NCBI GenBank assembly: GCA_029247365.1
Contig: JAQWLJ010000033.1
Coordinates: 62,001 to 126,000 of the forward strand
DNA: 64,000 bases
Source of the DNA: Acidimicrobiales bacterium
GTDB taxonomy: Bacteria > Actinomycetota > Acidimicrobiia > Acidimicrobiales > Aldehydirespiratoraceae
Direction: 5' to 3'
Of this stretch, positions 1-64,000 are shown in pieces. Under the pieces are notes generated by a model. That model worked only from the letters and a program-made list of their open reading frames with translations. It was not told the origin of the DNA and did no database searches. Position numbers and translations under genes: made by a program. Position 1 is the stretch's first letter. Each line of letters opens with the position of its first letter.

Positions 1-98
1 AGTCGGTTGTCCGGCCAGGTGCGATCGAGGAGTTCCACAGCCGGGTAGGGCCGGTACTTCTCGAACGGCATTGCGCTGTTGGAAGGCGCTGGCGTCAT
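1..98 (-). CDS. leuA: 2-isopropylmalate synthase, N-terminal fragment (cut by window edge)
   Basis: Only the first 32 or so codons are present. The translation contains MPFEKYRPYPAVELLDRTWP, which matches the N-terminus of the long actinobacterial LeuA (family knowledge: it condenses acetyl-CoA with 2-ketoisovalerate, the first committed step of leucine synthesis). The ATG at 98 is preferred because a purine-rich Shine-Dalgarno stretch (GGGAGAG) lies 4-10 bases upstream; an in-frame ATG at 71 is the alternative. The gene is preceded by a hairpin and a leucine-rich leader peptide, which fits control by leucine supply and independently supports the identification. The rest of the gene lies outside the window. 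Confidence 0.85.
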   Translation of the reverse strand, partial: MTPAPSNSAMPFEKYRPYPAVELLDRTWPDNR

Positions 99-102
99 GG
101 AT

Positions 103-180
103 CTCTCCCTCGGGGGGTTGGCTGGCAAAAGGGTACTGAAAAGCGCAGAACCCCCCGAGCCACGAGGGCACGAGGGGTTT
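103..180 (-). promoter_or_regulatory. leuA attenuator: mutually exclusive RNA hairpins next to the ribosome binding site
   Basis: Read on the minus strand, CTCGGGGGGTT (159-149) is perfectly complementary to AACCCCCCGAG (119-109), an 11-bp stem with a 29-base loop. The 3' arm shares its last GAG with the leuA Shine-Dalgarno stretch GAGGGAGAG (111-103), so this hairpin should hide the ribosome binding site. Upstream, AACCCC (179-174) can pair with GGGGTT (154-149), which would break the first hairpin. No U-tract follows, so I infer translational rather than transcriptional attenuation. A ribosome stalled on the Leu codons of the upstream peptide would plausibly set which fold forms. Confidence 0.7.
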
Positions 181-205
181 GGCGGGCGCCGTTATGGGCG
201 CTCGC

Positions 206-244
206 CTACACGAGAAGAAGCAGGAACGAACGATGGTGCTCCAC
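206..244 (-). CDS. leucine-rich leader peptide (12 aa) controlling leuA
   Basis: A 13-codon frame GTG...TAG on the minus strand reads MEHHRSFLLLLV, with four consecutive leucine codons (CTG CTT CTT CTC) just before the end. It is too short for the ORF track. Its position between a good promoter and the hairpin in front of leuA is the classic arrangement of an amino-acid attenuator. The GTG lies about 8 bases after the putative -10 hexamer, so the peptide may itself be translated from a leaderless mRNA. The identification rests on codon content and position; no homology is needed. Confidence 0.75.
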   Translation of the reverse strand: MEHHRSFLLLLV

Positions 245-252
245 GAGGTAAC

Positions 253-280
253 ACGCTAATCCCACCCTGGCGATTGTCAA
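253..280 (-). promoter_or_regulatory. promoter of the leuA leader transcript
   Basis: On the minus strand a consensus -35 TTGACA (280-275) is followed, after 16 bases, by TAGCGT (258-253), a TANNNT-type -10. Transcription would start near 247-244, at or just before the GTG of the leader peptide. This is the best -35/-10 pair I found in the window. Confidence 0.65.
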
Positions 281-320
281 CCGCGGCACGACATCGACCC
301 TCCGGCGACGTCGCCGCCGC

Positions 321-506
321 TCAAGGCTCGACGACGAGTCCGTCGGCGAGCAACGCCGAAGTCCCGTCGGGATTCGTCACCACCACGTCCCAGCGTCGAA
401 CCTTCCCAAGCCCGCCGGCCTTGACCCGTATGGCAGCCGTGCTCATCTCACCGTGACACCAGATCCGGTCAGAGTCATCGACCCAGCCACGCTCCGAGGC
501 GGACAT
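321..506 (-). CDS. hypothetical 61-aa protein or remnant, TIG/IPT-like sequence
   Basis: A short frame follows the alpha/beta hydrolase gene by 33 bases on the same strand, and ends before the leuA leader promoter. The C-terminal part (WDVVVTNPDGTSALLADG) has the beta-strand pattern and VTNPDG turn seen in TIG/IPT immunoglobulin-like domains, but a full TIG domain needs about 80-90 residues. The open frame continues upstream of the ATG to the hydrolase stop codon, which lies in the same reading frame. No signal peptide or clear ribosome binding site is visible. It could be a small real protein, the remnant of a larger one, or chance. Function unknown. Confidence 0.3.
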   Translation of the reverse strand: MSASERGWVDDSDRIWCHGEMSTAAIRVKAGGLGKVRRWDVVVTNPDGTSALLADGLVVEP

Positions 507-539
507 CGTCGGGCTGGGCGCGAACAGGCTCGAGACGTC

Positions 540-1388
540 TTAGTTGAGGCCAGCCAAGAAGTCGGTGACGGCGGCACGGAAAACGTCATTCTTGTCGCCC
601 GCCACCATGTGAGCGGCGTCGGCAACATCGACGTAGCTCACATCGGGAACCTGGGCAAGGAAGCGACGCGCCCCCTCTTCGGAGACGACGTCACTCATGC
701 GGCCGCGTACCAGGAGCTTGGGCACGTCAATCCGGTGCATGCATTCGGTCAACATGACTGGGTCGAACATTTTCGCCGGGTCGCCTTGAGGATCCGGCAT
801 CAGAAAGGCCGGATCCCAGTGCCAATACCAGCGGCCGTTTCGCTCTCGCAGGTTCTTTCGCAGCCCGGCAGGGTCGATGGCGCGGTCGGCGCGCGGGGCG
901 TACGCCGCCACCACTTCAGCAGCCTCTTCCAGGGATCCGAAACCCGTCTCGACGTGGGCCCGGAGGAAGTCGCCGATGCGATTGGTTCCAGTGCGTTCCA
1001 TTTCTGGAACGATGTCGACCAAAATCAGCCCACGGCCGCTGCCCGGCCGCAGGCCACCCATGGCGCGGATGGCGGTGAGTCCACCGAGTGATGCTCCGAC
1101 CACTACCGGGTCGTGCCCGAGTTGATCGAACACCGCAACCAGGTCACCGGCGTAGTCATCGAGACCGTAGGAACCCGTCGGGTCCCAGGCACTTTCACCG
1201 TGACCCCGTAGGTCGACTGTGATCGCACACCAGCCGGTCTCGGCGACGACAGCGGCGGCCCGACCCCACGAATGCCGGGTCTGGCCGCCACCATGCAGGA
1301 ACACCACCGGCGGATCTGTCGAGTCGCCGTACCGGTCGGCCGTCAACGACAGCGCACCCGCGGAGAAGGTGATCGTCTCCGATTCCAT
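540..1388 (-). CDS. alpha/beta-fold hydrolase
   Basis: A 282-residue hydrolase with the standard alpha/beta layout: an HGGG oxyanion motif near residue 32, DLRGHGES around 59-66, the nucleophile elbow GASLGG with Ser near 100, and a late Asp and a His in AAHMVAGD. The cap region holds a Trp-rich stretch (WYWHWDP) that may shape an aromatic or acyl pocket. The ATG at 1388 is chosen because it removes an atypical N-terminal tail of the 293-aa ORF and leaves a divergent promoter region before the next gene; 1421 is the alternative. Substrate unknown; ester, epoxide or C-C bond hydrolases share this fold. It is divergent to an amidohydrolase-like gene across a palindromic site. Confidence 0.8.
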   Translation of the reverse strand: MESETITFSAGALSLTADRYGDSTDPPVVFLHGGGQTRHSWGRAAAVVAETGWCAITVDLRGHGESAWDPTGSYGLDDYAGDLVAVFDQLGHDPVVVGASLGGLTAIRAMGGLRPGSGRGLILVDIVPEMERTGTNRIGDFLRAHVETGFGSLEEAAEVVAAYAPRADRAIDPAGLRKNLRERNGRWYWHWDPAFLMPDPQGDPAKMFDPVMLTECMHRIDVPKLLVRGRMSDVVSEEGARRFLAQVPDVSYVDVADAAHMVAGDKNDVFRAAVTDFLAGLN

Positions 1389-1404
1389 GCAGGCCGACCG
1401 TACC

Positions 1405-1422
1405 GGTGACGATATGGTCACC
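1405..1422. promoter_or_regulatory. palindromic operator between divergent genes
   Basis: GGTGAC-gatatg-GTCACC is a perfect 6+6+6 inverted repeat in the short gap between the divergent hydrolase (start 1388) and amidohydrolase-like gene (start 1448). Both strands carry a TANNNT hexamer at its centre (TATGGT plus, TATCGT minus), so a bound dimeric repressor would block both promoters. No regulator gene lies next to it. Confidence 0.45.
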
Positions 1423-1447
1423 CACCACTGGGCTCCAGGGAGGATCT

Positions 1448-2371
1448 ATGGCCTTTCCCGAAGACATCGGCGTCATCGACACGATGATGGGCACGACCGC
1501 CGGAACCACCGGCAAGAACCGCTACGCGTTCCTCGACCGGGCCCTGAAGGACGCAGAGTCGGCGAACATGAACTTCCCGGCGCAGTACATGTTCAAGGAT
1601 GTTCCGTTCTCCGACCAGGCCCGCGATACCGATGGAAACCTCCAGGAGCCGCCCCAGGGACCCGACCTGCTCCTGCCGTTCATGGACCGCAGCAATGTCG
1701 AGCTCGCCATGGTGGGCCTCAGAGCCGATGGCACAGGCGAGGGTGTTCGGTGCGTGACCGAGCACCCTGACCGATTCATTCCTTGCTTCGAGCCCGACCC
1801 CAACGATGGCGTCGAGGCGATCCGTCAGATCCGGCGCCTTCACGACGAGTTCGGGCTGAAAGCCATTACTGCGTTTCCCTCGGGGCGCATGCCGCAGGTC
1901 CCGATCGATGCGCCGCTGATGTACCCGCTCTACGCATTGTGCTGTGAGCTCGACATCCCAATCTTCTGCTGCGCCGGAATTCCCGGCCCGCGAGTGCCGG
2001 CCGCGCCGCAGCATGTCGAGCGCATCGATCAGGTCATGTACGACTTCCCGGAGTTGACCTTTGTGACCCGCCATGGCTGCGAGCCATGGGAGGACCTGGC
2101 AGTCAAGCTGATGCTCAAGTGGCCCGGCTTGCACTACTCCACATCTGCCTTCGCACCAAAGCACTACCCCACCGCGATCATCGACTACGCCAACACCCGA
2201 GGCGCCGACAAGATCATCTACGCGGGGTACTTCCCGATGGGGCTCTCGCTCGACCGAATTTTTGAACAGCTGCATCACGTCCCCTTCAAGCAGCATGTGT
2301 GGCCAAAGTTCCTTCGGGACAACGCTCGACGGGTCCTGCGCCTCGACGATGGCCCCGTGCCAGTCGAGTAA
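1448..2371 (+). CDS. amidohydrolase_2-family TIM-barrel protein with altered metal site
   Basis: A 307-residue protein resembling the amidohydrolase-related (PF04909-type) TIM-barrel hydrolases and decarboxylases: a long alternating alpha/beta pattern, RHGCEPWEDL near the position of a metal-ligand His strand, and a C-terminal DNARRVLRL that matches the usual closing helix of the family. The start is set by a strong ribosome binding site (AGGGAGG) 5 bases before the ATG. The usual N-terminal H-x-H ligand pair is absent (the strand reads IDTMMG), and the place where SDYPH is usual reads YAGYFPMG, lacking the catalytic Asp. The protein may therefore use another metal arrangement or be non-catalytic. 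Substrate unknown. Confidence 0.7.
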   Translation: MAFPEDIGVIDTMMGTTAGTTGKNRYAFLDRALKDAESANMNFPAQYMFKDVPFSDQARDTDGNLQEPPQGPDLLLPFMDRSNVELAMVGLRADGTGEGVRCVTEHPDRFIPCFEPDPNDGVEAIRQIRRLHDEFGLKAITAFPSGRMPQVPIDAPLMYPLYALCCELDIPIFCCAGIPGPRVPAAPQHVERIDQVMYDFPELTFVTRHGCEPWEDLAVKLMLKWPGLHYSTSAFAPKHYPTAIIDYANTRGADKIIYAGYFPMGLSLDRIFEQLHHVPFKQHVWPKFLRDNARRVLRLDDGPVPVE

Positions 2372-2457
2372 GTCTGCGACCAGCAGGCCCCCCTCGACCC
2401 GAAGTTGACCGCCGAAACGAACGAGTTCCATGGTCGGAACCAGTCGGGCTGGCAGGC

Positions 2458-3330
2458 ATGCTTGAGCCCGTGGACGAACTTCGCTGGTCGGCACCCGAAC
2501 TCGACCTTCGAGCCCCCCTTCTCGTGACCGCGTTCGAGGGGCTGTTTGACGTCGGTGGTGCAGCGACGGGCGCAGTGCAGTCGCTGCGGAACGGCCCTAC
2601 GGTCGCGCTCGGCGAGATCGACGCCGACCCCTTCTTCGACTTCACGGAACGACGCCCGATGGTCCGGGTAGCCGACGACGGCCGTCAGGTCATCGACTGG
2701 CCCGAGAACCGGATCGATGCGCTTCCGCTGCCCGAGGACAGCCGCGACCTCGTGCTACTCGAAGGTGTCGAACCCCATCTCCTGTGGCGCACCTTCAGCA
2801 GCGCGGTCGCGTCGGTAGCCGAACGGGTCGGTGCGGCGATGGTCGTCACCCTCGGCGCAATGATCGCCGAGATCCCCCACACCCGACCCCCGACGATCAC
2901 AGGCTCCACCACCGATCCCGACCTGGCCCGGGCCATGCGCCTCGACCAGCCCTCCTACCAGGGCCCAACAGGGGTGATCGGCGTGTTGCACCAGCATCTC
3001 GAGGAAGTCGGGATCCCGGCGGTTTCGCTACGGGCCTCGGTCCCTCACTACGTCTCAGGTTCACCCAACCCCAAAGCGTCGCGGGCGCTGCTCGAACGCT
3101 TCGAACGCATCACAGGCGTCCGGACCCGATGGTCCGATCTCGATGCCGAGGCTCGGGAGTGGGAGGCCCGGGTCAATGAGGCAATGGCGGACGACGGGGA
3201 CATCGTCCACTACGTGCGGCGTCTCGAAGAGCGCTTCGACCAGCGTGCCCAGGCCGACATGCCTGACGCCGACGACCTCGCCGCCGAATTCGAACGCTTC
3301 CTCCGACACCAAGACGACACCGACGACTGA
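2458..3330 (+). CDS. PAC2-family protein (proteasome assembly chaperone-like)
   Basis: The 290-residue product has the features of the actinobacterial PAC2 family: an early LLVTAFEGLFDVGGAATGA segment, an FFDFTERRPMV motif, a central VVTLGAMIAEIPHTRPP stretch, and GVLHQHLEEVGIPAVSLRAS before a conserved VPHYVSGSPNPKAS. Homologues occur in actinobacteria that possess 20S proteasomes; the bacterial role is not settled. The ORF track starts at 2299 inside the previous gene; the ATG at 2458 is chosen as the first Met in front of the conserved part, although its ribosome binding site is weak. It is followed 1 base later by prmA, so the two are probably co-transcribed. Confidence 0.85.
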   Translation: MLEPVDELRWSAPELDLRAPLLVTAFEGLFDVGGAATGAVQSLRNGPTVALGEIDADPFFDFTERRPMVRVADDGRQVIDWPENRIDALPLPEDSRDLVLLEGVEPHLLWRTFSSAVASVAERVGAAMVVTLGAMIAEIPHTRPPTITGSTTDPDLARAMRLDQPSYQGPTGVIGVLHQHLEEVGIPAVSLRASVPHYVSGSPNPKASRALLERFERITGVRTRWSDLDAEAREWEARVNEAMADDGDIVHYVRRLEERFDQRAQADMPDADDLAAEFERFLRHQDDTDD

Positions 3331-3331
3331 C

Positions 3332-4105
3332 GTGCACCATCTCGTCGTCCTTCCCGCCGGCGAGGATCGCGAACTACTTGCCGACGCACTCTGGATGGCC
3401 GGCGCAGTCGGGGTCGAAGATCTCAGCGCTGCCGTCCGAGGGGCCTTCACCGACTCCGGCATCGCCAAGACGGTCGCCACCCAACTGGGAGGCACGGTCG
3501 AAGTCGTGGCCGACCCCGACGGCCTCGACGCGTGGCGCGCCCATGCAACGGTTCATCAGGCGGGACCATTCACCGTCCGACCCCCTTGGCTCGACTCCCA
3601 CCCCGAAGCCGTCGATCTCGTGATCGACCCCCGGCACGCGTTTGGAAGCGGAAGCCATCCGTCGACCCGGCTCGCCCTCGAAATCCTTGCGTCGGCCGTC
3701 ACCACCGGGGATCACGTCCTCGATGTAGGAACAGGCAGTGGCATCCTCGCAATCGGCGCAGCCCGATTGGGCGCGGGCTACGTGGTTGCCGTCGACACCG
3801 ACCCGAACGCCGAGACCGCAGTGCGGGCCAACGCTGAAGCGAACGGTGTCGGTTCGCTCGTCGCCTTTACCCGCGCCGACGGCGTAACCCTTCGTGGCAC
3901 TCACGATCTCGGCGTCTGCAACATGACGATCGACCTGCACGAGGAGATCGGGCCCACCGTCGCCGAGCGAACCACCATTGGCCGTATGGTCGTGGCCGGC
4001 ATCCTCGTCGGCGACCAGGAGAAGCGTGCCGTTGCCGCCCACGCTCGCACCGAGATCCTCGACCGCCGTGCCGACGGCGACTGGGCAGCCCTCTTGTTGG
4101 GGTGA
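3332..4105 (+). CDS. prmA: ribosomal protein L11 methyltransferase-like SAM methyltransferase
   Basis: The start is a GTG one base after the stop of the PAC2 gene. The 257-residue protein carries the PrmA hallmark HAFGSGSHPSTRL (residues about 102-114) and the SAM-binding motif VLDVGTGSGILAIGAARLGA (about 129-148), followed by an acidic VDTDPNA ribose contact. PrmA methylates lysines and the N-terminus of ribosomal protein L11. The motif that normally reads NILA in PrmA is CNMTID here, so substrate specificity may differ; a related small-molecule or protein methyltransferase is possible. Length fits a PrmA with a short N-terminal substrate domain. Confidence 0.8.
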   Translation: MHHLVVLPAGEDRELLADALWMAGAVGVEDLSAAVRGAFTDSGIAKTVATQLGGTVEVVADPDGLDAWRAHATVHQAGPFTVRPPWLDSHPEAVDLVIDPRHAFGSGSHPSTRLALEILASAVTTGDHVLDVGTGSGILAIGAARLGAGYVVAVDTDPNAETAVRANAEANGVGSLVAFTRADGVTLRGTHDLGVCNMTIDLHEEIGPTVAERTTIGRMVVAGILVGDQEKRAVAAHARTEILDRRADGDWAALLLG

Positions 4106-4148
4106 ACCGACCCTGACCGCCGACTCGCGCACCTCGGCATGGGCCTCC

Positions 4149-4154
4149 TAGAGT
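4149..4154 (+). promoter_or_regulatory. -10 hexamer of a probable leaderless transcript
   Basis: TAGAGT lies exactly 7 bases before the ATG at 4162, and no Shine-Dalgarno sequence is visible in front of that ATG. This spacing puts the transcription start at the start codon, as in actinobacterial leaderless genes. No clear -35 is seen. Confidence 0.4.
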
Positions 4155-4161
4155 CACCGCA

Positions 4162-4689
4162 ATGGCACGAATCGATGTCCCCACCGGGCCTGGCCTTGAG
4201 CGCGAGCGCCTGCTCGCGATGCACCTCGACGTCGCCATGGGCATGGCCGCATACGCCGAGGCCGTCTACACGAAGACGTCCCTCCCTCCGAGGGTTCGCG
4301 AGGTCGCTCGGTTCCGGATCGCACGAGCCAACAGCTGCCCCGTCTGCCTCAACACCAGGTCTCCGCTCGCCACGGCCGACGGGTTTGACGAGTCGACCGT
4401 TGACAACGTCGTCACGTGCGACGTCGGTGCCCTTGACATGCTTGGCGAGCTCGATGAGCGGGAACAACTCGCAGGCGATTTCGCCGACCGATTCGCCGGA
4501 GACCATCACTCGATTGACGACACCTTGATGGTCCGGCTCCAGCAACACTTCTCTGACATCGAGATCATTGAGCTGACCGCCCTGTGCGCCATGACGCTCG
4601 GCAACGGGCGCCTCCTTACGGTGCTCGGGGTTGAGGCCGACGACGAGGGGCATTACCTCCTGACCGAAACAGCGCAGACCACCCCGTGA
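4162..4689 (+). CDS. AhpD-like / carboxymuconolactone decarboxylase-family protein
   Basis: A 175-residue all-helical protein with the family signature: PPRVREVARFRIARANSCPVC, in which CPVC (Cys59, Cys62) is the redox pair of AhpD-like peroxidase-related proteins. The His that usually follows the CxxC by a few residues is not present (CPVCLNTRS), so classic alkylhydroperoxidase chemistry is uncertain. The gene overlaps the next alpha/beta hydrolase by 4 bases (GTGA), which indicates translational coupling. The start codon lacks a ribosome binding site and has a -10-like hexamer 7 bases upstream, consistent with leaderless translation. Confidence 0.75.
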   Translation: MARIDVPTGPGLERERLLAMHLDVAMGMAAYAEAVYTKTSLPPRVREVARFRIARANSCPVCLNTRSPLATADGFDESTVDNVVTCDVGALDMLGELDEREQLAGDFADRFAGDHHSIDDTLMVRLQQHFSDIEIIELTALCAMTLGNGRLLTVLGVEADDEGHYLLTETAQTTP

Positions 4690-5504
4690 CCGTGACCATC
4701 ACCTCGACCGACGGTGTCCACGTCGCACTCCACGACCTGGGTGGGGATGGTCTACCCCTGCTGTTCGTGCACGCCACCGGCTTCCACGGCAACTGCTACC
4801 GGCAGATTGCCCGCCGCCTCCATGACGTCCGCCACTGTTGGGCCCCGGACCTCCGCGGCCATGGCGACACCAACGTCCCCAACGACGACCGGTTCGACTG
4901 GGCTGGGATGGCCGAGGATCTGTGTGCCGTTCTCGACCAAATGGGGCTCGATGAGCCGATCGACTTCGTCGGCCATTCGATGGGCGGCGCCACGATCCTC
5001 GCTGCTGAGCTGATGCGACCCGGGTCGATTCGCGCCGCGTGGCTTTTCGAGCCGATCGTGTTCCCCGACGCACCTGTCGCCGCCGACAGCACCCTGGCCG
5101 CCGGCGCTCGTCGGCGACGGGCGATCTTCCCTGATCAGGAGGCTGCCATCGAGCGCTACCGCTCGCGGCCACCGTTCGACGCGATCGATCCAGAGGTGCT
5201 CAACGACTACGTCCGCTACGGCTTTGGGCCGCACCCCGATGGTGTCATCCTGAAATGCCTTCCGAATAGCGAGGCAGCGACCTTCGAAAACACCGACCGC
5301 ACCCTGTACCCACGGGTCCAAGCCGTCAACGCAACCGTCACCGTGATCGGGTCGACCGATGGCGGACCGCCAGCCCGGTTTGCCGCCGGCGTGGCCGACG
5401 CAGTACCCGGCGCCCAGCTCGTCGTGTGGGAGGGCGAGACTCACTTCGGCCCCTTCACCAACCCCGAACGAGCAGCGACAGAGATCCGATCACTCATCTT
5501 GTGA
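4686..5504 (+). CDS. alpha/beta-fold hydrolase
   Basis: A 272-residue hydrolase starting at GTG within the stop region of the AhpD-like gene. Visible elements are LLFVHATGFHG (oxyanion region), APDLRGHGDT, the nucleophile elbow FVGHSMGG with Ser at about 98, and a C-terminal GETHFGPF with the catalytic His. Distribution of motifs and length match general esterase, haloperoxidase-like or lactonase members; the substrate cannot be told from sequence. Coupling to an AhpD-like redox protein suggests a joint role, possibly in oxidative detoxification, but this is only inference. It ends in front of a strong hairpin. Confidence 0.8.
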   Translation: MTVTITSTDGVHVALHDLGGDGLPLLFVHATGFHGNCYRQIARRLHDVRHCWAPDLRGHGDTNVPNDDRFDWAGMAEDLCAVLDQMGLDEPIDFVGHSMGGATILAAELMRPGSIRAAWLFEPIVFPDAPVAADSTLAAGARRRRAIFPDQEAAIERYRSRPPFDAIDPEVLNDYVRYGFGPHPDGVILKCLPNSEAATFENTDRTLYPRVQAVNATVTVIGSTDGGPPARFAAGVADAVPGAQLVVWEGETHFGPFTNPERAATEIRSLIL

Positions 5505-5651
5505 GCGGAATCACCTCCACGAGTGACTTGGGCTCGAGGCCACCCGAAACCCGCATCGTTGGTACCTCCCGGTCACCCGCCGGATCAGCTCGCAGAGCAA
5601 GTTCCCACTCGTCGGCGCTGGACTTGCGGCAACGGTGACCGCTGTCGAGGA

Positions 5652-5673
5652 GACCACTGGCCGACCAGTGGTC
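5652..5673. terminator. hairpin between convergent genes
   Basis: GACCACTGG-ccga-CCAGTGGTC is a perfect 9-bp stem with a 4-base loop, in the 238-base gap between two converging genes (stop at 5504 plus, stop at 5743 minus). It has no T-tract on either side, so it is a candidate bidirectional, hairpin-only terminator of the type proposed for actinobacteria. Nothing else is visible in the gap. Confidence 0.45.
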
Positions 5674-5742
5674 TGGGCCACGAGCCACCTCCAAACTATC
5701 GCCAGCCAGAGCGTCGTCGTCCGCGACCGCCGCTGAGCCCGC

Positions 5743-6546
5743 TCACATCCGGAAGGTCCCGTCGAGCGTCACTTTCCATGCCGCGCCGGCGGTCGTTCCC
5801 CCGTCGACGGGCACGCTCACCCCAGTGACGAAGCTGGCCATATCCGATGCCAGAAACGCGACCACCGCCGCACACTCCTCAGGTGACCCCATTCTGCGAA
5901 GCGGCGTGGGGTGATGGTCTACCGACATGGCACCGCTCGTCGCTGCGAGGTCGGAGTCACCAGTCGTGGGGATCATGTCGGGCGCGACCGCATTAACCCG
6001 CACACCTCGGTCCGAGAGCTCGAGTGCAAGAGTCTTTGTGAACTGCTCGACCGCCGCCTTCATCGCCCCGTAGATCCCAAACCCAGGGGCCGCATGGTGC
6101 GCCTCGACAGAGGTGACATTGACGATCGCCGCGCCGTCGCTAAGTCGGTCCATCGCAGCGCGCACACAGTTGGTGACTGTCCCAAAGTTCTCTGCGATCA
6201 GTGCTGCCTCGCCCTTTGCGGTCACATCGGCAAATTCGGCATGGAAGCCACCGCCGACATTATTGACAAGCACGTCGACCGGGCCAAGCGAGTCGGCCAC
6301 CGCAGCGAAAAAACTCTCAACGGCATCAGCATTACGAACGTCGAACACACCAGTGTGGACACGTCGCCCTGTCGCCTCGATTGCGGCGGCAGTCGCTGCC
6401 AGCCCTTCAGCGTCGCGATCACACACGGCGAGGTGCGCGCCGAAACGGGCGAGCGTCCGTGCAGTAGCGGCGCCGATACCCCAGGCCGCGCCGGTGACCA
6501 CGGCGACTCGGTCGGTCATCAGGATCCGCTCGGGATTGAGCTCCAC
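5743..6546 (-). CDS. short-chain dehydrogenase/reductase (SDR)
   Basis: A 267-residue classical SDR: TGAAWGIG cofactor motif (residues about 18-25), NNVGGG in place of the usual NNAG, and the catalytic triad Ser146, Tyr159, Lys163 in the YGAMK motif. The acidic residue after the second strand (VCDRD) suggests NAD preference over NADP. The GTG at 6546 is chosen because GAGGGAGG lies 5 bases upstream; the ATG at 6519 is weaker. The C-terminal FLASDMASFVTGVSVPVDGG is typical of fatty-acyl or steroid-type SDRs. It is divergent to a thiolase-like gene, so a role in acyl or sterol catabolism is plausible but unproven. Confidence 0.85.
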   Translation of the reverse strand: MELNPERILMTDRVAVVTGAAWGIGAATARTLARFGAHLAVCDRDAEGLAATAAAIEATGRRVHTGVFDVRNADAVESFFAAVADSLGPVDVLVNNVGGGFHAEFADVTAKGEAALIAENFGTVTNCVRAAMDRLSDGAAIVNVTSVEAHHAAPGFGIYGAMKAAVEQFTKTLALELSDRGVRVNAVAPDMIPTTGDSDLAATSGAMSVDHHPTPLRRMGSPEECAAVVAFLASDMASFVTGVSVPVDGGTTAGAAWKVTLDGTFRM

Positions 6547-6571
6547 AGTGCCTCCCTCGGTCGAGTCGCCC

Positions 6572-6577
6572 TACCCT
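6572..6577 (+). promoter_or_regulatory. -10 hexamer of a probable leaderless transcript
   Basis: TACCCT is 7 bases before the ATG at 6585. No ribosome binding site precedes that ATG. The gap to the divergent SDR gene is only 38 bases, so a leaderless start is the simplest reading. Confidence 0.4.
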
Positions 6578-6584
6578 ACGCCGC

Positions 6585-8039
6585 ATGCCCGTTGACCCCC
6601 GAACGCCAGTGGTTGTCGGTCGGGCCCAAATCGTGGGCCCCACACCCGACGTCGATGCCCCAACCGACGCCGTGTCGCTGATGCGACAGGCGACCGAAGT
6701 AGCCCTCGCTGACGCCGGGGCCCACGGCACCGACGTCGACACCGTCGGCGTGGTCGGCGGGCTGTTCGGCGACCCGAATCCGGCCGCCACCATTGCGGCC
6801 GAGATCGGAGCGGCACGAGCCCACACCATCCTCACCACCTGGGGTGGCAACACACCGGTGGCGTTGCTCGGCGAACTGGGCCAGCGCATCGTCGACGGTC
6901 ACGTCGACCTCGCAGTCTTTGTCGGGGGGGAGGCCAATCACACCCGCGACGCGCTCCGTCGGGCCGGTCGAGAGATACCCAAACGCGAACCGATCGACAC
7001 ACCGGCGCCAGAGGTCTGGGGCAAACAGCTCCAGATGGGAAACGCAGAGACGGTCGAACGAGGCGGCGAGATGCCCCGGAACACGTACGCCGTGTTCCAG
7101 AGCGCGCTCCGCGCGGCTGCGGGCACCTCGCTCGACGAAGCCCGAGACTCCATCGCAGCACTGTGGGCGGGTTACAGCGATGTAGCAGCGGCGAACCCCG
7201 ACCTCAACGTCAAGGCGATGGATGCCGAAGCCATCCGCAACCCGTTTCCGAGCAACCGAATGGTGTCATGGCCGTACACCAAAGCTATGTGTGCCAACAA
7301 CCGAGTCGACCATGCGGCCGCCCTCGTGGTTTGCAGCGCCGGCACCGCCGACAAATTGGGGTTTCCTCGTGACCAGCAGGTGTACCTCCACGAGACAATC
7401 ATTGCGACTGACACCAACACTTTCATCGATCGCGAGCGGATCGATATCATCCCCGGGATAGACGCAGCGGCCGTCGCACTAACCGAGCGGTGGGGCCCGC
7501 TCGACCGGTTCGGCCACGTCGATCTCTACGGCTGTTTCCCATCAATTGTGCAGTACACCGCCAACGCCCTCGGCCTGCGCCCCGGGCGCCCGCTGACCGT
7601 CACCGGCGGCCTTGGATTCATGGGGGCTCCCCTCAACTTTGCCGCTGGCCAGTCGCTGGTCGCCATGGTGCGTGCCCTCCGGGCTGACCCCGGTAGCTAC
7701 GGCCTTGTGCAGGGAAACGGTGGCCACGCCGCAAAGCACGCATTCGCGGTGCTTTCGACCGACCCACCCGAGGTGCTGCCAACGGTCACAACCCTCGACC
7801 TCGACAAACCCTTGGTCCCCATAGCACCGCCCGACGCTAGCGGTAACGCCACGATCGAGGGCCTCACCGTTGAGTTTGACCACGCTGGACCGTCCCGGGC
7901 CGTGGCCGTCTGTCGCCTTCATAGCGGTGAGGGGCGCCTGTGGGTGACCTCGACGGATGCCACCGTCATGGACGCTGCCATCACCCGCGAACTAGTCGGA
8001 GCTCCGGCTGTCATCGCCGCCGGGGAGTTCCGCTTCTAA
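6585..8039 (+). CDS. TLP1-type thiolase-like protein with extra C-terminal domain
   Basis: A 484-residue thiolase-fold protein. The second half has the thiolase landmarks DLYGCFPSIVQ, GGLGFMGAPLNFA and NGGHAAKHAFAVLS. A C-terminal extension of about 80 residues (TIEGLTVEFDHAG onwards) matches the additional OB-like domain of mycobacterial thiolase-like protein type 1. At the position of the thiolase nucleophile Cys near residue 90 the sequence reads TTWGGNTP, so the acyl-accepting Cys is missing. Family knowledge: such proteins bind CoA but lack classic thiolase activity. Partner or substrate unknown. The gene stands between a divergent SDR and a downstream crotonase, consistent with acyl-CoA metabolism. 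Confidence 0.8.
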   Translation: MPVDPRTPVVVGRAQIVGPTPDVDAPTDAVSLMRQATEVALADAGAHGTDVDTVGVVGGLFGDPNPAATIAAEIGAARAHTILTTWGGNTPVALLGELGQRIVDGHVDLAVFVGGEANHTRDALRRAGREIPKREPIDTPAPEVWGKQLQMGNAETVERGGEMPRNTYAVFQSALRAAAGTSLDEARDSIAALWAGYSDVAAANPDLNVKAMDAEAIRNPFPSNRMVSWPYTKAMCANNRVDHAAALVVCSAGTADKLGFPRDQQVYLHETIIATDTNTFIDRERIDIIPGIDAAAVALTERWGPLDRFGHVDLYGCFPSIVQYTANALGLRPGRPLTVTGGLGFMGAPLNFAAGQSLVAMVRALRADPGSYGLVQGNGGHAAKHAFAVLSTDPPEVLPTVTTLDLDKPLVPIAPPDASGNATIEGLTVEFDHAGPSRAVAVCRLHSGEGRLWVTSTDATVMDAAITRELVGAPAVIAAGEFRF

Positions 8040-8079
8040 GTAAGGGTTCGGACCGGCTGGCTGCGTCGCTAACCATCAG

Positions 8080-8274
8080 GCGATCGCGCACCTCAACTGC
8101 CGGCACAGAGGGGCCGAAGAAGTAGCCCGAGGGGCGGACACAGCTGAGCCAAACGAGTCTGTCGGCCCGGGCCTGGTTCTTTACCCGTTCGACCACGAGG
8201 ATGAGGTCCAGTGCATCGACGAGGGAGACGACCGACCGGACGAAGGTGCCCTCGACGCTGAGAATTTCTCCGAC
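8080..8274 (-). pseudogene. decayed EAL-domain (c-di-GMP phosphodiesterase-like) fragment
   Basis: In the 412-base gap between the thiolase-like and crotonase genes, one minus-strand frame reads VEGTFVRSVVSLVDALDL, then QARADRLVWL and PSGYFFGPSVPA. These line up in order with the end of an EAL domain (KIDRSFV..., ...AEGVET-Q-LRxLGC..., QGYxFGxPxPA). The key VAEGVE segment is degraded to VVERVK, a TAG interrupts the frame just upstream (8277-8275), and no start codon or N-terminal half is visible. I read it as the relic of a deleted phosphodiesterase gene. No other gene is seen in 8040-8451. Confidence 0.5.
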
Positions 8275-8451
8275 CTAAGCGAGGGCTATCTGGGTCGCTT
8301 CGCCACAGCTAGTAAGACGACCCGATGGGAGCGCCGCGCCGATCCGCCACACGGCTTGATGGCGCTCTTCCCGGTCGACGCTTCTTTGAGGCATCGCCGT
8401 TCCAATAGCCAAATCTGCCACTGTTCTTGACAGTTGGTAGATTGCCAAGCC

Positions 8452-9234
8452 ATGGGAGAAAACGTCCACCTCGAACGCGATGCCGCTGCGGGTGTCGCTG
8501 TCATTCGCCTCGATCGTCCGAAGGTCAACGCGCTCAGCTCACCGATGATGCACGACCTGGGTGACATCTGCGCGGAGCTGGCCAATGATCTCGCCGTGCG
8601 TGCCGTCGTTGTCACTGGCGGCCGCAAGAACTTCGCTGCGGGCGCCGACATCTCTGAGTTTCCGTCGTACGACCAGTCCGCCGCGACGGCGTTCTCGAAC
8701 ATGTTCAACGACGTACTCTTGGCGGTGGAGAACCTCCCGCAGGTGACGATCTCGGCAATCAACGGCTTCGCTCTGGGTGGTGGCCTTGAGGTCGCCGTCT
8801 CGACCGACTTCCGAATGATGGCCGAAGACGCCCGCATCGGGGTCCCTGAGATCCAACTCGGGCTGATCCCCGGCGGCGGCGGAACGCAGCGCCTGGCGCG
8901 CCTCGCCGGCGTCACGATGGCCAAGGACATGGTGTATAGCGGTCGTCACGTCGGTTCCGAGGAGGCGCTTGCGAACCGGATCGCTTCGTCGATCCACGAC
9001 CCTGACGCGCTGATGGACGACGCCATCGCCAAGGCCGCCGAGTACGCCGCCGGTCCTGCTGCGCTGCGCATGGCGAAGCGGGCGATCCTCGACGGGCTCG
9101 CGCTGCCCCTGGCCGATGCGGTGCGGGTCGAGGCGGACCAGTTCGGCGCGTGCTTTGCGACTGAGGACAACCGCATCGGCGTGCAGAGCTTCCTCGAGAA
9201 CGGTCCCGGCAAAGCCACGTTCACGGGACACTGA
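8452..9234 (+). CDS. enoyl-CoA hydratase/isomerase (crotonase family)
   Basis: A 260-residue crotonase. The oxyanion-hole segment NFAAGADISEF (about 60-70) and the GFALGGGLEVAVSTDFR stretch are intact, and both catalytic glutamates of enoyl-CoA hydratase are present (Glu113 in GGLEVA, Glu133 in GVPEIQLGLIPGGGGTQRL). It should hydrate 2-enoyl-CoA in beta-oxidation or a related pathway. The ATG at 8452 is preferred to the TTG at 8434 because family alignments begin near VHLERDAAAGVAVIRLDRP. No ribosome binding site precedes it; TAGATT lies 8 bases upstream, so leaderless translation is possible. Confidence 0.9.
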   Translation: MGENVHLERDAAAGVAVIRLDRPKVNALSSPMMHDLGDICAELANDLAVRAVVVTGGRKNFAAGADISEFPSYDQSAATAFSNMFNDVLLAVENLPQVTISAINGFALGGGLEVAVSTDFRMMAEDARIGVPEIQLGLIPGGGGTQRLARLAGVTMAKDMVYSGRHVGSEEALANRIASSIHDPDALMDDAIAKAAEYAAGPAALRMAKRAILDGLALPLADAVRVEADQFGACFATEDNRIGVQSFLENGPGKATFTGH

Positions 9235-9269
9235 CAAGAACGTCCGGCCCACCTGGAGTTACTCGACGC

Positions 9270-10007
9270 TCAGTCGATCTCCATCGCGCCCAGACGGACT
9301 ACGGCCAAGACGAGTGCGGTCATGGTGATGATTAGCGCACCCGCTATGCCGGACATGAGCGAAAGTTCGCCCAGATTGAGTTCGACGTCGGTGATCGAGG
9401 CAAGGATCGAGCGTGTGTAGCCGCGGATCGCAGCTCTGGCCGTCGCAGCTCCAAACTGGGCGATCAGTCCTTCCCACATGAGGACATAGCCGACTCCCCA
9501 AATCACTGCGTTGCGCACGAGGAGACCGAGCAGCACAAAAACGGCCGTGTAGGCGACCACGCCGACGCAAGTGGCGGCTGCGGCAGCGACGACCACGTCG
9601 GAACCGGCATCGAGGAGCACCCCCGAAAGCACCAGCGCCGGCAGCGTGAAGGGCAAGCTAATGATGATCGACCCGAGCCACGCTCCAATGACGACTGGGG
9701 CGCGTCCGATGGGTCGGAGCCACAGGTAGACGAGCGTGCGATCCTCGCGGAGGTCACCGAGCGAAGCTGCGGCGAACACCAGTGCGACGACTGGCACTAG
9801 CAGCGTGAAGCCGGCGAGATCGAGCAGCCGGACGCCGTCCTCGATCGGATCCTCGACCCTGTCGGAGGAACCAACCGCGAAGGACAGCAAGGCCAGAAAC
9901 GCGCCCAACACGACCAGCGCGAGCGCGCGACCTCGGGTGAGTAGTTGGCGCACCACGACGCGCAGCGTCAGGCGGACCGCTCCGACAAACCCGACTGAGC
10001 CGCTCAT
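9270..10007 (-). CDS. ABC-2-type transporter permease
   Basis: A 245-residue hydrophobic protein with about six membrane segments (for example near residues 25-45, 65-85, 105-130, 135-160, 165-185 and 215-240). Between the second and third lies DLREDRTLVYLWLRPIGR, the amphipathic coupling stretch common in ABC-2 permeases. It is the last gene of a four-gene operon and its ATG overlaps the stop of the preceding ATPase gene by 4 bases (ATGA), so the two should form one exporter. The substrate cannot be inferred. Confidence 0.85.
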   Translation of the reverse strand: MSGSVGFVGAVRLTLRVVVRQLLTRGRALALVVLGAFLALLSFAVGSSDRVEDPIEDGVRLLDLAGFTLLVPVVALVFAAASLGDLREDRTLVYLWLRPIGRAPVVIGAWLGSIIISLPFTLPALVLSGVLLDAGSDVVVAAAAATCVGVVAYTAVFVLLGLLVRNAVIWGVGYVLMWEGLIAQFGAATARAAIRGYTRSILASITDVELNLGELSLMSGIAGALIITMTALVLAVVRLGAMEID

Positions 10008-11029
10008 CGGCGTCGCTCCACCAGATAACGGAACACCGACTCAAGGTCGTCGTCGAGGGGGACCAACTCGTTGAGCTGCGCTCCGTGTTCGACGGCAATC
10101 GGGGCGGCCTCGCGCCCGAACCGGTCGACGTCGACGGTGCTGGCGACGACCGCAGTGGATGCCACCTCGACGCTATCGGCCACACCGCGTTCGATCAGCG
10201 CGGCTGCAACTCGTCGCGGCTCGTCGGTTCGCAAACGGATCCGATGGGGGCGGTCGTCCATCAGTTCCCGCAGGGCGCGGTAGTCCCCTGATGCTGCGAG
10301 GCGGCCCTGGGAGATGACCAGTACGTTCGATCCGAGCCGAGCGACCTCGTCGAGCACATGGCTCGAGACGAGGATGCACTTGCCCCGCTCAGCCAGGTCG
10401 TGAAAGAGGTCGATCATCCGGTTGCGCTGGACGGGATCGAGGCCGGTAAGGGGCTCGTCGAGAATCAAAACATCAGGGTCGTTGACAAGTGCGGCGGCAA
10501 GCTTGACTCGCTGCCGCATGCCCTTCGAGAACGAGCCGACGATCTTCGTTGTCTGGTCGACGAGTTCGACATGGGAGAGTGACTCGGCGACCGCAGCGTC
10601 GAGCGCAGCGCCGCTGAGGGCGTGTGTCTCGCCGGCAAACCGGACAAACTCGTGGGCAGTAAGCCTATCGAAGAGCGCGTCCTGCTGGGGGGCGAGGCCG
10701 ATGCGGCCTCGCACGACCTTTTCGCGTCGGGCATCCCGGCCGAGAACGCGCACCGTGCCGCGGGTCGGGGGCGTCAGGCCACACAGCATCCGGAACAATG
10801 TCGACTTCCCAGCTCCGTTCGGTCCGAGCAGAGCGGTGACCCCTGCGCCAACCTGGAACGTGACATCGGAGACCGCAACGACATTGCCGAACGACTTCGT
10901 GACCCCCGCAGCCTCGACCATGACCGGGCCCTCGATGGGCTTCGCGATACCCGCAACCGCGACAGCATCGGCGGTGGGGGGTGGGGGCTGTGATGCTGGT
11001 GATGACGGCGGGGGCGGCAGGTTCGACAT
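10004..11029 (-). CDS. ABC transporter ATP-binding protein (ABC-2 type)
   Basis: A 341-residue ATPase with Walker A GPNGAGKST, the signature SFSKGMRQRVKLA, Walker B VLILDEPLTGLD and the H-loop SSHVLDEV. A C-terminal domain of about 100 residues follows, as in CcmA/NatA-type exporters. The N-terminus carries a Pro-rich low-complexity stretch (NLPPPPSSPASQPPPP) of about 30 residues that is not part of the fold. The ATG at 11029 overlaps the stop of the upstream permease gene (TGATG), and the next permease gene overlaps by 4 bases, so this ATPase could in principle serve either permease. Confidence 0.9.
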   Translation of the reverse strand: MSNLPPPPSSPASQPPPPTADAVAVAGIAKPIEGPVMVEAAGVTKSFGNVVAVSDVTFQVGAGVTALLGPNGAGKSTLFRMLCGLTPPTRGTVRVLGRDARREKVVRGRIGLAPQQDALFDRLTAHEFVRFAGETHALSGAALDAAVAESLSHVELVDQTTKIVGSFSKGMRQRVKLAAALVNDPDVLILDEPLTGLDPVQRNRMIDLFHDLAERGKCILVSSHVLDEVARLGSNVLVISQGRLAASGDYRALRELMDDRPHRIRLRTDEPRRVAAALIERGVADSVEVASTAVVASTVDVDRFGREAAPIAVEHGAQLNELVPLDDDLESVFRYLVERRR

Positions 11030-11910
11030 CAGATCACCGACAGCTTTCGATAGCGGCCGACGAGGACACCGAAGCCGGCGAGGATCCATCCGATGACGCC
11101 GACGGTCACCGACAGGTCGGACACCGCACCGGCGGGCCCGTTGCTCGTGTCACCGAACAGCCGGATCGCAGACTCGAAGGGCGACCCGAGCGGATCGAAC
11201 ACCAGGTACTTCGAGCTCATCTCGAGTTCCTCGACGAGGGTCCCCGCCACGATCGAGCCACCGAGGAGCACGAGCAGGACCGCCACACTTGCAAAAGCCC
11301 GACGGTCGGTGAGACTCGAGATACCGAGGCTCACCCCACAGTAAGTAATCACGATGATGAGGCCGCCGAGGAGCAGCTTGGCGAAGACCAAAAACCAGTC
11401 GCCGAAGCCGTCGGGCCCCTGACCCTGGATGGTGTACCCAAGCAGAAGCAGAAGGGCTGGGCCGAGCACGACGATCGCCATCGTGCCCGCGACTGCGACA
11501 GTCTTGGCAATCAGGTAGGTCCAGCGGGTGAGCGGAGTCGACATGTAGAGCGCAACCATGCCGTCGCGTCGGTCGCGAACGATCGCCTCGGGCGCGACGG
11601 CGACGGCGTAGAGGAAGTGAGCGAAAATCAGGAACCCAAACGACTCGGATGGTCCGAGGAACTCGTAGTAGTCCGGACGGATACCGTTAGAGACATCGCC
11701 GAATAGCGCCACGATGCCGAAAATGATCACGGTCGGCAGGAACGCGATCATCGCAATGATGACCGGAAACACCTTGTGCCGACCCTTGCGGCCGATGCCG
11801 AGCATGCTCTTCGTCGTGTACCAGACAACCGAGCGAACCGAGCTGACGATGCCCGCCCGCTCGCCGTCGAACCTGCGATAGCCCTGATCGAAGATCTCGG
11901 CGGCGGTCAT
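11029..11910 (-). CDS. ABC-2-type transporter permease
   Basis: A 293-residue membrane protein with about six transmembrane segments after a 45-residue cytoplasmic start. The first segment (VFPVIIAMIAFLPTVIIFGIVALF) and the motif EAIVRDRRDGMVALYMSTPLTR (coupling helix with the RxDG...L.TP pattern) are typical of ABC-2 exporters of the NatB/YadH group. The gene sits between two ATPase genes and overlaps both. Its natural partner is probably the upstream ATPase (11907-12848), giving two ATPase-permease pairs in tandem. Substrate unknown. Confidence 0.85.
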   Translation of the reverse strand: MTAAEIFDQGYRRFDGERAGIVSSVRSVVWYTTKSMLGIGRKGRHKVFPVIIAMIAFLPTVIIFGIVALFGDVSNGIRPDYYEFLGPSESFGFLIFAHFLYAVAVAPEAIVRDRRDGMVALYMSTPLTRWTYLIAKTVAVAGTMAIVVLGPALLLLLGYTIQGQGPDGFGDWFLVFAKLLLGGLIIVITYCGVSLGISSLTDRRAFASVAVLLVLLGGSIVAGTLVEELEMSSKYLVFDPLGSPFESAIRLFGDTSNGPAGAVSDLSVTVGVIGWILAGFGVLVGRYRKLSVI

Positions 11911-12848
11911 GCGGGAACCTCGATGAACAGGTCTTCAAGCGATCGCCGACCCACCTCGATCCGGCGAAGCCGGGCCCGCTCAGCAGCGACGGCATCACGG
12001 ATCGTGTCAAGCGTGGTCCGCCGGTCGTCACCGGTGACGCGAAGTTGGCTGAGTTCACGCCGCACGTTGAGTCCGGCAGCACTTAGCCGGGCCTCGACGG
12101 CATCGACCGAGCCGGGGCGGTCGTCGATCTCCACCAACTCGACGACCACGGTTTGGGTGTCACCGACGAGCGTCTCGAGTGGCCCTTGGACGACTAGTCG
12201 GCCTGCATCGAGTGCCACGATGCTGTCGCAGACGCGCTCGACCTCCTCGAGCAGATGCGACGAGAGCAACACGTCAATCTGGTAATCGCGGCTGATCTGC
12301 TTAATTAGGGCGAGCATCTCGTCCCGCTGGACCGGATCGAGTCCATCGGTGGGCTCGTCGAGCAGGACAAGACTCGGGTCGGCGGCGATTGCTTGGGCAA
12401 GCTTGACCCGCTGGCGCTGTCCGGTGGACATAGTGCCGATCGGCCGAAAGCGTTCCTCGCCCAGCCCGACCAACCACAGAACGTCGCTCGCCCGACCCCG
12501 GGCTTCAGCCCGAGGCATGCCTCGCACCTCGGCCAGATGTTTCACGAAGTCGAACGCAGGCATGTCCTCAGGAAGCACGTTGCGTTCGGGCCCGTAGCCG
12601 ACCCTGGCTCGCAACTCGCGAGCGTCGCGACCCGGATCGAGACCCAGCACCGTCACAGTGCCGGTCGTCGGGGCCCGGAGGCCAAGTGCAACAGACATCA
12701 GCGTTGTCTTCCCCGCACCGTTGGCGCCGACCAGCCCAGTCACGCCGTTGGGGACCTCGATGCTGACGGTATCGAGGGCACGCTGGCTCCCAAACTGCAT
12801 TGTGAGCCCGGTGGTCGTGAGGATCGTCACGCTGCGAATCCTAGACAT
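11907..12848 (-). CDS. ABC transporter ATP-binding protein (ABC-2 type)
   Basis: A 313-residue ATPase, first gene of the operon. Walker A GANGAGKTT, signature MSTGQRQRVKLAQAI, Walker B LVLLDEPTDGLD and the H-loop SSHLLEEV are all intact; a C-terminal domain of about 95 residues follows. The start is uncertain: ATG at 12848 has no clear ribosome binding site, whereas a GTG at 12830 has AGGA 8 bases upstream, and the protein fold begins just after either. The downstream permease overlaps it by 4 bases. A typical exporter ATPase; the transported compound is not evident. Confidence 0.9.
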   Translation of the reverse strand: MSRIRSVTILTTTGLTMQFGSQRALDTVSIEVPNGVTGLVGANGAGKTTLMSVALGLRAPTTGTVTVLGLDPGRDARELRARVGYGPERNVLPEDMPAFDFVKHLAEVRGMPRAEARGRASDVLWLVGLGEERFRPIGTMSTGQRQRVKLAQAIAADPSLVLLDEPTDGLDPVQRDEMLALIKQISRDYQIDVLLSSHLLEEVERVCDSIVALDAGRLVVQGPLETLVGDTQTVVVELVEIDDRPGSVDAVEARLSAAGLNVRRELSQLRVTGDDRRTTLDTIRDAVAAERARLRRIEVGRRSLEDLFIEVPA

Positions 12849-12942
12849 AGGTGTTGCCCACCCATGGTTCAGTTAACCGGCAACGCATAGGCGATGATCC
12901 CGGCCAGGAGGAGCCAGTCGCTGACACGACTATCGAGGACGA

Positions 12943-15900
12943 CTAGGGGTCGACTCGCCCGACACCGGCGGCGGCCTCGAACGCCACCCACCAACCTGAT
13001 TCGGGAATTCCCATTGCGGTGAGGACTTCGATCGCGGTGGCCCGCAGACTGGCGGCGTCGCTCGAGCCGAGACGGGTCGCCACCACCGCCGCAGCGGTGG
13101 AGACGATCGCAGGGAAAAGCATGTCGCCCCCCGACGGGAGTGCGGCGCGCGCCCGTTCGAGTGCTGTCTCGGCTGCAGCTGCGTCGTCGGACCGGGCCGC
13201 CGCAAGCGCCACTGCAATGCGCGCGATGACCCGGTCGGAGTACGTGGCCCTCGAGCTTGCCTCGACCGCGTCGATTAGCTCGTCAGTCGGAAGGTCAAGC
13301 GCGGTACGACCGATCGCCATCACCGCCCACGCCCATACCGATTCGTTCTCGTTGCCGGGCAGTGGCGAATCGGCGAGCAAGTCGACAGCGTTTTGAGGAT
13401 CGCCGGTCTGCAAGTAGGCAACGGCGCGGCTGACCCGGCGCTCGGCCTCGCCGAGGACTTCGGGGTCGGTGGTGACGAGCGCTTCGAATCCCTCGAACCG
13501 GGCGACATCGCCTACCGTGGCTGCAGCGGCGATTGTGGCGGAGTGCAGTAGGTCGGCCCCGGGCCCAGCCGAGTGATCGTGCGAGGCGTTTTCGAGCAAC
13601 TGGAACCCGAGGCCGAGCCGCCCTCGCCGGACCAGCGCCCGGCCGCGGACCGCCAATGCCTGTGAGACACCGAGGCTGTCGGCTCCTTCGGGGAAATGCG
13701 TGACTGCCGCCTCAGAGTGCTCGAGCGCGTCATCGACGCGTCCTGACCAGAGCGCTGAGTTTGCGAGGGCAACGTTCATCATCCCCTGACCCCACTTGTC
13801 ACCCTGTTCGCGCGCGTCGAGCAGCGCTGTGCGAGCGAGCTCGTCGGCCTCAGCAAAGCGGCCCTCGTAGATCCGAACATATGCCAGCAGTCCGGTACTC
13901 CATGCTTGGCCGGCGAGGTCGCCGGCGCGTTCGAACGCGTCGGCGGCGGCATGGAGGCGATCCTCCGCTTCACCCATTCGACCCTCCGAGAATGAGATCC
14001 AGGCAAGGTTCTGGCGGGCCCACGCCATTCCTACCTCATCACCGAGGCGCTCATAGAAGGTAAACGACGCCAAGATCGACTCCTCAGCGGCGTCACTGGC
14101 GCCCTGGAACAGCTCGGCCATGCCGCGACGCCGGAGGGCGGCGGCGCGAAGGCGGTCATCACCGGACTCGACGGCAAGGTCAAGAGCGACATGCGCGTGT
14201 TGGACCGCTGGGCCGTATTCGTCGGCCCACTGGGCGAGCTCACTGGCGACCAGCTCGCTCCGCGCTTTCGTTTCGATCGGCGTGGTGTTGTCGATCAACG
14301 ACATCGCCTCGTCGAGATCCGCACGAGCCGCGGCCGGCTCGAGGCTCCGCGCTTGGGTCTCGGATCGACGCAGCAAGACGTCGACCCGGCGAACATCTTC
14401 GGGGGGCAGCAAGTCGAGTGAAATCGTCTGCAACTCGATCATCTGGTCATTCGATGACCGAACGCTGAGCTCGTCGAGCGCCTTGATCGTCCACTCAACG
14501 GCCTTATCGGCGAGGTCGTCCTCAATCCCCTCGACCCCACCGACCTCGTCGACGAGCGCAGCCGCCTGGCGATAATGGCGGGCAATCGTGTCGATATCGG
14601 AGGGCCTGTGCGTCTCGAGCCACCGGGCAACGCCGCCATGGCGAAACGCACGCTGGGTCTTCGTGAGTCGGTCGTAGACCACGTCGCGAACCACATTGGA
14701 GAGGAATGCCCATGCGTTCGTGGTCACGTCGAGCAGATCGGCGCGCTGAAGCGTGACGATGGCATCCTGGATATCGGACTCGCCTTGGGTGAATGCCGTC
14801 ATTCGTTGAAGGTTTTTGCGTTCGCCCCGAAGGCCCAGCACCGCTGCGTCGCCAATGAGGTTGCGGGCCGGTTCGTCGAGGGCGTCTAGCCGGGCCCCAA
14901 TCACGCTGCGGACGTTTGCGGGAAGGCTGCCGGCCTCAGCCGCCTCCGAGCCGGTGGCCGCAACCATGCGGGCCATCTCCTCGAGGAATAACGGGTTGCC
15001 ACCGGCACGCTCGACGAGCGCAATGCGAGTGGGAACATCGAGATCGGGGGCAACTTCAGCTGCGAGCAGGTTCATCGAGACGTCGTCGAGCCCGTCGAGC
15101 ACGAGTGAGACGGAGTTGAACAAGCTCGACCGCGGTGTCCACCGCTCGTGCAACGCGGCCGTGCCCGACACGAGTACGACGACCGGCCGGCGACCGAGTC
15201 GGTCGAGGAGATCGTCGAGCAAGCGGAGGACCTCGTCGTCAGCCCAGTGCAGGTCAGAAAGCCACAGCAGCAACGGCGACCGCCGGGTGAGGACACCGAG
15301 GATGATCCGCGTGCTGCGGGTGACCTCGGCCGAGGACCGTTCAGTGGCGAGCTTGGCTAGGGGCGTTTCGTAGCCAAGAAGGTGAAGGATGCCGTCGGCA
15401 ACGCGGCCGGCGTCGAGGGCTGCCGACCGCTCGCGCAAGATACCGCTGACCATGTCGTCGATAACCCCACGGGCCGTGTCGTACGTTGCATCGATGTCGA
15501 GGCCCGTCGCCGACCGGACAAGTTCTGCGATGGGCCACCAGATGTTCGTCTCCCCGTAGGGCAGGCACCGGCCGTGGAGCTCGATTGCATCGTGATCAAA
15601 GCGCGCCAGCTCGGCGAGTTCCGCCGCCAGGCGAGTCTTCCCTTGGCCGGGCTCGCCTGTGATAGTCAGCAGTAAGCCGCGTCGGTCGCCGTAGGCCTGC
15701 TCCATTGCCACTCGCGATGTGCCGAGTTCGCGGTCACGTCCAACAAACGGCAACTCGGGACTCGTTCGCCGCTCACCTGGGCGCCCGTACGGCGCTAGCG
15801 CGCGGTACGCCGTGACCGGCGACTCTCGTCCTCGGGCATGAAGCTGCCCTATGGAGCGGTAGCGGATCAGCTCCTGGGTGGCGGCGTAGGTGTCGCTGCT

Positions 15901-16437
15901 GACCACCACAGTGCCGGGTTCGGCGGTGGTCTGCAGCCGCGACGCTGTGTTCACAACGTCGCCCATTGCGGTGTAGTCGTCGCCGGCCTGCATCGCACCG
16001 ACGAGGACTTCGCCAGTATTGATGCCGATGCGGAGACGGATGCCGACGCCGGTCTCGTCGTCAAACCGGGTGACGGTCTCTTGCATGCGCAGCGCAGCTC
16101 GAACCGCACGCTCGGCGTCGTCTTCGTGCGCGATGGGCGCACCGAAGAGGGCGACGATCGCATCACCAACGACCTTGTCAACACGGCCACCGAATGCCGT
16201 GATGTCGTCGGCGAGCAGCGCGAAGCAGCGATCAACGAAGTTTTTTACCTGCTCGGGATCCTTGTATTCTGACAGTCCGGTGAAACCAACGATGTCGGCG
16301 AATAGGACCGTCACGACCCGTCTCTCATCGGCTCGACGGGTCAGCTCTTGACCGCACGAGCTGCAGAACCGAGCGTCATCCACAACTGGCGAACCACATG
16401 CCGGACACTTCACGCTGCTCAATCTACGTCGACTCAT
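12943..16437 (-). CDS. class III adenylate/guanylate cyclase fused to an ATPase and TPR-like repeats
   Basis: A 1164-residue multidomain protein. It starts with a zinc ribbon (Cys11, Cys14, Cys25, Cys28). A class III cyclase domain follows (about 38-215) with both metal aspartates (FADIVGFT, Asp48; VVGDAIVALFG, Asp93) and the VNTASRL motif with its transition-state Asn and Arg, so it looks catalytically competent. Next is a STAND/AAA-like ATPase with Walker A GEPGQGKTR (about 262-270) and then about 600 helical residues with repeated Ala-rich TPR-like patterns. Such proteins are common in actinobacteria and are thought to couple ligand or partner sensing to cyclic-nucleotide signalling. The ATG at 16437 is chosen; the track's longer start is TTG. 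Confidence 0.85.
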   Translation of the reverse strand: MSRRRLSSVKCPACGSPVVDDARFCSSCGQELTRRADERRVVTVLFADIVGFTGLSEYKDPEQVKNFVDRCFALLADDITAFGGRVDKVVGDAIVALFGAPIAHEDDAERAVRAALRMQETVTRFDDETGVGIRLRIGINTGEVLVGAMQAGDDYTAMGDVVNTASRLQTTAEPGTVVVSSDTYAATQELIRYRSIGQLHARGRESPVTAYRALAPYGRPGERRTSPELPFVGRDRELGTSRVAMEQAYGDRRGLLLTITGEPGQGKTRLAAELAELARFDHDAIELHGRCLPYGETNIWWPIAELVRSATGLDIDATYDTARGVIDDMVSGILRERSAALDAGRVADGILHLLGYETPLAKLATERSSAEVTRSTRIILGVLTRRSPLLLWLSDLHWADDEVLRLLDDLLDRLGRRPVVVLVSGTAALHERWTPRSSLFNSVSLVLDGLDDVSMNLLAAEVAPDLDVPTRIALVERAGGNPLFLEEMARMVAATGSEAAEAGSLPANVRSVIGARLDALDEPARNLIGDAAVLGLRGERKNLQRMTAFTQGESDIQDAIVTLQRADLLDVTTNAWAFLSNVVRDVVYDRLTKTQRAFRHGGVARWLETHRPSDIDTIARHYRQAAALVDEVGGVEGIEDDLADKAVEWTIKALDELSVRSSNDQMIELQTISLDLLPPEDVRRVDVLLRRSETQARSLEPAAARADLDEAMSLIDNTTPIETKARSELVASELAQWADEYGPAVQHAHVALDLAVESGDDRLRAAALRRRGMAELFQGASDAAEESILASFTFYERLGDEVGMAWARQNLAWISFSEGRMGEAEDRLHAAADAFERAGDLAGQAWSTGLLAYVRIYEGRFAEADELARTALLDAREQGDKWGQGMMNVALANSALWSGRVDDALEHSEAAVTHFPEGADSLGVSQALAVRGRALVRRGRLGLGFQLLENASHDHSAGPGADLLHSATIAAAATVGDVARFEGFEALVTTDPEVLGEAERRVSRAVAYLQTGDPQNAVDLLADSPLPGNENESVWAWAVMAIGRTALDLPTDELIDAVEASSRATYSDRVIARIAVALAAARSDDAAAAETALERARAALPSGGDMLFPAIVSTAAAVVATRLGSSDAASLRATAIEVLTAMGIPESGWWVAFEAAAGVGRVDP

Positions 16438-16644
16438 CGCGGGGGACGCGAGCAGTCCGTCAGAGAGGAGACTGCGGTTGTGGGAACGCTTTCCCATCGT
16501 TGGGTCCAACAGCAGTCGAGAACCGAACCGTCTCGGCTAAAAGCGAATCTGTTCGCTACCGACGGATTACCAGCGTCTGTCGCAATGTCCGCCCGTTAGC
16601 GTGAGCAGAACAAGCGAGTGCAATCCCCCACCTGGAGTCCTGTG

Positions 16645-17397
16645 ATGACCGACGCCCCGCCCCCCGCCAGCGCCGCAGCTGCCGCCCGAGCCGAAGGCGC
16701 CACCAAAATCTACGGCTCGGGTGACACCGAAGTCCGTGCCCTTGACGGCGTCGACGTGTCGTTCAACCTCGGCGAATTCACCGCCATCATGGGACCGTCG
16801 GGCTCTGGCAAGTCCACCCTCATGCATTGCATGGCCGGACTCGACACCCTCACCAGCGGCGAGGTCTACATCGGCGCCACGCCGCTGTCGGTCCAGTCCG
16901 AAAAAGATCTCACACTCCTTCGCCGCGACAACGTCGGTTTCGTCTTCCAGGCGTTCAATCTCATTCCGACGCTTACCGCAATGGAGAACATCACGCTTCC
17001 AGCCGACCTTGCTGGCCGGCCCGCCGATGCCGAGTGGGTCGACAAAGTCATTTCGACCGTGGGTCTCACCAACCGCATCACCCACCGGCCCAACGAGCTC
17101 TCTGGCGGCCAGCAGCAGCGGGTCGCGGTTAGTCGTGCCCTCGCCAGCCAGCCCGAGATCATCTTCGCCGATGAGCCCACCGGCAACCTCGACTCCACCA
17201 CCGGCGGCGAGATCCTCGCCTTCATGCGCAGCGCCGTCGACGAATACGGCCAGACCATTGCGATGGTCACCCACGACCCAACAGCTGCGTCGTACGCCGA
17301 TCGCGTCATCTTTCTCGTCGACGGGAAAATTGTCGACGAGCTTTCTGACCCGACACCCGACACCGTTCTTGACATGATGAAGAGCCTTGGCGACTGA
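16645..17397 (+). CDS. MacB/LolD-type ABC transporter ATP-binding protein
   Basis: A 250-residue ATPase with Walker A GPSGSGKST, Q-loop VFQAFNLIPTLTAMEN, signature LSGGQQQRVAVSRAL and Walker B IIFADEPTGNLD. The FNLIPTLTAMEN and EPTGNLDS segments are diagnostic of the MacB/LolD/FtsE group. The ATG at 16645 is preferred to the track start because GGAG stands 7 bases upstream. An Ala/Pro-rich N-terminal tail of about 20 residues precedes the fold. The partner permease starts 3 bases after the stop codon. The pair probably performs mechanotransmission or lipid/lipoprotein movement at the membrane rather than import. Confidence 0.9.
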   Translation: MTDAPPPASAAAAARAEGATKIYGSGDTEVRALDGVDVSFNLGEFTAIMGPSGSGKSTLMHCMAGLDTLTSGEVYIGATPLSVQSEKDLTLLRRDNVGFVFQAFNLIPTLTAMENITLPADLAGRPADAEWVDKVISTVGLTNRITHRPNELSGGQQQRVAVSRALASQPEIIFADEPTGNLDSTTGGEILAFMRSAVDEYGQTIAMVTHDPTAASYADRVIFLVDGKIVDELSDPTPDTVLDMMKSLGD

Positions 17398-17400
17398 TCG

Positions 17401-19986
17401 ATGCTTCGCCTCACGATCAAAAACCTGCTCGACAAGAAGATCCGCTTCGCGCTCACCACGCTCGCCGTCATCGTCAGCGTGGCGTCAGTGGTCGGCGTGT
17501 TCGTTCTGACCGACAGTCTTCGCGCCAGCTTCAGCGGTCTGGCCGGCGACATAGCCGGCGGCAGCGACCTGACCGTGCGCGTCGCACAAGACCTCGGCCA
17601 GGAATTCGACCGGCCTCCGTTCGACGAAGCGTTCGCCGATGGCATCGACGTCGTTGACGGCGTCGACGACGTCATTCCTGGCGTTTTCTCGTTCAACGAC
17701 ACGGTAATCATCGATGACGACGGCGAGGCGATCCGGCCGCAAGGCCCCCCTACTCTCGGATTCAGTTGGGACCCGACCACCTTCTTCATCGCTGCAGGTG
17801 ACGCCCCCGACGCGCTGGGCGAATTCGCAACTGACGTCTCAACCGCAGCCGACAACGGCCTGATCATCGGTCAGACCTACGCGATCGACGGCCCAACCCG
17901 ACAAGAGGACTTCAGACTGGTTGGCACGTTCCGCTTCGGTTCGCCTGACGAACACACCAGTCTCGGACAGACAATGGCGGCGTTTGAACTTGAACAGGCA
18001 CAGGACTTTCTCAACCGGCCCGGTCAGTACGATGCCATCGCCGTCGTTGTCGAGCAGGGTGAAGACGTTGCGACAGTGCAGGCGGCGATTCAAGCTGCGG
18101 TCGGGCAAGAGCTTGAGGTCGTGACCTCCGAAGTGATCGAGGATGAGAACGCCGAAGGGTTCGATGAGTTCATCTCGATCTTCAACAACATTTTGTTGGC
18201 GTTTGCGTTCATCATCGTGTTCGTCTCCACCTTCATAATCAACAACACGTTCCAAATCGTGGTGAGCCAGCGGATCCGTGAACTCGGCCTGCTCCGAGCG
18301 ATCGGCGCGACCGGTAATCAGGTCGCCCGCTCGGTCTATTTCGAGGCGCTCCTCGTGGGGTTGTTCAGCACCGTCGTCGGCATTCTCTTCGGTTTGTTGC
18401 TCGGCCAGGGACTGCGCGGTGCGCTGAACAGCCTTGGCTTCTCGCTGCCGGCCGGGCCGATCGAACTCCAGACCCGAACGATCGTGTGGGCTGCTGCGAT
18501 CGGGGTCGGGGTGACGATGCTGTCTGCAATCGTGCCGGCGCGACGGAGCCGAACCATCTCCCCGATCGCAGCAATCCAGAACGATCAGCGACTCGCGGGC
18601 GCCAGCCTCACCCGCCGACTCTGGGTGGGTGGTGTCATGACCCTGATCGGTGGCGCATTGCTCGTCGTCGGTTTGTTCGTGGCCTCGACGACGACGAACG
18701 TGCTCACCAATGTTGCGATCGGTGCGGTGCTGATTTTCATTGGGGTCAACACCTTGTCGCCGTCCTTTGCCCGTCCTGTGGCCACTGCGCTGGGCGCGCC
18801 GATCGCTCGCCTGTTCGGAACCACTGGCGAAATCGCTCGGGGCAACGCCGCTCGCAGCCCCCGCCGGACCGCATCGACAGCCGGCGCGCTGATGATCGGA
18901 CTCGCTCTGGTCGGCATGGCCGGTGTCGTCGGGTCGTCGCTCACCAAAACCTTCCTGAACACGCTCGACAACGCGGTCGAGGCCGACTACTTCGTCCAGT
19001 CATCCAGTGGCGGGTTCGACCCCTCGGTGACGTTTGCCGAAGAAATCGCGACCGAAATCGACTCGCTTCCCGAATTCGATTCGGTCGTCCGGTACCGCTT
19101 CGCTCAGAGCTCGATGCGGATCGGTGGGGTCGACAAGGACGTGTTCGCCGCTGATTTTGATCTTGTCGAACGTCACCTCGATGCCGACATCATCACCGGT
19201 GGACTGACCGACGCCGACCCCCGCGGCAGCATCGCGCTACATCAGGATCCTGCTGAAGATCTGGGCGTCGGTGTGGGCGACACACTCACAGCGACGTTCC
19301 CTGATGGCGAGACCGACGAGTTGACTGTCGTAGCAGTCTTCACCGATTCGTCGATCTTCGGAAACTGGTTGGTCGACAACGACGTTTGGGAAGCCCACTT
19401 TGTGCGCACCGGTCTCGCCTTTGCGAGTGCGACCGTGACCGGTTTCTCTGACGACCTGCCGCAAGCAGAACAGGATGCCTTGCTCGAGCAGGCCGCTGCC
19501 GCCATCGCTCCGGTCGCCGAACAGTTCCCAACGATTGTCGCCGAAAGCCGGGTCGAGTTCCGTCAGAGCCAGCAGGACCAGCTCAATTCGTTCCTCGCAG
19601 TCATCTTCGTGCTGCTTGCGCTGTCGTTGGTAATCGCGCTGATCGGGATCGCCAACACCTTGGCGCTTTCGGTGTTCGAACGGACCCGCGAGATCGGGCT
19701 GCTACGAGCGGTCGGGATGACCCGGCGCCAGTTGCGCCGAGCGATTCGATGGGAAGCGGTCATCATCGCAGTGTTCGGCGCCATTCTCGGCTTGATCCTC
19801 GGCGTGATCTTCGGTGTCGCAGCCGTCATCGCGATTCCCGACACGTTCATTAGCATCGTGTCGGTGCCCTACGGGCAGCTCGTCGTGTACGTGCTGATCG
19901 CGGCGATCGCCGGCATCCTCGCTGCGATCCTTCCGGCTCGCCGGGCTGCTCGCCTCAACGTGTTGGACGCGATCAGTCACGAGTAG
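17401..19986 (+). CDS. FtsX/MacB-family ABC permease, two-module
   Basis: An 861-residue membrane protein with eight or so transmembrane segments in two FtsX modules. An N-terminal segment (ALTTLAVIVSVASVVGVFVLT) leads into a large extracytoplasmic MacB-PCD-like region to about residue 260. A FtsX core follows at about 260-390 with RIRELGLLRAIGATGNQVARS. A second periplasmic-type region and a second core then follow, with TREIGLLRAVGMTRRQLRRAIRWE near the end. This duplicated design is typical of actinobacterial LolE/MacB-like permeases. It is coupled to the ATPase gene just upstream. Substrate unknown; lipid or lipoprotein handling is the usual proposal. Confidence 0.9.
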   Translation: MLRLTIKNLLDKKIRFALTTLAVIVSVASVVGVFVLTDSLRASFSGLAGDIAGGSDLTVRVAQDLGQEFDRPPFDEAFADGIDVVDGVDDVIPGVFSFNDTVIIDDDGEAIRPQGPPTLGFSWDPTTFFIAAGDAPDALGEFATDVSTAADNGLIIGQTYAIDGPTRQEDFRLVGTFRFGSPDEHTSLGQTMAAFELEQAQDFLNRPGQYDAIAVVVEQGEDVATVQAAIQAAVGQELEVVTSEVIEDENAEGFDEFISIFNNILLAFAFIIVFVSTFIINNTFQIVVSQRIRELGLLRAIGATGNQVARSVYFEALLVGLFSTVVGILFGLLLGQGLRGALNSLGFSLPAGPIELQTRTIVWAAAIGVGVTMLSAIVPARRSRTISPIAAIQNDQRLAGASLTRRLWVGGVMTLIGGALLVVGLFVASTTTNVLTNVAIGAVLIFIGVNTLSPSFARPVATALGAPIARLFGTTGEIARGNAARSPRRTASTAGALMIGLALVGMAGVVGSSLTKTFLNTLDNAVEADYFVQSSSGGFDPSVTFAEEIATEIDSLPEFDSVVRYRFAQSSMRIGGVDKDVFAADFDLVERHLDADIITGGLTDADPRGSIALHQDPAEDLGVGVGDTLTATFPDGETDELTVVAVFTDSSIFGNWLVDNDVWEAHFVRTGLAFASATVTGFSDDLPQAEQDALLEQAAAAIAPVAEQFPTIVAESRVEFRQSQQDQLNSFLAVIFVLLALSLVIALIGIANTLALSVFERTREIGLLRAVGMTRRQLRRAIRWEAVIIAVFGAILGLILGVIFGVAAVIAIPDTFISIVSVPYGQLVVYVLIAAIAGILAAILPARRAARLNVLDAISHE

Positions 19987-20037
19987 TGCGTCACCGGCGG
20001 CGTCGAGTAGGCGAAGTGGGCTGAGCCCGACCTCCGG

Positions 20038-20796
20038 TCAGCTCTGACAGGTCGGGCACCACCAGGTGCGGCGTCCGATGACACCGTGCTCGACGGTGCG
20101 GATCTGGTGGAGGCAGCGGTGACAGCCCTGCCCGGCCCGGTTGTAGACCGCCAGACCTTTGGGATGGGTTTGGCGTTTCCACCGGCCGAGGTTGGCCTGG
20201 AGCTGCGCAGCGGCGGTTTCGTACAGGTGGCGTCGGGTTGGTTCGTCGACATCGGCCAGCGGACGGAACGGGCTTGTTTCGCAAGCCCACAGCACCTCGT
20301 TTTTGTAGACGTTGCCGATGCCGGCGGCGAGGCGCTGGTCGAGCAACACCTCGGCGATCTGGACGGTCTGGTCTGAGCTCGCGACCCGCTTGAGCACCGC
20401 ATCGAAGTCGACGTCGGGGAGGCACAGGTCGGGGCCGAGATGTGCGAGCCGATCGTCAGCTTCTGGTCCGATCTCGACGGTGGGGGCTGCGAAACAGACG
20501 GCGACGTGTGACTCCGTCTCGAGCACGGCGCGGGCGAGATGACGGGGCCGGCGCCACCGTTCGCCCTGTTCGTAGAGATGCCAGACGCCGGTCATGTGCA
20601 GATGGGTTCGCAGCGCGAGCCCCCGCTCCACGACGATCTCGAGGAACTTGCCAACCGCCTCGACCGACCTCACCGTGTCGCCGACCCGGAGCCGGTATAT
20701 CCCTCGGGCCCGGACGTTGATAGCGGTCAACGACTCGCCCAGTAGCGCCGGACGAAGGGTGAGGGCTGTGTTGAAGAGGGTGTCGCCTTCGGGCAT
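20038..20796 (-). CDS. nei2: Fpg/Nei-family DNA glycosylase (Nei2-like)
   Basis: A 252-residue base-excision repair enzyme. It begins PEGDT (Pro after Met is the catalytic nucleophile, then Glu), carries a Lys in VGKFLEI, a H2TH region around LAAGIGNVYKNEVLW and a C-terminal zinc finger with CHRC and CPTC. These features fit the Nei2 branch, which removes oxidised bases such as uracil and pyrimidine lesions and cleaves the abasic site. Its ATG overlaps the stop of the esterase gene (TGATG), so it is the third gene of the guaB operon. In mycobacteria nei2 lies next to lhr; here lhr is about 30 kb away on the same strand. Confidence 0.88.
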   Translation of the reverse strand: MPEGDTLFNTALTLRPALLGESLTAINVRARGIYRLRVGDTVRSVEAVGKFLEIVVERGLALRTHLHMTGVWHLYEQGERWRRPRHLARAVLETESHVAVCFAAPTVEIGPEADDRLAHLGPDLCLPDVDFDAVLKRVASSDQTVQIAEVLLDQRLAAGIGNVYKNEVLWACETSPFRPLADVDEPTRRHLYETAAAQLQANLGRWKRQTHPKGLAVYNRAGQGCHRCLHQIRTVEHGVIGRRTWWCPTCQS

Positions 20797-21845
20797 CAGG
20801 CGTCGGCCAGCAGCGCAGCAGCGTCGCTTGCGATCCGCTCGGTAGCTTTCTGGGCCGCCTTGGAGACTGCGCCCATGACGGTGAACGAGTGGGTGAGCTC
20901 GCCCTCACAGCGGTGCACGACGCTGACGTTCGCGTCCTGCAACGCCGCCGCATAGGCGTCGCCCTCCGAGCGCAGCGGGTCAAAGCCAGCGGTGACGATC
21001 AGCGCAGGCGGCTGCCCGGTGAGGTTCGTCTCCAAGCCCGGACTTGCCCGACGATCGTCGGCGTTGTTGTCGGTGATGCCGCCCATGAGGGCGAAGAACT
21101 GCAGCGTCGCCTCGCTCAACGGCCACGCCTCGGCCATCGTGTCCCGCGAGCCGCCCTGCCACGTGGCGTCGAGGCCCGGATACAGCAGGATCTGCGCGAC
21201 CGGTGCGGCGAGACCCTCCCGTCGACGTTCCTGACACACCACCGCCGAGAGTTTGCCCCCCTGCGACGTGCCTGCGACCGCAACGCGAGCGGGGTCGATC
21301 CCGAGGCCATCGGCATGGTCGATCACCCACTGGTAGGCGGCGAGCGAATCGACAACGTCGGCGGGGAACGGATGCTCCGGGGCGAGCCGGTAGTCGACCG
21401 AGATCACGACGGCCTGGCAGGCGTCGGAGAGCATCGTGCAAAGGGTGTGGTCGGTGTCGAGGCCACCGATCACGCCGCCGCCCTGGTGGTACCAGACGAT
21501 CGCGGCGGATCGACCCGAGGTTCGGGGCGGGTGGTAGAGGCGGACGGGGATGTCGCGCGCTGGGCCCGGGATCGTCCGGTCGTGGACCGAGACCTCGGCG
21601 ACGGGATCGCCCGAGCCGATCGCGACCATTGTGTCGAAGCCGTCTCGGATCGTCTGCGGCCTGACCTCAGTGCCCGCGTTGCGGGCCCTGGCGGCCTGGA
21701 TGAGCGAGGCGTAGGCGTAAATCTGAAGATCGAGGGTGTGGCTATCGATCGTGGGCGGCTCGCCATGACGGCGTTTCAGCGCGGCCTTCGGGAGACGGCG
21801 TTGCCCGCGAGCGAGGGCCTTTCCTATGCGGTCTTGGACGCTCAT
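20796..21845 (-). CDS. acetyl-esterase-type alpha/beta hydrolase (hormone-sensitive lipase family)
   Basis: A 349-residue esterase of the HSL family: the oxyanion motif HQGGG (usually HGGG) near residue 120, [13 protein letters not shown], the nucleophile elbow GTSQGG with Ser, an Asp in [12 protein letters not shown], and the catalytic His in LTHSFTVMG. The ATG at 21845 overlaps the guaB stop (ATGA), which settles the start; the 99 residues the ORF track adds upstream are a shadow of guaB. The basic N-terminus ([19 protein letters not shown]) resembles cytoplasmic esterases. Substrate unknown; short-chain esters are typical. Confidence 0.88.
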
Positions 21846-23290
21846 TCGTCGCGTAGGACGGTGATGTCGTGGGGATGACTCTCGCGAAGACCGGCGCCCG
21901 TGATGCGGGTCAGCCGGGTGCGATGGCGTAGGTCGTCGAGGTCGGCGGCGCCGGCGTAGCCCATGCCCGACCGAAGACCACCGACGATCTGGCTGATGAG
22001 CTCCGACATCGGACCGGCGTACCGGACTCGGCCCTCGACGCCTTCGGCGACGTGCTTGCCGGGAGCCTGGCCGGTGCCGTAGCGATCTTTCGCCCGTCCC
22101 CGCATTGCACCAGAGGAGCCCATACCCCGGTAGGTCTTCCACATCGCACCGTCGACGAGTTCGAGCTCGCCCGGTGCCTCGTCGACACCGGCGAGAAGAT
22201 TGCCGAGCATGACCGCGTCGGCGCCGGCTACAAACGCCTTGACGATGTCGCCGGACGTGACGATGCCACCGTCGGCGATGATCGGGACGCCGAGCTCACG
22301 GGATGTCTGGACGCATTCGTGAATTGCGGTCATCTGGGGCATGCCGGCCCCGGCGACGATGCGGGTGGTGCAGATGCTGCCGGCACCCACGCCGACCTTA
22401 ATGACATCGGCGCCGGCTTCGACGAGAGCCTCGACGCCTTCTCGCGTGACGACGTTGCCGCCGACGACCGGGAGGTCAGGCCAACCCTTCTTGATGGTGC
22501 GGACCGCATCGACAACACCCTGGGTGTGGCCGTGGGCGGTGTCGATCACGATCATGTCGACGCCGGCGGCCTCGAGGGCTTCGGTGCGCTCGGCGACATC
22601 AGTGACACCGACTGCCGCTGCGACCCGGAGCCGCCCGTTCGTATCGAGGGTGGCGTTCGGGTGCTCGATGCGCTTGTCGATGTCCTTGACCGTGATGAGG
22701 CCCTGAAGCACTCCGGCGTCGTCGACCAGCGGCAGCTTCTCGATGCGGTGCTCGTGGAGTATCTCGACGGCTTCCTCGAGGCTGGTGCCGACCGGTGCGG
22801 TGACCAGACCGTCGGCGGTCATGAAGTCGGTGACGGTCTGGGAGTACTGCTCGGGTGTGCAGAACCGGACATCGCGGTTGGTGAGGATGCCGACGAGACG
22901 ACCGTCGGGGTCACAGATCGGCACGCCGCTGATCTTGTGCCGGGCCATCAGTGCCTCGGCGTCGTCGAGGGTGGAGGTCGGTGGGAGGCTGATCGGTGAG
23001 GAGATCATGCCGGCTTGGGCCCGCTTGACCCGGTCGACTTCCTCGGCCTGCTGCTCGATAGTGAGGTTGCGGTGCAGCACCCCGATGCCACCGGCTCGCG
23101 CGATGGCGATGGCCAACGGGGATTCGGTGACGGTGTCCATCGCCGCCGACATCAACGGCACGGCCAACTCAATGCCCGCGAGTGACGTGGAGGTGTCGAC
23201 CTCGGTGGGCAGGACTTCGCTCCAACCAGGGACGACCAGCACATCGTCGAAGGTGAGCGCCTCGGAACCAGAGAGAACCTCGTCGTTCAT
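21842..23290 (-). CDS. guaB: inosine-5'-monophosphate dehydrogenase
   Basis: A 482-residue IMPDH, the normal length. It shows the N-terminal [11 protein letters not shown], two CBS domains (about 95-210), the NAD-binding [11 protein letters not shown] region, the active-site loop GAGSICTTR with Cys307, and the flap motif [11 protein letters not shown]. It oxidises IMP to XMP in GMP synthesis. The ATG at 23290 agrees with the family start. It is preceded by a good promoter whose predicted start point falls on the ATG, so the mRNA is probably leaderless. An esterase gene and nei2 follow with 1-4 base overlaps, so all three share transcription. Confidence 0.95.
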
Positions 23291-23296
23291 TGCCTC

Positions 23297-23324
23297 AAGA
23301 TAGGGGAAATTGCGCCGATGACAA
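23297..23324 (-). promoter_or_regulatory. guaB promoter (probably leaderless)
   Basis: On the minus strand TTGTCA (23324-23319), a 16-base spacer and TATCTT (23302-23297) precede the guaB ATG by 6 bases. The start of transcription therefore coincides with the start codon. No ribosome binding site exists between -10 and ATG. The rest of the 23291-23510 gap shows no gene. Confidence 0.6.
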
Positions 23325-23510
23325 GGACCCAAGATCGGGACTGATTCTGGTTGCGAGTGGGGCGGTAGATGCCACCACCAGGGTCCCTCGCAGCCACACC
23401 TTCGAATGTGGCGCCGCTCGCCTTTACGATTGATTCGTCGTAGCGCCAACTATCACCAGCCGTAACGTCGTCTCGCCCGGCGTGCGCAACCGCAAGAAAG
23501 ACTCTTCGCC

Positions 23511-24110
23511 CTATTCGAGCAATCCGAGCTCGCCGCCGACGAGGCAATACCGCTCACCCGTCTCCGGGCACACGAAGTCATCACCATCGGGATCGAGACG
23601 AAGGCCGGCTCTACCGACCCACGCAACATGCTTTGCCGGGTTACCGAGCACCATCGAGTGCGCAGCGACGTCCTTCACGACGACGGCTCCGGCCCCGACC
23701 AGCGCCCACGCGCCGACCGTCACACCAGCGCGCACCACGCTGCGGGCACCAATCGCTGCGCCATCGCCGATCGTGACCCCATCGGCCTCCCAACCGTCCG
23801 CCGACTTCAACGACCCGTCGGGATCCACCGCTCGCGGATAGACATCGTTGGTAAGAATTGCAGCCGGGCCGATGAACACGCCCTCCCCTAGGATAGCCGG
23901 ATCGTAGACGAGGGCGAGGTTCTGCACCTTGCAGTTGTCGCCCATCACCACGCCCGGACCGACATAGGCGCCCCGACCGATCACACAGTTGCGACCGATG
24001 TCGGCGTGTTCCCGGATCTGCACGAGATGCCACACAGAGGTGCCGTCACCGATTGAGGCACACTCGTCGATGTCAGCGGAACCTCCGGAGCGGTCCGACC
24101 ATCCGCTCAT
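23511..24110 (-). CDS. wbpD: left-handed beta-helix N-acetyltransferase (WbpD/WlbB-like)
   Basis: A 199-residue hexapeptide-repeat protein with imperfect [LIV]-G-x4 repeats from about residue 12 to 150 (for example SADIDECASIGDGTSV, VTIGDGAAIGARSVV, GVTVGAWALVGAGAVV) and the GNPAKHVAWVG end of sugar O/N-acetyltransferases. Position 3' of a UDP-sugar dehydrogenase and the presence of partner genes support assignment as the N-acetyltransferase acting on the 3-amino group of UDP-GlcNAc3NA, giving UDP-GlcNAc3NAcA. A short C-terminal tail with CPETGERYC could bind a metal. The ATG overlaps the upstream dehydrogenase stop by 4 bases. Confidence 0.85.
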   Translation of the reverse strand: MSGWSDRSGGSADIDECASIGDGTSVWHLVQIREHADIGRNCVIGRGAYVGPGVVMGDNCKVQNLALVYDPAILGEGVFIGPAAILTNDVYPRAVDPDGSLKSADGWEADGVTIGDGAAIGARSVVRAGVTVGAWALVGAGAVVVKDVAAHSMVLGNPAKHVAWVGRAGLRLDPDGDDFVCPETGERYCLVGGELGLLE

Positions 24111-25447
24111 GCCGTGCTCCCGACGGATCCCGCCGCATCGACATCGGAGCCGGCCCGCTCGCCCCGGCCGATGGTGACTCGACGAACACCGGGCGGCAGA
24201 TCTTTCACCCAGTTTCGACCGTCGACGACCGCAGAAGCACCGCCGAGCAGTGCAGGTTTGAGCGACCGGTACTCATCGTGGTCTGCCTGCACGATCGCGC
24301 CGCGCGGCGTGTCGGTACTGGGCGCGTAAGCGACCAGCCCGAAGCCGCGAAGCTCATCGTCGGTGTAGAGCGGGTCGTGCACGACCGCCCGTGCCCCCCT
24401 CACCTCAAGTTCGGTGACTAGGCCGAACACCCCAGAGAACGCAGTTTCCTGCACGCCTCCCCGGTAGGCCGCACCGAGCACGAGTACGTCAGATCCAGCA
24501 AGGTCGCCCACTGCTGCCTGTAGCAGATCGACTGCGTACCCCGGCATGCCCAGATTGGCGTCGCGCGCCGCCTGGACGATAGTCGCCGCCGGGTCGTTAA
24601 ATAGGTAGAAGCGCGGATAGACGGGAATGCAGTGACCGCCGACCGCTACGCCCGGGCGGTGAATGTGGGAGTACGGCTGTGTGTTACACGCCTCGATCAC
24701 CGCCGTCACATCGACGCCGATCGAGTCCGCGAAGCGGGCGAATTGGTTGGCAAGACCAATGTTGACATCGCGGTAAGTCGTCTCCGCTAGCTTGGCCAGC
24801 TCGGCAGCCTCCGCCGACCCGAGGTCCCAGACTCCGTTGGCCTTCGGAAGTTCGGGACGATCGTCGAAGTCGAGCGCGGCCTCGTAGAACTCCACGGCCC
24901 GGCGGGTCGATTCGTCGTCGAGCCCACCGACGAGCTTGGGGTAAGCCCGGAGGTCAGCGAAGATCCGGCCGCTGAATACTCGCTCTGGACTGTGGCAGAC
25001 GAAGAAGTCCTCGCCACACGTGAGCCCAGAGGCCTCGGCCAGCGCAGGAGCGAACCGTTCACGGGTGGTGTGGACGGGGATCGTCGTCTCGTACGAAACA
25101 AGGGTTCCCGGCCGGAGCCCGCGCGCCACGTCGGCGGTGGCGGCATCCATGGCCCAGTAGTCCGGCTGCGCGTCGGCATCGACGATGAGCGGGACGACGA
25201 GCACGACCACCGACGATGCAGCGACCGCTGCCGCTGTGTCGGTAGTCGCTCGAAACGAACCATCCGCGACGACCTGCTGGAGGTACTCGTCGAGGTTCGT
25301 CTCACCGGGGAACGGCGGGACGCCCGCATTGATCGAGTCGACCGAGTCGGCGTCGATGTCGGCACCGGTGACCCGATGGCCAGCGCGCGCGAATTGAACG
25401 GCCAGAGGCAGCCCGATCTTTCCAAGCGCCACCACACAAACGTCCAC
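24107..25447 (-). CDS. wbpA: UDP-N-acetyl-glucosamine/mannosamine 6-dehydrogenase (WbpA/WecC type)
   Basis: A UDP-glucose/GDP-mannose dehydrogenase-family enzyme of about 446 residues. It has a Rossmann GKIGLPLA motif near the N-terminus, the middle-domain AELAKLAETTYRDVNIGLANQ segment, and the catalytic Cys in VGGHCIPVYPRF. It should oxidise C6 of a UDP-N-acetyl-hexosamine to the uronic acid with two NAD+. The GTG at 25447 is chosen because GGAGG lies 5 bases upstream; the track start is a TTG 8 codons earlier. It is coupled to the acetyltransferase gene downstream. WbpA and WbpO/WecC enzymes differ in substrate and cannot be told apart safely by eye. Confidence 0.85.
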   Translation of the reverse strand: MDVCVVALGKIGLPLAVQFARAGHRVTGADIDADSVDSINAGVPPFPGETNLDEYLQQVVADGSFRATTDTAAAVAASSVVVLVVPLIVDADAQPDYWAMDAATADVARGLRPGTLVSYETTIPVHTTRERFAPALAEASGLTCGEDFFVCHSPERVFSGRIFADLRAYPKLVGGLDDESTRRAVEFYEAALDFDDRPELPKANGVWDLGSAEAAELAKLAETTYRDVNIGLANQFARFADSIGVDVTAVIEACNTQPYSHIHRPGVAVGGHCIPVYPRFYLFNDPAATIVQAARDANLGMPGYAVDLLQAAVGDLAGSDVLVLGAAYRGGVQETAFSGVFGLVTELEVRGARAVVHDPLYTDDELRGFGLVAYAPSTDTPRGAIVQADHDEYRSLKPALLGGASAVVDGRNWVKDLPPGVRRVTIGRGERAGSDVDAAGSVGSTA

Positions 25448-25563
25448 AGCCACCTCCGGGAGCGGAATCAAGACTCAAATCCTACCCAGCCGCCGGGATC
25501 CCCAGCACCCACCGAGCTAGCCGGAGCCCGGACATGAAAGCCCAACCGAGGCTCCCGTAGCGA

Positions 25564-26532
25564 TCAGTCAACCACCGACGGCTGAGAGCGGGAGGAACCG
25601 AGCCCAGCGAATGGATCGAGCAACTGGCCAACCAACGGCCGCTGTGGCGCTGGTGGTACGTTCCCGACGGACTCGTTGACGACGTTACCCTCGTACCACG
25701 TGCCGAAAATCCGATCCCAAACCGGCATGATGTCGCCGTAGTTCTTGTCCCAATGCTCTTCGAGTTGCGAGTGGTGGATGCGGTGACCGATCGGGGAGAA
25801 AACAATCCACCGTCCAAACCAGCCAAAGGTCCAGGGCACCATCGAGTGCTGCCATTGATCTACGACGAGGCGGATGAGCCACAGCGCCGTGAACTGTACG
25901 GGTGTCACGCCGAGGAGGATCATCGGGATGCCGACGAAGAGGACCGACAAAACACTCTCGATCGGGTGGACCCGACTACCTGTTAGGACCGTGAACGACT
26001 CGGCGTCGTGATGGAGCCGGTGAAAGCGCCAGAGGAGGTCCGACTCGTGCATCCATCGGTGCCACCAATAGCGGAAAAAGTCGAAGATGATCCAGTACAC
26101 GAGGAACTGAAGCGCTACAACTTCGATCGATGGGAATTCGGGCAGCCAACTCAGCGAATCGCCACGACGGTCGCGAACCCAGCGCGGGACAAGACCAATC
26201 GTCCCCAGACTAAAAAGAAGAGGCAACGTCGACGCCAACCCGAAGAATCTTATAGCGAAAAAGAACAGGTCTGTGCGTTCACTCCAGCCCGGACGGGCGA
26301 GCTTCGCCAGTGCCGAGTCCGACCCGAGCACGACACCGTCAACGACAAGCACACCAACCACGCATAAGAGGTAGAGCTCCCACTGCCCGACAAAGAAGCT
26401 CCTGTGCACAACGCTGCGATAGCTGCGCCAGTAGAGAGGCAAAGCTTCTGGAAGTAAAGTCGTGATTGCAATATTCGCCGCAGCAACGACACCAACGACC
26501 GAGAGTGCCCCTTTCGTCGAGATGCGCTTCAC
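25564..26532 (-). CDS. fatty acid hydroxylase / sterol desaturase-family membrane enzyme
   Basis: A 322-residue integral membrane protein with several transmembrane segments and the three His-rich clusters of the family that bind a di-iron centre: HRWMH (HX3H), HRLHH (HX2HH) and HRIHH (HX2HH). The start is GTG at 26532, with a strong ribosome binding site (GGGGAGG) 6 bases upstream. Members hydroxylate or desaturate sterols, carotenoids or fatty acyl chains using O2. Here it stands between sugar-nucleotide genes, suggesting modification of a lipid carrier, membrane lipid or lipid-anchored glycan. That link is inference from position only. Confidence 0.88.
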   Translation of the reverse strand: MKRISTKGALSVVGVVAAANIAITTLLPEALPLYWRSYRSVVHRSFFVGQWELYLLCVVGVLVVDGVVLGSDSALAKLARPGWSERTDLFFFAIRFFGLASTLPLLFSLGTIGLVPRWVRDRRGDSLSWLPEFPSIEVVALQFLVYWIIFDFFRYWWHRWMHESDLLWRFHRLHHDAESFTVLTGSRVHPIESVLSVLFVGIPMILLGVTPVQFTALWLIRLVVDQWQHSMVPWTFGWFGRWIVFSPIGHRIHHSQLEEHWDKNYGDIMPVWDRIFGTWYEGNVVNESVGNVPPAPQRPLVGQLLDPFAGLGSSRSQPSVVD

Positions 26533-26574
26533 CGAAAGCCTCCCCTAGCCGCGAATCCGTTAGCTTACTATTCG

Positions 26575-27624
26575 ATGCGAGTCATCAGCGTTGTTGGCGC
26601 CCGTCCCCAGTTCGTGAAACTCGCTCCAGTTGTAAAGGCCGCCCGGTCGGCTGGGATCGACCACGCCACCGTGCACACGGGGCAGCACTACGACCACGGA
26701 ATGTCCCAGGTCTTCTTCGAGGAACTTGGGATCGGGGAGCCCGAGTGGAACCTCGAGGTCGGCTCCGGTAGCCACGGTGCCCAGACCGGCGCCATGCTCG
26801 CGAAGCTCGACGAGTTGTTCGCCCGTGAACAGCCGGACTGGGTTCTCGTCTACGGCGACACCAACTCCACGCTTGCCGGGGCGCTGGCTGCGGTGAAGCT
26901 GCATCTGCGCGTCGCTCACCTTGAGGCGGGGCTCCGCTCGTTCAACCGGGCGATGCCCGAGGAGCACAACCGCGTCCTCACCGATCACGCCGCAGACCTC
27001 CTCCTTGCGCCCACGGATGTGGCGGCGGGCCATCTTGCTGATGAGGGGTTGGCTGACCGCACCAGGGTGGTCGGAGATGTGATGGTCGATGCCTTGCTCG
27101 ATGTCGCCCACCGGCCGGAGGATCCACTCCTGAGAGCGCAACTCCCGTCCACCCCGTATGTCCTGGCGACTATCCATCGGGCCGAGAACACCGACGACCC
27201 GACCCGCCTCGCTTCGGTCATCAAGGCACTCGCGTCCATCAATGCGCCCGTGGTCCTCTCCCTTCACCCGCGGCTTCGCGACCGATGCGCAGTGGCAGGC
27301 ATCTCGCTTGAAGGCGGCAACCTCCACCCGATCGAGCCGCTCGGCTACGCCGAGATGGTCCGGGCGATCCAAGGGTCGATCGCTGTCGCAACCGACTCGG
27401 GCGGCTTGCAGAAGGAAGCATTCGTTCTCGGCCGCCCTGTCACCACCCTTCGGACCGAGACGGAATGGGTCGAGACCCTTGAAGGCGGGTGGAACGTACT
27501 CTTGCCCGAACTCGAAGACATCAGCGCGACGGTGCTTCGCCCTACCCCGGTTGCGCCGAGCGGCACACCGTTCGGTGCCGGCAATGCCGCGGAGCGTTCG
27601 ATGGCCGCACTCACCGACTTCTGA
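26575..27624 (+). CDS. wbpI: UDP-N-acetylglucosamine 2-epimerase family (WbpI/WecB type)
   Basis: A 349-residue enzyme with the non-hydrolysing epimerase markers: GARPQFVKLAPV, HTGQHYDHGMS, the acidic catalytic residues in VYGDTNST and HLEAGLRSFNRAMPEEHNR, the catalytic His in ATIHRAEN, and DSGGLQKEA near the C-terminus. It would invert C2. Because the other four Wbp-type enzymes are nearby, the likely substrate is UDP-GlcNAc3NAcA, giving UDP-ManNAc3NAcA; plain UDP-GlcNAc (WecB) is the alternative. The ATG has no ribosome binding site; TAGCTT lies 8 bases upstream. It is divergent to the hydroxylase gene across 42 bases. Confidence 0.88.
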   Translation: MRVISVVGARPQFVKLAPVVKAARSAGIDHATVHTGQHYDHGMSQVFFEELGIGEPEWNLEVGSGSHGAQTGAMLAKLDELFAREQPDWVLVYGDTNSTLAGALAAVKLHLRVAHLEAGLRSFNRAMPEEHNRVLTDHAADLLLAPTDVAAGHLADEGLADRTRVVGDVMVDALLDVAHRPEDPLLRAQLPSTPYVLATIHRAENTDDPTRLASVIKALASINAPVVLSLHPRLRDRCAVAGISLEGGNLHPIEPLGYAEMVRAIQGSIAVATDSGGLQKEAFVLGRPVTTLRTETEWVETLEGGWNVLLPELEDISATVLRPTPVAPSGTPFGAGNAAERSMAALTDF

Positions 27625-27658
27625 CCCGACTCCGGGTGCGGCCCTAGCGACGGCAGAC

Positions 27659-28630
27659 TCAGATCCGAGCCGACGCAAGAACCTGTTCGGCGACGTCGAC
27701 GACGCGGACGCCTTCGGCCATCGTGACGACATCAGATCGCTCACCGAGGACCGCATCACGGAACGCCTCGTGCTCGACACGCAGGGGTTCGGGCTTGGGG
27801 TAGGCATATCGGATCATGTCGCCCTCAGCGACCCCGCGCATGACGCTCATCGCGCTCCACTCGGTCGGTACATCGGCGTTGGCGAACCACGTAAGGTCGC
27901 CGGAGATGGTGTCGGCCAGGAACGCTCCGTGTGTGCCGGTCACCATCACCAGACGTTCCTTGACCGGACTCAGCCAGTTCACGAGATGGTTCGTGATAGT
28001 GCCGTCCTCAAGCTGTCCGGTGACGGCGACGAGATCTTCGTGCTCGCGCCCTGTCTTGGACGCGGTCCGTGCCGAGACGGTCGCATAGGCGGAGTCTGCG
28101 ATCCACGCAGTGAGATCGAGGTCATGGGTGGCGAGGTCCTTCACGACACCGACATCCTTGATCCGTGCCGGGAACGGGCCGATCCGTCGGGTGGCAATCT
28201 GGAAGACGTTTCCGGCCTGACCTTCCTCCAAGCGTCGCTTCAGCTGCTGGAGCGACGGGTTGTACCGCTCGATGTGACCGACGCAGCCGACAAGCCCGGC
28301 CGCAGCGAAGCCGTTGCGCAGAGCGACGGCCGCCTCCACCGAGTCGGCGAGCGGCTTCTCGACGAGGGCATGGACCCCGGCCTCGCACAACAGCATTCCG
28401 ACATCGAGGTGGTCGCTGGTCGGGGCAGCGACGACCGCCATGTCGAGGCCGAGATCGATCAGCCGGCGAGGATCGTCGAACACGAGCGCTCCACGGGCGG
28501 CGCCCATCGGGTCTCCCATCGGGTCGGCGACGCCAACGAGCTCGATCCCATCGACCTCGGTGACCACACGGGCGTGATTCCGGCCCATCTGCCCGAGCCC
28601 GATGACGCCAACCCGCAACACCTCGCTCAT
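27659..28630 (-). CDS. wbpB: Gfo/Idh/MocA oxidoreductase (WbpB/WlbA-like 3-dehydrogenase)
   Basis: A 323-residue oxidoreductase with the NAD-binding VGVIGLGQMGRNHARV at the start and the family motif LVEKPLADS near residue 92, whose Lys is the conserved EKP lysine. HDLDLTAWI holds the His usual in the active site of the group, and GHIERYNPSLQQLK matches WlbA/WbpB-type proteins. It would oxidise C3 of UDP-GlcNAcA to the 3-keto sugar for the aminotransferase encoded just upstream. Start and stop overlap the aminotransferase gene by 4 bases (ATGA), so the pair is translationally coupled, as expected for consecutive steps. Confidence 0.88.
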   Translation of the reverse strand: MSEVLRVGVIGLGQMGRNHARVVTEVDGIELVGVADPMGDPMGAARGALVFDDPRRLIDLGLDMAVVAAPTSDHLDVGMLLCEAGVHALVEKPLADSVEAAVALRNGFAAAGLVGCVGHIERYNPSLQQLKRRLEEGQAGNVFQIATRRIGPFPARIKDVGVVKDLATHDLDLTAWIADSAYATVSARTASKTGREHEDLVAVTGQLEDGTITNHLVNWLSPVKERLVMVTGTHGAFLADTISGDLTWFANADVPTEWSAMSVMRGVAEGDMIRYAYPKPEPLRVEHEAFRDAVLGERSDVVTMAEGVRVVDVAEQVLASARI

Positions 28631-29676
28631 GAAATCGACTCCGCGATCGTCGCCAAGTCCTCGTCGGACAGCGCCGGGTGTACCGGAAGCGACAGAACCT
28701 CCGCCGCTGCCCTGGCCGTCTCGGGGAGGTCGAGGTCGAGGTCAAAGCTCGGGAGCCGGTGGGTCGGGATCGGGTAGTACACACCAGACCCGATCCCCTT
28801 GTCGGCAAGCTGTTGCATCAACTCGTCGCGTCGCTCGCTGCGAACCGTGTACTGGTGATAGACGTGCACCGCCCCCTCGGCGACCGGCGGGACGACCACA
28901 CCGTTGAGCTTGGCGTCGAGATAGGCCGCGTTGGCCTGGCGTTGGGCGGTCCAGCCAGACAGCTTTGCGAGTTGTACCCGTCCAATCGCGGCGTGGAGGT
29001 CCGTCATCCGGGCGTTGAAGCCGACCAGTTCATTTTCGTAGCGCCGTTCCATGCCCTGGTTCCGGAGGAGACGGGCGGCCCGCTCGATGGCGGGGTCGGC
29101 GGTGACGATCATCCCGCCCTCACCCGACGTCATGTTCTTCGTCGGATAGAAGCTAAAGGCGGCGACGGTTCCCGCTGCGCCGACGGGAACCCCGTGGAGT
29201 GACGCGGCGTGAGCCTGCGCAGCGTCCTCGATCACACCGAGACCATGACGCTCAGCGATCGGACGGAGCCGGTCCATCGCGGCGGGATGACCATAGAGGT
29301 GGACGGGCATGATGGCGGCGGTGCGTTCGGTGACCGCAGCCTCTACCGCAGCCGGATCAATGCAGAACGAGTCCACTTCGATGTCGACGAACACCGGCGT
29401 CGCCCCGGTGAGCGCGACCGAGTTACCGGTCGCTGCGAACGTGAACGAAGGCACGATCACTTCGTCACCCGGGCCGATGCCTGCGGCGATCATCCCAAGA
29501 TGGAGAGCGGAGGTGCCGCTATTGACGGCAATGCAGCGTCGGCCCCCCACGATCGCGGAGAACTCTTCCTCGAAGGCCGCTACTTCGGGACCCTGGGCGA
29601 TCATCCCGGAGCGCATCACGCGCATCACTGCCTCTTCCTCCTCGGCGCCGATCAGCGGCTTGGCGGCAGAGATCAT
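28627..29676 (-). CDS. wbpE: DegT/DnrJ/EryC1 aminotransferase (WbpE/WlbC-like)
   Basis: A 349-residue PLP-dependent sugar aminotransferase. The internal-aldimine Lys is Lys180 in SFYPTKNMTSGEGG, and VNSGTSALHLGM near residue 51 and EDAAQAH near 150 form the PLP phosphate and pyridine contacts. It should aminate the 3-keto sugar made by the adjacent WbpB-like enzyme, using glutamate. The ATG is well set by AAGGAG 6 bases upstream. The 29677-29779 gap before it holds TANNNT hexamers but no firm promoter. It is the first gene of the wbpE-wbpB pair and may be co-transcribed with the GT4 gene upstream. Confidence 0.9.
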   Translation of the reverse strand: MISAAKPLIGAEEEEAVMRVMRSGMIAQGPEVAAFEEEFSAIVGGRRCIAVNSGTSALHLGMIAAGIGPGDEVIVPSFTFAATGNSVALTGATPVFVDIEVDSFCIDPAAVEAAVTERTAAIMPVHLYGHPAAMDRLRPIAERHGLGVIEDAAQAHAASLHGVPVGAAGTVAAFSFYPTKNMTSGEGGMIVTADPAIERAARLLRNQGMERRYENELVGFNARMTDLHAAIGRVQLAKLSGWTAQRQANAAYLDAKLNGVVVPPVAEGAVHVYHQYTVRSERRDELMQQLADKGIGSGVYYPIPTHRLPSFDLDLDLPETARAAAEVLSLPVHPALSDEDLATIAESIS

Positions 29677-29779
29677 GGAAGCTCCTTGGAAAACCGAGAG
29701 ACGCCAGGGGATTCGGTTACTTATCCAGGCTGACTACCTCAGCCTATCCACCATGAGGGCGCAGGCGGAGCAAAAACAG

Positions 29780-30889
29780 TCAGCCTGGCTCGGCCAACTC
29801 GCGGTAGAGCCTTAGGAGCGCCTGCACCTCGACTCGCCAGTTGTGCGTGGTCTCCACGAGGCGTCGACCCGACGTTCCCATCGCCGTCGCTCGGTCATGG
29901 TCGGCGGCGAGATCATTGATCGCAGCGGCGATCGCGACCGGGTCCATCGGGTCGACACAGACGCCGCTCCCGGTTTCCTCCACGGCTTGGCGCCAAGCCG
30001 GGAAGTTCGATGCAATCACTGCCACCCCGGCCGACATGTACTCGAACATCTTGTTCGGCTGAGCCTCCAGGTGGTTCGGGGCCGGGTGGAAGGTCACCAA
30101 CCCTGCAAAGGACTGCCCGAGGAGTTCACGAACTGCGTCTCGCGGCTGAAACCCGTGAGCCCGGACCCGAACCCAACCGGGCATCGCCTCAACCTCGGCC
30201 TGTAGTCGAGTGTTCTCGAACGTGCCGACGAGCAACAGGTCGATCCCAGGCTCGACGTACTCCATCGCCTGCACCAACTCTCGAATACCGCGAATCGCGC
30301 TGATTTCACCGACGTAGCACACCGAGGCGCGGTCGGAGCCCGCTGCCGGTCCCCAGCTCAACTCGTCGACCACCGGATAGTTATTGACGATGACCGTCTT
30401 CGGGTTGATGGCGGCGAACTTACAGCCGATCGCCGGGGTCGCAGCGATAACCGCGTCGAGGCGACCGCAGACCGACCGCTCGAGCCGCAACATTGCGAAT
30501 GCCAGCGCACGCCGGCGACGAGGGCCGAGATAGGGCTTGCTGATCAACTGTGCGGGCAGGTCCTCGTGGGCATCAAAGACCACGGTCCGGCCGCCGCGCC
30601 GTAGCACCCACCCGAGCGGAAGGAGTTCGGGGTCGTGGAGGTGAAAGACGGCCGCATCGAGCTGCCGCGCGGCGCGCAATATCCGGATGGAGGCGCCCAA
30701 CCGGCCGCGAACGCCCGAACCTCGTCCAACGTCCTGGACCCGCACGCCGTCGACTCGATCGTCGCCGCGCCCATCGGCCACCAGGAGGACCACGTCGTAG
30801 CCGGCCTCGGCCAGGCTCCGACACTCCTTCAGGAAGACTCGAGTGTCGTTTCTCCGGTGCACGGAGGTGAGGTGAGCGATAGTGGTCAT
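29780..30889 (-). CDS. GT4-family glycosyltransferase
   Basis: A 369-residue GT-B glycosyltransferase. The N-terminal domain opens TTIAHLTSVHRRNDTRVF, with FHLHDPELLPLG and DAHEDLP near residues 85-110 as the acceptor side. The C-terminal domain has CYVGEISAIRGIRELVQA and the EX7E-like donor site in QPNKMFEYMSAGVAVIASNFP. The DAHED feature is shared with WbpH/WbpJ-like O-antigen transferases. It probably adds a sugar, possibly one of the aminouronic acids, to a lipid-linked oligosaccharide at the inner membrane face. Donor and acceptor cannot be read from sequence. Confidence 0.88.
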   Translation of the reverse strand: MTTIAHLTSVHRRNDTRVFLKECRSLAEAGYDVVLLVADGRGDDRVDGVRVQDVGRGSGVRGRLGASIRILRAARQLDAAVFHLHDPELLPLGWVLRRGGRTVVFDAHEDLPAQLISKPYLGPRRRRALAFAMLRLERSVCGRLDAVIAATPAIGCKFAAINPKTVIVNNYPVVDELSWGPAAGSDRASVCYVGEISAIRGIRELVQAMEYVEPGIDLLLVGTFENTRLQAEVEAMPGWVRVRAHGFQPRDAVRELLGQSFAGLVTFHPAPNHLEAQPNKMFEYMSAGVAVIASNFPAWRQAVEETGSGVCVDPMDPVAIAAAINDLAADHDRATAMGTSGRRLVETTHNWRVEVQALLRLYRELAEPG

Positions 30890-30916
30890 GATCAGCGCAT
30901 CCAGCCGGCGGGAAGG

Positions 30917-30977
30917 ACCCTACCGGTCATGCGGCGTCTCGATGGACCGCCGCTCTTGCGGCCTGGTGCCGTAGGGT
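30917..30977. promoter_or_regulatory. divergent promoter region with paired TAGGGT hexamers
   Basis: The 120-base gap between the GT4 gene (start 30889, minus) and the epimerase gene (start 31010, plus) has a TAGGGT hexamer on each strand: minus at 30922-30917 and plus at 30972-30977. Each has the TANNNT form and a plausible distance to its gene (about 28 and 33 bases). No -35 consensus is visible. Confidence 0.3.
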
Positions 30978-31009
30978 TCGTATCTCGGCTCCCCTACCCG
31001 GAAAGCACC

Positions 31010-31963
31010 ATGCTCAGCGAACGTTTCTCTACCGCCCTGGTGACCGGCGGTGCTGGTCTCGTCGGATCTAACCTAGTCGAGGACCTGCTCAGCCAGGGGC
31101 TCAAAGTCGTCAGCCTCGACGACCTGAGCGCGGGGTCGCCCCAGAACCTGGATCATGTGCGGGCCGACCCAAACCTGACCGAGATCGTGGGTGACATCTC
31201 CGACAAGGACGTCGTGAACGACGCCATGCTGGGGACCGACGTCGTCTTCCACCAGGCCGTGTCCAAGAACACGGTGTGCATGGAGAACCCGAACCGGGAT
31301 CTCGAGGTGAACGCCGGCGGCACTCTCAACCTGCTGCTGGCCGCCGTCGACCACAGCGTCGAGAAGTTCGTTCATGCGTCGACCGGGTCGGTCTATGGCC
31401 GTACCGAGGTCTTTCCGACAACCGAGGACGCACCGGTCGCACCGGTGTCGTACTACGGCGTGAGCAAGCTTGCGGCTGAACGCTACGTCCACGCGTTCCA
31501 CGTCCTGCACGAGCTCGACGTCTCGATCCTGCGCTACTACCACGTGTACGGCCCCGGGCAGGACAACAGCGACGTGGGCGGCGTCATCCCGATCTTCATC
31601 CGCCGTGCCCTGCAGGGCCTGCCGTTGAAGATCTTCGGCGACGGCACCCAACTCCGTGCCTTCACCTACGTGAAAGACGTCACTGCGATCAACATGGCCA
31701 GTGCGATCGAGCCCGCCGCCGTCGATCAGGTCTACAACTGTGCCTCCGACGTGCGGGTCACGATCACCCAACTGGCGGAGACCATCTTGGGGCTCCTGGA
31801 CCGCGACACGGGCGATATCGAGCACCACGACTGGAAGCCAGGCGACATCAAGCACTTCGACATCTCGAACACCAAGGTGAAGGAGCAGCTCGGGTTCGAG
31901 TTCGGCTACACGTTCGAGCAAGGGCTCGATCTCACGATCGACGCCGTTCGCAAGGTGATCTGA
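31010..31963 (+). CDS. NAD-dependent epimerase/dehydratase (extended SDR)
   Basis: A 317-residue extended SDR of the UDP-sugar epimerase/dehydratase group. It has the Rossmann motif TGGAGLVGS (12-20), the active-site HASTGSVYG with the catalytic Ser/Thr (about 122-130), and YYGVSK with Tyr149 and Lys153. RYYHVYGPGQ and FTYVKDV match UDP-glucose 4-epimerase and dTDP-sugar epimerase homologues. The reaction, 4-epimerisation or 4,6-dehydration of a nucleotide sugar, cannot be fixed. The ATG is at 31010, after GGAAAG; the track adds 125 residues from the divergent promoter region that are not coding. Four bases separate it from the GT2 gene, so they share an operon. Confidence 0.88.
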   Translation: MLSERFSTALVTGGAGLVGSNLVEDLLSQGLKVVSLDDLSAGSPQNLDHVRADPNLTEIVGDISDKDVVNDAMLGTDVVFHQAVSKNTVCMENPNRDLEVNAGGTLNLLLAAVDHSVEKFVHASTGSVYGRTEVFPTTEDAPVAPVSYYGVSKLAAERYVHAFHVLHELDVSILRYYHVYGPGQDNSDVGGVIPIFIRRALQGLPLKIFGDGTQLRAFTYVKDVTAINMASAIEPAAVDQVYNCASDVRVTITQLAETILGLLDRDTGDIEHHDWKPGDIKHFDISNTKVKEQLGFEFGYTFEQGLDLTIDAVRKVI

Positions 31964-31967
31964 GTCG

Positions 31968-32951
31968 ATGCTCGACGGCAAGACGATCGCGGTCTCGGTT
32001 CCAGCCTTCAAGGAGGAACGATTCATCGTCGAGGTCATCGACACGATGCCTGACTTCGTCGACAAGATCATCGTGGTCAACGACGGTAGTCCCGACCGCA
32101 CCGGCGCCCTGATTGACGAGGCAGCCACGAACAACCCGAGGGTCCACCCGGTCCATCACGAGGTCAACAAGGGACTCGGCCAATCGCTCATCGACGGGTA
32201 CCTCGAAGCCCGCGAACTCGGGATGGATGTCGTCGCGGTGATGGCTGGCGACGGCCAGATGGCGCCGGCCGACCTCGAATCGGTGGTCCGCCCGATCATC
32301 GATGGCAAAGCCGACTACGTGAAGGGCAACCGACTTCTTCGCGACGAGGTGATCGACCGGATGCCGCGCTACCGGCTGATCGGCAACGCCTTCCTCTCAC
32401 TGTTGTCCAAGTTCGCTACCGGCTACTGGAAATCCATGGACCCACAGTGCGGGTACACCGCCATCTCCGGCCGCGCACTCGGGCGGATACCGATCGAGCG
32501 GATGATAAAGGGCTACGGCTACAACGCTCACATCCTCAACATGCTCAACCTTGCAAACCTTCGCGTGGCCGAGGTCGAGGTCGAGCCGGTCTACCGAGAC
32601 GAGACGAGCTACATCAAGCTCCGCAAGTACATCCCGACGGTCAGCCGGTTGCTCACCCGATTGTTCTTCCGACGCCTCTTGCGCAAGTACGTCGTCCGCG
32701 ACTTCCATCCGCTCGCGCTGATGTACCTCTTCAGCATGTTCCTGTGGTTTATCGCGATTCCACCGCTGTTCGTGTGGTTTGTGTATCACTGGATCAATGA
32801 GAGCCTCGTTCCTACCACGAGCTTTCTGACGCTCTCGTTCAGCTCAATCTTCGCAACGTTCTCGTTGTTCTTCGCGATGTGGCTGGACATGGAGGACAAC
32901 CAGCAGCTCTGGCTTCCGGATCCCGTGACCGGCGATGAGCCAGGAACCTAA
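31968..32951 (+). CDS. GT2-family glycosyltransferase, polyisoprenyl-phosphate type
   Basis: A 327-residue protein with an N-terminal GT-A domain: VSVPAFKEERFI, VVNDGSPDRT, and AGDGQMAP as the DXD-like metal motif near residue 95, plus DPQCGYTAIS. Two hydrophobic segments at the C-terminus (about 245-275 and 285-310) anchor it in the membrane. This matches dolichyl/undecaprenyl-phosphate sugar transferases that charge a lipid carrier for later use outside the cell, although some transfer directly to a lipid-linked glycan. It overlaps the flippase gene by 17 bases. Confidence 0.88.
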   Translation: MLDGKTIAVSVPAFKEERFIVEVIDTMPDFVDKIIVVNDGSPDRTGALIDEAATNNPRVHPVHHEVNKGLGQSLIDGYLEARELGMDVVAVMAGDGQMAPADLESVVRPIIDGKADYVKGNRLLRDEVIDRMPRYRLIGNAFLSLLSKFATGYWKSMDPQCGYTAISGRALGRIPIERMIKGYGYNAHILNMLNLANLRVAEVEVEPVYRDETSYIKLRKYIPTVSRLLTRLFFRRLLRKYVVRDFHPLALMYLFSMFLWFIAIPPLFVWFVYHWINESLVPTTSFLTLSFSSIFATFSLFFAMWLDMEDNQQLWLPDPVTGDEPGT

Positions 32952-34206
32952 CGACCTCAAGAACGTCGGCGGCGGTCTCGCAGCGAACTATGTGGCGATG
33001 GCGGTGGCCGGTGCCTCTGGCCTGATACTCAACATCGTCGTTGCGTCGGCCGAGGGCGCCGACGGGCTCGGACTCTTCAGTCAGCTCTACGTTGCTTTCG
33101 TTATTGCGGCTCAACCGGCCACGGCCGGTCTGCACTACGCGACGCTGCGTTGGGTGGCGATCTCGAAACCAGAAGCGAGCCACGCCATCACCGGCCAAGC
33201 TCTCCGGGCAGTGATCCCGATCGCAAGTGCGGTAACCATAACCTTCGCGTTCGTTGCGCCCGTGCTGGCAACTCTGGCCAACAGTGACGGCCTTGAGACC
33301 GCTCTTCGCCTAGCCGCCGCCGGTCTGGTTTTCCACGCTGTAAACAAGGTGCTCATGGCCCACGCGAATGGGCGACAACACATGACAACATTCGCGGTCA
33401 TGCAGGCGCTGCGAGTCGTCTTTCTCGTCGCTGCTGTCGCCGCGATCCTCCTCTTTGCCGAGGACCCCGCCCGGCTTGGACTTGCGTTCCCGCTCGCCGA
33501 GGGTGCGCTGACCCTCGTACTTGGAGCGACCACCGTCCGGGCACGGGGGGTGGACCAAACGCGAAACGGGGTTCCAGCAATCAAGACGCTGCTTGCGTTC
33601 GGGCTACGAAGTTTAGGAGGCGGGCTGGTGCAGGAACTCAACGCCCGTGTCGACGTCGTCGTCTTGTCGGTACTTGTGTCAGACACGGAAGTGGGGATCT
33701 ACACCCTCGCAGCCACTGCGATCGAAGGCGCCTTCCAGTTGCTGATCGTGTTGCGCAACAACATTAACCCCGCGCTCGCAAATGCTCTGAGCACCGGTGA
33801 CCTACCCACCGTTGAAGAACTCGCCCATCGGTACCGGCGCCGCATCCTCGTCGTCACCATTGCGCTGTGGTTGGCCGTGGCCCTCGCGTTCCGACCCCTC
33901 GTCGGTGCCGTCGGTCTGAGCAGCGACTTTGAAGCGGCATGGGGGCCGCTCCTCATCCTCGCTACCGGCCTCGGTGCGGTGTCGTTGCTCCTCCCATTCG
34001 ATCAGATTTTCCTGCTCGGCGGGCACCCGACCCTGCAGACGATGGTGGTCTTCGGTGTCGTCGTCGCCAACATCGGCCTAAACGTGATCCTGGTCCCGTG
34101 GATCGGCGTCGAGGGCGCAGCCCTCAGCACAGCAGCCGCATTCCTGCTGACGGGCGCTGCGATCTGGGTGTTTGCGCGCCGCACCTTTGGTATCCGTCTT
34201 CTCTAA
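32935..34206 (+). CDS. wzx: Wzx-like polysaccharide flippase (MOP superfamily)
   Basis: A 423-residue polytopic protein with about 12 transmembrane segments and few charged residues in the membrane, the usual size for Wzx. It starts LKNVGGGLAANYVAMAVAGASGLILNIVV, the first helix pair of MOP flippases, and contains the LGGGLVQELNARVDVVVLSVLVSD segment around residue 225 that matches the repeat-half start of the fold (GxxxxxxxLxxRxDxxxLS). It probably flips undecaprenyl-linked repeat units. The start overlaps the GT2 stop region. A separate ABC exporter is encoded 6 kb downstream, so the locus holds two export routes. Confidence 0.85.
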   Translation: MSQEPNDLKNVGGGLAANYVAMAVAGASGLILNIVVASAEGADGLGLFSQLYVAFVIAAQPATAGLHYATLRWVAISKPEASHAITGQALRAVIPIASAVTITFAFVAPVLATLANSDGLETALRLAAAGLVFHAVNKVLMAHANGRQHMTTFAVMQALRVVFLVAAVAAILLFAEDPARLGLAFPLAEGALTLVLGATTVRARGVDQTRNGVPAIKTLLAFGLRSLGGGLVQELNARVDVVVLSVLVSDTEVGIYTLAATAIEGAFQLLIVLRNNINPALANALSTGDLPTVEELAHRYRRRILVVTIALWLAVALAFRPLVGAVGLSSDFEAAWGPLLILATGLGAVSLLLPFDQIFLLGGHPTLQTMVVFGVVVANIGLNVILVPWIGVEGAALSTAAAFLLTGAAIWVFARRTFGIRLL

Positions 34207-34278
34207 GCTGCAGTCCGACGAAGAACGCCATCTGGTCCGTACGATGAGGCCTTGATCATCTCAAGAACAGCAATGTGA

Positions 34279-35052
34279 ATGTCCGACGAACCCCGACACG
34301 CGCACCTCGACGCCCAAGCAGACCGATTCAACGCTCAGGCTGCCACCTACAGCGATCACCACGGCAATCCCCTCGCTCAGCATTATCGCGACGAGTTCAT
34401 CCGAGCCCATGCGTTCCGCGGCGGACTCGACGGACTCGACGTTCTCGACGCCATGTGTGGCAGCGGGGAAGAGACAGGCTTCCTCATCGCCCAAGGGGCG
34501 AACGTGCAGGGTGTGGACATCTCCAGCGCGTTCGCAGAGCGCTATGCAGAGCGTTGGGGAAGGCCCTGCGCCATGGCGAGCATCACCGAGACGGGCTTTC
34601 CGGACGAGAGTTTCGATCTTGTGTACGTGTGTGGTGGGTTGCACCACATCCGCCCACTACTGCGCGAGGCAGTCGACGAGATCCACCGGGTGCTCCGTCC
34701 CGGGGGCCACTTCGTCTTCGTCGAGCCCAACCACGACAGCTGGAGTGATCGGCTACGTCGGATCTGGTACCGCGTCGACAAGCGGTTCGGCGATGACGAG
34801 GCAGCAGTCAGTGTCGACGAGGACCTTCGACCGATCTTCGGTGACCGTTTCGAGCAGGAAGTGGTGCGCGAGGGTGGCAACGTTGCGTACATCCTTCTCG
34901 CCCAGTCGTTCATCGTCCGGACCCCCGAGCGCGTGCGACGCCGCCTCGTACCCACCCTTACCTGGATTGAGCGCGCCGTGCACGGCACGCCACTCGACCC
35001 AAAGTTCTTCGTATGCGGACGGTTCCGCAAGACAGCGATCCCAGAGGCCTGA
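34279..35052 (+). CDS. class I SAM-dependent methyltransferase
   Basis: A 257-residue methyltransferase with a Rossmann-like motif I (VLDAMCGSGEETGFLI, usually DxGCGxG), GVDISSAF as motif II, FDLVYVCGGLHHIRP as motif IV, and HRVLRPGGHFVFVEP at the following strand. This is the Methyltransf_11 pattern. In a polysaccharide cluster it may O- or N-methylate a sugar or cap a glycan chain, but small-molecule targets are possible. The start lies 72 bases after the flippase gene, without an obvious ribosome binding site. The amidotransferase fusion gene begins 1 base after its stop, so both are co-expressed. Confidence 0.85.
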   Translation: MSDEPRHAHLDAQADRFNAQAATYSDHHGNPLAQHYRDEFIRAHAFRGGLDGLDVLDAMCGSGEETGFLIAQGANVQGVDISSAFAERYAERWGRPCAMASITETGFPDESFDLVYVCGGLHHIRPLLREAVDEIHRVLRPGGHFVFVEPNHDSWSDRLRRIWYRVDKRFGDDEAAVSVDEDLRPIFGDRFEQEVVREGGNVAYILLAQSFIVRTPERVRRRLVPTLTWIERAVHGTPLDPKFFVCGRFRKTAIPEA

Positions 35053-35053
35053 G

Positions 35054-36985
35054 ATGTGCGGAATCGTCGGAACGGTCGCTGGTGCAGTACCCGATGGACA
35101 CAATCTCGGTCCGCAGCTCCGTGCGCTTCTCCAGCTGTCTGAGACTCGCGGCAGCGAGGCAGCTGGCCTCGCCGTCCTCACCTCATCGGCGATGCAGGTC
35201 GTCAAGTCGGCGCAGAGCGCTTCGTCGTTTACCCGCTCCGAGCCGTTCCGCTCCGCTCTCGCCGTGCCCCCTTCGGATCGGTTCCGAGCCGCGATCGGCC
35301 ACACGCGGCTCGTCACCAACGGTTCCGCGATCTATGCCGACAACAACCAGCCGGTCGAGCAGCCCGGTTATGCCATGGTTCATAACGGCATCATCACCAA
35401 TCCCGAGGTCTTGTGGGACAAAGCCGGAACCGCGGAGGACGAACGGGCCGAAGTAGATAGCGCCGCCCTGCTTGCGTTCATCGCCGCGTCGGTAACCAAG
35501 CCCGGTGCGACGCTTGAGGACGGCGTTGCAGCCGCCTTCGCAAACTTGAACGGCGCTGCGTCCATTGCGCTGGCATGCGCCGAGGCCGAGCAGCTCGTTC
35601 TCGCAACCAATGTTGGTTCGCTCTACATCGGAGTCGATGCCGATGGCCGCTTGGTTGTCTTCGGGTCCGAACGACACATCGTTGCCGAGTTCGCAAAGGA
35701 CAGGCGGGCAGCGGCGCTTCCGCCAATCACGGAAGTCTTCCACCTGGCGGCGGGAGAGGCGATGTCGGTCGACATGACGACTGCCGAGATTCGTCCATTT
35801 GCGCTGCCGCCATACCAGTCGCGAGCCGATGGCCATCCGTCTTCGGCGCCGAGGGTTGCGCAAGCCGCCGGTGACGACGGAACAGAGCCCTCTTGGCGGC
35901 GCCCGTTGCGACGCTGCAGCCGTTGCATTCTCCCCGAGACCTTCCCGTTCATCACCTTCGACCACAACGGGGTCTGTCGAGAGTGCACCCACTACGAGCC
36001 CGTCTCCGTGGAGGGTGACGAGGCGCTCGAACGTGCACTCGCGCCGTACCGCTCGACCGACGGCTCTCCGGACTGCATCCTCGCCTTTTCGGGTGGGCGG
36101 GACTCCGCATACGGCATGCATCGCCTCGTCAAGGACTTTGGGATGACCCCTCTTGCGCTCACGTACGACTGGGGCATGGTGACCGACCTGGCCCGCCGGA
36201 ACCAGGCCCGGATGTGCGGCGCGCTTGGAGTTGAGCACATCTTGATCTCAGCGAACCTGGCGGCCAAGCGGCGAAACATCGCCCTGAACCTCAAGGCCTG
36301 GCTCCGTAAACCTGATCTCGGTCTCGTGCCGCTATTGATGGCCGGCGACAAACACTTCTTCATCCACAGTCAACAACTCGCGAAACGGGTTGGCGTGAAG
36401 TTGGTTGTCTTCTGCACAAATCCGCTGGAGATGACGTACTTTAAGACCGGCTTCGCCGGAGTTCGCGATCAGCGGTACTACACCGGTGGACTGGGCAACA
36501 AGTTGCGGCTCGCGGCGCACTACGGCAAGGGGTTCGCAAAGAACCCCGGATACCTGAACCGGTCGCTACTCGACACCGCCGGGGCTTTCCGCGCCTCGTA
36601 TTTCACGCGGCACGACTACGTGCAGCTCTTCGAGCATCTCGATTGGCAAGAGGACAAGATCAACGAGCTCTTGCTCGAACGGTACGCATGGGAGACCGAC
36701 CCGAGCACCCCCACGACGTGGCGAATTGGTGATGGTACTGCACCTTTCTACAACTGGGTGTACTACGAGGCCGTCGGATTCACCGAGAACGACACGTTCC
36801 GCTCGAATCAAATCCGTGAGGGCGAGATCACACGGGAACGAGCGCTTGAGCTCGTCGCCGCCGAGAACTCGTCCCGATGGGACCGCATCCAGGAGTACCT
36901 GGACCTATTGGAGGTCCCAATTGCCGACGCTCGGGATGGTGTCGCCCGACTAGTTGCATCGCTCGAGAACAGCCAGCTGCCGTGA
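35054..36985 (+). CDS. class II glutamine amidotransferase fused to WbpG-type N-acetyl-sugar amidotransferase
   Basis: A 643-residue two-part enzyme. Residues 1-240 are an Ntn-type glutaminase like that of GlmS/PurF: it starts MCGIVG with catalytic Cys2 and has RGSEAAGLAV, GHTRLVTNG (Arg85) and HNGIITN. Residues 285-643 match the WbpG/N-acetyl-sugar amidotransferase family: a four-Cys zinc site (Cys288, 291, 308, 311) followed by the PP-loop FSGGRDSAYG (about 345-354). Known WbpG proteins use ammonia from separate HisH/HisF-like subunits to turn an N-acetyl group into an acetamidino group. Here a glutaminase in the same chain would replace them, like AsnB. The ATG is at 35054; the 215 track residues before it are a shadow of the methyltransferase gene. 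Confidence 0.85.
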   Translation: MCGIVGTVAGAVPDGHNLGPQLRALLQLSETRGSEAAGLAVLTSSAMQVVKSAQSASSFTRSEPFRSALAVPPSDRFRAAIGHTRLVTNGSAIYADNNQPVEQPGYAMVHNGIITNPEVLWDKAGTAEDERAEVDSAALLAFIAASVTKPGATLEDGVAAAFANLNGAASIALACAEAEQLVLATNVGSLYIGVDADGRLVVFGSERHIVAEFAKDRRAAALPPITEVFHLAAGEAMSVDMTTAEIRPFALPPYQSRADGHPSSAPRVAQAAGDDGTEPSWRRPLRRCSRCILPETFPFITFDHNGVCRECTHYEPVSVEGDEALERALAPYRSTDGSPDCILAFSGGRDSAYGMHRLVKDFGMTPLALTYDWGMVTDLARRNQARMCGALGVEHILISANLAAKRRNIALNLKAWLRKPDLGLVPLLMAGDKHFFIHSQQLAKRVGVKLVVFCTNPLEMTYFKTGFAGVRDQRYYTGGLGNKLRLAAHYGKGFAKNPGYLNRSLLDTAGAFRASYFTRHDYVQLFEHLDWQEDKINELLLERYAWETDPSTPTTWRIGDGTAPFYNWVYYEAVGFTENDTFRSNQIREGEITRERALELVAAENSSRWDRIQEYLDLLEVPIADARDGVARLVASLENSQLP

Positions 36986-37677
36986 GAGCGCCAACTGGCG
37001 CCCGCACCCCCATCCGCCGGATTGGGGCGACTGCGCTAATTACGCTGTGGGGGTTGATCATCGCGTTCGCAGTCCATTCCTCACCGGAAGCTGGGGCGAG
37101 GTTAGGCAGCGCCGTTGACCAGATTGAGACCGTCGGTATCGGTAAGTACCTGCTGATTTCGATCCTCGTGCTGTGTGCTTCGGTATTCCCGTCGCTCGTT
37201 CGGCGACGAGGTCAGGCAGCGATAGCACCCCTCGCCATTGCCGCTCTAGCGGCCGCCAGTTTTCTGGGCGTGTCTCGGTCGGGCTACGACAACAGCCGGG
37301 TGGCCTACCCGACATCGACTCAAGGACCTTCGCCCCTCATCGAACTCGCTACCAGTAGCCCGAACGGCACTATCGCTACCCAGTGGGCCACGTTCATTGC
37401 GGCAGAGGAAATCATCGGCGGAGACGAAGTCGTCATGCCAGCCGGAACTGCCGACGTCGCAGGAGCTTTCGAGATTTACTTCACCGCCATGTCCGGCGCC
37501 TCCGTAGTAGAGCAGACGTACGAATTCAACATCAGTCCAAGCAACCCTGCGGTCTCGGGCACGCCAGTGCTTGATCAAGACATCAACGCCGATTGGCGGC
37601 TGACGATCCTCGGCGAAACAGAACGCTACGTCGTGTTCGAAGCACCCGGCAGGATCTTCCTGGTGGCCACACCATGA
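36982..37677 (+). CDS. membrane protein of unknown function
   Basis: A 231-residue protein starting at a GTG that overlaps the amidotransferase stop (GTGA). Three hydrophobic segments lie near residues 12-32 (GATALITLWGLIIAFAVH), 55-75 and 78-96. A soluble region of about 130 residues follows, with no family motif I recognise; it contains Ala/Ser/Thr-rich and short beta-type stretches. The next gene overlaps by 4 bases and is also a membrane protein, so the two may form a complex. Role in export, polymerisation or modification of the polysaccharide is suggested by place only. I do not recognise the family. Confidence 0.7.
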   Translation: MRAPTGARTPIRRIGATALITLWGLIIAFAVHSSPEAGARLGSAVDQIETVGIGKYLLISILVLCASVFPSLVRRRGQAAIAPLAIAALAAASFLGVSRSGYDNSRVAYPTSTQGPSPLIELATSSPNGTIATQWATFIAAEEIIGGDEVVMPAGTADVAGAFEIYFTAMSGASVVEQTYEFNISPSNPAVSGTPVLDQDINADWRLTILGETERYVVFEAPGRIFLVATP

Positions 37678-39095
37678 TTCCCGAACTCGTGCTCGTAACC
37701 GCCTGGTCTGTCACCGGCTGGAGCGCCGTATCTTTGGCCGGACTCAACCGTGATCACCGGGTTATCGCAATCCTTATTGCGCCTCTCATAGGCCTAGCCA
37801 TCACAACCGTCACTGGCGGACTCACCTTGGCGATCGGCGTTGACGGCCAAGTCGAAGTTATTGCCGCAGTAGTAATAGCAGTCTCTGTCGCAGCCGCCTT
37901 TCGCACTCCGCCTGGACGTAGAATTGACTGCACCCTGGGCGTGGCTGCGTCGATGGGCATAGCCGGGACAGTCGCGGCCGCAGTCCGCCTCATTGCATCG
38001 CCAATTCTCACGTTTGACTCATACAAGTTCATAAAACTCGGCCGAACGTTAGAGTCCAACGATCTCCCGATTTCCAGTGCTTCGTTGGCGGATTACCCCA
38101 TTGTGGGTCTCGAGATCCAAGCATTCGGACGAGCACTTGGTGCCGAGTTCGTAATCGCTGCACCAGCCACCGCTGGGCTGCTGGGAATAGTGGGCGCTGG
38201 AAGCTTTATCGTTCAAGCGGTTAACGGCCGTGTTCAGCTGAGTGCAACCAGCATCGCAGCTACTCTCGTCTCAGGGACTGTCCTGGCCCTGAGCTCGTAC
38301 ATGCTCCGTCTTCAGTTCAGCCTGCTGAACTCTCACTTGGTTGTGGCGGGACTCCTGTCGGTGGGGGCAGCAGCCGCTCTGGCAACGGCAAACACCGAAT
38401 CCCATCGTCATATGGTGCCTGTCTCAGCAATGGCACTCTCAGCGCTGGCAATGACGCGTGCCGAAGGCCCTCTCGTCGTAGCTCTCGTAATGATCGCCCT
38501 CGTCGCTGACCAAGAGCTCCCGCGTCGCACTTGGCGGCAACTCGGCACGATGGGGGTGCTACCAGCTGCCGTCTGGTACTGGCGCCTTGCGACGGCTGGC
38601 GCCAGCGGCGACATCTTGTCGCCAACCCGATCGGCGTTCATGATCGGGGTCCTTGCGGCGCCCGTTGCCGTGCTGGCGATTCCCCAACTCGACTTCATCC
38701 GGAGATGGCTCGTACCGATCGCATTTGGCGCTCTCACGTGCGCCATCTCCGGCCTCGCTGTTGCAGAACCTGAAGGCTTTGGAACAAGCGCTGCCACAAC
38801 CGCTGGAAACCTGCTGACAACGGGAAGCTGGGGGGCGGTCTGGTGGCTGCTGGTTCCGGCAATAGCGATGGGGATTATGACCGGGCCGACTCTGGAACGT
38901 GAAGACTCCTGGTTACTTATTCTGCTCGGATTTGGTGGACTAGTGATGATCCTTGGTGGTATCCGAGATTTCCCATTCCGAGCGGGATTCGGCGACTCCG
39001 GAAATCGAATGATGATCCACATCGTTCCGCTCGCGTTTCTATTCGTGATCGTCAAGACGCTCGTAGCTTCGCGGCGCCGCAGCATCCCAATCTGA
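37674..39095 (+). CDS. polytopic membrane protein, candidate GT-C transferase or Wzy-like polymerase
   Basis: A 473-residue protein with roughly 11-13 transmembrane segments. A longer hydrophilic loop around residues 115-150 includes FDSYKFIKLGRTLESNDLP, and RAEGPLVVALVMIAL, WRLATAGASGD and a late RDFPFRAGFGDSGNRM loop are also visible. Wzy polymerases and GT-C transferases both show long loops between many helices, but conserved sequence motifs are lacking in both families. The locus has a Wzx flippase and no other Wzy candidate, which makes polymerase the leading idea. The ATG overlaps the preceding gene (ATGA). Function is unproven. Confidence 0.6.
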   Translation: MIPELVLVTAWSVTGWSAVSLAGLNRDHRVIAILIAPLIGLAITTVTGGLTLAIGVDGQVEVIAAVVIAVSVAAAFRTPPGRRIDCTLGVAASMGIAGTVAAAVRLIASPILTFDSYKFIKLGRTLESNDLPISSASLADYPIVGLEIQAFGRALGAEFVIAAPATAGLLGIVGAGSFIVQAVNGRVQLSATSIAATLVSGTVLALSSYMLRLQFSLLNSHLVVAGLLSVGAAAALATANTESHRHMVPVSAMALSALAMTRAEGPLVVALVMIALVADQELPRRTWRQLGTMGVLPAAVWYWRLATAGASGDILSPTRSAFMIGVLAAPVAVLAIPQLDFIRRWLVPIAFGALTCAISGLAVAEPEGFGTSAATTAGNLLTTGSWGAVWWLLVPAIAMGIMTGPTLEREDSWLLILLGFGGLVMILGGIRDFPFRAGFGDSGNRMMIHIVPLAFLFVIVKTLVASRRRSIPI

Positions 39096-39103
39096 GCGCA
39101 CAA

Positions 39104-40435
39104 TCATGCACTGACGAGGGCCTCAACCTCCTTGACGATACAGCTGACCGCAAGTTCCCTTTTCAGATGCGCCGCCCACGCCCGCGTTGCGGCGACATCG
39201 TCAGCGCGCCAACTGCCGGCGAGTTCCGCTGCCCTGAGAAAGCCCTCAGCGACCGAGGCCGAATCAGGCTCGGCGAACACGGCCCCCGGATGTCCGTCCA
39301 ACACCTGACGGGCGCCACCGCCCTCGCCCTGGATGCAGAGCACTGGTACGCCGATCGCTGCGGCCTCGAAGACCTTGCCGCTGGTGACAAACGCTCCACC
39401 CGGCGCAGGCACGACCACAACCCGAGTCTTCGCATAGAAGCTTGCAACCGCACGCTTCTCGATCGGACCGTGATAGCGGAACCCCTCGCTCTCCGACGGC
39501 AGCTCACGTTGAAGAACAGCAGCGCTGCGACCGAAGTAGCCGAGGTGGCCAGCAAAGTCGAACGTCGCATCTCCGAGGTCGGGGCGAGCTGCCCGCCAAC
39601 CGTCGAACATCGCAGCCAACGGCCACTGAGCGTTCAAGGTCCCAATCAGGCCAAATGAGATCGCACCCTCAGCGCACGCGTTGGATGGAATCGAGTTTCT
39701 GTCGAAGCCATTGCTGGCAACGTGCTGGCGCTCAGCCACCCTCGGGTATCGCTCGGCATACGCATCGGCCAGCGCCTGGTTAACGTGGAAAGCAGCGGCC
39801 GCTTCCTCAATGATCTCCGCCTCCAGTCGACGAGTCGGCATGCTGAGTACCTCGTCACCCGAGAACACGTCAATCGTCCATGGATCTCGATAGTCCAGCG
39901 AAAACGAAACGCCGAGATCGGCGCTGAGTCGGCGCGCCGCCTCGAACGCGGCATACGGATTTCCAGTGGCAAGAACATGATCCACAGGTGTACGCCGGTG
40001 GAGTTCCTGCCCCTCCGCAACAACGGGCTCAATCCAGCGGAGGTACCTCTCGTCTACGCCGGCCAATCGACCACCACCCGGAAGTCGACTGCGCATTCGA
40101 TCGACCCGCCGAGCCAGTCGACGGTCGAGGAGATTCCACAAAAGCGGGACGTTGGCGCGGATTCTCCCGATTGCGTCGATGGGAACGACGGCCGACGGCC
40201 GACGGGTCGTGAAAGGCACCCGTCGGATCTCGACACCGTCGGGCACTTCAGCGAGCAACGACAGATCGACCGACCCAACCTCTTCTTCAAGAAAGCGCTC
40301 GTCGACCGTGACGACGGCAACCTCCCACCCAGCATCAACGAACGCTCGACTAATTGCGAGGGCGCGGTGCACGCCCGAGGCCCGGGAGGGCGGATACCAG
40401 AATGCAAGGAAGAGCAGCCGCCGCGGGCGGCTCAT
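39104..40435 (-). CDS. GT4-like glycosyltransferase
   Basis: A 443-residue GT-B enzyme that begins LLFLAFWYPPSRASGVHRALAISRAF, a frequent start of WbuB/WcaI-like transferases, and contains SLDYRDPWTID and, in the donor domain, SFGLIGTLNAQWPLAAMFDGW and FVTSGKVFEAAAIGVPVLCI. The latter has the E-x7-E-type site reduced to KVFEAAAIG. The ATG at 40435 overlaps the Wzt stop (ATGA), so the 40 residues added by the track are not coding. It is the last gene of a wzm-wzt-GT operon, so the transferase probably builds the glycan that the ABC exporter moves. Confidence 0.85.
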   Translation of the reverse strand: MSRPRRLLFLAFWYPPSRASGVHRALAISRAFVDAGWEVAVVTVDERFLEEEVGSVDLSLLAEVPDGVEIRRVPFTTRRPSAVVPIDAIGRIRANVPLLWNLLDRRLARRVDRMRSRLPGGGRLAGVDERYLRWIEPVVAEGQELHRRTPVDHVLATGNPYAAFEAARRLSADLGVSFSLDYRDPWTIDVFSGDEVLSMPTRRLEAEIIEEAAAAFHVNQALADAYAERYPRVAERQHVASNGFDRNSIPSNACAEGAISFGLIGTLNAQWPLAAMFDGWRAARPDLGDATFDFAGHLGYFGRSAAVLQRELPSESEGFRYHGPIEKRAVASFYAKTRVVVVPAPGGAFVTSGKVFEAAAIGVPVLCIQGEGGGARQVLDGHPGAVFAEPDSASVAEGFLRAAELAGSWRADDVAATRAWAAHLKRELAVSCIVKEVEALVSA

Positions 40436-41187
40436 CGATCGGCGATCGTTCGGTCGAGTTGAGCGGTTTCGGTCCCCTCGGCCTGGAACTTCAGATACGC
40501 CTCGGAGACTTCGTCGATATCGCCCTGCATCCGCACATGGCCTTGATGAAGCCACACTCCCTCAGTCGCCATCTCTGAGACAAGCGCGGTCGAGTGGGAG
40601 ACGACGATGATCGTTCGCGCTGCGCTGCACATCTCTTGCACCCGATTGACCGCCCGCTCCTTGAACGCAGCGTCACCAGCGCTAAGCGCTTCGTCGATCA
40701 GAAGGATGTCAGGATCGACGTGAGTCGCTACGGCGAACGCGAGACGGCCGAACATGCCCGACGAATACGTGGTGGTCGGCATCTCGATGAAGCCACCAAT
40801 ATCGGCGAAATCGATGATCGACTCGGCCTTGTCCTTGACCTCCTCAAGCGTCATTCCCGCAGCCAAGCCGCCAAGAATGACGTTCTCTCGGCCGGACAGC
40901 TTCCGATTGAAGCCAAGGCCGGGAGCGAGTAGGTGAGGCCGACCCCACAGGTCAATGCGTCCCGCCGAAGGCTTCAGTGCCCCGATGATCGTCTTCATCA
41001 GGGTCGACTTACCGGCGCCGTTACCACCCAACAGTGCGACCGCCTTGCCGGCACCCACACTGAAGTTCACGTTGTCCAGGGCCTGGATCTCGCGCTTCTT
41101 GGTTCGGCGGGACCACGGGAACGGTCGTTCATCGCGGGGTACCTCGACCACTGCGGAGTACGCAAGCGACAAGTTCTCAATCCGCAT
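40432..41187 (-). CDS. wzt: polysaccharide ABC exporter ATPase (Wzt-like)
   Basis: A 251-residue ATPase of the O-antigen/teichoic-acid export group. Walker A reads GGNGAGKST, the signature region TTYSSGMFGRLAFAVA and Walker B DILLIDEALSAGD; SSGM and DEALSAGD are diagnostic for Wzt/TagH. The usual C-terminal carbohydrate-binding extension of O9a-type Wzt is absent, so recognition of a chain terminus is unlikely. The ATG at 41187 is chosen: the track ATG at 41214 has its purine run directly against it. The permease gene stops 4 bases before it. Confidence 0.9.
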   Translation of the reverse strand: MRIENLSLAYSAVVEVPRDERPFPWSRRTKKREIQALDNVNFSVGAGKAVALLGGNGAGKSTLMKTIIGALKPSAGRIDLWGRPHLLAPGLGFNRKLSGRENVILGGLAAGMTLEEVKDKAESIIDFADIGGFIEMPTTTYSSGMFGRLAFAVATHVDPDILLIDEALSAGDAAFKERAVNRVQEMCSAARTIIVVSHSTALVSEMATEGVWLHQGHVRMQGDIDEVSEAYLKFQAEGTETAQLDRTIADR

Positions 41188-41191
41188 CGCA

Positions 41192-42058
41192 TCAGTTCCG
41201 GACTGCAAACTCATCCTCCCGTGAAGCGAACGTAATGAAACCGACCACGATCACGACGAACGCGAACAGTGTGAACCACAACAGCGAGCCCAGCATCGAC
41301 GGCCCATCCGGGTCGAGTGTTCCACCGAACGCGACCGTCCACGCCGTGTATGCGGGGTACATCGGGTTCAGCTGCGCAAACTCGGCGTTGTCGAGCACAC
41401 GGGTGTACTCCCAGATGACCGGCGACAGATACAGCCACAGCCGCAGGCCGTGGGGCAGGAGTCGGGAGATGTCTCGGAAGTAGACATTCAGCACCGCCAT
41501 GACCAACGCGATCCCGAACCCGACCAGCATGGTCAGGACCGTAAGATAGGGGATCCAGAGCATCTCGATGTGCAGGCCTCGGCCGGCGAGGACGTGCAGC
41601 GGCACATACGCCAGCAACGAGCGGAAGAATAGGTTGGCGGCGGTGATGGCCGAGGCCATCGGCAGCACCATGCGAGGAATCGACGACTGGGTGAGGATGC
41701 CTCCGGCACCGCTCTGGATCGCGCTGGCGCTGGTCGTGACGATCGTGGAGAAGAACAGCCAGGCGTAAAGGTTGCCCACGATCAGAGCGAGCCGTTCGGT
41801 GTCGTCGAAGCCACCACCGCCGATGATGCCGACGAACACGAAGTAGATCAGACCGAACAGGAACGGATTGATGACGTGCCAGACCCGGCCGAAGAACGTG
41901 TCGAAGTTCCGGGCCTTGACGTCGGCCCTGGACCAGTAGAGCGCGAACGTGCGGTAGCGCCACGCGTTAGCGAGGTAGTTCCGCATCGGCGGGAGACCCG
42001 TCCGGGTCGACCGACGGGTGTAGAGGGCGGGAGCCTCCGTCTCAGCTGAGCTTTCCAC
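41192..42058 (-). CDS. wzm: polysaccharide ABC exporter permease (Wzm-like)
   Basis: A 288-residue ABC-2 permease of the Wzm/TagG group with six transmembrane segments after an amphipathic N-terminus (LANAWRYRTFALYWSRADVKARN). Typical motifs are NPFLFGLIYFVFVGII, LPMASAITAANLFFR and the YLSPVIWEYTRVL/NPMYPAYTAWT region between helices 5 and 6. The start is GTG at 42058 with GGAGAAG just upstream. With the following Wzt-like ATPase it forms an exporter for an undecaprenyl-linked polysaccharide finished inside the cell. Confidence 0.9.
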   Translation of the reverse strand: MESSAETEAPALYTRRSTRTGLPPMRNYLANAWRYRTFALYWSRADVKARNFDTFFGRVWHVINPFLFGLIYFVFVGIIGGGGFDDTERLALIVGNLYAWLFFSTIVTTSASAIQSGAGGILTQSSIPRMVLPMASAITAANLFFRSLLAYVPLHVLAGRGLHIEMLWIPYLTVLTMLVGFGIALVMAVLNVYFRDISRLLPHGLRLWLYLSPVIWEYTRVLDNAEFAQLNPMYPAYTAWTVAFGGTLDPDGPSMLGSLLWFTLFAFVVIVVGFITFASREDEFAVRN

Positions 42059-42244
42059 TTCTTCTCCAGACTCCGAGCGATCAGCTTATCGGTTGGGGCC
42101 GACCCCTCTTGTGCACCAGTGGAGACTCGCTAGTCTGCACCAATCGAGCCGATACCTGACTCTTCATATCCTCCCCGGGAGCCCGGGAGCTGGGTCCCCG
42201 AGCAGCCCTGGATTCTGATTCTTGGCGGTTGCTCTTCTCGAGGG

Positions 42245-42649
42245 TTGCGCTGGAGCCAGCGAGTCGAGCGGGGGGCGCAACGCAGCGGCTTGACATGTCG
42301 CTGGATCGCCGGGGTCGAGGATGAAATCCCCGGGGAACACCCGGCGCAGGGCGCATCAATCCTCAAACCGGACCCGAAGGCAGAAGCTGCCCGGCCGATC
42401 CGCCGGTTCAGCTCAGGCGTCCGCCACCGATCCGTGTCCACTTCGAGATTGATCGGACGACTGGCTCGGCTCGGGACCGCAATAAGGCAGTGGCGCCACT
42501 GGCGGCCGATGCTCACGGAAGTTCCCGCGCAACGACGCCCGGTGGCGGTCGTGTGGTTCGACGACGACTTCCTCACGACGGCTTGGCATCTGCGCCGACT
42601 CTGGCCCTCCACGCCGGTCGTTCGCGAGTACGAGGACACTGAGTCGTGA
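42245..42649 (+). pseudogene. possible truncated glycosyltransferase fragment
   Basis: The 587-base stretch 42059-42645 contains no clear intact gene. On the plus strand a 134-residue frame ends in RRPVAVVWFDDDFLTTAW and VREYEDTES, resembling the acceptor-domain strand and the DxHE-like turn of GT-B transferases, and its TGA overlaps the GTG of the next GT gene. The first two-thirds is Arg-rich, has no ribosome binding site and lacks a normal GT start, and no donor domain follows. It could be the remnant of a glycosyltransferase, a short real gene, or chance in GC-rich DNA. Confidence 0.3.
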
Positions 42650-43827
42650 GAATCGACGTAGTGACGCCCTGGTACCCAGACCATGCCTCTGTCTTCCTGG
42701 GAGTATTCGTCCAGCAGCAGGTGACCGCCCTACGCAGCAAGGGCCACAACGTAAACGTGGAGGTAGCCCAGATCTTCCCGGGCCCGCCAGGCCCGATACC
42801 GCCTGCGGTCTACGAAGCGATGCACCGACACGCTGCGCAGGACGTGGACGCCGTGTACCCGACCGTCGATGGCGCAACCTGGATTCCATGCCCCGTTCCA
42901 GCCCGATCAGGATTCGCAGGTCGAGCCGACGCGTTCGCGACCGGCATCGCTGCGAAGCGGCGCTTTCTCCCCACTGAAGGCGAGATCACACATGCCCATC
43001 TCGGCGTCCCGACCGCCGCAGCCGTCCTGGAACTGGGGGATCACCCCGTGGTCGTGACAGAGCATCAATCGACTCTGGATTTCGTGCTTGACGAACCACC
43101 GGCGCGCGACCGGTACCGGGAGGCGATCGAACAAGCGGCTGGCTTCTACGTCGTGGCCGGACACCTGAGAGATCGACTCATCGCCGCGTTCGGGCCCGAG
43201 GTCACCGATCGCATCGACGTGATACCCAATATCGTCGACCTTACAGACATCGCCTTCCGAGAACGCGACCACGAACGACTCGACCGGTGGATCTATGTGG
43301 GGGCCATCGCCGCCCACAAAGGGACGAAACTCCTCATCGAGGCGTTCCTCCACCATCGGGCAAACCACAACCCTCATGCGACACTCACGATCGTCGGAGA
43401 CGGAGCCGAGGGGCGGTGGTTGTGGAACCGAGCCACCGAAGCTGGAGCCGGTGATGCCATCCGACTCCTCGGTCCGCTCCCCCATCACGAGATCGGCCCG
43501 CACCTGAGCGACGCCGACCTGATGGTGCACCTCAGTCCAGCCGAGACGTTCGGAATCGCCAGCCTCGAGGGACTCGGTGCCGGACTCCCGGTGATCTCGT
43601 TGCGAAATGGTGGTGCCGAACACACCTGGGGTTCCATCGAGTCGATCGCAGGCGTTCTTCTCGACGTCGGGTCCGACGCGCCTGCGGTGTCCGACTCAGT
43701 CGCCGAACTCGCCGACGCCCCTCAGCGACTCGACCTGGCGTCGGCCCGACGCTACGTCGAAGTCACCTACTCAGCGTCTGCGGTGGCCGATCGCCTGCTG
43801 GCCGCGTACACGAAGGCGATATCATGA
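42646..43827 (+). CDS. GT4-family glycosyltransferase
   Basis: A 393-residue GT-B enzyme starting at GTG. The N-terminal domain opens RIDVVTPWYPDHASVFLGVFVQQQ, a common start of exopolysaccharide transferases. The C-terminal domain shows YVGAIAAHKGTKLLIEAF, TIVGDGAEG, LGPLPHHEI and the EX7E donor motif in SPAETFGIASLEGLGAGLPVI. It should use a nucleotide sugar and retain the anomeric configuration. It is the first complete gene of the plus-strand block that ends in the rml genes, and overlaps the next gene by 4 bases. Confidence 0.9.
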   Translation: MRIDVVTPWYPDHASVFLGVFVQQQVTALRSKGHNVNVEVAQIFPGPPGPIPPAVYEAMHRHAAQDVDAVYPTVDGATWIPCPVPARSGFAGRADAFATGIAAKRRFLPTEGEITHAHLGVPTAAAVLELGDHPVVVTEHQSTLDFVLDEPPARDRYREAIEQAAGFYVVAGHLRDRLIAAFGPEVTDRIDVIPNIVDLTDIAFRERDHERLDRWIYVGAIAAHKGTKLLIEAFLHHRANHNPHATLTIVGDGAEGRWLWNRATEAGAGDAIRLLGPLPHHEIGPHLSDADLMVHLSPAETFGIASLEGLGAGLPVISLRNGGAEHTWGSIESIAGVLLDVGSDAPAVSDSVAELADAPQRLDLASARRYVEVTYSASAVADRLLAAYTKAIS

Positions 43828-44297
43828 TCGTCGGCGTTATGACCCAACCGTTGAGGGTCAAGTACGCCGTGGCCCACTTGAGCGATCGGCCGGTTTCGGC
43901 TCGGCTCATCACCGTGCAGGCCGCAAAGGTGAGCCAATCCGAACTGGGCGACTCAATCGAGCTTGTCCACGTCGACGCACCATCGACGACATCGGTGACC
44001 AACCGACTCGTGCGAGGATCGGCTACTCGACGAGTCCTTGGCTGGACGAGATCAGGCTCGCACGTGGGACGCCGGCTGGAGCGGTTGATCCGCCGGACCC
44101 TATGGCGAGTTCGGCAGGCCGCACCACCCTCGACGCCTGACGCGTATACACCTGCGCCGGCAGTCGTCGCAGCGATCCGATCAACTCTCGAGGACCACGA
44201 CGTGACCGAGATCATCTGCTTCGATGTGTTCGACCTCGTCACCGTCGAGCATGCGCTCGCAAACCACGGCGACCCGCCGCCGGTTCGGGTTCGCTGA
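43824..44297 (+). CDS. hypothetical protein, possible half of a split glycosyltransferase
   Basis: A 157-residue frame whose ATG overlaps the previous stop (ATGA) and which ends 5 bases before the next gene. The end EIICFDVFDLVTVEHALANHG looks like one strand and helix of a GT-B acceptor domain, where a nucleotide-sugar enzyme often reads ...xxHDxxDLxxxxxA. No donor domain is present. It could be a partner subunit, a fragment, or a new small family. Tight overlap on one side argues that it is translated. I do not recognise it with confidence. Confidence 0.55.
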   Translation: MIVGVMTQPLRVKYAVAHLSDRPVSARLITVQAAKVSQSELGDSIELVHVDAPSTTSVTNRLVRGSATRRVLGWTRSGSHVGRRLERLIRRTLWRVRQAAPPSTPDAYTPAPAVVAAIRSTLEDHDVTEIICFDVFDLVTVEHALANHGDPPPVRVR

Positions 44298-44302
44298 CTA
44301 GG

Positions 44303-46015
44303 GTGCAAGAAGTGAACCCCACCCCGAACGAACGGCTACTGGTGGCCGCAATGGCGGGTGGCGACCCTGGGATCAAGGCACTGTCCGCCGGGCGAGAGGT
44401 CGACTTCGTCGAGCGCGTCCCCCACGAGGTCGGCCTGACGATCCGTCATGAGAAGTGGGTCGATGGCGTGTGTCGGTCGGAACGATCCGTTCGCCATCAG
44501 GTCGCCGATCCTGCTCTGTTCACCGCAGCCGCCATCCGACTCGTCGACGAGACCGCACCGACGACGATGCGGTCGCTCCCGTGCCTCATCCACCAACCCG
44601 AAGCAGCCCCAACCCTTGTCGAGACACTCGTCGGCGCCCTCGCGTCAAGGGTCGTATTGGTCTTCGAGGACACGCCCTACAACGGCAGCATCCTGCGCCT
44701 CGAGAACCTCGCCGATCGCTGCTTCGTTCCCGATCAGACTGCTGCCCACCGATGGTCGGGACAGCACGTCGTGACCGCCGACATCGCGCGGATCGATGAG
44801 CCGGAGCCGCTTGCAGTCCTAATGGCAGGGGATGCAGCCGCAGACCCCCCGGCCACCCCCGAGGCCCACCGTGTGCTCATCGTGAGCTACTTCGGCCCCC
44901 CTTCGACTCTGGTTTCGGTGCAGCGACTGAGCTACTGGCATGAGCACCTTGCTCCCCTCGCCGCAGAGCAGGGCACAAACCTCCACGTCGAGTGGCTCAC
45001 TGCCACCGCTGCAGGCCGGCATCACGACCGCGTGCGCACGGTGATGGACCGGTCCGACAATCTCACCGATAGCCGGCGAGCACAGCTCGCCGAGATGCAC
45101 TCGATGAAGCTGCCGACCATTGGCGTCTCTTGGCTCGACGCCGCCGCCGCCGAACTCGACCGGTGGACTGACCCGTTCGACACGGTCATCATCTCGGTAG
45201 GCCCGTTCGGGTACGTCGACCTCGGGCTAGCGGTCAAGGAGCGGTGGGATGCCCGGGTCATCATCGACTTCCGCGATCCGTACGGCGGCGACGCGCGGAT
45301 GGGATTCACGCTCGAGCGCCGTACCTGGGCTAACACCCACGAGCGCGCCGCGATCGAGGCAGCCGACGCGATCGTGTCGGTGAACGACCGATGCCTCGAC
45401 GTGATCGGCCGAGGGATCGACATCGAGCGCCGGATCGTCAACAATGGCTTTGACGATGTATCGATCGACGAGGCTCGCGAGGGGTTCGTGAACGAACGCA
45501 ACGACGGGCTTATCCGACTTGCCTACTGCGGAACGATCTTCCGCCACCTCCCGCTCGACGATGTGCTCGACGCGTTGCACGCCACCCGACACCGGCTCCT
45601 ACATGCCGGGCGAGACCAGTCGCTGTCACAGGCCCTCGCGCACACCGTCGTCGGGCGGGGTCTAGGGTTCATCACCGACGGTGTCGAGCTCAACCGCATC
45701 CTCCTAGGCTGCGATGCAGGCATCATTCGGGTCGGCGGCGAAGCCACCACCGCAACCACCAAGGTGTTCGACTACATCGGCTGCGACCTCGACATCATCG
45801 TCGTCACCGATGGCGCACCTCGAAGTGGTGCTCTCCACCAGATGACGGACGGCCTCGAGGGAGTCTTCTGGGTTCGCAACGACCCTGACGAACTCGCCGA
45901 GTTTTTCGCCACCTACGTTCCCACGCAGGCCCCCCGACCCGAACGGGTGTCGTTCAGTCGTCGGGCGCAAACGCAGAACCTGCTCGACCTCATCCTCACG
46001 GACAGGAGCCGATGA
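44303..46015 (+). CDS. GT-B-like glycosyltransferase with a long N-terminal extension
   Basis: A 570-residue protein. From about residue 190 it reads like a complete GT4-type enzyme: VLIVSYFGPPSTLVSVQRLSYW, IIDFRDPYGGD, AYCGTIFRHLPLDDVLDAL and KVFDYIGCDLDIIVV. The first 185 residues look like another acceptor-type domain (LVFEDTPYNGSI, FVPDQTAAHRW). Together with the preceding 157-residue gene this hints at a duplicated or split transferase. Start is GTG at 44303, or GTG at 44312; neither has a strong ribosome binding site. Donor and acceptor unknown. Confidence 0.75.
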   Translation: MQEVNPTPNERLLVAAMAGGDPGIKALSAGREVDFVERVPHEVGLTIRHEKWVDGVCRSERSVRHQVADPALFTAAAIRLVDETAPTTMRSLPCLIHQPEAAPTLVETLVGALASRVVLVFEDTPYNGSILRLENLADRCFVPDQTAAHRWSGQHVVTADIARIDEPEPLAVLMAGDAAADPPATPEAHRVLIVSYFGPPSTLVSVQRLSYWHEHLAPLAAEQGTNLHVEWLTATAAGRHHDRVRTVMDRSDNLTDSRRAQLAEMHSMKLPTIGVSWLDAAAAELDRWTDPFDTVIISVGPFGYVDLGLAVKERWDARVIIDFRDPYGGDARMGFTLERRTWANTHERAAIEAADAIVSVNDRCLDVIGRGIDIERRIVNNGFDDVSIDEAREGFVNERNDGLIRLAYCGTIFRHLPLDDVLDALHATRHRLLHAGRDQSLSQALAHTVVGRGLGFITDGVELNRILLGCDAGIIRVGGEATTATTKVFDYIGCDLDIIVVTDGAPRSGALHQMTDGLEGVFWVRNDPDELAEFFATYVPTQAPRPERVSFSRRAQTQNLLDLILTDRSR

Positions 46016-47466
46016 TGACCGCTGACGACGAACTTTCCGCAGAAGCAACGGAGCAGCTCCTGCTTGGCGAGGCCATCGCCCGGCTCAGCCGCGAGATCCA
46101 GGACATTCGTCGCGACTTTGACGAGCGGATCGAGTACAACGCCCGCCAAGCCAGAAGCCTGCGGAAGTTGGTCGAGCGGATGCGTCTCGATCGTCAGCTC
46201 CGGCGGATTCCCCACGCGACCCGCCAAGCGATTAAGCGATCGACTGGGAAGCGGGCACCCGATGGCACGATCGGGGAGGACCAAGCGAAGCCGGTGATCC
46301 CATACGTGGCTTCGTCGAAGTCGACCCTGCTTGCGGTGGCCCACGCGTACCCCATCGACGAGTCGGTCTACGGCGGTCAGCCCCTCGCCCGCCGGGCAAA
46401 GTACTACCGGGACGCCGGTCACGACTTCGCCGTGTTCGTACCCAGTCGTGACGGCACCTCCCGCAAGACGACCGCGGCCGATGGGACTGAGGTCGTGATC
46501 AGCACGCTCGACTCGCTCAACGAGTACGGCCGATCCCGCGGAGCGACCCAGCTGCTGATTCACTCACCGACACCGGAGATCTGGTCGCACGCTGCCTATC
46601 TCGCGGAGTTGATGCCGACCCACGTTTGGATGCACGGGTTCGAATCCCGCAGTTGGCGCGAACTCGGCTTTGATTTCACGGCGGCACAAATCCGTGACAG
46701 AGGACCACGGCTCGACGCCTACGACACCGAGAAGGCCAAGGTCCTCAGGACGATCATGGCCGACCCCCGTGTGAACACCGTCTTTGTGTCCGCGTTCATG
46801 CAATCAATCTCCGAGGCCTTCGCCGGCACGGCCGCGGCGACACCGCACGTCATCCACAACGTCATCGACCTCGAGGCGTTCCCCTACCGCCGCCGAACCG
46901 CGGCGGATCGGATGAAGGTCGCCGTCATCCGGAGCTTCGACAAACGGAACTACGGCACTGACTTGGCCACCATGGCGATCCTCGAGTTGCGCAAGAAGCC
47001 GTGGTTCGACGAGCTCGCCATTCGTGTGATCGGCGATGGCTGCTATTTAGAGCAGGACACCGAGCCGCTTCGAGGCCTAGCGAACGTATCGCTCGAACAG
47101 GGATTTCTCGGTCCGAGTGACCTCAGCGTAGTTCTGTCCCAGTCCGGGGTCGCGCTGCTTCCCACCCGGTGGGACAGTCAGGGCATGATGATAGGGGAGG
47201 CGATGGCCGCCGGCGTCGTTCCCGTGACTAATGCCGTTGCCGCCATCCCCGAGTTCGTCGATGCAGATTGCGCGATGTTGGCCGACGACGAGGATTACCG
47301 AGGGCTCGCCGCCGGGGTCGCCGAGCTCGTTGAACATCCCGACCGATACGAGCATCTCTCTCTGGCCGCTCACCATCGGGCACGAACACAGTGTGGGGCC
47401 GCCTACACGGTCGAGCGGGAGCTTAAGCTGATCGCCGAGGCAAAGGCCGCATCAGTTGATGGCTAG
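46012..47466 (+). CDS. GT4-like glycosyltransferase with N-terminal coiled coil
   Basis: A 484-residue protein. The first 65 residues form a charged helical stretch (EAIARLSREIQDIRRDFDERIE...RSLRKLVERMRLDRQL), probably a coiled coil for oligomerisation or tethering. A GT-B fold follows with AYPIDESVYGGQPLARRAKYYRDAGH and, in the donor half, VIHNVIDLEAFPY, VIGDGCYL and SQGMMIGEAMAAGVVPVT. CAGGAG precedes ATGATG, so translation may begin at 46012 or 46015; the first overlaps the previous stop. It is the last transferase before the rhamnose genes; a rhamnosyltransferase role is possible but not shown. Confidence 0.85.
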   Translation: MMTADDELSAEATEQLLLGEAIARLSREIQDIRRDFDERIEYNARQARSLRKLVERMRLDRQLRRIPHATRQAIKRSTGKRAPDGTIGEDQAKPVIPYVASSKSTLLAVAHAYPIDESVYGGQPLARRAKYYRDAGHDFAVFVPSRDGTSRKTTAADGTEVVISTLDSLNEYGRSRGATQLLIHSPTPEIWSHAAYLAELMPTHVWMHGFESRSWRELGFDFTAAQIRDRGPRLDAYDTEKAKVLRTIMADPRVNTVFVSAFMQSISEAFAGTAAATPHVIHNVIDLEAFPYRRRTAADRMKVAVIRSFDKRNYGTDLATMAILELRKKPWFDELAIRVIGDGCYLEQDTEPLRGLANVSLEQGFLGPSDLSVVLSQSGVALLPTRWDSQGMMIGEAMAAGVVPVTNAVAAIPEFVDADCAMLADDEDYRGLAAGVAELVEHPDRYEHLSLAAHHRARTQCGAAYTVERELKLIAEAKAASVDG

Positions 47467-47480
47467 CGAAAGTCTGCGAC

Positions 47481-47496
47481 CGACCGGCTCCGGTCG
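47481..47496. terminator. small hairpin between GT and rmlC genes
   Basis: CGACCG-gctc-CGGTCG is a perfect 6-bp stem with a 4-base loop, 15 bases after the transferase stop codon. It lacks a T-tract. It may weakly end transcription or protect an mRNA end. The remaining bases up to 47589 show nothing else. Confidence 0.3.
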
Positions 47497-47589
47497 TTCA
47501 GAAGAGACAGCTGGCTCATCCGAGCGAATGGCCAATGCTTCTGCACTCGGAGGTGGCAGTCCTGACCGCTGCGGACCAGTTGGGCGACG

Positions 47590-48144
47590 ATGGAACTCCT
47601 GAACGAGCCAGTCCCAGGTGTGCTTGAGCTTCGGGCGCAGGTCTTTGAGGATTCGCGCGGCTCATTCTCCGAGACGTTCAGCCGCCGCACAATGTCAGGT
47701 TTCGGGATCGACCAGGAGTTCGTGCAGGACAACGAGTCGTTCTCTGCGGTTACCGGCACGGTGCGCGGACTGCACCTGCAGGCCGAGCCGCACGCCCAAG
47801 GCAAGTTGGTGCGTGTTCTGCACGGTGCGATCCTTGACGTCGCAGTCGACCTCCGACCCGACTCACCGACTTTCCGTCAGCACGCAACCATCGAGTTGCG
47901 CGGAGGCGACAACCGGGCGTGCTGGATTCCACCCGGGTTTGCCCATGGTTTCTGCACCCTCGCTGACAACACCGTGGTGGGCTACAAGGTCACGGCGTTC
48001 TTCGAGCCTCACGCTGAGCGGAGCATCCGGTTCGACGACCCCAACCTTGGGATCGACTGGCCGGTCGATCAGGCTGCCGCGGTGCTGTCGGATAAGGATG
48101 CCGCTGCGGTGTCCTTCGCTGCGTTCCTCGAGGAGGTGTCCTAA
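47590..48144 (+). CDS. rmlC: dTDP-4-dehydrorhamnose 3,5-epimerase
   Basis: A 184-residue cupin enzyme. The catalytic pair is at the expected positions: His62 in VRGLHLQ and Tyr132 in VVGYKV. DSRGSFSETF, FVQDNESFS and PPGFAHGF are family motifs. The second Tyr, usual a few residues later, is Phe (TAFFEP), a common variation to note. It epimerises C3 and C5 of dTDP-4-dehydro-6-deoxyglucose in dTDP-L-rhamnose synthesis. Its TAA overlaps the rmlB ATG (TAATG). Confidence 0.93.
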   Translation: MELLNEPVPGVLELRAQVFEDSRGSFSETFSRRTMSGFGIDQEFVQDNESFSAVTGTVRGLHLQAEPHAQGKLVRVLHGAILDVAVDLRPDSPTFRQHATIELRGGDNRACWIPPGFAHGFCTLADNTVVGYKVTAFFEPHAERSIRFDDPNLGIDWPVDQAAAVLSDKDAAAVSFAAFLEEVS

Positions 48145-49196
48145 TGCGCATTCTCGTCACCGGCGGCTGCGGCTTCATCGGCTCGGCCGTTGTTCGTCAC
48201 CTGATTAACGACACCGGACACGACGTCATCAATGTCGACAAGATGACCTACGCCGCGACCGAGGGAAGTGTCGACGAAGTAGCTGTCAACAAGCGCTACC
48301 GCCACCTCGAGATCGATATCTGCGACGGCCCTGCGGTCGATACAGCGTTCGTCGATTACCAGCCCGACGCAGTGATGCATCTCGCCGCTGAGAGCCATGT
48401 CGACCGATCAATCGACGGCCCCGAGCAGTTCCTGCAGACGAACGTCGTCGGCACAATGCATCTGCTGCAGGCGGCCCGGAACCTCGTGGCCAGCCGGCCC
48501 GACGGAGGCGCCGATTTCAGGTTCCTTCTCGTCTCGACGGACGAGGTATTCGGCGCTCTAGCCGATGACGACGACCCGTTCACCGAATCGACGCTCTACT
48601 CCCCTCGCTCGCCATACTCGGCTTCTAAGGCATCGGCCGACCATCTCGCCCGGGCGTGGGCGGAGACCTACGGCCTCCCAGTGATCATCACCAACTGCTC
48701 AAACAACTACGGGCCGTTCCACTTCCCCGAGAAGCTGATCCCACTCATCACGCTGAAGGCGATCGCCGAGCAGCCGGTACCGGTGTACGGAACCGGGAAG
48801 AACGTCCGCGACTGGCTGTTCGTTGAAGACCACGCCACCGCGCTGACCACGGTCCTCACCACCGGCGTCGTGGGCGAGACCTACTTGGTCGGCAGCAACG
48901 CCGAACGCACCAACCTCGAAGTCGTGCAGGCGATCTGCGATCTGGTCGACGATCGACTCGGTGTCCCCGAGGCCGGACCCCGACGCCGCCTGATCGAGTT
49001 CGTCGCCGATCGGCCCGGACACGACCGTCGCTATGCCATTGACTCGTCCAAGCTCCAGTCAGAACTGGGCTGGCGACCCACCGTCACCTTCGAAGAAGGA
49101 CTCGCTCGAACGGTCGACTGGTATCTGACCAACGAGTCGTGGTGGGGCCCCATTCAAGACGGCACCTACGCAGGCGGCAGGTTGGGGCTGCCGTGA
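48144..49196 (+). CDS. rmlB: dTDP-glucose 4,6-dehydratase
   Basis: A 350-residue extended SDR: Rossmann TGGCGFIGSAV at the N-terminus, AESHVDRSI, the active-site LLVSTDEVFG with the Thr-Asp-Glu triad, and YSASK with catalytic Tyr and Lys. RTNLEVVQAICD and the C-terminal RPGHDRRYAID are diagnostic for RmlB. It converts dTDP-glucose to dTDP-4-dehydro-6-deoxyglucose. GAGGAGG stands before the ATG. Its stop overlaps the rmlD start (GTGA). Confidence 0.95.
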   Translation: MRILVTGGCGFIGSAVVRHLINDTGHDVINVDKMTYAATEGSVDEVAVNKRYRHLEIDICDGPAVDTAFVDYQPDAVMHLAAESHVDRSIDGPEQFLQTNVVGTMHLLQAARNLVASRPDGGADFRFLLVSTDEVFGALADDDDPFTESTLYSPRSPYSASKASADHLARAWAETYGLPVIITNCSNNYGPFHFPEKLIPLITLKAIAEQPVPVYGTGKNVRDWLFVEDHATALTTVLTTGVVGETYLVGSNAERTNLEVVQAICDLVDDRLGVPEAGPRRRLIEFVADRPGHDRRYAIDSSKLQSELGWRPTVTFEEGLARTVDWYLTNESWWGPIQDGTYAGGRLGLP

Positions 49197-50065
49197 CCCG
49201 AGTCCTCGTCACCGGTGGCAACGGCCAAGTCGGCCGGTCGATCGCCAACCTGACCACTGATGAACAGTTCAGCTTTCTCGACGTCACCGTGACCGGTCGC
49301 AGCTCGGTCGACATCACCGACCGAGCCGGGCTCACCGCTGCGTTCGATGACTTGCGGCCTGAAGTCGTGATCAACACGGCCGCGTACACAGCAGTCGACG
49401 CGGCCGAGACCGACGAAGCGTCGGCGATGGCCAGTAACGCAGACGGGGTCGCCTCGCTCGCCAACCTCTGTGCCAACCGAAGTGCTCGGCTCCTCCACCT
49501 GTCGACCGACTATGTGTTCGACGGAACGAAGGACGGCTGGTACGTCGAGTCCGACCCGATCGCACCGCTCGGGGTCTACGGCCGTACCAAGGCGGCCGGT
49601 GAGGCCGCAGCACGAGTGTGCCCGAACCACCTCATCCTGCGAACTGCGTGGGTGTACGCGGCGCACGGCAACAACTTTGTGCGGGCAATGCTTCGGGTCG
49701 GCGCCGAACGACCCGGAATCGAGGTGGTTGACGATCAGGTCGGCTGTCCGACAAGCGCCCACGATATCGCTGAAGCGCTCCTTCAACTGGTCTCACTGGA
49801 GGCGACCGGCACGTACCACTTGGCCGGCGCCGAGGAGACCAGCAGGCACAAGTTTGCCGAGGCGATTTTCGCCGCCGCTGATCTCACGCCGACCATCACT
49901 GCGATCGGCACCGCCCACTATCCGACACCTGCTCCGCGCCCGGCCAACAGTCGGCTCGATAGCACCGCTCTCGCCGACGTCACCGGCGTGCATCTGCCCG
50001 GTTGGCGTGATTCGCTCTCCGGTGTCGTGGCTGCAATCCTCTCCTCTGACCGATTCAGGACCTGA
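49193..50065 (+). CDS. rmlD: dTDP-4-dehydrorhamnose reductase
   Basis: A 290-residue reductase starting at GTG inside the rmlB stop. It has [13 protein letters not shown] at the N-terminus, [24 protein letters not shown], and the YGRTKAAGE motif with catalytic Tyr and Lys, all characteristic of RmlD. It uses NAD(P)H to reduce the C4 ketone, giving dTDP-L-rhamnose. The track start at 49139 would overlap rmlB by 57 bases without a ribosome binding site and is rejected. Confidence 0.93.
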
Positions 50066-50067
50066 TC

Positions 50068-50955
50068 ATGACCAAAGGCATCATCCTCGCCGGCGGCACC
50101 GGCACCCGACTCCATCCACTGACGTTGGCGGCATCGAAGCAACTGCTTCCGGTCTATGACAAGCCGATGATCTACTACCCACTGTCGGTGCTGCTGCTGG
50201 CGGGGATCCGAGACATCTTGATCATCACCACACCGGTCGACCGCCCTGCCTTCGAACGTCTGCTCGGCGACGGCTCGCAGTGGGGCATCGAGCTCTCGTA
50301 CGCCACCCAGGCCGAACCGAACGGCATTGCAGAGGCGTTCTTGATCGGCGAGTCCTTCCTCAACGGTGATGGCTGCGCCCTGATTCTGGGCGACAACCTT
50401 TTCTACGGCGGCGGCCTCCACGAGCAGTTAATCGAGGCGGCAGGTAGCGCGTCGGGCGCGACCATCTTCGCTAAAGAGGTACCCGACCCGGAGCGCTACG
50501 GCGTGGTGGCCTTCGATGGCGACGGCCGGGCGACGAGCATCGTCGAGAAACCCGTCGAGCCGGAGAGCACTTGGGCGGTCACGGGTCTGTACTTCTACGA
50601 CGCCGGAGTCATCGACATCGCGAAATCGATCTCGCCATCAGCGCGCGGGGAGCTCGAGATCACCGCTGTAAATCAGGCCTACCTTGAGCGCGGCGACCTC
50701 CGGGTCGTGCCGATGGGGCGCGGGCTCGCATGGCTCGACACCGGCACCTTCGCTTCACTGGTCGAGGCCTCGGAGCTCGTTCGGGTGCTCGAGACTCGTC
50801 AACGACTAAAGATCGGTTCGCCCGAAGATGTCGCGTACGAGATGGGCTTCATCTCGGCCGTCGAGCTCAAGGCCCTGGCTGAGCCGCTCGTGAAATCCGG
50901 CTATGGCCAGGCGTTGCTGGAGCGGGCCGAGCGAGGCATCGCCGAGGGCCGCTAG
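50068..50955 (+). CDS. rmlA: glucose-1-phosphate thymidylyltransferase
   Basis: A 295-residue nucleotidyltransferase with the N-terminal signature [20 protein letters not shown] and the following [25 protein letters not shown] and EKPVEPES sugar-phosphate and metal contacts. It makes dTDP-glucose, the first step of the rhamnose pathway. AGGA precedes the ATG and only 2 bases separate it from rmlD, so rmlC-B-D-A is one operon. Its TAG stop shares the palindrome CTAG with the stop of the converging lhr gene. Confidence 0.95.
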
Positions 50956-53900
50956 CCCCGGAAGGTCATCCCTCGATAGCCGGCAGCGAAACCGGCCGCC
51001 TCGAACCGGGAGCCGTACGGAGTCTCGCGGACAGGTTCGCCGTCGACCTTGCCGATCTCTAAGCGACGCAGGCGACCGTCCTTGACCAGGCCCTGGACCG
51101 CCTCGATCCAGGCGTCGGTCTCGGCGGCACCTTCGAAGGTGATGAGCGACTTGCCGCCCCGTTCGACGAGGACGACCGGAGTGCCGTCGATCAGCACGAC
51201 GTGGGCGCCGGCGCTGCGGGCCGGCCGACCGGGTGACTCGGGCCAGGCCACGGCGGCGCCAAACGGTTGGGCCGGATCGGTGGCAGCGAGCACCACCGGG
51301 TCCTCAGCTTGCTCCACCTCACGCACGGCCCGCAGCCGATCGACGGCACCGGGCAAGGCGAACTGGGCTGCGCCGAGCCCAGCGACGAAGTACCCCCGAC
51401 GGACCTCGCCGCGCTCCTCGAGCGCCTTGAGCACGGGATAGACGCCGGCGAAGCCACCCTCAAGCCCCTCGGCAAGGGCGGTCTCCCGGGTGAGTACGCC
51501 GTAGCGGTCGAGTAGTTGGTGGGCCTGAGCAAGCGAGCGTTCGGTCGGCGAGGGAAGGGATCGGCGCAGCGGTTCGACGAGAGACCAGCGCCCGACTGCG
51601 CTGGGCGGACCCTGGGAGGTGAGACCCCCGACCCGGGGCCGGGCGCGTCGTCCCTGAGCTCGATCGGGCTTGGGGGCCGACGCTGACTTCGACCCTCTGA
51701 TGAGGGTTCGCACCGGGGCGAGCGAATCATTGGTGACCTCGCCGGCCCACACCAGATCCCACAGCGCGGTGTGCACCGCATCGGTGCCGTACGGCAGGTC
51801 GACGGCCTGCACGGCGGCCACGAGCTCGGGCCAGAATGACGCGCCCCGCTCACGCAGGTGGGCGCGGATCGCCTCGTGGGTCGGGTCGTCAGATGGCTCG
51901 TCGATGTCAGGGATCAAGAGGCCGACCTGATCGCGATAGACGAGGCGGATGCGGCCATCGGTTGCACCGAGGGAACCGGCCCCGACCCACACCACCTCAC
52001 CGCTGGTGCACAGCTCGTCGAGGTCGCTGCTGCGATAGCTGTTGACCCGCGCGGCCAGAACATCACGTTCGATCACCGAAGCTGCGATCGCCGCCCCCTG
52101 CATCTGGGCTACCGATTCGGCTACGGCATCGATGCCTCGACGCCGAGAGCCGACCCCTTGCCAGTTCGGTAAGAATCGGGCGAGTGCGTCGCCCTCGACC
52201 GGTTCGATCTCGCGGCGCAGCGACGCGAGTGAGCGGCGCCGCAGCTGGCGAAGCACGTCGTCGTCGCAGAACTCGCGCTCAGTCCCGCCGGGCCGGAACT
52301 CACCCCGGAGGAGATCGCCATCCGAGACGAGACGGTCGAGCGCACCGGCGGAACGGGTCTCCGCAATACCCAACCAGCGGGCAACATCGCAGGCGTGGAA
52401 CGGGCCGTGGGTCCGGGCGTAGCGACGACACAGATCACCCAGTGGATCATCCACCGGGTCGGTGAACACCGCCGGCAAACCGACCGGGAGCGCCACCCCC
52501 ACGGCATCGCGCAGGCGGGCCGCATCGTCGCTCGCAGCGACCCGGTCGTCGTCGGCGATACGGACCTCGATCGCTCGGCGCTCTTCGAGCAGCGAACGCA
52601 CCCAGTCGTCGACCGGTGCGCCGTCGACCGAACGAGCCTCGAGATCGAGGCGGTTCAGAGGTCCGAGACGTCGCAGCACGTCATGGAGTTCATCGGCGTT
52701 GCGTGCCCGGCGGCCATCGGCCAGCAGCTGGAGCTCGAGTTCGAGGTCAGCCAGCACCTCGGCGTCGAGCAACTCACGGAGCTCCTCCGCGCCGAGCACG
52801 TCGCGCAGCAACTCCCGATCAAGAGCCAACGCAGCCGCCCTGCGCTCAGCGATCGGCGCGTCACCTTCGTACATGTAGACCGCGATCCACGAGAAGAGCA
52901 GGGATTGCGCAAACGGTGAGGCGGTGTCGGTGTCGACCGCCACCATCCGCAGCTTGCGGCTCCGAAGATCCGACATCACCGACCGCAGCGCCGGCAGATC
53001 GAACACATCGTTGACGCACTCGCGGGTCGCTTCGAGCAGCATCGGAAAGGTCGGGTATTTGGCGGCGACCGACAGCAGGTCGGCTGCTCGCTGGCGTTGC
53101 TGCCAAAGCGGGGTTCGCTGGCCAGGGCGGCGTCGAGGGAGCAACAGGGCTCGGGCTGAACATTCCCGGAACCGAGACACGAACATCGCTGAGTTGGGCA
53201 GACGGGAGATGATGATGTCGTCAATCTCGTCGGGGTCGAACAGCAGCTCGTCGAGCGGTAGCCGGTCGAGCGCTTCGGGGAGCCGCAGCACGATGCCGTC
53301 GTCGCTCCACATCAGGTCAAGTTCACTCCCCCATTCCTCACCGAGACGAGCCTGAAGCGCCATCCCCCAAGGGGCGTGCACCTGTGCACCGAACGGCGTG
53401 AGGACACACACCCGCCAGTCGCCGATCTCGTCGCGGAAACGTTCGACCACGATCGTGCGGTCGTCGGGGACGACCCCGGTGGCCTCGGCCTGGTCCTTAA
53501 GGTAGGTGAGGAGGTTCTCGGCCGCGAGATCGTCGAGACCGTGTCGCGACTGAAGCCGCTCGATCGCAGCGTCGTCGTCGAGCTGGCGAACTTCACGAAC
53601 GAACGCACCGATCGCTCGCCCGAGCTCGAGCGGTCGACCCGGGCCGTCACCATGCCAGAACGGCATCTTGCCCGGCACTCCGGGTGCCGGGGTGACGACG
53701 ACCCGTTCGAAGGTGATGTCCTCGATCCGCCACGTGGAGGCGCCGAGTAGGAACGTCTCGCCGACCCGGCTCTCGTAGACCATCTCTTCGTCGAGTTCGC
53801 CGACGCGGGTGCCGTCCGGCAAGAACACACCAAACAAGCCCCGATCAGGGATCGTGCCGGCATTTGTGACGGCGAGACGTTGAGATCCCGCCCGGCCTCG

Positions 53901-55502
53901 AAGCTGACTGGTGATCCGGTCCCACACGATGCGGGGGCGGAGTTGTGAGAACTCTTCGCTCGGGTACGTGCCCGACAGCAGGTCGAGGACGTTGGCGAGT
54001 ACCTCATCGGACAGGTCGCCGAAGTTCGCGCATCGGCGGATCAGCGCTTTGAGTTCGGTGAGATCCCAGTCGTCCATTGCACACATCGCCACGATCTGCT
54101 GAGCGAGTACGTCGAGCGGGTTGCGTGGAAAGTGCGTCTCTTCGATTAGTCCCTGATGCATCCGGTCGACGACGACTGCCGCTTCGAGGAGGTCAGCCCG
54201 GTGCTTGGGAAAGATCTTGCCGACGCTGGGCTGATCCACCTGATGGCCGGCCCGGCCGATGCGTTGTAGGCCCGACGCGACCGAGCCGGGCGATGCGACC
54301 TGCACGACGAGATCGACGGCACCCATGTCGATCCCGAGTTCGAGCGACGACGTAGCGACGAGGCCTTTCAGGTCGCCGCGTTTCAACTCGTCCTCGATCA
54401 GCAGACGGCGCTCGCGGCTGAGCGACCCGTGGTGGGCTTTGACCAGCTCTTCGCCCTCGACTGCACCTCGCCCGATCTGCTCGTCACCCGCACCCAACGC
54501 GGGGGGTGGGGTAACACTCCCATCGGTGCCGTCGGCCACCTTCTCCAACGACAGTTCGTTGAGGCGCGTCGCTAAGCGCTCCGAGAGTCGACGGGCGTTT
54601 GAGAAGATGAGCGTTGAGTGGTGCTGCTCGATCAACTCCAAAAGTCGCGGGTGTATCGATGGCCAAATCGAGCGTCGAGCGTTCGACGACACCGGTGCTG
54701 GTCCATCCGGATTCGGTTCGATGCGCTCGCCCAGCTTCGCCATGTCCTCGATCGGGACGATGACTTCGATCTGCAGCTCTTTGCGAGTCCCAGCATCCAC
54801 GACCGTGACCGGGCGAGGGACTACCGCCCCGTCTTCGCTGACGTCGTTACCTCCGAGAAAACGAGCGATCTCGTCGAGTGGGCGCTGGGTGGCCGATAAC
54901 GCGATTCGCTGCGGTGGGCGTTCGGTCAGCTCCTCGAGCCGTTCCAACGACACCATCAGGTGAGCGCCTCGCTTGGTGCCAGCCATCGCGTGGATCTCAT
55001 CGATGATCACTGCCTCGACGTTGACCAACGTCTCTCGCGCTTTCGAGGTCAACATCAAGAACAACGACTCGGGCGTCGTGATCAAGATGTCTGGTGGTGT
55101 ACGGACGAGCTGGCGCCGATCCGCTGCAGACGTGTCACCGGTTCGAACACCGACGGTCGGCGTGTGCACGTCGGCTCCTAGCCGCTCGGCAGCAAATCCA
55201 ACGCCCTGCAACGGGGCCCGCAAATTTTTCTCCACATCGACCGCCAACGCCCGGAGCGGTGAGACGTACACCACCCTCGTTCGGGCCTGCGGATCCGCCG
55301 GAACCTCGTTGACCGCTAGCCGGTTCAACGCCCACAAGAACGCTGACAGGGTCTTGCCGGTGCCCGTCGGTGCCAGAACCAGGGTGTGGTCACCGTTGGC
55401 GATCGCCGGCCAGCCTTCGCGTTGGGGCGGCGTCGCCTCGCGAAAGGTGGACGTGAACCAGGCACGCACCGGCTCGGCGAATGCCGCCAGCGGATCGCTC
55501 AT
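50952..55502 (-). CDS. lhr: Lhr-type ATP-dependent DNA helicase
   Basis: A 1516-residue superfamily 2 helicase, the size of mycobacterial Lhr. Motif I is LAPTGTGKT (about 43-51), motif Ia is [10 protein letters not shown], motif II is IIDEIHAM, motif III is ALSATQRP, and motifs IV-VI ([29 protein letters not shown]) follow. The large C-terminal region contains winged-helix modules and the [25 protein letters not shown] region typical of bacterial long Lhr. These enzymes translocate 3'-5' on ssDNA and unwind RNA:DNA hybrids in DNA repair. The ATG is at 55502; no ribosome binding site but a -10 hexamer 6 bases upstream. Confidence 0.93.
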
Positions 55503-55508
55503 ACCCGC

Positions 55509-55514
55509 AACCTA
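55509..55514 (-). promoter_or_regulatory. -10 hexamer of lhr (probable leaderless transcript)
   Basis: TAGGTT on the minus strand ends exactly 6 bases before the lhr ATG, the same distance as TATCTT before guaB. No ribosome binding site lies between. No clear -35 sequence is visible in the 85-base divergent gap. Confidence 0.45.
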
Positions 55515-55587
55515 CCGATCGGTCGCGCTGCGCGCCTTGGCGGCCGAGACGTGGTGGGGTCTGCGCCGCGCGTGCGAACATGCATAC

Positions 55588-57225
55588 ATGACCGAGCTGA
55601 CCGTCTTTACGGCGAAGCGGATCATCACCATGGACGATTCGCTCCCCAACGCGACCGCAATCGCTGTGCGAGGTGAACGGATCGTCGAAGTTGGCACGAT
55701 CGAGACACTGCAGCCCTGGCTTCGTCACCACGAGCACGTCATCGACGATCGCTTCGCCGGCCAAGTGATGATCGCCGGTCTGATCGACCCGCACATCCAT
55801 CCGAGCCTCATGGCGATCCTGCTCAACTGCGAATGGCTTCCGTCGGAACCGTGGGATCTGCCGGCAGGTCGCATCGAAGCGCCCGAAGGCAGCGACGAGT
55901 TCCTCGCCGGAGTGGCCCAACTCCACGCGGCGAAGCCACCCGGTGAACCACTCGTGATCTTCGGCTACCACGCCCAATACCACGGCTCGGTTGAGCGTTC
56001 CGATCTCGACACCATCTCCACCGAGCGACCGATTGCGCTTTGGCAGCGCTCGTTTCATGAGGTACGGGCCAACAGTGCCGCACTCTCCTGGTTCGACGCT
56101 GAGGAGGGGGCGGCGTGGGATCCACACATCGAGCTCAGCTCCGGCCGCATGTACGAAAGCGGCATGGTGTGGGCGCTGCGCACCCTCACCCCGCACCTCC
56201 TCGGCGACGGCAAGTACGAGCGTGCGCTCGCCGACGTGAGCACGCTCATTCACCGCGGCGGGATCACCGCCATGTGCGATGCCGGATTCGGGATCGGTGG
56301 CTACGACCAGGACTACGACACCTACGACGCTGTCCTCGGCCGCCCCGAGACACCGTTCCGCACCTACCTGATGCCACAGATCGCTGGAGCGAAATCCCGT
56401 TGGAAGTCCGACACGATCGCGCAGCTTGAGGCGTGGGAGGCCGAACGCGGCAACGACCGGATCTCGTTCATCAAGGCCGCGAAACTCCTCGCCGACGGCG
56501 CGTTCATTGCCCAGCTGATGGTGCTCGGCGAGCCGGGCTACATCGACGGCCACGAAGGGGCGTGGCTGACCGAACCCGACCGACTTGCGTACCAAATGTC
56601 GACGTTCTGGGAAGCCGGCTACGACCTCCACATCCACTGCAACGGCGACGTTGGTGTGAGCGCGAGCCTCGACGCAGTAGAGGCGCTTTTGCACGCGCAC
56701 CCCCGCTTCGACCACCGCACCACGCTGCATCACTTCGGGATCTCGACCCAGGCCCAAATGCGCCGGATCAAAGCACTCGGGGTCGAAATCAGTGCCAACG
56801 GCTACTACCTGTACCAATTTGGCGATCGCTTCGTCGACGAGTGGCTCGGTACCGAGCGGGCGTCGCAGATGACCCGGCTCGGCGCCGCGGAACGCGCCGG
56901 CGTCTCGGTGTCGCTTCACTCCGACCTCCCAATGGGGCCCGCCGCACCGCTGCTCGCCGCCCAGGCGTGCGCCACCCGGCGCACCCGGGGTGGCGCCGTA
57001 ATGGGTGAGACCGAACGGCTCTCGCTCGACGCCGCCCTGCGGTCGATCACCATCGACGCGGCTTACCAACTGCGACTCGACCACGAGATCGGCTCGCTTG
57101 TCGCGGGCAAGCTTGCCGACGTGACCGTGCTCGAAGCCGACCCCTTCGATGTCGGCGCCGACGGGCTCGCCGACATCGCCATCGTCGCCACGATCGTCGG
57201 CGGCGAGGTCTACCCGCTTGCCTGA
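55588..57225 (+). CDS. YtcJ-like amidohydrolase (amidohydrolase_3)
   Basis: A 545-residue metal-dependent hydrolase of the composite beta-sandwich/TIM-barrel type. The N-terminal sandwich (TVFTAKRIITMDDSLPNATAIAVRG) leads to the first metal ligands in GLIDPHIHPS (His69, His71). Further sites are DGAF, DLHIHCNGD, LHHFGIS and SLHSDLPMGP with its late Asp. GSLVAGKLADVTVLEADP near the C-terminus closes the sandwich. Members hydrolyse amides, N-acyl compounds and formamides. The ATG is at 55588; the track's 205-residue extension is a shadow of lhr. A paralogue begins at 63625. Confidence 0.9.
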   Translation: MTELTVFTAKRIITMDDSLPNATAIAVRGERIVEVGTIETLQPWLRHHEHVIDDRFAGQVMIAGLIDPHIHPSLMAILLNCEWLPSEPWDLPAGRIEAPEGSDEFLAGVAQLHAAKPPGEPLVIFGYHAQYHGSVERSDLDTISTERPIALWQRSFHEVRANSAALSWFDAEEGAAWDPHIELSSGRMYESGMVWALRTLTPHLLGDGKYERALADVSTLIHRGGITAMCDAGFGIGGYDQDYDTYDAVLGRPETPFRTYLMPQIAGAKSRWKSDTIAQLEAWEAERGNDRISFIKAAKLLADGAFIAQLMVLGEPGYIDGHEGAWLTEPDRLAYQMSTFWEAGYDLHIHCNGDVGVSASLDAVEALLHAHPRFDHRTTLHHFGISTQAQMRRIKALGVEISANGYYLYQFGDRFVDEWLGTERASQMTRLGAAERAGVSVSLHSDLPMGPAAPLLAAQACATRRTRGGAVMGETERLSLDAALRSITIDAAYQLRLDHEIGSLVAGKLADVTVLEADPFDVGADGLADIAIVATIVGGEVYPLA

Positions 57226-58114
57226 CCGTCCACCGATCCCGATGACCGTGCTCGGCGGCTGGCTCGGCGCAGGAAAGACCACGCTGCTGAACCGCATGCT
57301 CGCGCACGCCGATCAGCGGATCGCCGTCGTCGTCAACGACATCGGCGAGATCAACGTCGACGCCGCGCTGATCGCCGCAGCCGACGACCAGATCGTCGAG
57401 CTCACGAACGGCTGTGTCTGCTGCTCGATCGGGGACAGTCTCGGCCTCACCCTCCGCGACCTGACGCTTCGCAACCCTCCTCCGGAGCGGATCGTGATCG
57501 AGGCAAGCGGGGTCGCCGACCCGAGGCAGGTCGCTGCCTACGGCGATCGCCGGCGGGTTCCTCTCGACGCAGTCATTACCCTCGTTGACGTTGAGACCTT
57601 CCAACGTCGTGCTGGCCTCGATCCGTACGGCTCGCTCATGAAGGCGCAGGTCACAGGCGCCGATCTGGTCGTCGCCACCAAACTTGACCTTCTCGACTCA
57701 GATTGCGCCGCGGCCGGTCTGGCGTCGGTGAACGCCGTTACCGCAGCGCCAGTGATCGAGACAAGCAACGACCCCGCCTGGATACGGCACCTCATTCTCG
57801 GCTCGCACCAACCAGCCGAACGCGCTGCGTACACGCCAGCGCCACCGATCCAAGGGCTCGCCACCCACACGTGGCGAGCGACTGGCCCGGTCGATGTCGA
57901 TGGCCTGACCGAGGTGCTCGAACGTTCCGGCCTCCTCCGGGCGAAGGGCACGCTCACCACGCCCACCGGCACGATGCTTGTGCACCTCGCCGGCGAGCGA
58001 GTCGAGGTCACGACCAGCAACGACCCTTCACTCGACGCGCTCGTGCTGATCGGCGGGTCCGAGGCCGTCGTGTCGACCGCCGTCGAGGCCCTCGACCGCG
58101 TCAGGTGGGCCTGA
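57218..58114 (+). CDS. CobW/P47K-family GTPase, metal chaperone
   Basis: A protein of about 298 residues with the P-loop GGWLGAGKTT, a conserved ENINVD-type segment reading DIGEINVD, the metal-binding GCVCC (CxCC) motif at about 65-69, a Walker B-like IVIEASGVADP, and the guanine motif TKLD. A CobW C-terminal domain follows. Such GTPases deliver zinc or another metal to client enzymes. The start is uncertain: TTG at 57218 with GAGG upstream, or ATG at 57242. It overlaps the amidohydrolase end, so that metalloenzyme is a natural client. It ends overlapping the converging oppF-like gene by 14 bases. Confidence 0.88.
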   Translation: MPDRPPIPMTVLGGWLGAGKTTLLNRMLAHADQRIAVVVNDIGEINVDAALIAAADDQIVELTNGCVCCSIGDSLGLTLRDLTLRNPPPERIVIEASGVADPRQVAAYGDRRRVPLDAVITLVDVETFQRRAGLDPYGSLMKAQVTGADLVVATKLDLLDSDCAAAGLASVNAVTAAPVIETSNDPAWIRHLILGSHQPAERAAYTPAPPIQGLATHTWRATGPVDVDGLTEVLERSGLLRAKGTLTTPTGTMLVHLAGERVEVTTSNDPSLDALVLIGGSEAVVSTAVEALDRVRWA

Positions 58115-59027
58115 CGCGGTCGGCGACTTCGCCCTCTTCGGCGACCAGGTGGCCGGGCGCAACCTCGCGCATGACAACCCGCTCGGGGGAACTGCCCGAA
58201 GGCCACACCGGCGACGGGATCTCGTCGGTCAGCAGCGGCCGATCGCGCCGGATCCGAGGATCGGCGATCGGCACCGCATCAAGAAGCCGCTGCGTGTAGG
58301 AGTGTTGTGGGCTCTCGAAGATGGCCCGGCGGGGGCCGAGTTCGACGATCTGGCCGAGGTACATGACCGCCACCCGATGGCTCATCCGTTCGACAACGGC
58401 GAGATCGTGGCTGATGAACAGGTAGCTGAGCCCCAACTCTTCCTGCAGACCCATCATCAAGTTGATGACCTGGGCCTGGATCGACACGTCGAGTGCCGAC
58501 ACGGCCTCGTCAGCAATAACCAACTGGGGGTTGGTGGCGAGGGCTCGAGCAATACAAATTCGCTGGCGCTGACCGCCCGAGAACTGATGAGGGAATTGCC
58601 GCATCATGCCGGCTTCAAGCCCAACCTTGACGAACAAATCGGCCACCATCTCGTCGGCCTCAACGCCCTTCGCCTTGCCATGGATCAGCAACGGTTCGGC
58701 AACAGCCCGACCCACCGGCCGACGCGGGTCGAGGCTCGCGAACGGATCCTGGAAGATAATCTGCATTTTCTGGCGATGGCTACGCAACGCCCGGTTTCCG
58801 AGGGTGGAAATGTCTTCGCCATCGAGGATGACCTGCCCACTGGTGGGGTTGTGCAGCCGGATCATCGTGTGGGCAAGGGTCGACTTCCCGCACCCGCTCT
58901 CGCCGACAACCGCAAGCGTCTCGCCTCGTCCAACTTCAAGCGACACACCCTCGACCGCATGCACCATGGCCCCGTCACCGACCGGGAACTGCTTGCAAAG
59001 ATCTCGCACCTCAACCAGCGGACTCAC
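58101..59027 (-). CDS. Opp/Dpp-type ABC importer ATP-binding protein (OppF-like)
   Basis: A 308-residue ATPase with Walker A GESGCGKST, signature FSGGQRQRICIARAL, Walker B LVIADEAVSALD and the H-loop ISHDLAVVERM. The C-terminal SPQHSYTQRLLDAVPIADP and the family-specific linker are those of OppF/DppF, often ligating an Fe-S cluster with Cys residues, which are not evident here. It begins at GTG overlapping the OppD-like stop (GTGA) and is the last gene of the importer operon. The substrate is probably a short peptide or related amide compound. Confidence 0.92.
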   Translation of the reverse strand: MSPLVEVRDLCKQFPVGDGAMVHAVEGVSLEVGRGETLAVVGESGCGKSTLAHTMIRLHNPTSGQVILDGEDISTLGNRALRSHRQKMQIIFQDPFASLDPRRPVGRAVAEPLLIHGKAKGVEADEMVADLFVKVGLEAGMMRQFPHQFSGGQRQRICIARALATNPQLVIADEAVSALDVSIQAQVINLMMGLQEELGLSYLFISHDLAVVERMSHRVAVMYLGQIVELGPRRAIFESPQHSYTQRLLDAVPIADPRIRRDRPLLTDEIPSPVWPSGSSPERVVMREVAPGHLVAEEGEVADRVRPT

Positions 59028-59875
59028 GGCTGGTACTCCACAAGTTCAAACGGCGCAGGCTTGTCGAGTCCGGTCATGGAACCGAGCCGCGGCACCGAGG
59101 CCAGCAGCGCCTGCGTATAGGGCTCGGTGGCCGACTCGAAGATCTGCGTGACCGGACCGCGCTCAACGACCTTGGCCCGATTCATCACGACGACATCGTC
59201 GGCGACCTCGGCAACGACACCCATGTCGTGGGTGATGATCAAAACCGCAGCGCCAGTTTGCTCACGCAGGTCGCGCATCAGACCGAGAATCTGCGCCTGG
59301 ATGGTGACATCGAGCGCCGTAGTGGGCTCATCTGCGATGAGGACCTTCGGATCGCACGACAACGCCATAGCGATCATCACCCGCTGGCGCATGCCACCCG
59401 ACATCTCATGCGGGAACTGGGCCATACGCTCCTCGGGCTCAGGGATACGGACGAGGCGGAACATGTCGAGTACACGTTCGTTCGCCGCTTCTTTGTCGAG
59501 TCCCTGGTGCAGTATCACCGCCTCAGCGACCTGGTCACCCACCGAATAGACCGGGTTGAGGCTGGTGAGCGGCTCCTGAAAGATCATCGAGATCTGGTTG
59601 CCGCGGATCTCACGCATCTGGTCCTCGCGTTGGCGGACCAGATCGATCACCTCGCCATCGGAATTCCGAAAAAGGATCTCCCCGGCTTCGATCTTGCCGC
59701 GAGTACCGAGTTCGACAAGCCGCATGATCGACAACGCCGTCACCGACTTGCCCGAGCCCGACTCGCCGACGACAGCGAGCGTCTGTCCGGCATGGATATC
59801 GAACGACACGTCTTCGACCGCAGTAAACGAACCGAACGTGACCGTCAGGCCACGAACGCTGAGCAATGGGTCCAT
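59024..59875 (-). CDS. Opp/Dpp-type ABC importer ATP-binding protein (OppD-like)
   Basis: A 283-residue ATPase. Walker A is GESGSGKSV, the Q-loop region [19 protein letters not shown] is diagnostic for OppD/DppD, the signature is [15 protein letters not shown] and Walker B is [13 protein letters not shown] shortened C-terminal end ([16 protein letters not shown]) is present. It pairs with the OppF-like protein to form the heterodimeric motor. The operon order is binding protein, two permeases, then the two ATPases, with 1-4 base overlaps. Confidence 0.92.
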
Positions 59876-60750
59876 TAGCGCCCCCGCAGCTTCGGGTTGA
59901 ACGCGTCCTGCAAGCCATCACCGATCAGGCTGAAGCTGAGCACCGTGGCAAAGATTGCAAGGCCGGGGAAGGTAACCGTCCACCAACCGTTGAGGAACGT
60001 CTGCCGGCTCAGCCCGATCATCAGACCCCAACTTTGGGATTGGGGGTCGCCCAGACCAAGGAAGGCGAGACCCGACTCGAACAAGATGGCAGCACCCATG
60101 ATCAGCGTGATCGACACGATCAGCGGCGGCAGCGCGTTGGGGAAGATGACCTGCCAGATGATCCGGAAATCGCTGGCACCGATGGCGCGCGCAGCCTTCA
60201 CGAACTCGAGGTTCTTCAGCCGCAGAAACTCGGCTCTGGTCAGCCGCGCGGTTTGGGGCCACGACGCCAGACCGATCGCAATGGCGACACTGCGCGTGCT
60301 CGGCGAGAACAAGGCGACGATGACCATCGCGAAGAGCAATGCGGGCAGAACCTGGAAGAGCTCAGTGAAGCGCATGAACGCGACATCGATCCAGCCGCCG
60401 TAGTACCCCGAGATCGCTCCGATCGTGACGCCGATGACAATGACGAGCAGCACCGCAACCAGCGCCACGGTGAGGCTGGTCGACCCGCCATTCACCACTC
60501 CAGCGAGCACGTCGCGGCCGAGGTAATCGGTGCCAAGCGCAGGGGCGTCGCCTTCGCCTGGACCCTGGAGGGGACGGGCAATGATCCGACTCGGATCCTG
60601 ATCGTAGAAGAACGAGCCGAAGAGGGTCATGAAGACGATGGCCGTAAGCAGCAAAGCGCCGAAAACAGCCGCCTTGTTGCGAACGAACAAGCGGAGGGCT
60701 TGGCGGCCGGGAGGCCCAAGATCACCCTGCTCGGGTGAAACGGCAGTCAC
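59875..60750 (-). CDS. Opp/Dpp-type ABC importer permease (DppC-like)
   Basis: A 291-residue permease with six transmembrane segments. The first is near residue 30-50 and an extracytoplasmic loop includes ALGTDYLGRDVLAGVVNG, a hallmark of DppC/OppC. The EAA coupling loop is EFVKAARAIGASDFRIIWQVIFPNALPPLI. The GTG start overlaps the upstream permease stop (TAGTG), while its own TAA overlaps the OppD-like ATG (TAATG). It forms the pore with the DppB-like protein. Confidence 0.92.
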   Translation of the reverse strand: MTAVSPEQGDLGPPGRQALRLFVRNKAAVFGALLLTAIVFMTLFGSFFYDQDPSRIIARPLQGPGEGDAPALGTDYLGRDVLAGVVNGGSTSLTVALVAVLLVIVIGVTIGAISGYYGGWIDVAFMRFTELFQVLPALLFAMVIVALFSPSTRSVAIAIGLASWPQTARLTRAEFLRLKNLEFVKAARAIGASDFRIIWQVIFPNALPPLIVSITLIMGAAILFESGLAFLGLGDPQSQSWGLMIGLSRQTFLNGWWTVTFPGLAIFATVLSFSLIGDGLQDAFNPKLRGR

Positions 60751-61724
60751 TAGGAAGCACCTCCCACTCGGATGCGCGGATCGATAAGTCGATAGACAAG
60801 GTCAGTGAGGATGTTGATGATCACCACGAGCGACGCCGAACAGATGAGAATGCCAAGCAGCACCGGCGCATCGCGCTGGAACACGGAGTCGGACGCGAGT
60901 CGCCCGAGGCCAGGCCAGTTGAAGACCGTCTCAACCAGCAACGCTCCCGACAGCATCTGGCCAAACTGCAGGCCGGCGACGGTGACAACCGGGATGACGG
61001 CATTGCGCAAGGCGTGCTTATAGACCACCCGGCGCTCCGCGAGGCCCTTGGCACGCGCCGTGCGGACGTAGTCGGACTGCAGCACCTCAAGCATCGAAGC
61101 TCGGGATAGACGCGAGTACTGGGCGAGATAGATCACACCGAGCGTGATCGACGGCAACACGAGGTGATGCGCGATGTCGATCCACTCTTCGAGCCAGTTG
61201 CCGTCGAGTCGGACATCGCGCATGCCGGAGACGGGGAACCACCGGACGTTCGACGCGAACATGATGACCAGCATCAGGCCGGTCCAGAAGACAGGCATCG
61301 AGTAGCCGGTGAGTGAGAACACGGTGACGCCGTGGCTGATCGGGTTCTCGGGGCGCCGGGCCGTGAACACTCCCACCAGCACCCCAAGGACGATCGCAAA
61401 GCTCACGGCGGTGCCGACCAGCAGGAAGGTCGGCCAGAGCCGCGTCGTGATCAGATCGGTGACGGGCTCGTTGAACCGGTATGAGGTTCCGAGGTCACCC
61501 TGGGCAACATCGCCGACGTAGCCGCCCAACTGGACCACGAACGGTTGGTCGAGGCCGAGGTCTTCGCGGATCTCCGCGATGACTTCGGGGTCGCCAGCTC
61601 CACTGTCACCGGCGATAACGATCGCCACATCGCCGGGGGCGAGGTGGATCAGCGTAAAGCACATGACGATCACGGCCAGGATCAGCCCGAGACTCCAGGC
61701 GATCCTGGCCGTGATCTGTTTCAT
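60750..61724 (-). CDS. Opp/Dpp-type ABC importer permease (DppB-like)
   Basis: A 324-residue permease with six transmembrane segments. The opening MKQITARIAWSLGLILAVIVMCFTLIHLAPGD, LGTSYRFNEPVTDLI and the EAA loop YVRTARAKGLAERRVVYKHALRNAVIPVV are all typical of DppB/OppB. FNWPGLGRLASDSVFQRD is another family motif. It lies 23 bases after the substrate-binding protein gene on the same strand. Confidence 0.93.
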   Translation of the reverse strand: MKQITARIAWSLGLILAVIVMCFTLIHLAPGDVAIVIAGDSGAGDPEVIAEIREDLGLDQPFVVQLGGYVGDVAQGDLGTSYRFNEPVTDLITTRLWPTFLLVGTAVSFAIVLGVLVGVFTARRPENPISHGVTVFSLTGYSMPVFWTGLMLVIMFASNVRWFPVSGMRDVRLDGNWLEEWIDIAHHLVLPSITLGVIYLAQYSRLSRASMLEVLQSDYVRTARAKGLAERRVVYKHALRNAVIPVVTVAGLQFGQMLSGALLVETVFNWPGLGRLASDSVFQRDAPVLLGILICSASLVVIINILTDLVYRLIDPRIRVGGAS

Positions 61725-61747
61725 GTTCGTTTAACTAGCAGCACCAG

Positions 61748-63493
61748 CTACTCGGCAGCCAGCCACACGTCGTGCATCGGGCCGAGCTGGCCCCAAATGC
61801 CGATCGGTGGGTTCTGGACTCGCGGCTGGAAGGCCTGCCAGAACGGCGGCGTGTTGAGATACACCATCGGGACGTCCTGGTTGATGGTCTCCTGGGCCTG
61901 ACCGTAGAGGTCGACACGGGTGTCGAAGTCGAACTCGGCACCGGCCGAAGCCAGCAGCGCGTCGACATCGGGGTTGTTGTAGCCCGTGTTATTGGTCCAG
62001 ATGACACCGACGTTGTTGGTGCTCAGGTAGGTGCGGTGCACACCGATCACCGGGTCGCCCCAGTTCCAGACGTTGTTGATCGTCATCTGGTGCTCACCGG
62101 CAGCAACACGACCAGCCCATGACGGGAAGTCGGGGGTGGTGTTGACCTCGGCGTCAAAGCCGACATCTTGGAGCTGCTGCACGATGTACTCGGCGTAGGC
62201 AAGCTGTGAGCCCGAGACCGGGATGTAGTCGATGGCGAGCGAGATGCTGCTCGGATCGATGCCGGCATCGGCGAGGCGAGCCTGAGCTGCCTCGATGCCG
62301 GCGCCGTAATGCTCGGTGTCGGGGTTGTGGAAGGGGCTGCCGGGGTGGATGCCCGTGGTGGCCGGGAACGTCGTGCCCAGATCAAGAACATCGCTGATGA
62401 ACTCGCGATCGATCGCATCGGCGATCGCCTGACGAACGACAACGTCCGACAGGGCGGGATCGGCCAGGTTGAACTCGAGCCACTGGACCGGACCAACGGC
62501 TGCGTGGCCGTCGGCGGTGACGATCACGTCGTCGTTCTCCTGGAGGCGCACCACGTTGGCTGCACCGCCGAGGGTGGCTGACAGGTCGGTGTCGCCATTC
62601 TCGAGGCCGATGACGATCGAAGCTGCGTCGGGCACGATCTCGATGATGATCTCGTCGAGATACGGACGCTCGGGGATGAAGAAGTCCTCGAAAGCCTGCA
62701 TGCGGATGATCGAGCCAGCTTCGTACTCCACCAGCGTGAACGGACCCGAACCGACAAAGCAGTCGGTACCGGAGTTGCACGGGTGCTCCTTGATCGGCTG
62801 GCCGTCGTTGTAGACGTGCTCGGGGATAACCGGGAGAAGACCCGGCGACATGGCAAGCAGGATCGCCGGATGCGGTTCGCTCAGGTTGATCACAACCGTG
62901 TGGTCGTCGGGGGTGTCGACGCTGGCCACCGCCGCAAACATCGTTTTGAACGGGTGGTTGGCCTGCGAGGTCTCGAGTGAGAACTTCACATCGGCGGAGG
63001 TGATTGCTTCACCATCGTGGAAGACGGCGTCCTGCACGAGGTTAAGGGTCACGGTGAGACCGTCGTCGGAGATGTCCCAGCTCTCGGCCAGGTACGGCTG
63101 CGGCTGAAAGTTCTCGTCGAACAACAACGGCGAGGCGTTCAGCTGCGTGCCGGGTACCGCAGTCGCGTAGCCCGACTGAACGGTGCCATTGAGATGACGC
63201 GGCACCTGCGTGCTCTGGATCAACAGCGTGCCACCAGCCACCGGGCCGGAGTCAACTGCGCCTGAGTCACCGGCGTCGCTGTCTTCGGCTTCTTCGGCAA
63301 CGTCGGACATGTCGGCGGTCGACTCGTCGTCGTCCTCGGCAGGTTCGTCGTCGTCGGCCATGTCGTCGCCGGAGTCGTCCTCCGTCGCTGTGTCGTCGCC
63401 GGCGTCGCCGGCGCTGTCGTCGTCACCGCACGCGGCAGCGAGCATTGCGAAGCTGAGCAGGATCGCCAGCAGCGCGAGTAGTCGTTTCCTCAC
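61748..63493 (-). CDS. ABC importer substrate-binding lipoprotein (family 5)
   Basis: A 581-residue solute-binding protein. GTG at 63493 is chosen because GGAGG precedes it by 8 bases and it gives a clean lipoprotein signal: RKRLLALLAILLSFAMLAAAC with the acylated Cys at about 22. A strongly acidic linker of about 60 residues (Asp/Glu/Ala-rich) follows, then the SBP_bac_5 domain (PLLFDENFQPQPYLAESWDIS, FHDGEAITSADVKFSLE, VRQAIADAIDRE). It binds a peptide-like ligand outside the membrane and hands it to the two permeases encoded downstream. A hairpin and a palindrome lie in the upstream region. Confidence 0.92.
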   Translation of the reverse strand: MRKRLLALLAILLSFAMLAAACGDDDSAGDAGDDTATEDDSGDDMADDDEPAEDDDESTADMSDVAEEAEDSDAGDSGAVDSGPVAGGTLLIQSTQVPRHLNGTVQSGYATAVPGTQLNASPLLFDENFQPQPYLAESWDISDDGLTVTLNLVQDAVFHDGEAITSADVKFSLETSQANHPFKTMFAAVASVDTPDDHTVVINLSEPHPAILLAMSPGLLPVIPEHVYNDGQPIKEHPCNSGTDCFVGSGPFTLVEYEAGSIIRMQAFEDFFIPERPYLDEIIIEIVPDAASIVIGLENGDTDLSATLGGAANVVRLQENDDVIVTADGHAAVGPVQWLEFNLADPALSDVVVRQAIADAIDREFISDVLDLGTTFPATTGIHPGSPFHNPDTEHYGAGIEAAQARLADAGIDPSSISLAIDYIPVSGSQLAYAEYIVQQLQDVGFDAEVNTTPDFPSWAGRVAAGEHQMTINNVWNWGDPVIGVHRTYLSTNNVGVIWTNNTGYNNPDVDALLASAGAEFDFDTRVDLYGQAQETINQDVPMVYLNTPPFWQAFQPRVQNPPIGIWGQLGPMHDVWLAAE

Positions 63494-63516
63494 AGAGGTC
63501 CCCTCCTGTAGTTCAA

Positions 63517-63531
63517 GATGGCGGCGCCATC
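63517..63531 (-). promoter_or_regulatory. hairpin in the 5' leader of the substrate-binding protein gene
   Basis: GATGGC-ggc-GCCATC, a 6-bp perfect stem with a 3-base loop, lies about 25 bases before the GTG and 10-15 bases upstream of the GGAGGGG ribosome binding site. It may stabilise the high-copy binding-protein mRNA or tune its translation. Confidence 0.35.
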
Positions 63532-63549
63532 TCCACTGGTTATGGACCC

Positions 63550-63563
63550 TAACAAATTTGTTA
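63550..63563. promoter_or_regulatory. 14-bp perfect palindromic operator in a divergent promoter
   Basis: TAACAAATTTGTTA is a perfect, AT-rich palindrome in an otherwise GC-rich window. It lies between the divergent substrate-binding-protein and amidohydrolase genes. It overlaps a candidate -10 on each strand (TAGGGT at 63551-63546 minus; TAAGGT at 63562-63567 plus), so one bound dimer could control both genes. No regulator gene is next to it in the window. Confidence 0.55.
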
Positions 63564-63624
63564 AGGTGTTTACCAGAGGATTCTGATCGTACTTCCCTAA
63601 CTGGCCGAGCGTCCAAGGACCACT

Positions 63625-64000
63625 GTGAGCGACACCGTCATCTATCTTGCCCGTCGGATCATCACCATGAATCCCGGACTTCCCTTCGCGGAAGCTGTCG
63701 CCGTGCAAGGCGACCGCATCCTCGGCGTTGGTGATCTTGCCGAACTGCGGTCATGGGGCCCACACACCATCGACGAGACATTCGTCGACCACGTGATCAC
63801 ACCGGGCTTCATCGAGGCCCACAGTCACAACATGACCGGCGGCATGTGGGCAAACACGTACCTCGGCTTCTTCGATCGCCGCGATCCCAACGGCAAGGTG
63901 TGGGCCGGCTGCAAGACGATCGAGGCCGTACAGGAACGCCTGCGCGAGGCCGAGATGGAAGTGGACGACCCGAGCGAGACGCTCATCGGCTGGGGGCTCG
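63625..64000 (+). CDS. YtcJ-like amidohydrolase, N-terminal part (cut by window end)
   Basis: The first 125 codons of a second amidohydrolase_3 protein. It starts at GTG with AAGGA 5 bases upstream. The translation VIYLARRIITMNPGLPFAEA aligns with the start of the 55588 gene, and the metal site reads FIEAHSHN (His66, His68). It then diverges (WANTYLGFFDRRDPNG). This gene and the 55588 gene flank the CobW and importer genes. It is divergent to the binding-protein gene across the palindrome, consistent with joint regulation. The rest lies beyond the window. Confidence 0.88.
   Translation, partial: MSDTVIYLARRIITMNPGLPFAEAVAVQGDRILGVGDLAELRSWGPHTIDETFVDHVITPGFIEAHSHNMTGGMWANTYLGFFDRRDPNGKVWAGCKTIEAVQERLREAEMEVDDPSETLIGWGL

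Follow-up and report, generated by a model that had tools for sequence, protein, structure and literature searches.

A candidate attenuator family with stop-anchored hairpins upstream of branched-chain amino-acid genes in the Acidimicrobiia

How might a member of the Acidimicrobiales adjust the expression of its leucine genes? At one end of the window (the whole stretch of DNA that was analysed, 64,000 nucleotides from a 3.1-Mb assembly whose nearest named relatives are Acidimicrobiaceae/Acidimicrobiales), a short open reading frame rich in leucine codons precedes leuA, which raises the question of whether ribosomes read this frame and how such reading could reach the gene. The leuA product was identified as 2-isopropylmalate synthase (NCBIfam TIGR00970, 800.6 bits for a cutoff of 697.4). 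A first-pass annotation of the region had proposed that a probably leaderless leader peptide controls leuA translation through two mutually exclusive hairpins. It left the strand unstated; all features are on the minus strand (Table 1).

Table 1. Features of the leuA upstream region, in window coordinates.
Feature	Positions	Strand	Basis and remarks
-35 element TTGACA	275-280	minus	sequence; TTGAC kept at the same position in close relatives
-10 element TAGCGT (TANNNT)	253-258	minus	16-nt spacer from the -35; leader start codon 8 nt further on
Leader ORF VEHHRSFLLLLV, 12 codons	206-244	minus	GTG 244-242 to TAG 208-206; transcription start predicted
Four putative sensing Leu codons, CUG CUU CUU CUC	212-223	minus	sequence, relatives
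Hairpin P1, arms 206-197 / 190-181	181-206	minus	5' arm opens on the G of the TAG stop
Hairpin P2, arms 179-167 / 161-149, terminator-like	149-179	minus	comparison with relatives, permutation
U-rich tract UUCUGCGCUUUUCA after P2	137-150	minus	degenerate here; clear U run in many relatives
Segment AACCCCCCGAG able to pair with 159-149, beside the leuA RBS	109-119	minus	lineage-specific
leuA Shine-Dalgarno region GAGGGAGAG	103-111	minus	sequence
leuA 5' end (2-isopropylmalate synthase), ATG 98-96	1-98	minus	gene continues past the window start

The leader peptide and its promoter

We compared the region with leuA upstream sequences of relatives, taken from whole genomes and from named records. 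The short peptide with four consecutive Leu codons was confirmed by this comparison: an in-frame ATG or GTG start precedes the Leu run in all 90 distinct leuA loci that have such a run. Together with the pile-up of -10 elements described below, this recurrence places the predicted leader ORF far beyond chance. In a few relatives (L021, L024, L127), a Leu-run leader was not recognizable. The leader Leu codons are biased towards the rare codon CUU, which makes up 41% of them as compared to 7% in the leuA genes. Next to the leuA promoter, on its upstream side, positions 321-540 (minus strand) hold a 61-aa ORF that, by eye, looks like the C-terminal portion of a PaaI-like thioesterase and is possibly a gene remnant.

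The promoter had been described as consensus, which holds for the perfect -35 element; the -10 element, however, fits only TANNNT, and a strict sigma-70 consensus promoter/terminator scan of the focal region gave no match, so that the promoter is best called partly consensus. Its spacing proved more informative. Among the 90 distinct leuA loci, TANNNT hexamers occur 70 times at 6-10 nt ahead of the leader start versus 6 times across all gaps of 15-49 nt, and only 5 of the 90 leader starts carry a Shine-Dalgarno (SD)-like 4-mer. In a larger set, a gap of 6-10 nt again separates the best -10-like hexamer from the start in most leuA leaders (106/119 for type-2 and 33/45 for type-1 leuA) and in all seven cimA leaders, but the gap is 24-38 nt in the five ilvB leaders. 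The ilvB leaders (L201, L203 and L204) thus differ from the leuA and cimA versions in having what appears to be about 20 nt of 5' leader.

A -10 element placed for initiation at the start codon, in the absence of an SD sequence, is what is expected of a leaderless ORF. Given this tight spacing, the start codon of most family members would therefore lie 0-3 nt from the predicted mRNA 5' end, and these leaders are likely leaderless or nearly so. In the focal locus, transcription probably starts on, or no more than about 3 nt from, position 244, the first base of the leader GTG, as judged from promoter spacing. The earlier placement of the GTG at or within 2-3 bases of the 5' end is thus borne out as a prediction, with a -10 spacing that is conserved order-wide. 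Leaderless loading seems to be common in the element family without being required for the design, since the ilvB versions appear to be leadered.

The suggestion that a leaderless sensing ORF would be an unusual way to load the ribosome was overstated. Indeed, the LeuL1, LeuL2, IlvL and TrpL leaders of S. lividans (upstream of leuA, leuS, ilv and trp) are transcribed leaderless (PMC8079986). Leaders of leuA and ilvB are also known in C. glutamicum (PMC4046766), and the same paper cites evidence for an ilvB leader peptide without a ribosome binding site (RBS). The leaderless reading of the leuA leader is therefore likely right but not novel in kind, leaderless leuA leader peptides having been published. 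The present leader shares with LeuL1, LeuL2 and IlvL a peptide that is leaderless (here by prediction) ahead of leuA, leuS or ilv genes; it differs from LeuL1, which has no typical terminator and continues for longer after its Leu run (tail SCRGEGL), in that the run ends beside the stop codon and P1 starts on the stop. Leaderless small ORFs with end-product codon runs near the stop are also found in the cysteine-rich uORFs of mycobacteria (PMC4633059), where, however, the amino acid is cysteine; conserved terminator hairpins were not reported for cys operons (PMC1262725).

Two hairpins downstream of the leader stop codon

Two independent nested hairpins, P1 and P2, account for the region between the leader and leuA. 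In 66 of 80 loci, the first base of P1 is also the last base of the stop codon, and in 57 of the 80 P1 abuts P2 with zero gap. Cognate arms pair far better than permuted arms (z = -13.5 for P1 and -15.7 for P2; about -13 to -31 for P1 and P2 across sets), although these z-scores ignore shared ancestry and are inflated as a result. Direct support comes from compensatory changes in the stems, visible by eye (GGCGAGCGCC/GGCGCUCGCC, CGGCAGCAGC/GCUGCUGUCG and GGCGAACGC/GCGUUCGCC). We relied on arm-wise permutation tests because the MAFFT alignment puts some P2 arms in the wrong place, so that the covariation table understates the support. Judged from these comparisons, both predicted hairpins covary and P1 is among the most conserved features of the leader. 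The focal P1 has one A-C mismatch; P1 is perfect in close relatives.

The first-pass annotation had seen no U-tract at its second hairpin, the one overlapping the RBS. The competing hairpin, however, is itself a conserved terminator-like stem, P2, that is followed by U residues: TTTTTTGTTT or TTTTTCTTTT in many relatives, and an interrupted version, UUCUGCGCUUUU, in the focal locus. By its form, P2 with its U-tract is an intrinsic terminator, and in many relatives it has the textbook shape of one. In several relatives (L010, L013, L016, L019 and L026), the U-rich tract after P2 can itself give rise to a third small hairpin (CGUGC-loop-GCACG).

The focal sequence by itself could suggest a different fold. 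The 3' arm of P2 (159-149) is able to form 11 perfect pairs with 119-109, next to the leuA RBS, at -25.4 kcal/mol, as compared to -20.4 kcal/mol for P2, and the full-length focal fold prefers this RBS helix. In such a scheme, translation of the leader would select the helix and the leuA RBS would be hidden or exposed accordingly; one sister species shows partial complementarity (L005, z = -1.5). Across loci with an identifiable leuA RBS, however, the helix has no cognate advantage over permuted pairings (z = -1.1 for all loci, +0.3 for the family). Of 68 such loci, the focal one alone stands clearly above its shuffles (z = -3.1), and it is also the sole locus in which the helix displaces P2, with a P2 probability of 0.03 versus at least 0.88 in the other 67. 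Moreover, P2 is local and would fold first during transcription. An RBS-covering helix exclusive with another hairpin, the hallmark of an RBS-sequestering translational attenuator, is thus found in the focal genome only: it is a lineage-specific potential and not a conserved mechanism, and translational attenuation is an unlikely explanation of this leader. The proposal of translational control is not supported, and that of two mutually exclusive hairpins stands in part: alternative pairings do exist on paper, including one beside the RBS, but the conserved P1 had been missed and the RBS helix is peculiar to the focal genome. Likewise, relatives, in which the first-pass annotation had suggested looking for covariation as a check of its model, provide the leader ORF and compensatory changes for P1 and P2 but none for the RBS helix.

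Leader codons match the downstream gene

Searches with a covariance model built on P1-P2 gave a single strong match in the focal genome (E = 1e-17), and matches in 187 of 296 genomes of the class Acidimicrobiia. We classified 123 elements by their downstream gene, with the gene families checked on representatives: 62 precede type-2 leuA, 46 type-1 leuA, 7 cimA, 5 ilvB and 1 leuB, which leaves 2 unassigned. Ahead of the stop, leuA elements read LLL or LLLL, those of cimA (citramalate synthase, an enzyme feeding isoleucine) III, those of ilvB (acetolactate synthase) LVVLI or LVLIL, and the leuB element IVVI. Outside the class, other genomes of the phylum carry the stop-P1-P2 unit before leuS (Leu codons), ilvB (LVLI or VLVI) and leuB (Val/Ile codons). 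This agreement between the codons and the downstream pathway is, in effect, a codon swap carried out by nature, and no other argument speaks as strongly for a leader ORF that would be translated and read.

Several individual loci deserve mention. In other Acidimicrobiia, cimA is preceded at seven loci (L198, L200, L202, L205, L271, L276 and L283) by the stop-P1-P2 element, whose leader there has three or four Ile codons. Outside the class, leuS-like genes at L290, L300 and L303 have Leu-rich leaders such as MRWNLLLR. At L308, a similar element lies before a serine-glyoxylate-type aminotransferase, with a peptide (VKLTRRSNK) in which sensing codons are not obvious. Weak matches to the model were also examined and rejected: those in the focal genome and in Streptomyces-sized genomes are not leaders, and those in other actinobacterial genomes are ordinary terminators.

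An Rfam 15 scan gave no match at gathering score, with only sub-threshold chance matches in the focal region and none in related loci, and none of the papers searched described leaders of this kind for Acidimicrobiia or ahead of cimA.

A possible mechanism and its relation to known leaders

All together, these results make it probable that the leader acts by ribosome-mediated transcription attenuation and belongs to an Acidimicrobiia-wide family that serves branched-chain amino-acid genes. The leucine response, termination and the coupling of P1 to P2 are what we infer from sequence. As promoter spacing suggests, RNA polymerase would start at or a few bases from the leader start codon, so that ribosomes would load on a leaderless ORF and decode the three to five end-product codons just before the stop. 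When charged tRNA is plentiful, the ribosome would reach the stop codon, where a footprint of the usual size would extend over the 5' arm of P1, roughly 10 nt long; when charged tRNA is scarce, it would stall upstream, leaving that arm free if it stopped at the first Leu codons, and P1 could form. P2 and the U-rich tract would end transcription before leuA under replete conditions and be read through under starvation. This reading is favoured by the Leu-run ORF in 90 leuA loci, the tight -10 spacing, the covariation of P1 and P2 and their fixed positions relative to the stop, as well as by the clear U-tracts of many relatives, the pathway-matched codons and the CUU enrichment. Against it stand the interrupted U-tract and mismatched P1 of the focal copy, and an antiterminator that we did not detect.

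An antiterminator was looked for in several ways. When loci were folded with the ribosome masked at four positions, P2 remained the predicted structure in nearly all of them, whether the ribosome was absent, stalled or at the stop. Among many segment combinations, no arm-to-arm alternative beat permutation, except for a weak signal between the 3' arm of P1 and the U-tract (z = -4.0 in the larger set, but +1.2 in a smaller set with a slightly different tail definition), which may reflect shared ancestry. Across 137 elements, the interval expected to hold an antiterminator is folded no more stably than shuffled sequence (mean z = -0.02). The leader thus has two marks of a classical attenuator, a predicted short ORF with an end-product codon run (90 loci, with codons that track the gene) and a Rho-independent terminator before the gene (P2, conserved, its U-tract interrupted in the focal copy), but no ribosome-controlled antiterminator exclusive with the terminator was found. 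As our tests yielded no antiterminator, we do not file the leader as a classical attenuator, even though it would work like one.

This lack of an antiterminator would also be compatible with P2 being a constitutive terminator, or a plain structural barrier, that sets basal leuA expression next to a leader peptide devoid of any sensing role. We consider this improbable: it leaves unexplained why the codons track the pathway, why their distance from the stop is fixed, why a rare codon is preferred and why the stop codon serves as the anchor of P1. More speculatively, and with considerable doubt, the attenuation reading can be extended to a family of two-hairpin attenuators, spread over the whole class, that operate without an antiterminator: the ribosome at the stop would melt P1, the presence or absence of P1 alone would set termination at the abutting P2, and the leaderless ORF would be recoded for Leu, Ile or Val according to the gene.

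Could P1-P2 instead be the LEU element described in other Actinobacteria? Seliverstov et al. (2005, PMC1262725) placed actinobacterial leuA leader peptides in this element, which has a pseudoknot, a base stem between the Leu codons and the SD sequence and no terminator, and which is perhaps protein-bound; ilvB leaders were described there with terminators. The gene, the kind of leader peptide and the phylum are the same, and in both cases a conserved RNA structure lies between a Leu-run leader and leuA. Here, however, two consecutive post-stop hairpins and a U-rich tract take the place of the pseudoknot. The Leu run pairs with its own SD sequence less well than in permuted combinations (z = +4.6), none of the segments tested covaries with the P1 loop, and P1 sits after the stop codon, whereas in Frankia, whose loci showed a pseudoknot-type layout in our comparison, the structure is within the ORF. 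With neither the Leu:SD base stem nor a conserved pseudoknot found, the focal leader is not filed as a LEU element, and identity of the two is very unlikely.

The attenuation reading has parallels in the ilvB leaders. Experiments support attenuation at M. tuberculosis ilvB1 (PMC13236596), and this leader and other actinobacterial ilvB leaders (PMC1262725) share with ours a uORF with branched-chain amino-acid codons, a Rho-independent terminator and a proposed control by ribosome position, at the stop or at the regulatory codons; an antiterminator was proposed there, whereas none was found here. On the other hand, leader-peptide mutations in S. coelicolor leuA, as cited in PMC1262725, were inconsistent with classical attenuation, which counts against attenuation.

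Leaderless sensing ORFs would be the usual state of the leucine and isoleucine versions of the element, the ilvB versions appearing leadered. The apparent lack of an antiterminator raises a testable question, namely whether a hairpin anchored on a stop codon can directly control a neighbouring terminator. A largely uncultured actinobacterial class would thus have one recodable RNA cassette, absent from Rfam, before its branched-chain amino-acid genes.
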